Positions 1 through 33,878 of a DNA stretch of 33,878 nucleotides are shown piece by piece. Both the position numbers and the translations under genes were made by a program. The DNA lies in the IMG/VR virus record IMGVR_UViG_3300046368_000422, positions 1 to 33,878 of that record; one strand, given 5' to 3'. Below the pieces are notes generated by a model. It did no database searches. It worked only from the letters and a program-made list of their open reading frames with translations, and had not been told where the DNA came from. The DNA is from a virus. Position 1 is the first letter of the stretch, and the number at the start of each line of letters is the position of its first letter.

Positions 1-16
1 AACTTTTAACCAGTTG

Positions 17-48
17 GGGGACTGTCCACTTTTCATCGGATAGTCCCC
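17..48 (+). other. Strong stem-loop upstream of the first gene
   Basis: GGGGACTGTCC (17-27) pairs with GGATAGTCCCC (38-48) around a 10-nt loop, giving an 11-bp stem with a single G-U wobble. The downstream bases are GTTTCCG, so there is no U-run and it is not a textbook intrinsic terminator. It could end the transcript of a gene left of the window, or be a 5' leader structure for the gene starting at 89. The pairing is seen directly; the role is unknown. Confidence 0.6.
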
Positions 49-88
49 GTTTCCGTGTATTGTACTTAAAGATCAAACAACGAAACCG

Positions 89-538
89 ATGACCGCTCTC
101 AACCTCTCCGCTTCCGATTCTGCTGCTGTCGCGTTCTACGAAGAAATGCGGAACTACGTTGATGGATTCGGTCTGGTGAACCTGGACCGTGAGGACCGCT
201 TGCAGTTTAAAAAGGGTCGTAAGGTTTTGGAGTCCGTAGAGCAGCAGGTCAAAGCAGCGATGAACCCCCGCTGTGCTGCTGCTACCAAATGGACCGCTGA
301 GGAATACGACGCGCTCGCTGCTGCTTATATCCGCAACGGTGCCGACGAACGCGAATGCCTTCGTGAGTTCCGTGCCACCTCCGAACGCCATTCTGATTAT
401 GCTGTCCGCCTTGCGGTGAACTCCTGCAAATTCTTGGATTCTTCCGTTAAGGACGCAAAAGGATTGCACGACTACGCGAACGGTCTTCTGTTCTCTTTGC
501 AGTCGCTTGGTGGTGATCGCTTCCAGGGTTGCCGCTGA
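89..538 (+). CDS. Hypothetical protein, 149 aa, GC-rich gene with a SANT/Myb-like helical segment
   Basis: I do not recognise a named family. The protein looks soluble and mostly helical, with no signal peptide or membrane segment. Residues about 67-110 begin with a K-W-T-x-E-E-Y motif followed by regularly spaced Leu, Ala and Arg, reminiscent of a SANT/Myb-like helix-turn-helix, and four Cys are scattered through the chain. Base composition is unlike the rest of the window: hand counts of two 60-base lines inside the gene gave 50% and 60% GC, against 28% for a sampled line of the giant structural gene. Codons often end in C or G. No Shine-Dalgarno sequence precedes the ATG, and strong stem-loops lie on both sides. 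Composition and isolation suggest a later acquisition or host origin, which is inference. The ORF is long and codon-coherent, so it is probably real. Confidence 0.65.
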   Translation: MTALNLSASDSAAVAFYEEMRNYVDGFGLVNLDREDRLQFKKGRKVLESVEQQVKAAMNPRCAAATKWTAEEYDALAAAYIRNGADERECLREFRATSERHSDYAVRLAVNSCKFLDSSVKDAKGLHDYANGLLFSLQSLGGDRFQGCR

Positions 539-578
539 CCCGTAGGGGTTGCCAGCAGCGTTGGTGCGTGGTAGGCAG

Positions 579-612
579 TGCCCCCGTCGGTGGGGGCGTT
601 GCGCCGTGGCGC
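579..612 (+). other. Two adjacent GC-rich hairpins after the first gene
   Basis: GCCCCC (580-585) pairs with GGGGGC (592-597) around GTCGGT. Immediately after, GCGCC (601-605) faces GGCGC (608-612) with only two bases between them, so in practice a shorter stem would form. There is no U-run, so any termination would be atypical. They lie about 40 nt past the stop codon at 538, in a gap (539-718) with no supportable gene. The GC-rich character ends near 630, where AT-rich phage-like sequence begins. Confidence 0.5.
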
Positions 613-718
613 GTGTGGCGTCCCCCCGTATATAAAACGCTAAGGTACCATTAAGCTATAAAGTCTTGCTTTTGCGACCTCTCTATAGAACTCAACACTT
701 TTCTATATAATCCAAGAA

Positions 719-913
719 ATGGAAAACCGTATAACTTATATGCAAAAAAATTCCGGTGAAAATTTTTCGACTGTAGAGGTCGATCCCGTAACAGGTGAAT
801 ACGTTGCTAAGATACCAGAGTGGATCATCTCTGAATTTGGGTGGTATGAAGGTACGCAGTTAAATTTAGAGGTTGATGGAGATTCTATACTGATAACCGA
901 ACTCAAAGATTGA
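719..913 (+). CDS. Small AbrB/SpoVT-like swapped-hairpin protein
   Basis: A 64-aa protein whose residues about 19-62 read like a SpoVT/AbrB/MazE swapped-hairpin beta-barrel: a V-E-V-D-P-x-T-G strand, then V-A-K-I-P-E-W, a short helix, the G-W-Y-E-G-T-Q-L turn typical of 'G-[WL]-x-x-G-[TD]-x-[LV]', and a closing strand D-S-I-L-I-T-E-L. Family members dimerise and bind palindromic promoter DNA, either as transition-state regulators or as antitoxins that repress their own operon. No toxin gene is adjacent. A sigma70-type promoter with operator-like palindromes starts on the last codons of this gene, so control of that promoter is a natural hypothesis, but it is inference. No strong ribosome binding site is visible. 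The basic residues expected for DNA contact are few, so binding of another ligand, or loss of DNA binding, is possible. Confidence 0.6.
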   Translation: MENRITYMQKNSGENFSTVEVDPVTGEYVAKIPEWIISEFGWYEGTQLNLEVDGDSILITELKD

Positions 914-938
914 CGTGCTCCATGTAATGGAGTATAAT
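910..938 (+). promoter_or_regulatory. Sigma70-type promoter
   Basis: TTGACG (910-915) and TATAAT (933-938) are separated by exactly 17 nt, close to the bacterial sigma70 consensus. The predicted start is near 945, about 32 nt before the glycosyltransferase ATG. The -35 box overlaps the stop codon of the AbrB-like gene. In T4-like phages such host-type promoters drive early genes, so this gene is probably expressed before the late block. Confidence 0.8.
918..932. promoter_or_regulatory. Operator-like inverted repeat in the promoter spacer
   Basis: CTCCAT-GTA-ATGGAG is a perfect 6+6 bp inverted repeat with a 3-nt centre. It fills positions 918-932, between the -35 and -10 boxes. A dimeric repressor bound there would block RNA polymerase. 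The symmetry is seen directly; the regulatory role is inferred. Confidence 0.5.
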
Positions 939-944
939 TACACT

Positions 945-956
945 TGAATGCATTCA
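945..956. promoter_or_regulatory. 12-bp perfect palindrome at the predicted start site
   Basis: TGAATGCATTCA reads identically on both strands and sits at the predicted transcription start of the promoter at 910-938. Together with the spacer repeat it makes a two-site, operator-like layout. A short palindrome can occur by chance, so confidence is moderate. Confidence 0.4.
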
Positions 957-976
957 CATTTTAATTTGACCTAATT

Positions 977-1735
977 ATGGCAAAAGGATTTACAGTAAAA
1001 GCAAAAACGCCCGTAGCAACTCCTAGACCTGCTGAGTGGGATTACACCAAGGCAAGAGAGATGGTCAAGGGAAAGACCGTTGTATTCTGTTTACCTGGTA
1101 GAGGAGTATCATACACATACCTAAAGAACTTTGTACAATTGTGTTTTGATCTAGTACAGAACGGAGCAAGTATTCAGATTAGTCAAGACTATAGTTCCAT
1201 GGTGAACTTTGCACGATGTAAGTGTCTTGGTGCTAATGTATTACGTGGACCTGATCAGAAACCATGGGATGGTAAGTTACAGTATGATTATCAGTTATGG
1301 ATTGATAGTGATATTGTGTTTAACACAGAGAAGTTCTATCAGTTAGTATTGATGGATCAAGATATTGCAAGTGGATGGTATTGTACTGAAGATGGACAGA
1401 CAACTAGTGTTGCACATTGGATGGAAGAAGATGATTTCCGTTCTAATGGTGGCGTTATGAATCATGAGACACTTGAGAGTATTGCTAAGCGTAAGAAACC
1501 GTTCACTGTAGACTATGCAGGATTTGGATGGTTACTGATCAAGAATGGAGTCTTTGAGCACGAGGAGATTAAGTATCCATGGTTTGCACCTAAGATGCAG
1601 GTCTTTGAATCTGGTGAAGTACAAGATATGTGTGGAGAGGATGTATCATTCTGTCTGGATGCAATCGCAGCAGGTTTTGAGATCTGGTGTGATCCACGTA
1701 TCAGAGTTGGTCACGAGAAGACAAGGGTGATCTGA
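977..1735 (+). CDS. GT-A fold glycosyltransferase-like protein
   Basis: A 252-aa protein with the layout of a small GT-A glycosyltransferase, which moves a sugar from a nucleotide-sugar donor to an acceptor. An early beta strand (K-T-V-V-F-C-L-P-G-R-G) is followed by helices. The D-S-D of L-W-I-D-S-D-I-V-F (D110, D112) matches the metal-binding DxD. G-E-D near residues 220-222 fits the conserved acidic catalytic/acceptor motif, and a late His (H246, in V-G-H-E-K) fits the metal-ligand or base position. The chain is full length for single-domain phage enzymes and has no membrane segment. Similar genes are common in marine T4-like phages and may modify phage DNA, virion proteins or host surface sugars; the acceptor cannot be read from the sequence. 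It is served by the sigma70-type promoter at 910-938 and is tightly followed by two small genes. Confidence 0.75.
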   Translation: MAKGFTVKAKTPVATPRPAEWDYTKAREMVKGKTVVFCLPGRGVSYTYLKNFVQLCFDLVQNGASIQISQDYSSMVNFARCKCLGANVLRGPDQKPWDGKLQYDYQLWIDSDIVFNTEKFYQLVLMDQDIASGWYCTEDGQTTSVAHWMEEDDFRSNGGVMNHETLESIAKRKKPFTVDYAGFGWLLIKNGVFEHEEIKYPWFAPKMQVFESGEVQDMCGEDVSFCLDAIAAGFEIWCDPRIRVGHEKTRVI

Positions 1736-1736
1736 G

Positions 1737-1901
1737 ATGGCTCAGGAGTTATATACACTCACTCATGACGGAAAAGTACTTGCAGAGAACTTGACGCAAG
1801 AGGAATACTTTGATAAACTAGCAGACCTAGCAGAGGACTTCTACTCTTCTGGGTCTCCGAACCCCTCGGAAATTGAAACTACTATCACTACAACTGAGTA
1901 A
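1737..1901 (+). CDS. Hypothetical small acidic protein, 54 aa
   Basis: The ORF begins one base after the glycosyltransferase stop codon and ends two bases before the next ATG, a spacing typical of translationally coupled genes. The start is preceded by AAGGGTGA, a usable ribosome binding site. The product begins M-A-Q-E-L-Y-T-L-T-H-D-G-K, carries an acidic helix-forming middle (about residues 20-36) and ends in a Thr-rich tail. There is no membrane segment or recognised domain. Support comes from packing and the ribosome binding site, not from homology. Confidence 0.6.
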   Translation: MAQELYTLTHDGKVLAENLTQEEYFDKLADLAEDFYSSGSPNPSEIETTITTTE

Positions 1902-1903
1902 TT

Positions 1904-2050
1904 ATGGCACGCGCTAAAACTGGTCTTTCTGGTGGAACATTCGTTGAATCCAAGCCGAAGACGACTCGTCAAGGATACGGAAAAAATACAAAGTACGCCG
2001 CGACTTCTCGCAATAATGCTAAAAAGAAATATCGTGGTCAGGGTCGCTAA
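1904..2050 (+). CDS. Small strongly basic protein, 48 aa
   Basis: The product is rich in Lys, Arg, Gly, Thr and Asn, with very few acidic residues. It starts M-A-R-A-K-T-G-L-S-G-G-T-F-V-E-S-K-P-K-T-T-R and ends K-K-K-Y-R-G-Q-G-R. Such a composition suggests a disordered nucleic-acid-binding peptide or an RNA/ribosome-associated factor; that is inference. From memory, similar small basic proteins occur in several T4-like cyanophages, but without a known function. It is the last gene of the sigma70-driven unit, and its stop codon overlaps the stem of the terminator at 2049-2069. The codon use and clean packing argue that it is real. Confidence 0.65.
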   Translation: MARAKTGLSGGTFVESKPKTTRQGYGKNTKYAATSRNNAKKKYRGQGR

Positions 2051-2069
2051 GGGGGTGACCCCTTTTTTT
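2049..2069 (+). terminator. Intrinsic terminator
   Basis: AAGGGG (2049-2054) pairs with CCCCTT (2059-2064) across a stable GNRA-type GTGA tetraloop, and a run of seven T (2063-2069) follows. It ends the left transcription unit immediately before the first late promoter. Confidence 0.85.
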
Positions 2070-2076
2070 ACTCGTA

Positions 2077-2084
2077 AATAAATA
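2077..2084 (+). promoter_or_regulatory. T4-like late promoter (AATAAATA)
   Basis: AATAAATA matches the NATAAATA octamer recognised by the T4-type late sigma factor gp55 in cyanophage relatives. It lies 8 nt after the terminator and upstream of the small ORF at 2151. Transcription would start near 2090. Confidence 0.55.
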
Positions 2085-2088
2085 TGAG

Positions 2089-2108
2089 TAAGGGATAGGA
2101 ACCCCTTA
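2089..2108 (+). other. Hairpin at the predicted late transcript 5' end
   Basis: TAAGGG (2089-2094) pairs perfectly with CCCTTA (2103-2108) around an 8-nt loop. No U-run follows. It sits where the transcript from the promoter at 2077-2084 should begin, so it may form a 5' stem on that mRNA. The pairing is seen; the role is inferred. Confidence 0.35.
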
Positions 2109-2150
2109 AAAAGTTCTGTTTTATATAACCAGGAGTACAACAGGAGTCCA

Positions 2151-2294
2151 ATGGGTAATTCACCTGTCGATAGAGATAAAGATTATATGTATCAAGAATT
2201 TGGTACTAAAAGTCTTATTACAGATTACTGGTCAATGCCACAAAAAGAAGAAGATTCTGAGGAGATAAAGGAAGAAGAACAAAATCAAGAGTAA
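2151..2294 (+). CDS. Hypothetical small acidic protein, 47 aa
   Basis: The ORF is preceded by a good ribosome binding site (AGGAG at 2142-2146) and by a late promoter. The product begins M-G-N-S-P-V-D-R-D-K-D-Y-M-Y-Q-E-F-G-T-K, and its second half is dominated by Glu and Lys, likely a charged helix or disordered tail. No domain is recognised. Its place directly ahead of gp25, in the late unit, suggests a small structural or assembly-associated protein; that is inference from position. The stop codon lies 3 nt before the late promoter of gp25. Confidence 0.6.
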   Translation: MGNSPVDRDKDYMYQEFGTKSLITDYWSMPQKEEDSEEIKEEEQNQE

Positions 2295-2297
2295 GGG

Positions 2298-2305
2298 TAT
2301 AAATA
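2298..2305 (+). promoter_or_regulatory. T4-like late promoter (TATAAATA)
   Basis: An exact TATAAATA, the T4 late consensus, lies 26 nt before the gp25 ATG. It is likely to drive the gp25-gp6-gp7-position genes. Confidence 0.85.
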
Positions 2306-2330
2306 TATTCAGGAAAATTTACCCATTTAA

Positions 2331-2732
2331 ATGGCAGTTCAGCGGGTTTCTAGAGCATTTAAGGATATTAGTTTTGCCTTCGATCCACATCCAGTGACGA
2401 AGGACGTTCCTGTGCTTACTAATGAACGTGCGATCATTAGATCAGTACGTAATTTAGTAGAAACGATACCTACTGAACGCTTTTTTAATTCGACATTAGG
2501 TACAGACATCCGCAAAAGTCTATTTGAGTTTGTTGATCACGGTACTGCTAGGATTATTGAGGATCAAATACGCAATACAATACGCTTTTATGAGCGTAGG
2601 ATTGATGATTTAAGGATTCAAGTTGATCCTCAACCTGATCTGAACTCTTTTAATGTGAAAGTACACTTCACAGTCGTTGGGTTAGACCTGCCAATACAAG
2701 CCTTCTCCTTCATATTGGAGGCAACGCGATAA
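2331..2732 (+). CDS. 25: Baseplate wedge subunit gp25 (GPW/gp25 family)
   Basis: A 133-aa protein, close to the T4 gp25 length (132). The hallmark segment at residues about 42-66 (N-L-V-E-T-I-P-T-E-R-F-F-N, then L-G-T-D-I-R-K-S-L-F-E) is the conserved sheath-initiator core of the GPW/gp25 lysozyme-like fold, and the C-terminal beta hairpin (V-K-V-H-F-T-V-V-G) is the part that joins the sheath handshake mesh. In T4, gp25 binds the gp6/gp53 wedge core and starts polymerisation of the contractile sheath. The gene is the first of the baseplate block, is led by an exact late promoter, and is followed after 3 nt by gp6, as in other marine T4-like phages. Confidence 0.95.
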   Translation: MAVQRVSRAFKDISFAFDPHPVTKDVPVLTNERAIIRSVRNLVETIPTERFFNSTLGTDIRKSLFEFVDHGTARIIEDQIRNTIRFYERRIDDLRIQVDPQPDLNSFNVKVHFTVVGLDLPIQAFSFILEATR

Positions 2733-2735
2733 AAA

Positions 2736-4637
2736 ATGCCTTATACACAGTTTACTAACTTAGATTTCGATCAAATTAAGGTTCAGATTAGAGAATATCT
2801 CCGTGGTAACTCTAATTTTACGGACTTTGACTTTGAAGGATCTAATTTTTCGGTCTTAATTGATACTCTTGCTTATAATACTTACATTAATGCCTTTAAT
2901 GCGAACCTTGTAGTCAATGAATCCTTCCTGGATAGTGCTACAGTCCGTGAAAATGTGGTATCACTTGCAAGAAACATTGGTTATATACCCCGTTCTAGGA
3001 CCTCTGCAAGAGCACAGATCAAATTTGAGGTACCAACTGACACATCAAGCTCTATATTGACCTTAGAACCTGGTCTAGTGTGTGTTGGTGCAGCAGATAA
3101 TACATCGTATCGCTTCTCAGTTCCTGAAAGAATCACTGCTGCAGTTAAAAACAACAAAGCAGTGTTCGGAGATGATGAAAATCCCATTACAGTCTTCCAG
3201 GGATCATACCTGACACGTCAATTTAGCGTTGATACTTCAATAGATCAGCGTTATATTCTAGATAATCCCAATATTGACACCTCTACAGTCAGAGTTTATG
3301 TCTCTGGTGTCAATGATACTGGTCTTGGTAGAGAATTTAAGCATATTGATAATATTTTAAACATTGATAAGTATTCTGAAGTCTTCTTGATGCAAGAAGT
3401 TCAGGAAAATCGTTATGAAATCATGTTTGGTGACGGTTATTTTGGAAAAGAATTAGAAACAGGCAATATTGTTACTGTTAGGTACATTGTTACTGATGGT
3501 TCGGCAGGTAATGGACCTGCATTATTTGATTTTCAAGGCAATTTCACTGATGACAAGAACATCAGAGTTATTCCTACTGCATCAGTCGCTGTTAACACCG
3601 TCCAGAAGGCGTCTAACGGTGGTGAAGTGGAGGATGTTAAGTCAGTTAAGTACTTTGCTCCTAGACTCTATTCAGCACAGTATAGAGCAGTTACATCAAG
3701 AGACTATGAAGCAATCATTCAGTCCATTTATCCTAGTACTGAATCAGTTGCAGTTGTTGGTGGAGAAGAGTTATCACCTCCTAGATTTGGTACTGTTCAG
3801 ATTAGTATTAAACCTAAGAATGGTACATACGTCTCAGACTTTGATAAGCAGCAGATCCTGAATAAACTTAAATCTTATTCAATTGCAGGTATTAGACAAT
3901 CAATTATTGATCTAAAAGTTCTTTATGTTGAACTTGATAGTAATATCTACTACAATCTATCACAGACTGCTAGTATTGATAATCTGAAAACTAATATTAC
4001 ATCAGCACTTACTAATTATTCTAAGGATGTTGATATGAATCGCTTTGGTGGGCGATTTAAGTATAGTAAAGTTCTTCAATTAATTGATCGTGTTGATAAT
4101 TCAATCACTTCTAATATTACTAGAATTAGAATTAGAAGAGATATAAAGGTTCTGAAGAACCAGTTTGCACAATATGAATTATGTTTTGGTAATAAGTTTC
4201 ATGTAAGTCCCAATGGTCTGAATATTAAATCAACGGGATTTAGAATTGCTGGAGAATCTCAATTAGTATATCTAACAGACGTTCCTACCGATACTAGAAC
4301 TGGAGTTATTTCAGTAGTTAAACCTGGTGAAAATAATGCAAATACTATTGTTGTGAAAGATGCAGGTGTAGTTGATTATGAAAAAGGTGAAGTAATTCTG
4401 AATACGATTAATATCGTTTCTACAGTTGAACCTAATGATATTATTGAGGTTCAAGCGTTTCCAGAATCCAATGATGTTATTGGTCTTAAAGATCTATATC
4501 TGACATTAGACATCTCTAATAGTCAGATAAATATGGTTAAAGATGTCATCGCATCTGGCGAAGATATTTCTGGCGTCTCGTTTACTAGAGATTATTATAC
4601 TTCAAGTTATTCAAACGGATCCTTAGAGAGGAAATAA
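2736..4637 (+). CDS. 6: Baseplate wedge subunit gp6
   Basis: At 633 aa it is close to T4 gp6 (660). The N-terminus (Y-T-Q-F-T-N-L-D-F-D-Q-I, then L-R-G-N-S-N-F-T-D-F-D-F-E-G-S-N) is the conserved gp6 start. Residues about 318-355 carry T-S-R-D-Y-E-A-I-I-Q and P-P-R-F-G-T-V-Q-I-S, typical of the BaseplateJ/gp6 superfamily. In T4, gp6 dimers form the inner ring that ties the wedges together around the hub and triggers sheath contraction. It sits between gp25 and the giant gp7-position gene with 3-nt gaps on each side. A GGAGG at 2717-2721 is somewhat far (14 nt) from the start, so coupling to gp25 translation is likely. Confidence 0.93.
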   Translation: MPYTQFTNLDFDQIKVQIREYLRGNSNFTDFDFEGSNFSVLIDTLAYNTYINAFNANLVVNESFLDSATVRENVVSLARNIGYIPRSRTSARAQIKFEVPTDTSSSILTLEPGLVCVGAADNTSYRFSVPERITAAVKNNKAVFGDDENPITVFQGSYLTRQFSVDTSIDQRYILDNPNIDTSTVRVYVSGVNDTGLGREFKHIDNILNIDKYSEVFLMQEVQENRYEIMFGDGYFGKELETGNIVTVRYIVTDGSAGNGPALFDFQGNFTDDKNIRVIPTASVAVNTVQKASNGGEVEDVKSVKYFAPRLYSAQYRAVTSRDYEAIIQSIYPSTESVAVVGGEELSPPRFGTVQISIKPKNGTYVSDFDKQQILNKLKSYSIAGIRQSIIDLKVLYVELDSNIYYNLSQTASIDNLKTNITSALTNYSKDVDMNRFGGRFKYSKVLQLIDRVDNSITSNITRIRIRRDIKVLKNQFAQYELCFGNKFHVSPNGLNIKSTGFRIAGESQLVYLTDVPTDTRTGVISVVKPGENNANTIVVKDAGVVDYEKGEVILNTINIVSTVEPNDIIEVQAFPESNDVIGLKDLYLTLDISNSQINMVKDVIASGEDISGVSFTRDYYTSSYSNGSLERK

Positions 4638-4640
4638 AAT

Positions 4641-7600
4641 ATGTCGCAATTTGAGAAGAGAGTTCAACTCAATAAAATTATTGAGAGTCAACTCCCTGAA
4701 TTTTTAGTTGTTGATTTTCCAAAGGCTGTTGAGTTTTTTAAACAATATTACATCTCTCAAGAATTTCAGGGTGGTAATATAGATCTGATTGATAACCTTG
4801 ACAGGTACATCAAGTTAGATAATCTTGTTCCTGAAGTTGTTGTTGGTAAAACAACTCTAAGTTCTACAATTGATGCAGATGATGACATTATAACTGTCAC
4901 ATCAACTAAAGGTTTTCCTGATGAGTATGGTCTGCTGAAGATCAACGATGAAATCATTACATACACTGGAAAAACTCAAACCACTTTTACGGGATGTATT
5001 AGAGGTTTTAATGGTATCACTGGATATGATGATACAACTATAAGTAATTTTAGTAATGTTAACCGTCAGAGTGTAATATTTGAAGACACTAAAGCAGATT
5101 CTCATGAGACTGGTGAGACAATTCAAAATCTTAGTGCCTTATTTTTACAAGAATTTTATAAGAAATTAAAGAAAACTTTTACTCCAGGTCTTGAAGAAGA
5201 AACCTTTGTAGAAGGATTGAATGTTGGTAACTTCATCAAGCACGCTAGAAGTTTCTATCAATCAAAGGGTATTGAAGAATCTGTCATTATTCTTTTCAAA
5301 GTTCTTTATGGGGTTGAAGCAAAGGTTCTTGATCTTGAGAATAGATTAATCAAACCATCCTCTGCAGAATATATTAGAAGAGAACAGGTAGCAGCAGAAG
5401 TTTTATCTGGAAATCCATTTAAGTTAGAAGGTCAGACTGTATATCGTTCTAACGATTTAGAAACCAATGCTGCAGTTTCTGAAGTAGAGATCTTCACTAG
5501 AGATAATGAAACTTTCTACAACTTTGGTTTGTTTGTTGGATATAATGATAGAGATTTAATTGAAGGTAAATTTGATATTACCCCATTTACTAGATCTTTA
5601 GAAGACAGATCTCCTACAGATACCATTATAACTGTAGATTCTACTATTGGATTTGCACAGACTGGTTTTATTGTAGCAAATAATAATGTAATTTATTATT
5701 CATCAAAGAGTGTCAATCAATTCTTTGGATGTACAGGAATCTCAACTACTGTTGGTATTGGTACATTAATTGATAAGACTTCTGGTATAAGATCTAATGA
5801 AACAGTTTTTGGATATGAAGATGGTGATGTTACTAAACCAGTTCATTTCCGCATCACTGGCGTATTAAAGGACTTTGAAGCAATTGATGATATTCCTTTA
5901 ATGGAAGAAGATGAAGTCATTACTGTAAAAAATGTAGGACAAATAATTAACAATCCTACTCAAGATAAAACGTATAAAGAAATTTTTGCAAACTCTTGGA
6001 TTTATAATACCTCTACAAGATTTTATATTGATGAAATCAATGGAGCAACTTTTACATTAAAGGCAAATATTGATAAGTCTCAACTTAAGAAAGGTGATAC
6101 AGTTGAAGTATTGATAGGTAATGGTAATAATCGTGCAACTCAAAATATTGGTATTGTCGATTCGGTCAATAATACTACCAAAGAGGTTGTCCTTTCAGGT
6201 TTAACTAATTTTGCTCCTAATCCAAATTTAACATATAGTATTAGAAGATTATTAGTTAAGGTAGATACATCTGGCGTTGAATTGAAAGATGGTAGAAATA
6301 AGTATCTTTCCAACATTCTAAACGTATACACGGATGATAAGAGTCCATTTGGATATGTTGCTTCAAACTCTTTACCTGGATATAGTATTCAAGATCAAAT
6401 TGTTGAATCTTCGATTCCAGATGGAACAGTAAATAATCTTGGCGGATTTAGTAGTTTCTTTAAAAACTATTCTACCATTAAGTTTCCACAAGATGTTAAA
6501 TTCATTGATGGTGATCAAATTAAATATACTGCTGATAATCAATTAAGTGGTTTAGTATCTGGCGATTACTACTATGTCAAGAAAATTACTAATAGTGAAA
6601 TAAGATTATACATCTCATTATCATTACTCCAGGATGATATGACTGGAAATGATTATGTGAGATTTGGACCTAATACAAATACAACTGGAGCACATAATTT
6701 TACTCTTACTCGTCATGAAGACAGAGTACTTTCGCCCAATAGTATTTTAAGGAAGTTCCCACTTTCTCCACCACAATCTCTTCCCGTAGATGATAAGAGA
6801 GGATTGGGTAATATTGGCACACTTATTGATGGGACTGAGATTAGTAGTCCAGAATCTACAGACTCTATTCATTATGGCCCTTTAGAATCATTTGATGTAT
6901 TGAATGGTGGTAAAGATTATGATGTGTTAAATCCACCAGGTATTGTACTTACTACTATTAACGCAACTGGATCTGGTGCAAAAGTAGAACCCACTATTAT
7001 TGGTTCTGTTAAGCAAGTATTTGTAGATCCTCAACCATTTGATATTGATAATGTAGAGTCAATATCACTTAAAGGTGGAAATGGTAGTGGTGCTGTTTTA
7101 CAACCTGTTGTTGGTGCTCGATTCCGTGAAGTGGAATTTGATAGTAGACCGTTGTCTCTTGGTGGTGGTGTTGATGTAATTAATGAGATCATCAGATTCA
7201 GAGAACCTCATTTCTTTACTAATGGTGATGTAATTATCTACAATCAGAATGGAAATGATCCTATTGCACTTGGACCTGCATACGATGGCAACCAGACAGT
7301 CGAAGGAGCACTTGTAAGCGGTGATGAGTATGTTGTAAGGGTTATCAACACATCTTCCGTAAAACTCTTTAAAACGGCAGGAGAGGCACTCTCAGGAGTT
7401 GCTGGTATCAATACTTTAGGTCTTGCAGTTCCTGCAGGAACTGCTGGTATCCATAAGTTTAGGACAGTCTCAAAGAAAAATCTGAGACAAATTAAGGTTC
7501 TTGAATCAGGATCTGGATATACACATAGAAAACTTAGAGTTAAAAATGTAGGATTATCCACAGAATATAATACTATTAGTTTTAAAAATCACGGATTTAA

Positions 7601-10600
7601 GACTGGCGATATTATCAACTACACATACTCAACATTCTCAGGTGTAAGCACAACTACAGATCTTGGTGTTGTTGGTCTTTCTAGTGATACTCAATATCAT
7701 TTACATAAACTTGACGATAATAAATTTAAACTTATTGATGTTGGAATTGGTGCAACTATAACTGAAAATATTGATAAGAAGAAATTTGTTGATATAGTTG
7801 GATTTACAACGGATGCTCTTAATTTACAGGGTGGATATCAAATTTTCCAATATCCGCCTGTTGAAGTTGAAATAAATGTTTCATATGCAAATACCACAGG
7901 TGGAACATTTACAATTACACCTGTCATTACTGGTGAAATTGTAGATGCGTACTTATATGAGACTGGATCTGGATATGGTTCTGAAACACTCAATCTTCAT
8001 ACAAAACCATTAGTTGATGTAAGTGAAGGTAAGGGTGCTCAATTAAATCCAATCATTACTAACGGTAGAATTCAAGCAATACAGATTCTCAATAAGGGAA
8101 GTGGATACCTTTCATTACCAGAATTGATTGTTGAAGACACATCTGCTATCCCTGGTACTGGTGCGATTTTGAAGCCAGTTATCAACAATGGACAACTTAT
8201 TGATGTGGTTGTTCTTAATGGTGGAATTGGATATAGTTCCAATTCAACTGAAATATTTGTAAAATCTAGAGGTTATGGTGCTAAGTTTGACACCAGAGTT
8301 AGAAGACTGAATGTAAACGATGCTTTTAGATTTGCAGAATCTTCTAGGAGTAATTCAAGTTCTAAGATATTCTCAAATCTTTATAAGAACCGCAAGATTG
8401 ATAGTCTTGTTTATGGTATCTTTGGATATTCTCAAGATTTAGGATCAAATTTTGAAGAGTTCAATGGAGCACACTCACCAATCGTTGGATGGGCATATGA
8501 TGGCAATCCAATCTATGGTCCATTTGGATACATTGATCCTGTTGATATTCAATCTGGTGTTAGAATTATTAATCCAAGTTATGAACTACAGTCTAATCGT
8601 GTAATAGACAGACCTGTGGGTCTTAGTGCAGGATTCTTTATTGATGACTATCAATATACTGGTTCAGGAGATTTAGATAGACATAATGGCAGATATTGTA
8701 GAACTCCAGAATTTCCTAATGGTGTTTATGCATATTTTGTTGGAGTAACAACTAGTACTGCATCTGGTGAACTAGAACCAGTATATCCGTATGTTATTGG
8801 TGATACATACAATTCTCAGGTTATCACTGATAATTTCAATTTAGATCAATCATTTGACTTCAACAATTCTGATCTTGTTAGAAATACTCTTCCGTATAAT
8901 GTTTCCAAAGATGGTGCAGATTATGATTTCTTGAATGAGAGTTATGAAAAGTATCAACAATTAGGTATTGTTGATGCTGTATCTCAAGGAGTTGTTGATG
9001 AGATTAGAGTCATTGATGGTGGAGAAGGTTATCAGATTGATGATACAGTTAATTTTAACTTAACTGAATCTGGTGGATCTGGTCTTCGTGGTTCTGTATC
9101 AGAGTTGATTGGTATTGGCGTAACTTTAATTAGTACAATTAAAGAATCCTTTGATGGATCAATTCTTGAATGGGATAATGATAGACAGGTTTCTGCATAT
9201 AATCTTGATAAAGGATTGGGTTTCCCATTTAACGATAAAGATACTGTTATTGTAAGTGGACTTTCTACTTCTCTTGCAGCACTCAATAGTGCATTCCAAG
9301 TAGGAATTAACTCAGAAACTATTGGACTTGCTGGTACTATGATTCCATATACCAGTACTCCTGGTGGAAAATATGAAGATATCTTCACTTCTAAAAAGTT
9401 TAATACTGTTTCTGTTGGCAGTACACTAGTAGTAAGTTCTGAATTTGGAAATGAAATTCTTACAGTTCTAAACAACTATAATAATGGGGTATTGAGAGTT
9501 CATAGATTTGGAACTGCTGGTTATGGGCATACTATTGGATCAGAACTCCGACTTCAACCAAATAGAATTACTTTACCTGTAAAAACTAAAGAATTCAAAT
9601 CTGATAGAGTTAATAAAGTATTTTTTAATGCTCTTCATTCTGTTGGTATTGGAACAACCACTGGTGGTTCAACACAGAAAACATTTACTATTGGAAATGT
9701 TTCAGAAACTGTATCAATCCCATTCAATCAAATTTATATTCCAGATCACCCATTTAAATCTGGGGAAAAGGTTATACTGAGAAGATCAAATAAACCTGGT
9801 GTAAATTCCATTCTTGCTGGTGAAGATAATACACCCAATAATAATTTCTTTATACCCAATACTACTACTCTCGAAAGTGAACTTTATATCATCAATAAAG
9901 GACCAAATTATATTGGTTTAGTAACCACCGTAGGTTTAACAACTTCTAGTCAAGGGTTATATTTCCACACATCTGGATCTGATGATGCTCAATATAGTCT
10001 TGAGAATATTAAAACACAAATTACAGCAGATATTGATAGATTAATAACTCAAGTGAGTTGTGCTGCAACTCATGGTCTTATCAATAATGATAAGATTAAG
10101 ATGAATATTGTTCCTAAAGGTACTGTTGGTATCGGAACATCAACTCATGTTAGAGTTAAATTTAATGAAAATAGCAAAAAACTTTTAATTAATCCAGTCG
10201 GAATAACTTCTACTGACATTAACACTGTAACTAATCAGATTACGATTAGTAATCATGGTTATAAAACAGGAGATAAAGTTTACTATGAAAGTTCTGAAGT
10301 CGCTGTAGGTCTTCATACTGGATCATACTATGTAATTGAGGATACTAGAAGTAAGTTTAGACTTGCAGAAACTCTTTATGATAGTAATCCTGATAATGAA
10401 ACATCTGTCAATATTGTTGGTACGGGAGATACGCATCATACTTTCTCACTAGTCAATCCAAGAATTGAAGTTATAAAAAATAATTCACTTAAGTTTGATT
10501 TGAGTGACAAATCTTTGGATGGTTATAAGTTTAACATCTATACTGATAGTGACTTCATTAATGAATATATTTCATCATATGATAGTAGACAATTTAACGT

Positions 10601-13600
10601 TGTTGGATTTGGAACAGTTGGTATTGGTACAACTGGCGAAGCATCATCAACATTAAACTATTCTAAAAGTATTCCAACAAAACTATTCTATAATATAGAA
10701 AAGGGTGGATATATAAGCACTGCTGATGATAGTGTTAATAACTTTAGTGAAATTCAGTTTATTGATAGTCCATATAATGGAACTTACAATGTGTTTGGTA
10801 TTGGATCAACTACATTCAAATTCTCACCAATTAGACTACCTGATAATTTAACATATCTTAGTGAGGACTGTGAAAAACTAGAATACTCTACAAAGTCTTC
10901 TTCGGCAATTAATGGTGCAATTGGAAAAATTAGTCTTGTTTCTGAAGGATTTAATTTTGATAGACTTCCCAAATTTAAAGATGTTACATCTACAGATGGT
11001 GGAAATGCTAACCTTGTCGCTATTTCAACCTCTATAGGTAGAATTAAGAAAGTTAGATTTAGATCCATTGGTTATGATTATAGTGGAGATAATACATTAA
11101 GACCTGAAGCATCAGTTGCACCAATCGTTTCAATTGATAATTTAGACATTATTCAAGATATTGAAATTGAATTTGGTGGTGCAAATTATCTTAGTGATCC
11201 CAAACTAATACTGTGGGATGATACAAATAAGAAAATTGTTAATGATGATATGTTTGAAGCAACTGCACCATATGGTGCAATTGCGGAAGCAAAACAACTT
11301 GGTCCAATTTTTGGTCTCAAGTCCGAACCTCATAAGTTAATTGCAGTAAACAATTCCAATGGTGTTGGTATCAGTTCTATGATTACCAGTCAAGTAGGTA
11401 TTGCAACATGCACTCTTACAACACCAATTCTCGGATTTACCACTTCATTATTTGCACCAGGTGATAATATCTTCGTTGAAGGTGTTCAGATGGAAATATC
11501 TGGTGATGGATATAATTCTGAAGATTATGAATATAAGTTCTTTAAGGTTATTGATTATATTAATAGTAGTCCTGCAATTCTAACTTTCAGTTTAGAGGGT
11601 AATGATGGAATTGGTTTTACAACAAGTCCAGGTTTTGCTAAGATATTCCAGTCTGGATATGCAACTATTGTAAACAAGAAAAATTATCCAGTCATTAATA
11701 TTGTCCAGGATAGATCACCATTTGTAATAAATGAGGGACTATCTGTTAATGTTGGAACAGGATATTTCCCATCAGATCTCAATGTTACTATGGTCAGAGA
11801 TGACTATATTAAAGTTAATGGTAATTATGTCCTCAGAGCAGGATCAAAGATTAGAGGTGTTGTTAGTGGAACAGTTGCAGATGTAACTGATGTTACTGCT
11901 AAAAGAGCTAAACTTAATATTGACTATGCATCTAGAGTCAATACTGGATGGCGTGATGATATTGGAAAGATTAGTGAAGATTTTCAGGTAACATCAGATA
12001 ATGATTATCATCAAAATCTATCATACTCTGTTCAAAGTCCTATTACATGGAATGAATTCTCAAGTCCTGTTAATAGTATAATTCATCCAGCAGGTATGAA
12101 GAACTTTGCTGATGTTGGTATAACATCTTCTGCACCTGCTGTAGGTATTGGAACCACTTTACAATCGGTTGCTATTGTTGTTCTTGATATTATTAATGAA
12201 CGTAGGGTTGATATTATCAATAACTTTGATAATGCGATTGACGTAGATCCTCTCAATAGTCAATTCGGTTCATTCTTACAGTCCAATCAATTACAGATTG
12301 AAAATACTAAACTTGCAAGTTTCACTGAATGTAGAACAAATAGAGTTCTGATTCATGATGATATTAGTAATAAATTCTCTAGTAGAGGATTCCAAGATTT
12401 ATTCTCTGAAATTGAAGTTATTGGAGAATCTGAAAATCATGTAAGATATTTAATTCAGATTGTTGATCCAGATACTGACGCAGTTCAGTTGTCAGAATTG
12501 ATCTATCAGTCTAATGGTGATGGAACTAATGCTTTCCTCTTTGAAAAAAATACATCATTCTCTGATAGAAAGTTAGGCAACTTCTCCACCGATATTGATT
12601 CTAAGGGAAGGAAGACATTAATCTTCACCCCAGTAGATCCATACAATACTGACCATGATATTAAGATTCTAAAGAGAAAATTCCAATTTGAATCATTACC
12701 ATCAGGAAATACTGGTTTTGGAACTGAATCTTTTGGTTCAATTAATCTGACTGGTTCATTTGTTTCTGGTATTACTAGTGTTGGTACTGCATCAAGCACT
12801 AAGACCATTGCAACATTTGATGCTAACGATTTCAATGCTGCATTTGCCTCTATTGAAATTATTGATGCATTGCATAGAGAAGATGCAAATTATGTTGAGG
12901 CAGTTATAGACTTTGATGGATCAAATACTTACCTCAGTGAATACTACTTCGATACAACAACTCAATCTTATAGTGCAGTTCAAACTGGTGTATTGAATAC
13001 TGAGTATGATTCTTCTGCTAATGTAATCTCACTGACAGCAAGTAATACTGGTGTCTCTACAACAATATCCTATGATGTACGCTCTAATATTGTTGGATTT
13101 GGAACCACCGCTTCAGGTATTGGAACTTATAGATTCTTGGTTAATAGACAACCTGCTGGAACTGAAATTAGTGCTCGTTTAGAATCTGTCAACAACGTAG
13201 GAACATCTACAATTAGAGTAGCACAGTTTGATATTGAATCTGTATCATCTTCTGCATCAATAGTTCGTGTTTCTGCAGGTCAATCATCTGCAGTCCATCA
13301 GATTGCAATTCTTGCTAATGATGAAGAAAACTTCACAACAGTTGTTCCTGGACCATTTGCACCTGTCAATAACACAACTGGTCTTGGCACATTTAGTGGT
13401 GAAGTAAGTGGAACTAATTTCTATCTTAACTTCCACCCAGATGCTGGATATCAAAATGTAGAGACTCAAGCACTTAATGAAGTCTTCTACAGAGATATGG
13501 ACTTCGATAATCAAACAAGACCTCTTGAGTATGGTCCGATTGATCAGAATCTTCTATTGACAGCATATGATGGTCTAAATGGTCTCAGAGCAAATAGAAC

Positions 13601-16600
13601 AAGTTTTGATATAACTCATGAAGGTAAACCCATTTATGTCAAGAAGTTTGATCCTAACGTTACTAGTGGAAATCCTGCATCAGAAATAATTGTAAATTAC
13701 GCCACTGGTGTAATTCAAATGAAGGATCACTTCTTTAATACTGGTGAAGAATTGATTTATACTCCAGTATCTACTTTCACTGGTGTTGGCGCATCTGCTA
13801 TGGGTATTGGTCAGACTGCCAATTACCTTGGTATTGTTACTGATAGACTTCCTGAGAGAGTCTATTCAATTGCTCTTACTCCAAACACATTTAAACTTGC
13901 AACTAGAGAGGAATATGCAAGGGCAGGAATCTTTGTAACATTTACTGATGCTGGTCTTGGAAATTCTCATGAACTTGAATTTACCAAGAAACTTACTAAG
14001 ACTGTTATCGGTCTTGATGGTATTGTTCAGCAACCAATTAACTTTACACCTATTGCTCATACACTTCTTCATAACAGTGGATCAATTAGTGTTGGAATTA
14101 ATACCTTCAATCTTTCTGGTATTGCTTCAGTTCAATCAAGAGATCTCATCAGAATTGATGATGAGTATATGAAGGTTATTGAAGTTGGATTTAGTACTAA
14201 TGCTGGAGGACAACTTTTAGGACCAATCAATGGAGTTATTGCAGCAGGTACCGCAGCAACATTCTCAACTATATCGGTTGAAAGAGGGGCAGTTGGATCT
14301 AGTGTAACATCACACACTGATGGTGCTGAAGCAAGAATCTACAGAGGATCTATTAACATTGTTAAAAATAAGGTTCACTTCATTGATCCACCTAAGGGTA
14401 ATTCTAGAGCAAGAAGAAATGAATCTAATCTTCCATATGTAACTGCAGAGTTTTCGGGAAGAACATTCTTGAGACAAGATTATTCTACCAATATGATCTT
14501 TGATGATATCTCAGATTCTTTCACAGGTATTGCTAAAACATATACTAATAAGATTAGTGGTATTAATACTGTTGGTATTCAACCAGGTAATGGTATTCTC
14601 TTCATTAATGGAGTATTCCAAACTCCAACAACTGAAAATAATGTTGGTCAAAATTATATTTTCCAAAATGACAGTACCAATGGAATTTCAAGTGTTATCT
14701 TTACTGGTATTACTTCAACTGATGGTAGTCAGATTGAGTCTGAGTTTGATATAAACCAGAATCAGATTCCAAGAGGTGGTTTAATAGTATCTCTTGGTTC
14801 TACTCCAGGTCTTGGGTATGCACCACTTGTTGGAGCACAGGTTATTGCTAAGAAAAATAGTTCTGGTGAATTGGCAGAGATCGTTGGTATTAATACATAT
14901 CTCAATCCAGTTGCAATCAGCACTGCAGATTATGATAGAAATTCTGGAATTATGGAGATTGAAACTTCCAGTCCACATTACCTCAAAGGTGGTGATAGTG
15001 TAAGACTCATCGGTCTTGGATTTACATCTTCAGTTAATAGTGGAGTATCCACTTTCCCAAGTCATAATCGTCCAATAGAAATCTTTAACATTATTGATAG
15101 AACTAAACTCAATGTTGTAGTTGGTCCAAGCACAGTTGATCATTTCTATGTTAGTGGTGGAACTATAAATGAGCACTTCAAATGCAATACTGGATCTGGA
15201 TACAGAAATCCAGTTGCTATTGGAGTTACTGATATTGAGTATGAGCATAGATTCTCAAGAGCACTGGTGAATGGAGTAACTGATAATACTAGTACAACAC
15301 ATACAGTAACAGATGCATCGTATATTCCACACAACGGTGTTTTACAAATTACGATTCCTGATCATGGATTAACCGTATCTAATACTGTTACAATTACTGA
15401 TGGTAGTATTTTCTTTAGATGTGAAGATGATAGTTTCTTCACTGAGCAACCTTATCCAAGATCTACTGATCCTGTTTCAGGTGTAAGCACCACAATCACA
15501 GCAGTTACAAGCGATACTATCACTGTAAATGTTGGTAGAGGTGGTGGTGGTGGATATGGTGCAGTAGTTTCTGCACAAGTTGGTGCTGGTGGAACTCTCG
15601 CATTCTCAATTGATAATGCTGGAACTGGATATATTAATCCCCAAATTATTGTACCAGAACCAAATTATGAGAATATGGAAGTTGTTGGTGTCTCTAGACT
15701 TGGAATTGGTACAACCACCGATTGTGGTAGAAATCTTTTAGTTAATCTTGAAATTGGACAAACAACTGAAAACAAAACTGGTGATAGATTCTTTGATGCA
15801 TCGAATCTAATTGAAGCAAATCTTAACTTCATCGCTGAAATTGCTTATGGAAGAATGTTGGCACAATTCCCATCATATACTCCTCCATCAGGAACAACAT
15901 CTCGCGATTGTAAGGATGATATTGTTGATGTCCTTGAGGCAATGGCATACAACCTTAAGTTTGGTGGAAATGACCTTACAGTAGATGCTGCTAATCTTTA
16001 CATTACTGGAGCACATGTCCAGGGTGAAGAAGATCAAACAATCTATGCATTTGGTCAAGCAAAAGAGATGGCAGTTCAAGCCATGAGAAATGAAACCATC
16101 ACAACAGGTGGTTATACAGCACTTACACAATTTAAGGATGTTACTATCACTATTGATTCTAACAATCCAACTTGTGCAAATGTTGCTTCGGCAATCCACA
16201 CTCTTGTTGGTATTGTTACGCAAGCAGTTGACCCTAATATTGGAACTGTTCCAACCAGAACAATTGCACCTGGAGCACTGTATAATGTTTCCAACTTTAA
16301 AGTTGTTAGAAATGGTTATGCATTTGCATCTGGTGATGTTGTTAAAGTTGTTGGTCTTGTAACTGCTAAAGGATTTACTGAACCAATAGAAGACTTTAAG
16401 ATTGAAATTACTCAAACTTTCAATGATTTCTTCTCAGCATGGTCATTTGGTGAAATGGATTATATTGATAGCATCGCTGCATATCAAGATGGAACTAGAA
16501 CTAGATTCCCAATTTACTATGAAAATAATCTGCTAAGTTTTGAACTTGATCCAGCAAGTGATCTTTCTAGTGCAATCAATCTTGATGCGGTCTTGATTAT

Positions 16601-18083
16601 TTTCATCAATGGTGTTATTCAAACTCCTGGATATTCATATTCATTTGATGGGGGCACATCATTCATCTTCTCAAGACCACCTAGGATTAACGATAGAGTT
16701 GATATTTTCTTCTATGTTGGTACACAAGGAGTTGATGTTGGTATAACCACCGTTAAAGAATCACTTAAAGTTGGTGATGATCTATTTGTTAAAAAACATC
16801 CTGACTTTGCATCTACTGTTGATCATCTTACTAATAGAACTATTAGAGAGATTGTTGGATCCGATACTCTAGAAACTCCAACGTATATTGGTCCAGGTAT
16901 TGATTCAAATACCTTTAGACCATTTGATTGGATTAAACAAAAGAATGATAAGTTTATTAATGGAGATATTGTTCCAAAGACAAGACCTATTCTGGAACCA
17001 TTAATCTTTCCAACTGCCAAGGTTATTGGAAATATTGAAACTGATTCAACTGAGATCTTTGTAGATAATGCACAGTTCTTTGACTTTGATGAAATTGCTT
17101 ATGGTTATAAGCAGAATACATTTACATTTGATGCATTTATTGTTGATGGTGAAGCAGATCCACAATCTGCCGAATTCTCAGTATCAGTTTCTGCTGGTGG
17201 AACAGTAAATGGAATCACAGTTACAAATCCTGGTCTTGGATATAGTGGATCATCTCTACCAGTTGCAATTGCCGCACCTAAGCATATTGGTGTTGGTATT
17301 GGTACAACCGCAATAGCAACTGCAACAATTTCTGCTGGTGGAACAATTGCTTCTGTAACAATTACTGATCCTGGATTTGGATACACATCAACAAATCCAC
17401 CCAATAGCATTATTGAAGTCCCATCTGCTACAACACAATCAGTATTCAACTCTCTAAATGTACAAGGATTTGCTGGAATTATTACTGGTATTGCACCAGC
17501 AACAGGTTCTAATGGCGAAACTGCTATTAAATTCATGTACAACGGATTTAGAGATTATCTCCGTGAGGGTGAGACAGATAATGCTTCAAATGTACAAGCA
17601 TTGGTTGCAGGTTATCCAGTCTATATCTTTGATACTGTTCTTGGTAGTGGTGTGACATCCATCTATAGTTCTGATAATGATGTTGTTGGAATTGGAACAA
17701 CACACCTTGATAATATTTACATTGTTGACTCTGCTACTAGTACGGGAACAGCACCTGGTGAGATTATCTGTAATGTGCATAGCGGTTCCAATCTTGCAGG
17801 TATTGCTGCAACTGGTAATTGGGATGATAATAATGCAGGTCTTACTACAGCACTTGGTTATATTTCTTGGGGTAGAATATATAACTTCAATGCAAGAGTA
17901 AATCCACTTGCTATAGGTGTTACTGGATATACAACCAACTCTGGATTAACTACATTCCCAACTATCCAGAGAAGGGGTGATTTTGGCGAATTTAATACTG
18001 GAGCAGTTCTTGCTAACAAGCCACGCGCTTCAAATTCATCTAATGATCTTTACGTTGATAACAACTTAATCTTCTACCCCTGA
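4641..18083 (+). CDS. 7: Giant baseplate wedge protein in the gp7 position, 4480 aa, with YHYH-like domain
   Basis: A single open frame of 13.4 kb, over four times T4 gp7 (1032 aa). Residues 1-60 and about 175-270 form the conserved gp7-type N-terminal region of marine T4-like phages (including F-L-V-V-D-F-P-K-A-V-E-F-F-K-Q-Y-Y and F-Y-Q-S-K-G-I-E-E-S). The remainder is a chain of beta-rich modules. At least nine G-x-G-Y repeats occur near residues 955, 1106, 1151, 1192, 1458, 3658, 4195 and 4242. There are about ten V-G-I-G-T-type loops and two I-N-G-V-[FI]-Q-T-P modules near 3316 and 3986. A YHYH-like domain lies at about 1278-1370, and a helical insert with D-C-K-D-D-I-V-D-V-L-E-A at about 3710-3835. 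In T4, gp7 initiates wedge assembly and spans the baseplate. The gp7 name rests on position and N-terminus. No frameshift or internal stop was seen. AGAGGAA lies just upstream of the start. Confidence 0.8.
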   Translation: MSQFEKRVQLNKIIESQLPEFLVVDFPKAVEFFKQYYISQEFQGGNIDLIDNLDRYIKLDNLVPEVVVGKTTLSSTIDADDDIITVTSTKGFPDEYGLLKINDEIITYTGKTQTTFTGCIRGFNGITGYDDTTISNFSNVNRQSVIFEDTKADSHETGETIQNLSALFLQEFYKKLKKTFTPGLEEETFVEGLNVGNFIKHARSFYQSKGIEESVIILFKVLYGVEAKVLDLENRLIKPSSAEYIRREQVAAEVLSGNPFKLEGQTVYRSNDLETNAAVSEVEIFTRDNETFYNFGLFVGYNDRDLIEGKFDITPFTRSLEDRSPTDTIITVDSTIGFAQTGFIVANNNVIYYSSKSVNQFFGCTGISTTVGIGTLIDKTSGIRSNETVFGYEDGDVTKPVHFRITGVLKDFEAIDDIPLMEEDEVITVKNVGQIINNPTQDKTYKEIFANSWIYNTSTRFYIDEINGATFTLKANIDKSQLKKGDTVEVLIGNGNNRATQNIGIVDSVNNTTKEVVLSGLTNFAPNPNLTYSIRRLLVKVDTSGVELKDGRNKYLSNILNVYTDDKSPFGYVASNSLPGYSIQDQIVESSIPDGTVNNLGGFSSFFKNYSTIKFPQDVKFIDGDQIKYTADNQLSGLVSGDYYYVKKITNSEIRLYISLSLLQDDMTGNDYVRFGPNTNTTGAHNFTLTRHEDRVLSPNSILRKFPLSPPQSLPVDDKRGLGNIGTLIDGTEISSPESTDSIHYGPLESFDVLNGGKDYDVLNPPGIVLTTINATGSGAKVEPTIIGSVKQVFVDPQPFDIDNVESISLKGGNGSGAVLQPVVGARFREVEFDSRPLSLGGGVDVINEIIRFREPHFFTNGDVIIYNQNGNDPIALGPAYDGNQTVEGALVSGDEYVVRVINTSSVKLFKTAGEALSGVAGINTLGLAVPAGTAGIHKFRTVSKKNLRQIKVLESGSGYTHRKLRVKNVGLSTEYNTISFKNHGFKTGDIINYTYSTFSGVSTTTDLGVVGLSSDTQYHLHKLDDNKFKLIDVGIGATITENIDKKKFVDIVGFTTDALNLQGGYQIFQYPPVEVEINVSYANTTGGTFTITPVITGEIVDAYLYETGSGYGSETLNLHTKPLVDVSEGKGAQLNPIITNGRIQAIQILNKGSGYLSLPELIVEDTSAIPGTGAILKPVINNGQLIDVVVLNGGIGYSSNSTEIFVKSRGYGAKFDTRVRRLNVNDAFRFAESSRSNSSSKIFSNLYKNRKIDSLVYGIFGYSQDLGSNFEEFNGAHSPIVGWAYDGNPIYGPFGYIDPVDIQSGVRIINPSYELQSNRVIDRPVGLSAGFFIDDYQYTGSGDLDRHNGRYCRTPEFPNGVYAYFVGVTTSTASGELEPVYPYVIGDTYNSQVITDNFNLDQSFDFNNSDLVRNTLPYNVSKDGADYDFLNESYEKYQQLGIVDAVSQGVVDEIRVIDGGEGYQIDDTVNFNLTESGGSGLRGSVSELIGIGVTLISTIKESFDGSILEWDNDRQVSAYNLDKGLGFPFNDKDTVIVSGLSTSLAALNSAFQVGINSETIGLAGTMIPYTSTPGGKYEDIFTSKKFNTVSVGSTLVVSSEFGNEILTVLNNYNNGVLRVHRFGTAGYGHTIGSELRLQPNRITLPVKTKEFKSDRVNKVFFNALHSVGIGTTTGGSTQKTFTIGNVSETVSIPFNQIYIPDHPFKSGEKVILRRSNKPGVNSILAGEDNTPNNNFFIPNTTTLESELYIINKGPNYIGLVTTVGLTTSSQGLYFHTSGSDDAQYSLENIKTQITADIDRLITQVSCAATHGLINNDKIKMNIVPKGTVGIGTSTHVRVKFNENSKKLLINPVGITSTDINTVTNQITISNHGYKTGDKVYYESSEVAVGLHTGSYYVIEDTRSKFRLAETLYDSNPDNETSVNIVGTGDTHHTFSLVNPRIEVIKNNSLKFDLSDKSLDGYKFNIYTDSDFINEYISSYDSRQFNVVGFGTVGIGTTGEASSTLNYSKSIPTKLFYNIEKGGYISTADDSVNNFSEIQFIDSPYNGTYNVFGIGSTTFKFSPIRLPDNLTYLSEDCEKLEYSTKSSSAINGAIGKISLVSEGFNFDRLPKFKDVTSTDGGNANLVAISTSIGRIKKVRFRSIGYDYSGDNTLRPEASVAPIVSIDNLDIIQDIEIEFGGANYLSDPKLILWDDTNKKIVNDDMFEATAPYGAIAEAKQLGPIFGLKSEPHKLIAVNNSNGVGISSMITSQVGIATCTLTTPILGFTTSLFAPGDNIFVEGVQMEISGDGYNSEDYEYKFFKVIDYINSSPAILTFSLEGNDGIGFTTSPGFAKIFQSGYATIVNKKNYPVINIVQDRSPFVINEGLSVNVGTGYFPSDLNVTMVRDDYIKVNGNYVLRAGSKIRGVVSGTVADVTDVTAKRAKLNIDYASRVNTGWRDDIGKISEDFQVTSDNDYHQNLSYSVQSPITWNEFSSPVNSIIHPAGMKNFADVGITSSAPAVGIGTTLQSVAIVVLDIINERRVDIINNFDNAIDVDPLNSQFGSFLQSNQLQIENTKLASFTECRTNRVLIHDDISNKFSSRGFQDLFSEIEVIGESENHVRYLIQIVDPDTDAVQLSELIYQSNGDGTNAFLFEKNTSFSDRKLGNFSTDIDSKGRKTLIFTPVDPYNTDHDIKILKRKFQFESLPSGNTGFGTESFGSINLTGSFVSGITSVGTASSTKTIATFDANDFNAAFASIEIIDALHREDANYVEAVIDFDGSNTYLSEYYFDTTTQSYSAVQTGVLNTEYDSSANVISLTASNTGVSTTISYDVRSNIVGFGTTASGIGTYRFLVNRQPAGTEISARLESVNNVGTSTIRVAQFDIESVSSSASIVRVSAGQSSAVHQIAILANDEENFTTVVPGPFAPVNNTTGLGTFSGEVSGTNFYLNFHPDAGYQNVETQALNEVFYRDMDFDNQTRPLEYGPIDQNLLLTAYDGLNGLRANRTSFDITHEGKPIYVKKFDPNVTSGNPASEIIVNYATGVIQMKDHFFNTGEELIYTPVSTFTGVGASAMGIGQTANYLGIVTDRLPERVYSIALTPNTFKLATREEYARAGIFVTFTDAGLGNSHELEFTKKLTKTVIGLDGIVQQPINFTPIAHTLLHNSGSISVGINTFNLSGIASVQSRDLIRIDDEYMKVIEVGFSTNAGGQLLGPINGVIAAGTAATFSTISVERGAVGSSVTSHTDGAEARIYRGSINIVKNKVHFIDPPKGNSRARRNESNLPYVTAEFSGRTFLRQDYSTNMIFDDISDSFTGIAKTYTNKISGINTVGIQPGNGILFINGVFQTPTTENNVGQNYIFQNDSTNGISSVIFTGITSTDGSQIESEFDINQNQIPRGGLIVSLGSTPGLGYAPLVGAQVIAKKNSSGELAEIVGINTYLNPVAISTADYDRNSGIMEIETSSPHYLKGGDSVRLIGLGFTSSVNSGVSTFPSHNRPIEIFNIIDRTKLNVVVGPSTVDHFYVSGGTINEHFKCNTGSGYRNPVAIGVTDIEYEHRFSRALVNGVTDNTSTTHTVTDASYIPHNGVLQITIPDHGLTVSNTVTITDGSIFFRCEDDSFFTEQPYPRSTDPVSGVSTTITAVTSDTITVNVGRGGGGGYGAVVSAQVGAGGTLAFSIDNAGTGYINPQIIVPEPNYENMEVVGVSRLGIGTTTDCGRNLLVNLEIGQTTENKTGDRFFDASNLIEANLNFIAEIAYGRMLAQFPSYTPPSGTTSRDCKDDIVDVLEAMAYNLKFGGNDLTVDAANLYITGAHVQGEEDQTIYAFGQAKEMAVQAMRNETITTGGYTALTQFKDVTITIDSNNPTCANVASAIHTLVGIVTQAVDPNIGTVPTRTIAPGALYNVSNFKVVRNGYAFASGDVVKVVGLVTAKGFTEPIEDFKIEITQTFNDFFSAWSFGEMDYIDSIAAYQDGTRTRFPIYYENNLLSFELDPASDLSSAINLDAVLIIFINGVIQTPGYSYSFDGGTSFIFSRPPRINDRVDIFFYVGTQGVDVGITTVKESLKVGDDLFVKKHPDFASTVDHLTNRTIREIVGSDTLETPTYIGPGIDSNTFRPFDWIKQKNDKFINGDIVPKTRPILEPLIFPTAKVIGNIETDSTEIFVDNAQFFDFDEIAYGYKQNTFTFDAFIVDGEADPQSAEFSVSVSAGGTVNGITVTNPGLGYSGSSLPVAIAAPKHIGVGIGTTAIATATISAGGTIASVTITDPGFGYTSTNPPNSIIEVPSATTQSVFNSLNVQGFAGIITGIAPATGSNGETAIKFMYNGFRDYLREGETDNASNVQALVAGYPVYIFDTVLGSGVTSIYSSDNDVVGIGTTHLDNIYIVDSATSTGTAPGEIICNVHSGSNLAGIAATGNWDDNNAGLTTALGYISWGRIYNFNARVNPLAIGVTGYTTNSGLTTFPTIQRRGDFGEFNTGAVLANKPRASNSSNDLYVDNNLIFYP

Positions 18084-18091
18084 TAACCCAA

Positions 18092-18099
18092 TATAAATA
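18092..18099 (+). promoter_or_regulatory. T4-like late promoter (TATAAATA)
   Basis: An exact TATAAATA lies 8 nt after the giant gene's stop codon and 17 nt before the gp8 ATG. It gives gp8 and the downstream giant gene their own late transcript. Confidence 0.85.
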
Positions 18100-18116
18100 T
18101 ATAAAAAAAGATAACA

Positions 18117-19694
18117 ATGTCGGCACTTGTTACTGATCAATTTAGAATCCTAAATGCTAATAATTTCGTAGAGTCTATCGAGGCTGATGGAAATTCTTAC
18201 TATGTTCAGGTAGGTTTGCCCAATCCCGTTGGAACAACCTTCGGTAGGGATCAAACATGGAATACTTACCCACCAGCTCCTACTGATAACTTAGCGTATC
18301 AGAAGCATGTTGGTGATGTTTCTATGTTTGGTAAAAAAATTACGAAGACAAATGTTAGGAGACTAATCAGAAGAATTGATTGGGTTGCTGGAACGCGATA
18401 TGAAATTTATCGTCATGACTATAGTGTTTCAAATCCATCCCCAATCTCAAATTCTTCTAGATTATTTGATTCTAACTTTTATGTAATGAACTCTGACTTC
18501 AGAGTTTATATCTGTATTGATAATGGTGGTAGTGGTGCTAGAGGCACTGCAAACTTCAAGGGTAATGTATCACAAGATCAACCAACCTTTACTGATTTAG
18601 AACCATCTAGAGCAGGTGATAGTGGTGATGGATACATATGGAAATATCTATTCACAGTAAGTCCAAGTGATATCATTAAGTTTGACTCTACTGACTATAT
18701 TACAGTTCCTAATGATTGGTTGACTACTAATGATGCACAGATTAGGTCAGTTAGAGAGGCAGGAGACTCCACTGTCAATGAAAACCAGATAAAAACAATT
18801 TATATTGAAGATGGTGGTGGCAACTATGCAAATGGTCTGAATCAGGAATTACCTATCATTGGTGATGGATCTGGTGGAATGGTAAGAGTTAATGTTGTCA
18901 ATGGTGTAATTACAGATTGTGTTGTTACATCTGGTGGAAAGGGATATTCTTATGCAATGGTAGATCTTGGCAGTATTAATTCAAGTGCTACAGGAAGTCT
19001 TGCAAAGTTAATTCCAATCATTCCACCAGCAAGGGGGCATGGATATAACATCTATTCTGAAATGGGAACTGATAAAGTTCTTGTTTATGCAAGATTTGAT
19101 GGAGCAGATGACTTTCCAACAAATACTATATTCTCACAGGTTTCTATTGTAAAGAATCCAACTTCTGTTGGAACTGCTAATACATATACAGAACCTACAT
19201 ATAGTTCTCTTGATTCATTTAAGTTTAGTATTCTGCAAGGTGGCGTAAGCGGTCAACCTAAAGTTGGTGAAAGAATTATACAAAATCTTGCTAATGGTAG
19301 TAAAGCAGTTGGATATGTTGCTTCTTGGGAAGATGAGACTAAGGTCTTAAAGTATTTTCAAGATAGATCACTGTACTTTAATAGTACTACCAAAGATACC
19401 ACAGATTATCCAGGAATTTCTACTGAAGGTAGAAATTACTCCTTTGAATCATCAGCAAATCAAATTACAGGTGAAACATCTGGATTTGCTGGATCTATTG
19501 ATCAAAACTTTGCTGGTATCACTACTAACCCAGTTGGAAATAAATTATATAATCTGGGAGTTAATTATGTTCAGGGGTTGTCGATACCTGAAATAAATAA
19601 AGGTTCGGGGGAGATTATCTACCTCGACAATAGGGCATCTATTGCTAGGAACCCACGCCAAAAAGAAGACATCAAAATTATACTGGAATTCTAA
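18117..19694 (+). CDS. 8: Baseplate wedge subunit gp8
   Basis: A 525-aa homologue of T4 gp8 (334 aa). The N-terminal part holds the recognisable gp8 core: D-Q-F-R-I-L-N-A-N-N-F, then V-R-R-L-I-R-R-I-D-W, Y-R-H-D-Y and G-D-G-Y-I-W-K-Y-L-F-T-V at about residues 170-182. In T4, gp8 dimers bind gp7 and gp10 at the outer wedge. The added length lies mostly in the middle and C-terminal half, including a G-G-G-N-Y...G-K-G-Y module at about residues 230-275 of the type found in the giant neighbour. No ribosome binding site is visible, but a late promoter is close. The gene is followed after 3 nt by the 2483-aa gene, which suggests co-translation. Confidence 0.9.
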   Translation: MSALVTDQFRILNANNFVESIEADGNSYYVQVGLPNPVGTTFGRDQTWNTYPPAPTDNLAYQKHVGDVSMFGKKITKTNVRRLIRRIDWVAGTRYEIYRHDYSVSNPSPISNSSRLFDSNFYVMNSDFRVYICIDNGGSGARGTANFKGNVSQDQPTFTDLEPSRAGDSGDGYIWKYLFTVSPSDIIKFDSTDYITVPNDWLTTNDAQIRSVREAGDSTVNENQIKTIYIEDGGGNYANGLNQELPIIGDGSGGMVRVNVVNGVITDCVVTSGGKGYSYAMVDLGSINSSATGSLAKLIPIIPPARGHGYNIYSEMGTDKVLVYARFDGADDFPTNTIFSQVSIVKNPTSVGTANTYTEPTYSSLDSFKFSILQGGVSGQPKVGERIIQNLANGSKAVGYVASWEDETKVLKYFQDRSLYFNSTTKDTTDYPGISTEGRNYSFESSANQITGETSGFAGSIDQNFAGITTNPVGNKLYNLGVNYVQGLSIPEINKGSGEIIYLDNRASIARNPRQKEDIKIILEF

Positions 19695-19697
19695 AAA

Positions 19698-22600
19698 ATG
19701 CCACAAAAGACGAACCTCAACGTAAATCCATATTATGATGACTTTGATAAGTTAGATAATTTTTATAAGGTACTTTTCAAACCTGGATATCCTGTTCAGG
19801 CAAGAGAACTTACTGGTCTTCAAACTATCTTGCAGAATCAGGTAGAATCCTTTGGAACACATGTGTTCAAAGAAGGTTCTATGGTAATTCCTGGTGGAAT
19901 TACATGTGATAATGCATTCACAACAATCAAAGTAAATCCAACACATCTTGGCATTGATGTATCGGTTTATCTTGATGCGCTTGTTGCAGCGGATGGTGGG
20001 AAGGGAGCACAAGTAATTGGTGAAACTTCTGAGGTTGTAGGTAAAATAAAAGGATATCTTCTTCCACCCGAACTTGATGTAGAAGAAGTTACTTTATTTG
20101 TAAAGTATAAAGATGCTGCTAATGATTCATCAACAGTAGAATTCTTTGATGGTGAGGTTTTACGTTTAGAGAAAAATGTAACTTACGGTAATACTACACT
20201 TGTAATTGGTGATACTATTCTTACATTAACATCAACTAATGCAGCATTAACAGGATATGCTGTAGGTGTAGCAGAGGGTGTATATTTCATCAGGGGACAC
20301 TTTGTAGATGTTCCTAATGCACAAATTGTTCTTGATCCTTATGATAATGAACCATCATTTAGAGTTGGATTTGATGTTGTTGAAGAAATTGTAAATGCAG
20401 ATCAAGATGAAAATCTGAATGATAATGCAAAAGGATTTACAAACTATGCTGCTCCAGGAGCAGATCGTTTAAAAATTAGTACTAAGTTAGCTAAAAAGCA
20501 ACTTACTGATAACGATGACACTAACTTTATTGAATTAGTTAGAGTTGATGAAGGTAAAATTAGAAAAATTCAAAATGCTTCTCAGTATAATTTAATTAAA
20601 GATTATTTTGCAAAGAGAACCTTTGATGAGTCTGGAAATTATGCTGTAGAGAATTTTATTGTTGAAACTGAAGATTCTCTCAACGATGAAGTTGGTAACG
20701 GCGGTATCTTCAGAGAAGATGAAGTAACTGATGAAGGTAATACGCCTGTTGATACTAACCTAGCAGTAAAAGTTTCTGCAGGAACTGCATATGTCAAAGG
20801 ATATGATGTAGATCTCATTAGTGCAACTGTCCTTGACGTTAAAAAACCAAGAACAACTAAGAGAATTAACAATTCAGTTGTTAACTTTAGTATGGGTGGA
20901 CAACTGAAAGTTAATAACGTTGCAGGAACTCCATATTTAAATATTGGTGATACTGATGCAGGTGGTGCTGGATCTACCAATAATAACGTTGTTCAACTTC
21001 ACTTTAATAGAAGAAATAATACAAATACAACTAATATTACTGATGCCAATAATGCAGGACTCGGAGTTCAAATTGGTGAGGCTAGAGTATATTGGTTTGG
21101 ATTGACTGATGATAGTTATAAAAATGCTGCAACTCAATTTGATTTATATCTGTATGACATTCAAACATTTACTAAATTAACTTTAGGAAATACATACAAT
21201 CAAACTGATGTTCCACTCACATCCTTTGTAAGAGGTTTATCTAGTGGTGCCACAGGATATTTACATTCTTCAAGTAGCAATGAATATTTTCTCTCACAAA
21301 CTGCAGGAAATTTCCTTGTTGGTGAGCAAGTAATGATCAATGAGGAAGTTAAATTCCAAACTGGTATTAAAGATATAGAAGTTTATAGTGTAGAAGATAT
21401 CCATTCAGTATTCCAAGATGTTTCATCTTTGAATGGTCGTGCAGGAACTCCAAACTTTGTTGCGGATACTGTATTGTATCCTAAGGAGATGCCTCAGTTC
21501 TCTAAGACTGATCAATTAACCTTATCTGGATCGGGAACTACTAAGGCAGCAACTATTGCAGGAAGATTCTTTGCTGGTGTAACTGGTATTAAGGAAGGAA
21601 GATATATTAAATATCAGAATGGTAATGCTCAACCAGTTTATTCATACGTATCTAATATTGCATCTAGTGGTCTCTCTATTGATCTTACAGTAGCACCGTT
21701 TGCTGTTCCTGGTGTAAATCATGCAACCCATGGTGCCAATACAGGACAGTTCACATTCAATGTAATGTGTGCAAAAATTAATTCTAATGTATCTCCTGGT
21801 CTTTATTCTCCATTACCTGTAAATAATATTGCATCAGTAGATCTTGGAACTTCTGACTTAACTATTTCCAAGCAAGTACCTGTTTCGAGTTTTAGTGGAA
21901 ATAAAATTGAATTAGATATTGATGCTGCACTTGATGTCAATTCTGGCATTACAAGTGCATATTATGAAGCATTTGATGCAGAAAGATACAGTCTCACATA
22001 TGCTGATGGTAGTATCGAACCACTCACCTCCGATCAGTTCACATTGGGAAGTAATGGTGGAAGCATTATATTAAATGGATTGGGAACTGCTTCTGGTAGC
22101 AATGCAACTGTAAATGTAACTCTTACTAAGAGATCACTTACAAGTAAGGGTAAAAGTTATATTAGAAGTGAACAGATTGCAATTACAAGAACTCAGAAAA
22201 CATCTGCACTAAATGGTCTTACTGCAAGTAAGTATTATGGATTGAGAATTGAAGATGGGGAGATATCACTAAATGTTCCCGATGTTGCAAATGTACGTGC
22301 AATCTTAGAGTCTACAGATGAAAATGCACCTGTTTTAGATAAGTTAGTCTTTGCTACAGGTCTTGCATTAGATCAAAATGCAATTGTCGGTGAAAAGATT
22401 GTAGGTCAAGAAGGTAGAGCAGTAGGACAAGTTGTTAGTAGAACTGCAACTGAGATTTTCTATATTCCTAGAAATACTAATAATTTCCGTGTTGGTGAAA
22501 CTGTCAAATTTAAAGACTCTGCTATTGAAGCAGTTATCCAAAAGACTGTTAAGGGTAGTTATGTTGATCTTACTGCTAATTATAGATTAGATAGTGGAGA

Positions 22601-25600
22601 TAGAAATGACTTTGTAGACTATTCTAGAATTATTAGAAGACCTGCAAGTCCAACTCCAGATAAGCAACTGCTTGTAGTTTATGATTGCTATAAAATTAGT
22701 CCTGGAGACAATGGAGATTTCTTCACAGTAAATTCATACTCTGCTGACAGATATAAGAGTGATCTCCCCAATCTTCCAAGTGGATTGGGTGCATCAGATA
22801 TAATTGATTTTAGACCAAGAGTATCTGCATTCGATTCTACAACTACATCGTCACCATTTGCGTTTTCATCTAGACAATATGAATCCACATACAGATATAT
22901 CATCTCTCCAGATGAAGTAACACATGTAGGTTATAGTTATTACTTACCAAGAATTGACTTAGTTACCATCAATCGTCTTGGTGAAGTTGAAGTTGTTTCT
23001 GGGGAAGCAGCAGACGTACCACAAGCACCAGTTCTTGCAGATGATGCAATGGAAATTGCTCAGATTTCTTACCCTGCATATCTTTACAATGCGGCAACAG
23101 AACCTAAGATCTTCCATAGAGATAATAGAAGATTCACGATGCGTGACATCGGAAAACTTGAAAATAGAATTGAAACATTAGAGGAATTGACAAGTCTCAC
23201 TATGCTTGAGTTGAGTGCCAAAACAACTGAAGTTACTGATGCTGAAGGATTCTCAAGATTTAAGAGTGGATTTGTAGTTTCAGATTTTAGAGATGAAAGT
23301 CTTTTAGATCCTACACTCTCAACAGTTGATATTGATACTGAAAATGCAACTGTTGTTCCACCAACAGATAACTGGTCCATCCATGCAGAATTGGCATTTG
23401 ATCCAGGTATTGATGTAGAACAAGCAGATCTTACTCAAAACTTAAAACTTCAAGATCCCAACTGCCAAAAATCTGGTGATGTTATCACACTTAAGTATGA
23501 TAATGTTGAGTTCTTAAATCAACCACATGCAACTAATGTAGAGAATGTAAATCCATTTAACGTTGTTGCATTTGTTGGTGGTGTCATATTAGATCCTCCT
23601 TCCGATAACTGGGTAAGAACAATTTATATTGATGACCATAGAACAGAATCTACTGGTGCTAAATGGAAACATCAAGCAAAAGTTACTAAAAATACTGATA
23701 GAAAAGTAACTACTGAAACTTATAAAAAAGGCGGTGGTAGAGGTGAGAAGAAAAAGAGGTCTTATGTAACCACCACAATTACAACCAAGACTAAATTTAA
23801 GAGAAAACTCACTGGTCCTGCAAGAGAATTCAACTATGTTGAAAATGTAAAAGTCAGTGGTGAGGCAGATCCATGGATGCGTTCTAGAAACGTATATTTT
23901 GCTGCTAATGGTTTAAGACCATATACTAAACATTATAAGTATCTCGATAGTCAACAAGTAGATATCTGTCCAAAAGTATGTGAAATTCAGATGCAATCAG
24001 GTACTTTTAAAGTATTTGAACGTGCATTTATTTTAGATACCAACAATCGCAGAGTTGGCAATATTAGAGTTCAAAGACCAAATCACAAGTTTGGTGATAA
24101 GAACAGACCAGATATTGCTGCTGGATTAGGTTCACCTGCAGTTTATGTTGAAAAATATACTGTCGATCCTTATGATAGAAACAGACCAGCTCCTGGTGAT
24201 AGTTACTCTCCAACATCAAAACTTATTAATTTTGGTGTAAGAGTTCTTGCTATTAGTGAAAAAGATTATGGTTATGTTGAAAAAGGATTTAAAGTTATAG
24301 GAAGAGAATCTGGTGCTGTTGCTACAATCACTAGAGCAGAGTTAATTTCTGATAATTGGGGTGATATTATTGGAGCATTCTACTTCAGAAATCCCAATAG
24401 TAAACCACAACCTGCTGTTAGAGTTAAATCGGGAACTAAAACTGTAAAAGTTACTGCACTTCCACCAAATACAATTGAACTTCCCGGTTCAACAGTATTT
24501 GCTTCTGAAGCAGTTGGAACATTTAGTGGTTCTGGATCAATTCTGACACAAGAAACAAGTAGGGTTTCCGTTAGAAATCCACCCAAACCTAAAAGGAAAA
24601 AAAGTACAATTCAAGTTGAGAAAAAGGTTACTCATAGAGACCCACTTGCACAATCGTTTACAGTTCCTGGTGCTGGTATTTTCTTAACTGCAGTTGACCT
24701 TTTCTTTGCAAGAAAAGATCCTGGCGCTAAGATTTTTATTGAACTTAGAACCATGGAACTCGGTACTCCAACTGATAAATTAGTTGCAGATTGGTGTGAA
24801 GTAGCATTGAATCCTGCAGATATTAATGTTAATGAAGCAAATCCATTTGAACCTGTTGCGACTCGCGTTACTTTCCCATCACCAGTATTCCTAGAAGGTG
24901 GTGATAGGGAATATGCTATTGTTATTCTCTCTCCAGCATCTGATGGTTATGAGATGTGGACAGCAACTATGGGTAAGAAGACTGTCAGAACAACTACTCT
25001 TCCTGATGTTCAGAATGTCGTTGTTTCTAAACAATACATTGGTGGATCTCTCTTTAAGTCTCAGAATGGTACAATCTGGACACCAAGTCAATATCAAGAC
25101 TTAACGTTTAAGATCTACAAGGCAAAGTTTGTCAACTCAGGAACTGTTCTCTGGTATAACTCTGATGTTAGTGCTGATAAAGATACTGACAATGCACACG
25201 ACTTGAATACCAATCCAATTCAAGGACTTCCAAGAAAATTGAAACTTCCCATTAGTAATGGTGGCAACTTAACAAGTGCAGCACAAACTCTCGGTACTAA
25301 GATTGGTGAGAGTGCTAATGAACCAAGTATCACTGGATTTATTGAAAATATTGGTGGACCTGCATCTAATATCGGCATTGCAACTGGTGGTTCTGCATAT
25401 CTTGCAAGTCAAACCAGTTCACTCACTACATGTGATCTTATTTCTCTTACAGGAAAGGGTACTGGTGGTCAGGTAACAATTACAACTGATGCGAATGGTA
25501 TTGTTAATGGTGTAAGTCTTACTAATAATGGTTCTGGATATGTTGCTGGTGAATTGGTTGAGATTGATACATCAACTATTGGAACCACTGATGCACATAA

Positions 25601-27149
25601 GAAAGGGCAAGGTGCGAAGTTTACAATCGATACAATTGGAACGGCAGATTCTTACTATCTGAATGATGTTCAAGGTGAAAACTTTGCCGATACAACCTTA
25701 CTTTATACAATCGCTGCAAATGGAACAAGAACCGCTGCTGGTACCAATGTAGCAGTAAACGGTAATTCAAGTCTAATTGATGATAGATTTAGCGGCAATG
25801 TGTTCAGTATTAAGCAACAAGATCATGCACATCATGGTGGAAATAATAAAATTGAAATCCAAGATGTTGAACCTGACACTAAGAGAACAGAACTTACTGC
25901 AACATTTGGTACTACAGATACTGTAGTTTCTGTTGCTAATACATTTGCATTCCAAACATTTGAAGGGATTCATACTGCTAGGGGATATGCTCTTGTTAAT
26001 AATGAGATTATTCAATATACAAATGTTACTGCTGGAGTATCTCCTGCTGGCACATTGACTATTAGCAATAGATCTATTGATGGAACAATCAAGATTACTC
26101 ACAATGCTGCTGATTCAATTCAAGCATATGAAGTTAATGGAGTATCTCTAACCAGAATCAATACATCTCATGATCTTCCAGGAACAAGTTATCGTAAAGA
26201 TAACTCTGATATCGACAACTACTTCTTAGAATTTGATAGAAGTTTACAGTCCCCAACAATCAGAAGTAGTGGATCTTCTATGTTGAACTTTACATCTGAG
26301 AAGGGATTTGGTGGAGATACTGTTGGAGTCTCTCAGAATGCTCAGTATAGCGTCCTTACACCGGAGTTCAATATTATCACACCAGGTAAGGGTACTGTTG
26401 CAACTTTCAATGTTAGAACAGTTTCTGGTACAAGTGCTGGTGGATCTGAAGTTTCATTCCAAGATATGGGTTACACACCTGCAGTCTTGCATAAACCAAT
26501 TCAATTTGATTCTCCAAGAATAGTTGCATCTAGAGTTAATGAACTTGCTAGACTTAGTACACTTCCCCGTAGTAAGTCTCTCACATTAAGAGTTGACATG
26601 GCAACTCAAAATGAAGATCTTTCACCAATGATGGACACTGCTAATGCAGAATTTGTCTGCAGTAGATTTAAGTCCAATGACCCAATTGATGATTATGTAT
26701 CCGACGCTAGATCCAATAACTTGATAGGTGATCCCCATGGCGCAGTTCTTGTAACCAGATTTGTTTCTCTTGCACAACCTGCAACAAGTCTTAAATTATT
26801 CATTGCAGCACATCGTTCCGATGATGCAGACTTTAGAGTTTTCTATCAATTGAAGAGAGTTGATTCTGGAGAAATTGATCAGAAGTTCATTCCTTTCCCA
26901 GGATATGATAATTTGATTGATAGTGATGGTGATGGATATGGGGATCGTGTTATTGATCCTAATAAGAATAGTGGAAGAGCAGATGCATTTGTTCCTGCAA
27001 ATGGACTAGGTGATGACTTCGCAGAATATCAATTCAGTGTTGATAATCTAGAAGAATTCCAAGCATTTGCAATTAAGGTTGTTATGTCTTCTAAGAATGA
27101 ATCCATGCCAGTTAAACTGAAGGACTTTAGAGCAATTGCATTAGCATGA
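19698..27149 (+). CDS. Giant DUF4815-type baseplate/fibre protein in the gp10 position, 2483 aa
   Basis: The N-terminal ~390 residues match the DUF4815 pattern of phage baseplate-to-fibre proteins: N-P-Y-Y-D-D-F, then F-K-P-G-Y-P-V-Q-A-R-E-L, then G-S-M-V-I-P-G-G. The C-terminal region has D-P-L-A-Q-S-F near residue 1650, typical of the receptor-side domain of such proteins, and one G-S-G-Y module near 1943. D-S-D-G-D-G-Y-G-D at 2408-2416 resembles a calcium-binding loop. Two very basic stretches stand out at about 1334-1371 and 1625-1645. By position between gp8 and the neck genes it takes the place of T4 gp9/gp10, which anchor the tail fibres; no separate gp9, gp11 or gp12 was recognised. 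The T4 equivalence is inference, so no symbol is given. Its stop overlaps the next start by four bases (ATGA). Confidence 0.8.
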   Translation: MPQKTNLNVNPYYDDFDKLDNFYKVLFKPGYPVQARELTGLQTILQNQVESFGTHVFKEGSMVIPGGITCDNAFTTIKVNPTHLGIDVSVYLDALVAADGGKGAQVIGETSEVVGKIKGYLLPPELDVEEVTLFVKYKDAANDSSTVEFFDGEVLRLEKNVTYGNTTLVIGDTILTLTSTNAALTGYAVGVAEGVYFIRGHFVDVPNAQIVLDPYDNEPSFRVGFDVVEEIVNADQDENLNDNAKGFTNYAAPGADRLKISTKLAKKQLTDNDDTNFIELVRVDEGKIRKIQNASQYNLIKDYFAKRTFDESGNYAVENFIVETEDSLNDEVGNGGIFREDEVTDEGNTPVDTNLAVKVSAGTAYVKGYDVDLISATVLDVKKPRTTKRINNSVVNFSMGGQLKVNNVAGTPYLNIGDTDAGGAGSTNNNVVQLHFNRRNNTNTTNITDANNAGLGVQIGEARVYWFGLTDDSYKNAATQFDLYLYDIQTFTKLTLGNTYNQTDVPLTSFVRGLSSGATGYLHSSSSNEYFLSQTAGNFLVGEQVMINEEVKFQTGIKDIEVYSVEDIHSVFQDVSSLNGRAGTPNFVADTVLYPKEMPQFSKTDQLTLSGSGTTKAATIAGRFFAGVTGIKEGRYIKYQNGNAQPVYSYVSNIASSGLSIDLTVAPFAVPGVNHATHGANTGQFTFNVMCAKINSNVSPGLYSPLPVNNIASVDLGTSDLTISKQVPVSSFSGNKIELDIDAALDVNSGITSAYYEAFDAERYSLTYADGSIEPLTSDQFTLGSNGGSIILNGLGTASGSNATVNVTLTKRSLTSKGKSYIRSEQIAITRTQKTSALNGLTASKYYGLRIEDGEISLNVPDVANVRAILESTDENAPVLDKLVFATGLALDQNAIVGEKIVGQEGRAVGQVVSRTATEIFYIPRNTNNFRVGETVKFKDSAIEAVIQKTVKGSYVDLTANYRLDSGDRNDFVDYSRIIRRPASPTPDKQLLVVYDCYKISPGDNGDFFTVNSYSADRYKSDLPNLPSGLGASDIIDFRPRVSAFDSTTTSSPFAFSSRQYESTYRYIISPDEVTHVGYSYYLPRIDLVTINRLGEVEVVSGEAADVPQAPVLADDAMEIAQISYPAYLYNAATEPKIFHRDNRRFTMRDIGKLENRIETLEELTSLTMLELSAKTTEVTDAEGFSRFKSGFVVSDFRDESLLDPTLSTVDIDTENATVVPPTDNWSIHAELAFDPGIDVEQADLTQNLKLQDPNCQKSGDVITLKYDNVEFLNQPHATNVENVNPFNVVAFVGGVILDPPSDNWVRTIYIDDHRTESTGAKWKHQAKVTKNTDRKVTTETYKKGGGRGEKKKRSYVTTTITTKTKFKRKLTGPAREFNYVENVKVSGEADPWMRSRNVYFAANGLRPYTKHYKYLDSQQVDICPKVCEIQMQSGTFKVFERAFILDTNNRRVGNIRVQRPNHKFGDKNRPDIAAGLGSPAVYVEKYTVDPYDRNRPAPGDSYSPTSKLINFGVRVLAISEKDYGYVEKGFKVIGRESGAVATITRAELISDNWGDIIGAFYFRNPNSKPQPAVRVKSGTKTVKVTALPPNTIELPGSTVFASEAVGTFSGSGSILTQETSRVSVRNPPKPKRKKSTIQVEKKVTHRDPLAQSFTVPGAGIFLTAVDLFFARKDPGAKIFIELRTMELGTPTDKLVADWCEVALNPADINVNEANPFEPVATRVTFPSPVFLEGGDREYAIVILSPASDGYEMWTATMGKKTVRTTTLPDVQNVVVSKQYIGGSLFKSQNGTIWTPSQYQDLTFKIYKAKFVNSGTVLWYNSDVSADKDTDNAHDLNTNPIQGLPRKLKLPISNGGNLTSAAQTLGTKIGESANEPSITGFIENIGGPASNIGIATGGSAYLASQTSSLTTCDLISLTGKGTGGQVTITTDANGIVNGVSLTNNGSGYVAGELVEIDTSTIGTTDAHKKGQGAKFTIDTIGTADSYYLNDVQGENFADTTLLYTIAANGTRTAAGTNVAVNGNSSLIDDRFSGNVFSIKQQDHAHHGGNNKIEIQDVEPDTKRTELTATFGTTDTVVSVANTFAFQTFEGIHTARGYALVNNEIIQYTNVTAGVSPAGTLTISNRSIDGTIKITHNAADSIQAYEVNGVSLTRINTSHDLPGTSYRKDNSDIDNYFLEFDRSLQSPTIRSSGSSMLNFTSEKGFGGDTVGVSQNAQYSVLTPEFNIITPGKGTVATFNVRTVSGTSAGGSEVSFQDMGYTPAVLHKPIQFDSPRIVASRVNELARLSTLPRSKSLTLRVDMATQNEDLSPMMDTANAEFVCSRFKSNDPIDDYVSDARSNNLIGDPHGAVLVTRFVSLAQPATSLKLFIAAHRSDDADFRVFYQLKRVDSGEIDQKFIPFPGYDNLIDSDGDGYGDRVIDPNKNSGRADAFVPANGLGDDFAEYQFSVDNLEEFQAFAIKVVMSSKNESMPVKLKDFRAIALA

Positions 27150-27373
27150 TGAAAGAAGATTTAAATGATGATTTAATTAGAGTTGAAGGTGAACAACATC
27201 TTTATAGAGATCGTGAAACCGGTGCTATCCTTAATACAGATAGTTCCGGTTATAATCAATATGTTAAAATGAAAAAAAGAAGACAGACACAGAAGGAAGA
27301 ATTGGATACACTTAAAAAGGATATTGAAGAAATTAAGTCTTTACTCAAGGAGATTGCTAATGGACCCAAATGA
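27146..27373 (+). CDS. Small conserved-looking coiled-coil protein, 75 aa
   Basis: It starts within the stop codon of the giant gene (ATGA overlap), so it is probably translated by reinitiation. A second ATG follows directly at 27149 and either could be used. The N-terminal half reads L-I-R-V-E-G-E-Q-H-L-Y-R-D-R-E-T-G-A-I-L-N-T-D, a compact beta-rich motif I associate with small T4-like phage proteins of unknown function. Residues about 42-72 are a charged coiled coil (K-K-R-R-Q-T-Q-K-E-E-L-D-T-L-K-K-D-I-E). It lies between the baseplate and fibre genes, so a structural or assembly role is plausible but not shown. Confidence 0.7.
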   Translation: MMKEDLNDDLIRVEGEQHLYRDRETGAILNTDSSGYNQYVKMKKRRQTQKEELDTLKKDIEEIKSLLKEIANGPK

Positions 27374-27530
27374 AATTGTTTTAGAGAATCTTTCTAAAAG
27401 TTTTGAATATACAAAACTAGCAAAAGAGATAGATTCTTGTGATGATAGAGAAATGTTGAAAGACATTGCAAAGTCCTACGCAAAACTATATCTCAAGCAA
27501 CAAGAGGTAGTGGGGCGATTAGGAATATAA
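27360..27530 (+). CDS. Small hypothetical helical protein, 56 aa
   Basis: An in-frame ATG exists upstream at 27324, but the start at 27360 is preferred. It is preceded by AAGGAGA (27347-27353) at good spacing and overlaps the previous gene by 14 nt instead of 50, and the upstream extension (K-K-L-S-L-Y-S-R-R-L-L) looks like out-of-frame sequence. The product begins M-D-P-N-E-I-V-L-E-N-L-S-K-S-F-E-Y and continues with two amphipathic helices ending K-L-Y-L-K-Q-Q-E-V-V-G. No domain is recognised; the pattern resembles small helical proteins that accompany T4-like structural genes. Its stop codon lies inside the inverted repeat and late promoter at 27520-27540. Confidence 0.7.
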   Translation: MDPNEIVLENLSKSFEYTKLAKEIDSCDDREMLKDIAKSYAKLYLKQQEVVGRLGI

Positions 27531-27540
27531 ATAATTCCTA
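27520..27540. repeat. Perfect inverted repeat around a late promoter
   Basis: TAGGAAT (27520-27526) and ATTCCTA (27534-27540) are perfect reverse complements separated by seven bases (ATAAATA). The late promoter octamer at 27526-27533 occupies the centre, and the preceding gene's stop codon (27528-27530) is also within it. Confidence 0.7.
27526..27533 (+). promoter_or_regulatory. T4-like late promoter (TATAAATA)
   Basis: An exact TATAAATA lies 28 nt before the ATG at 27562. It is likely to drive the fibre-like and neck genes up to gp14, since no other clear late octamer appears until 31568. Confidence 0.8.
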
Positions 27541-27561
27541 GATCCTGAAACTCTATAGTAA

Positions 27562-27789
27562 ATGGCTGATATTAAGGTCAGGGTAGGGCAAACACCTGCA
27601 GTAAAAGTAATATCTTCTCTTGCTGGTGCCCAGGGTTTATCCTTGGCTGAACTTAGCGATGTTAGTGCTCAAAACTTATCAAATGGTATGGTGCTGGTTT
27701 ATAACAGTTCTATCCAAAAGTGGGAAGCAACGTTGACTCTTACACCAGGCGCAACACAGAATTTAGACATCAACGGAGGAAATTTCTGA
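27562..27789 (+). CDS. Small fibre/collar-like virion protein, 75 aa
   Basis: The product carries L-A-E-L-S-D-V followed by N-G-M-V-L-V-Y-N-S-S-I-Q-K-W-E-A, a short motif widely seen in phage fibre and virion proteins ('L-x-D-x-x-[GN]-x-x-L-x-Y-[DN]-x-x-x-x-x-W'). It ends in N-G-G-N-F, resembling the D-G-G-T-F end of the next protein. It is too short to be a fibre on its own and more likely caps or decorates one. It is the first gene after the late promoter at 27526-27533. No clear ribosome binding site is visible. The next ATG follows the stop by one base. Confidence 0.7.
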   Translation: MADIKVRVGQTPAVKVISSLAGAQGLSLAELSDVSAQNLSNGMVLVYNSSIQKWEATLTLTPGATQNLDINGGNF

Positions 27790-27790
27790 C

Positions 27791-29428
27791 ATGGCAAGTA
27801 TTATCAGGATCAAAAGATCCTCAGGTACTAGTAAACCATCTGCTTTACAATGGGGAGAATATGGTTATGTAACCGGTATTGGTAGTTACGGAGGATCCAA
27901 TCAATATAAAGATAGGATCTTCCTAGGGGATGATGGCACAAATGCCAATCCTATTGGGGGATTTTTCTACACCTCCATGATGGAGCACGCTGCAGGTGCT
28001 ATTGCTGGACAGGCAAGTGCAAACACCAGAAACCAAGACAGGGGTGTTGTTGCTGTTACAGTTCCTGCAACAAACTCTGGTTTGGGAGGTGCTGAGTCAC
28101 TTAAAGTTGACCAATGGAACGTAGATAATTTAAGAATTGATGGAAATGTAATTTCCTCTACAGATACTGATGGAGACATTAAGTTAGATCCTAATGGAAC
28201 TGGTGAAGTACATATTCCAGATGATACCTTCCTAGCATTTGGTGATGATAAAGATGCAAGAATTGAGTACGATGAGAATGGAACAAATCGTGTTCAAGTA
28301 ACTGGCGCACAGTGGACTTGGAATACTGGTATTCAAGTTAGTGGATTTCCAGCACTATTTGATCAAGTAAAGATTGAAGATAATGTCATTTCCACAATGG
28401 CAGGTGGAACTAACACTCTCTATATTGATCCATATCCTGATGGTCTGAGTAATGAAGGTACTGTAATTGTTAAAGGTAATCTTCAAGTTGATGGTACGAC
28501 TACAACAGTCAACTCAACTTCTAAGACCTTAAATGATCCAATTCTCCATGTTGGTGATACTACAAGCACCAGAACTATTATGGCAAATGCCAATAGTGGT
28601 GCTACAACACTGACTCTGGATTCTGTCGTAGGTATCAACACTGGTGATGCCATCACTGCAGACCAAGGTGGTATTGCTAATAGTACAACTATCACCAACT
28701 ACAATACTGGTACCAAGGTCATTACTATTAGTAATGCCACAACTGCTGGTATTAGTACAACTGATCAAGTAACAATCACTCACGGATACGACAGCAATAC
28801 TGATAGAGGTATTTCTTTCGCATTTAACACAAGTTCTGGAGTTTCCAACAATAAGACTGGATTCTTCGGTTTAGACGATAGTTCTATTGCAGTCAGCACA
28901 GCAGATGCTGATAATCATGGAACTCACGCAGATGATAGCAGAAGATGGACCTATGTTCCTGACGCTACTATCACTAATAGCGTTGTTGCAGGAACCAAAG
29001 GTTTCCTTGATATTAAAGGTATCTATTACCAATCTGGTGATTATTCTACTGGTGGTGTTGTCTACTTTGATGACACTGGTCTTCAAAGATCTACTAACGC
29101 ACCTGCAACTCCTGTAGTTACATCTAAGCAGGTCTTAACTGCTATCACTAAAAATACTCTCGCACTAACTGTAGCAATTACTGCTTCTGCAGGTGATATT
29201 ATTAGACAAGATACAACTGGTGCCTACGGTGTTGTTGAAACTGGTGTTAGTGGTTCAACCTCTGTCAATATTATTGGTGTTGAAGGAATATTTAACACTT
29301 CTGCCAATCTAAGAAGAGAGGGTGTTTCTGGAGCGATTCAAAATCTTGCTTCAGTTCCCAACACAGTTAGCGTAATATATACTAATAAGCCCCACTGGAC
29401 TTCAACGCTTGACGGGGGCACATTCTGA
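27791..29428 (+). CDS. Tail-fibre-like virion structural protein, 545 aa
   Basis: A beta-rich, Gly/Thr/Asp-rich protein. The N-terminus I-I-R-I-K-R-S-S-G-T-S-K-P-S-A-L-Q-W-G-E is a common start of phage fibre and virion structural proteins. Residues about 227-257 contain G-N-L-Q-V-D-G-T-T-T-T-V-N-S-T, a motif repeated across phage fibre shafts. It ends H-W-T-S-T-L-D-G-G-T-F. The role is probably a fibre or whisker attached to baseplate or neck; the exact T4 equivalent (gp11/gp12, or wac) cannot be told. The start is well supported by GGAGGAAA at 27775-27782. No chaperone gene is next to it, only a 61-aa coiled-coil gene. Confidence 0.75.
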   Translation: MASIIRIKRSSGTSKPSALQWGEYGYVTGIGSYGGSNQYKDRIFLGDDGTNANPIGGFFYTSMMEHAAGAIAGQASANTRNQDRGVVAVTVPATNSGLGGAESLKVDQWNVDNLRIDGNVISSTDTDGDIKLDPNGTGEVHIPDDTFLAFGDDKDARIEYDENGTNRVQVTGAQWTWNTGIQVSGFPALFDQVKIEDNVISTMAGGTNTLYIDPYPDGLSNEGTVIVKGNLQVDGTTTTVNSTSKTLNDPILHVGDTTSTRTIMANANSGATTLTLDSVVGINTGDAITADQGGIANSTTITNYNTGTKVITISNATTAGISTTDQVTITHGYDSNTDRGISFAFNTSSGVSNNKTGFFGLDDSSIAVSTADADNHGTHADDSRRWTYVPDATITNSVVAGTKGFLDIKGIYYQSGDYSTGGVVYFDDTGLQRSTNAPATPVVTSKQVLTAITKNTLALTVAITASAGDIIRQDTTGAYGVVETGVSGSTSVNIIGVEGIFNTSANLRREGVSGAIQNLASVPNTVSVIYTNKPHWTSTLDGGTF

Positions 29429-29436
29429 GGTAACTA

Positions 29437-29622
29437 ATGGAAAATCAAAGTGAAGTGGATGTTAATCTTCTGATTAAAATATACAATTCTAAATTAGCAG
29501 CAGTATCAAATCAAAATGTTCTTCTTGAGGCAAAGTTAGCAACTATGTCTCAAGATTTTAAGGAACAACTGGATGCACTACTTGAAGAAAACGCGGATCT
29601 TAAGGCACAATTAGAAGGTTAA
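29437..29622 (+). CDS. Small coiled-coil protein, 61 aa
   Basis: Almost the entire chain is helical. The C-terminal half shows heptad-like Leu/Ala spacing (L-L-E-A-K-L-A-T-M, then L-D-A-L-L-E-E-N-A-D-L-K-A-Q-L-E-G). GAGG at 29427-29430 precedes the start. It lies 8 nt after the fibre-like gene and 1 nt before gp13, so it is part of the neck/fibre unit. Possible roles are an oligomerisation or assembly factor; none is shown. It is not recognised as a named family. Confidence 0.7.
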   Translation: MENQSEVDVNLLIKIYNSKLAAVSNQNVLLEAKLATMSQDFKEQLDALLEENADLKAQLEG

Positions 29623-29623
29623 T

Positions 29624-30454
29624 ATGGCAAAACCATCATCTAGACAAGGACTCATAGACTATTGTTTACGTCAACTTGGTGCTCCAGTCCTTGAGATTAA
29701 TGTAGACGACGATCAAATTGATGATCTAGTTGATGATGCTATTCAATATTTTAATGAGCGCCATTTTGATGGTGTTGAAAAGATGTATCTTAAGTACAAA
29801 ATCACTGAAGATGATGTAACTAGAGGTACAGCAAAAGGAACTACTGGTACAGGAATTGTACAAACAACTGCTACCGATACTTCCAGTAGAACATATAATT
29901 TCTATGAAACTGAGAACTATATTCAAGTTCCAGAATCTGTAGTTGGAATTGAAAAGATTTTTAAATTTGATTCTAGTTCCATTTCTGGTGGAATGTTCAG
30001 TATTAAGTATCAACTATTCTTGAATGATCTTTACCATTTCAATTCAGTTGAACTTCTTCAATATGCAATGACTAAGAGTTATCTTGAAGATATTGACTTC
30101 TTATTGACTCCAGATAAGCAAATAAGATTTAATAAAAGACAAGATAGATTATATCTAGATATTGATTGGGGTTCTCAACCTGCGGGAGAATTTATTATAC
30201 TTGAATGTTATAGAGCATTAGATCCTGCGGCATTCACCCAAATCTTTAATGATAGTTGGGTAAAGATGTATCTTACTGCACTTATAAAGAGACAGTGGGG
30301 TAGAAATCTCAGTAAGTTCAGAGGTGTTAAACTTCCTGGCGGAATTGAACTAAATGGAGGTGAAATTCTACAACAAGCAGAATCAGAAATTGCAGATATT
30401 AAAGGAAGAATGATCTCTGAATATGAATTACCACCCCTCGACTTTATTGGATAA
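29624..30454 (+). CDS. 13: Neck protein gp13
   Basis: A 276-aa homologue of T4 gp13 (309 aa), one of two proteins that form the neck ring below the portal once DNA is packaged, giving the site where the tail joins. Diagnostic parts are the N-terminal L-I-D-Y-C-L-R-Q-L-G-A-P-V-L-E-I-N-V-D, then D-D-Q-I-D-D-L-V-D-D-A-I-Q-Y-F-N-E-R-H-F-D-G, and the C-terminal segment around W-G-R-N-L-S-K-F and L-P-G-G-I-E-L-N-G. AGAAGG lies just upstream of the start. Its last base is shared with the first base of gp14 (TAATG), so the two are translationally coupled. Confidence 0.92.
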   Translation: MAKPSSRQGLIDYCLRQLGAPVLEINVDDDQIDDLVDDAIQYFNERHFDGVEKMYLKYKITEDDVTRGTAKGTTGTGIVQTTATDTSSRTYNFYETENYIQVPESVVGIEKIFKFDSSSISGGMFSIKYQLFLNDLYHFNSVELLQYAMTKSYLEDIDFLLTPDKQIRFNKRQDRLYLDIDWGSQPAGEFIILECYRALDPAAFTQIFNDSWVKMYLTALIKRQWGRNLSKFRGVKLPGGIELNGGEILQQAESEIADIKGRMISEYELPPLDFIG

Positions 30455-31572
30455 TGGCACTTAATCCTTTCTTCCAGCAAGGCACTGCTGGAGAGCAGAG
30501 ACTAATACAAGATTTAGTGAATGAACACCTACAATTTCATGGTGTAGATGTAACATATATTCCAAGAAAATTTGTTAATAGAAAAACTATAATAGAAGAA
30601 GTACAGACTTCAAAGTTTGATGATAATTATACCATTGAAGCCTACATTAATAACTATGATGGATATTCTGGTGCTGGAGATATTCTAACTAAATTTGGTG
30701 TAAGTATTCGTGATGAACTGATGCTTACAATATCAAGAGAAAGATTTGAGGAATTTGTTGCGCCATTTATGGCAGGTCTTGATGATGGAACAGATAATAG
30801 TGAAATTCCAACATCTCATAGACCAAGAGAAGGTGATTTAATATACTTCCCACTCGGACAAAGATTATTTGAAGTTAAGTTTGTTGAGCATGAAGATCCT
30901 TTCTATCAGTTAGGAAAAAATTATGTTTATCAACTTAAATGTGAACTCTTTGAATATGAGGATGAAGTCATTGATACTTCAATCGACTTTATTGATACTC
31001 AAGTTCAAGATGAAGGATATATCACTACACTCAATTTAATTGGTGTTGGTAGAACAGCAACTGCTGTTGCGTTTATTCAGGGAACTCAATCAAGTGGATA
31101 TATCAAAAATATATTCTTAAACAATGATGGTAGTGGATATACTTCAATACCAACAATTGGAATAACTAGTTCTCCAACTGGTCAAGTTGGTGATAATGCA
31201 TCTGCTGTCGGTGTTTTAACAACTAAAGGCAATGTAACTTCTCTAAAAGAAATTTTAATCATTAATGCTGGTGCAGGATATACTGTTGCCCCAACGATTA
31301 GCATAACTGGTGGGGGAGGTGTTGGTGCTGCAGCAACTGCACAACTTATAACCAGTGGTTTGGGTGTAATAAGATTTAGCATCACGGATTCTGGTGTTGG
31401 ATTTGGAACTTCTCCAATAGTTACAATTGATGGACCACCAATTAATGCACAACCTGTTGATGTTAATGTAACAACAACAGTTCCAGATAATTTCTCATAT
31501 TCAATTTCTGAGAGATTTGATTCTGAACTTACAAGATTCGATCAAGAATTGACGTTTGATAAGAATTCATAA
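30454..31572 (+). CDS. 14: Neck protein gp14 with inserted Gly-rich repeats
   Basis: A 372-aa homologue of T4 gp14 (256 aa), the partner of gp13 in the head-tail connector. The first ~200 residues match the family: N-P-F-F-Q-Q-G-T at the start, then E-Q-R-L-I-Q-D-L, G-V-D-V-T-Y-I-P-R, F-P-L-G-Q-R-L-F-E-V-K-F-V and Y-Q-L-K-C-E-L-F-E-Y. Residues about 205-335 are an extra, Gly/Thr-rich block with three repeats (D-G-S-G-Y-T, N-A-G-A-G-Y-T, D-S-G-V-G-F), followed by a typical gp14 C-terminus (S-E-R-F-D-S-E-L-T-R-F-D-Q-E). The block accounts for the extra length. The gene shares one base with gp13. Confidence 0.92.
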   Translation: MALNPFFQQGTAGEQRLIQDLVNEHLQFHGVDVTYIPRKFVNRKTIIEEVQTSKFDDNYTIEAYINNYDGYSGAGDILTKFGVSIRDELMLTISRERFEEFVAPFMAGLDDGTDNSEIPTSHRPREGDLIYFPLGQRLFEVKFVEHEDPFYQLGKNYVYQLKCELFEYEDEVIDTSIDFIDTQVQDEGYITTLNLIGVGRTATAVAFIQGTQSSGYIKNIFLNNDGSGYTSIPTIGITSSPTGQVGDNASAVGVLTTKGNVTSLKEILIINAGAGYTVAPTISITGGGGVGAAATAQLITSGLGVIRFSITDSGVGFGTSPIVTIDGPPINAQPVDVNVTTTVPDNFSYSISERFDSELTRFDQELTFDKNS

Positions 31573-31575
31573 ATA
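31568..31575 (+). promoter_or_regulatory. T4-like late promoter (CATAAATA)
   Basis: CATAAATA matches the NATAAATA late octamer. It overlaps the gp14 stop codon and ends 20 nt before the ATG at 31596, so it is well placed to drive the last two genes. Confidence 0.65.
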
Positions 31576-31595
31576 GAAGAAAGTACGTTTAAATA

Positions 31596-32345
31596 ATGGC
31601 ACTACTAGGTATATCAACGGGAACAACACCAAATGATGGTACTGGCGATTCGCTGATTGTTGGTGCCGATAAGGTTAATAAGAATTTTCAAGAAATTTAT
31701 AATGCTATTGGAAATGGATCTACCATCTTTGCAGGTAGTCCAAATATGCAGGTTGGTATCATTACTGCAGGTATTGTTACTGCAACATCACTTTATGGTG
31801 ATGGATCTAACCTAACAGGTGTTGGTGCCGATGTAACTCTTCAAGATAATGGAACTGGAATTGGTACAGCGAGAATTATCAATTTTGGAGATTATCTCGA
31901 CGTATCTTCAATTACTCCAACAGGAATCTGTACAGTAACTTCTACATTTGTTGGTAGTAATCAACTTGGAGTAAGAACTGATATTTCACAGACAACAGGT
32001 TCAATTGCAGATGATGCAGCAGCAAATATTCAGTTTGCTGGATTTAAATCATATACACTTTATAAAGTTCAAACTTCTGCCGCTGCCTGGGTAACTCTAT
32101 ATACCAATACTTCAACAAGAACGGCAGATGCAAGTAGAAATATAAACACAGACCCAGCAAACGGTTCTGGTGTCATTGCTGAAGTTATTACAACTGGAGC
32201 ACAAACTCAATTAATTACTCCGGCAACTATTGGATTTAATGATGATAATCCTGTCACAACTACAATTTACGCTAAAGTAGTTAATAAGAGCGGAAGTACA
32301 CAGAATATTACAGCAACTTTAACTATCCTTCAATTAGAAACCTGA
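31596..32345 (+). CDS. Virion structural protein, fibre-like, 249 aa
   Basis: Residues about 10-38 (T-T-P-N-D-G-T-G-D-S-L, then A-D-K-V-N-K-N-F-Q-E-I-Y) form a motif found at the N-terminus of many phage fibre and virion proteins. It is followed by G-I-V-T-A-T-S-L-Y-G-D-G-S-N-L-T-G, a repeat common in marine phage tail proteins. The C-terminal ~110 residues form a beta-sandwich-like domain (Y-T-L-Y-K-V-Q-T to the end). Its position after gp14, with its own late promoter, points to a late virion component, perhaps neck whisker or decoration. The stop overlaps the protease start by one base (TGATG), so the two are made together. Confidence 0.75.
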   Translation: MALLGISTGTTPNDGTGDSLIVGADKVNKNFQEIYNAIGNGSTIFAGSPNMQVGIITAGIVTATSLYGDGSNLTGVGADVTLQDNGTGIGTARIINFGDYLDVSSITPTGICTVTSTFVGSNQLGVRTDISQTTGSIADDAAANIQFAGFKSYTLYKVQTSAAAWVTLYTNTSTRTADASRNINTDPANGSGVIAEVITTGAQTQLITPATIGFNDDNPVTTTIYAKVVNKSGSTQNITATLTILQLET

Positions 32346-33878
32346 TGGAAGAATATATTGTAGTCACTAAAGATCAACATTGTCTCCAGTCATTATATGA
32401 TGACTTAGAGACTTCTGGTGGAACATCCACCGTTCCAGAAAGATCTGTAGAATGTTGTAAAAGAAAACCTGCAAGCAGAAGTACACATTACATGCTCAAT
32501 CAAGAAGAGGTGGAAGTACTTCTAAATGATGATAGAGTGGAAGGAATAGATTGTAAACAAATTTTAGATGAACAGATAAAGACTCCATTTTATGAGCAGC
32601 AATCAGATTTCTTTAATAAAGGAGCAGGAAACGATTCATCCCATATAAATTGGGGTCTCTTGAGATGTACTGAGGGAGAAAATAGATATGCTTGGGGTGC
32701 TGACGGTATTCCAACACAAGCAGGTATTGCAACTGTAACTCAGACTGGAAGAAATGTTGATGTTGTAATCGTAGATACTATTATAGATCCAAATGATCCA
32801 GAATTTGCAGTTAATTCAGATGGAACTGGTGGTTCTAGAGTAATTCAATATAATTGGTTTCAACATAATCCACAAGTCACTGGCGGATCTGCGGGCACTT
32901 ACGATTATAATCTAATTCCGTCAGACAATCATGGTAATCATGTTGCAGGAACTGTTGCAGGAAATACTCAGGGTTGGGCAAGAGGTGCTAATATTTACAA
33001 CTTCAGTCCATTTGGAGGAGATGGTGTAAATAATACCAATCCAGACCCAAGTGGAGCGGATACGTATGAATATATTTTACAATTCCACTTAAACAAACCA
33101 GTTAATCCAAAAACTGGTAAACAAAATCCTACAATTATTAATAATAGTTGGGGATCAGTATTTACTAGATCACGATCTCCACAATCAGAAACTGATCCAA
33201 ATAAAGTTGATTTTATAGATCATGAAGGAACCAGAATTGAAGGACCACTGACAGATGCTCAGTTAGAACAGTATGGTGTAATGGACTTTACCACGTCTGG
33301 TGGAGCCTTTGGTGCAGGAATTGTAAAAATAGGTGCCTCTAGTAACAGTGGACGAGCAGCAATAGTAGATTGTTTAACTGCAGGAGTACTTGTGTTTAGT
33401 TCTGCAGGAAATTCAAAATATAAAATAGTCAAACAGGGTGATCCAGATTATAATAATCAATATGGTGGGTATACAACCTCTTTTGGTGGTGCATATAGAT
33501 TTGGTACTCCATATCATACGGGAAATTATGTAGCAACTAGTGGAACTACAATCATTGTTGGTGCAACAAACTCTGCAGTTGTTGATGCTAAAAGATCGTT
33601 CAGTGATTGTGGACCTGCCGTTGGTGTATATGGACCAGGAACGAATATTCAATCATCTGGATTGAATAGTGGTGTACCAGATCCAAGAAATTCAGCATAT
33701 AAAAGACTTAAACTCAATGGAACCAGTATGTCTTGTCCACAGGTTACTGGAGTAGTTGCTTGCCTCTTGGAAAGATATCCAGAAATGACTCAGGCACTTG
33801 GACAATCTGGATATGGTGGTCCAAAAGTTTCAGGTTCAAATGATGTTCAAGATTATATTGATGAATATTGGAGTAAGA
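32345..33878 (+). CDS. Subtilisin-family (S8) serine protease, truncated by the window end
   Basis: An open frame of 511 codons without a stop, cut off at the window edge. The catalytic triad is complete: D144 in V-V-I-V-D-T, H196 in N-H-G-N-H-V-A-G-T-V-A-G, and S461 in N-G-T-S-M-S-C-P-Q-V-T-G. The oxyanion-hole Asn is N356 in S-S-A-G-N-S. The first ~100 residues (Y-I-V-V-T-K-D, then R-S-T-H-Y-M-L and D-D-R-V-E-G-I) look like an I9-type propeptide. No signal peptide is seen, so the mature enzyme would act inside the host cell or within the virion. An insertion of about 130 residues between His and Asn makes it larger than a minimal subtilisin. It shares one base with the preceding structural gene and lies in the late neck cassette, so virion assembly or virion-borne proteolysis is plausible; this is inference. 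Confidence 0.9.
   Translation, partial: MEEYIVVTKDQHCLQSLYDDLETSGGTSTVPERSVECCKRKPASRSTHYMLNQEEVEVLLNDDRVEGIDCKQILDEQIKTPFYEQQSDFFNKGAGNDSSHINWGLLRCTEGENRYAWGADGIPTQAGIATVTQTGRNVDVVIVDTIIDPNDPEFAVNSDGTGGSRVIQYNWFQHNPQVTGGSAGTYDYNLIPSDNHGNHVAGTVAGNTQGWARGANIYNFSPFGGDGVNNTNPDPSGADTYEYILQFHLNKPVNPKTGKQNPTIINNSWGSVFTRSRSPQSETDPNKVDFIDHEGTRIEGPLTDAQLEQYGVMDFTTSGGAFGAGIVKIGASSNSGRAAIVDCLTAGVLVFSSAGNSKYKIVKQGDPDYNNQYGGYTTSFGGAYRFGTPYHTGNYVATSGTTIIVGATNSAVVDAKRSFSDCGPAVGVYGPGTNIQSSGLNSGVPDPRNSAYKRLKLNGTSMSCPQVTGVVACLLERYPEMTQALGQSGYGGPKVSGSNDVQDYIDEYWSK

Follow-up and report, generated by a model that had tools for sequence, protein, structure and literature searches.

A host-type promoter with a conserved operator-like palindrome at its predicted start precedes a glycosyltransferase-like gene in T4-like cyanophages

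T4-like cyanophages abound in the ocean, yet only a small number of their transcription regulators have been described; a literature search found no paper on AbrB-like proteins of cyanophages. The systems closest to the locus described here come from bacteria, archaea and cyanophages, among the last P-SSP7, which encodes pMarR, a dimeric regulator that binds downstream of the start site at the host rne promoter (PMC9692554). In AbrB the DNA is contacted by R8, R15, R23 and R24, and the substitution R15A alone weakens binding without abolishing it (PMC4022651). Likewise, the archaeal AbrB-type protein Sso7c4 needs the arginine pair R11/R22 for DNA binding (PMC5222340). In the cyanobacteria cyAbrB1 and cyAbrB2 are highly conserved, and cyAbrB2 is associated with the nucleoid (PMC11368403).

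The window, by which we mean the whole stretch of 33,878 nucleotides that was analysed, is a 33.9-kb fragment of a T4-like cyanophage, with its best matches among Synechococcus and Prochlorococcus myoviruses. The features of interest, which centre on a small AbrB-like gene and a glycosyltransferase-like (GT) gene, are as follows.

719 to 913, plus strand: small acidic gene of predicted AbrB/MazE fold (phrog_661, E 2.4e-13), 64 aa from the ATG at 719 or 57 aa from the ATG at 740
910 to 915, plus strand: -35 element TTGACG, sharing bases with the AbrB-like stop codon; almost every relative has a TTGAC-like sequence here
918 to 932, plus strand: spacer dyad CTCCAT-GTA-ATGGAG, which relatives do not keep; may form a hairpin in mRNA read through from upstream
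931 to 942, plus strand: -10 region AGTATAATTACA, in which AGTATAATTA is invariant or nearly so in close relatives
945 to 956, no strand assigned: 12-bp operator-like palindrome TGAATGCATTCA at the predicted start, conserved in relatives
957 to 976, plus strand: remaining leader, partly conserved (ATT, AA, TTGAC), with no clear Shine-Dalgarno sequence
977 to 1735, plus strand: GT-like gene, 252 aa (phrog_1574, E 4.3e-123; phrog_34859 glycosyltransferase, E 9.1e-5)
1737 to 1901, plus strand: 54-aa open reading frame after the GT gene (phrog_3252)
2041 to 2065, plus strand: terminator-like hairpin with a T run, the likely end of the GT unit

The counterpart of the GT gene in phage Sf-CH5 bears a glycosyltransferase annotation. 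At the far end of the unit (2041-2084) the strong terminator-like hairpin is followed by ATAAATA (2078-2084), a motif similar to T4-like late promoters, with the baseplate genes beyond it. On the other side, the stretch to the left of the AbrB-like gene (1-650) is richer in GC (0.50-0.59) than the window overall (0.36), and the open reading frame at 89-538 within it has no convincing family match.

Viral contigs were scanned with the GT protein, the AbrB-like protein and DNA patterns, which yielded 280 GT-gene loci, overlapping fetches from one contig being counted separately. In 269 of these 280 the GT gene is preceded by the AbrB-like gene, and the loci that lack it are mostly contigs ending at that point. 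About 106 distinct AbrB-linked intergenic regions were read, and named genomes and two more scans supplied phages with no adjacent AbrB-like gene. In five GT loci (G012, G014, G015, G016 and G017) the small AbrB-like gene is absent, and phrog_661-like domains occur elsewhere, in frames of 178-264 codons.

Counts within the window were compared with expectation for promoters matching at least 11 of 12 positions (3 seen, 2.5 expected), for 12-bp palindromes (16 against 10.1) and for dyads of the 6-3-6 type (19 against 13.7), and nothing in the window alone clearly exceeds chance. Once relatives are compared, the predicted promoter and start-site palindrome far exceed that level, whereas the spacer dyad stays close to it; palindromes found in a single sequence can thus be sorted by comparison, one being kept here and the other not. 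The promoter (910-938) consists of TTGACG, a 17-nt spacer and TATAAT at 933-938, with the TGA stop of the AbrB-like gene (911-913) inside the first hexamer, exactly where an earlier note on this DNA had placed it. Almost every locus has TTGAC-17-TATAAT (or TATGAT) ahead of the GT gene, whether or not the AbrB-like gene is present, and the AGTATAATTA block has a diversity of 0 to 0.04 in thinned close relatives, so that both the hexamer spacing of 16-18 nt and the conservation that mark a sigma-70/SigA-type promoter are found. Judged by this conservation, the predicted promoter before the GT gene is real. Similar promoters recur in these genomes, with 14 matches in a 231-kb relative and 21 in S-SKS1, and the GT promoter is therefore an ordinary host-type phage promoter.

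The palindrome TGAATGCATTCA, which the earlier note had also recognised and which is indeed conserved, occupies +1 to +12 if the start lies 7 nt past the -10 element. Its consensus in relatives is TGAAT(GC or CG)ATTCA. Across 45-46 thinned relatives nine of its 12 columns have zero diversity, one has 0.04 and the two central ones vary; for comparison, the mean diversity at four-fold sites of the GT gene is 0.39, with only 4% of them below 0.02. The central dinucleotide is self-complementary in 82/82 distinct sequences at the GT promoter (CG in 49, GC in 33), no non-palindromic centre being seen among them, and swaps between GC and CG number at least nine on both the AbrB and the GT trees. Elsewhere in 2.9 million viral contigs the same pattern has five matches, with the centres TT, TC, CT, TA and CA. 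The mark of an operator, a dyad symmetry held under selection as its neighbours drift, is accordingly found at 945-956, with some of the leader neighbours conserved as well. The view of this palindrome as an operator-like dyad, a putative DNA site with two-fold symmetry, is well supported by the sequence comparison. Four-fold-site diversity is also low in the first GT codons (977-1015), at 0-0.18 in codons 2-9 against the gene mean of 0.39, pointing to a constraint on the region where translation starts; given that both neighbouring leader bases and these codons are conserved, some of the conservation at the palindrome may belong to the entire leader. In one relative (L121) 26 nt with the symmetry of a hairpin (GTACCGTGTACGCGAACGCGGTACAC) are inserted between the -10 element and the palindrome and shift the latter off the start, the palindrome itself being kept except for its first base.

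Dyads at this position go with the AbrB-like gene. When perfect palindromes with arms of at least 5, located after the -10 element, were counted, they occurred at 65% of AbrB-linked promoters, or 30% after thinning at 80% (z 5.5), against 2-3% in shuffles, figures that ignore kinship; at promoters without the AbrB-like gene the frequency is 1-2%, as expected by chance. In distant lineages TGTAATTACA or GTAACGTTAC stands at about the same place in lieu of TGAAT-SS-ATTCA. No clear dyad was found in the AbrB-linked phages S-SKS1, S-T4, Sf-CH5, ACG-2014f and S-CAM7, and one 10-kb contig (L492) has TGTAATTACA with no AbrB-like gene within its length. Operator type fits the AbrB tree no more closely than the GT tree (10 vs 9 changes). 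A link between the start-site dyad and the AbrB-like gene is plausible.

We would read the locus as a host sigma-70/SigA-type phage promoter that drives the GT unit and carries, at +1 to +12, a DNA site TGAAT(GC/CG)ATTCA for a dimeric regulator of this one promoter. Such a regulator would most simply block or gate RNA polymerase at the start. By position and co-occurrence the neighbouring AbrB-fold protein would be the leading candidate, one that would need either a non-canonical mode of binding or a partner. A host-type promoter joined to a single-promoter site of this kind at the start is on balance probable. Its footing is comparative, in that the alignments establish the conservation of promoter and exact dyad, the occurrence of one site in the 231-kb relative and the association with the AbrB-like gene; that a protein binds the dyad, and represses rather than activates, we infer.

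What the AbrB-like protein could contribute depends on its structure and its surface. Its start codon is uncertain, many relatives beginning at the internal ATG equivalent to 740, and M8 and K10 are invariant. Curated family thresholds are not reached (PF04014, 14.9 vs 24.7 bits; TIGR01439, 12.8 vs 28.3 bits). The predicted single-chain fold (mean pLDDT 82.5) matches AbrB-N (1yfb) and MazE (1ub4) in Foldseek with a probability of 1.00 and an E of 0.1-0.17, the latter being no better because the chain is short. The AbrB/MazE fold is supported by this model, as is the earlier note's description of the gene as AbrB/SpoVT-like. R8, R15, R23 and R24 of AbrB align to about P23, V29, I37 and S38, and R11 and R22 of Sso7c4 to about G26 and I37; in 48 sequences none of these DNA-contact positions holds K or R, there being two histidines at 38. 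In the same 48 sequences D22, G26 and E44 never vary, and the positions of E27, E34 and E39 hold an acidic residue in almost every case. The mean net charge of the protein is about -10, its basic residues numbering about three. The missing basic contact residues together with this charge make canonical AbrB binding unlikely, and from the sequence we regard canonical AbrB-type DNA binding by this protein as doubtful. A host origin of the protein was considered and rejected: its two near matches (L504 and L505; 76% and 73% identity) lie in MAG contigs filed under Flavobacteriales and Betaproteobacteria, which we read as probable phage contigs, and other genome-scan matches are short only.

The earlier note had suggested this protein as the binder of the dyads at the locus, a link that survives in part, insofar as the start-site dyad goes with the gene. 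In its plainest form the proposal is that a dimer of this protein occupies the start-site dyad and keeps the GT promoter repressed, and the adjoining position of the gene, the rarity of exceptions to the joint occurrence of gene and dyads, and the dimeric nature of the AbrB/MazE fold all speak for it; the acidic surface, with no K or R at the contact positions of either AbrB or Sso7c4, and the lack of a second site in the 231-kb relative speak against it, and we regard the proposal as tentative, with less than an even prospect. Since TGAATGCATTCA is present only once in the 231-kb relative (one large relative was searched), self-regulation of the AbrB-like gene through that site was discarded. 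A more particular version would make the locus a phage switch with a single target, where a protein of AbrB fold, devoid of the canonical basic contacts, has come to read the start-site dyad anew, with operators of the forms TGAAT-SS-ATTCA, TGTAATTACA and GTAACGTTAC at about the same position in the gene-bearing lineages; this we consider speculative and unlikely.

The perfect CTCCAT-GTA-ATGGAG repeat in the promoter spacer is present at 918-932, as reported before, and presents a different picture. The spacer columns have a diversity of 0.41-0.72, near the ceiling of 0.75, in contrast to the -10 and palindrome columns at or near 0, and among GT loci the exact repeat occurs only in the window and in two near-identical records. 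Perfect arms in the spacers of relatives have a length of 2.96 vs 2.75 +/- 0.11, no or a weak excess, and the excess (z 2-3) is found likewise at promoters without the AbrB-like gene. Symmetry kept in the face of drifting neighbours is not seen in relatives at 918-932, and column diversity together with the arm lengths led us to reject the spacer dyad as an operator. The prediction that dyads would be conserved among relatives amid drifting flanks was thus borne out at the start site (0 to 0.04 bar the centre) and failed in the spacer, and of the two operator-like dyads first proposed one is left, the start-site palindrome.

Alternatively, the spacer dyad could have its function in RNA, as a 3'-terminal hairpin of the AbrB-like mRNA. 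In read-through RNA it forms a 9-pair hairpin in the window (-10.2 kcal/mol, z -3.84), and the region from -40 to +6 of the -10 element has a mean z of -1.60 +/- 0.29 in 18 thinned relatives, compared with -0.13 to -0.75 for stretches of the AbrB gene, so that folding at this place is modestly favoured even where the sequences are unrelated. However, about half of the independent spacers have no hairpin, one control window in the GT gene folds better still (-3.47, n=4), and the hairpin lacks a U tract; the function is rather unlikely, and the hairpin is a lead only. At most, an RNA hairpin recurs loosely among relatives and the spacer dyad is the window's own version of it. Besides these two dyads there is a third, TGTAAT-8-ATTACA at 923-942, which the earlier note does not mention; it overlaps the -10 element, and many relatives have lost it. 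Its TGTA-N12-TACA has the wrong spacing for an NtcA-type box, which, with this loss, was dismissed.

Returning to the protein, it might not read DNA at all: by acting as an acidic decoy, or by forming mixed dimers, it would put host cyAbrB or some other basic regulator out of action, and the dyad would belong to another factor of host or phage. A conserved acidic face on an AbrB fold is consistent with this, as are the high conservation of cyAbrB1/2 and the nucleoid association of cyAbrB2 cited above (PMC11368403), but the co-occurrence of dyad and gene would then go unexplained, and we hold the decoy to be quite improbable. That the palindrome acts instead in the mRNA leader, as a 5' hairpin affecting translation or stability, accords with its position in the transcribed leader and with the conservation of leader and first codons at synonymous sites, yet shuffled sequences fold as well as the leader does (z 0.67, 0.41), the 12-mer alone does not fold and an RNA hairpin would put in its loop a centre that is always GC or CG, and this decidedly improbable role was set aside for the absence of folding support.

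The reading we prefer, of a host-type promoter with a dimeric-regulator site at its start, can now be set against the described systems. Early sigma-70-type cyanophage promoters share TTGAC-17-TATAAT with the GT promoter, which differs from them in its conserved palindrome at the predicted start. pMarR belongs to the MarR family and activates a host gene, whereas the putative site described here is on the phage genome itself. The phage protein has the same predicted beta-beta-helix-beta-beta fold as AbrB-N, MazE, SpoVT and VapB, with 1yfb, 1ub4, 2mrn and 2w1t as its best structural matches, and its motif TGEYxxxIPEWI..GWYEGTxxNxEVDGD fits the AbrB pattern; it departs from the SpoVT-AbrB superfamily in its non-basic DNA-contact positions, its charge of -10 and its scores below the cut-offs of the family models. 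By profile its nearest solved relatives are structures of Sso7c4 (5itm, 5itj, 2l66; E 0.39-0.56), the arginines R11 and R22 of which are missing, G26 and I37 standing in their place. The comparison defines, across many relatives, a specific, putative regulatory site before a conserved GT-like gene. The candidate binder encoded next to it raises the question of whether an AbrB fold without its arginines still reads DNA or targets something else. The arrangement is of a known kind; the candidate protein is unusual.
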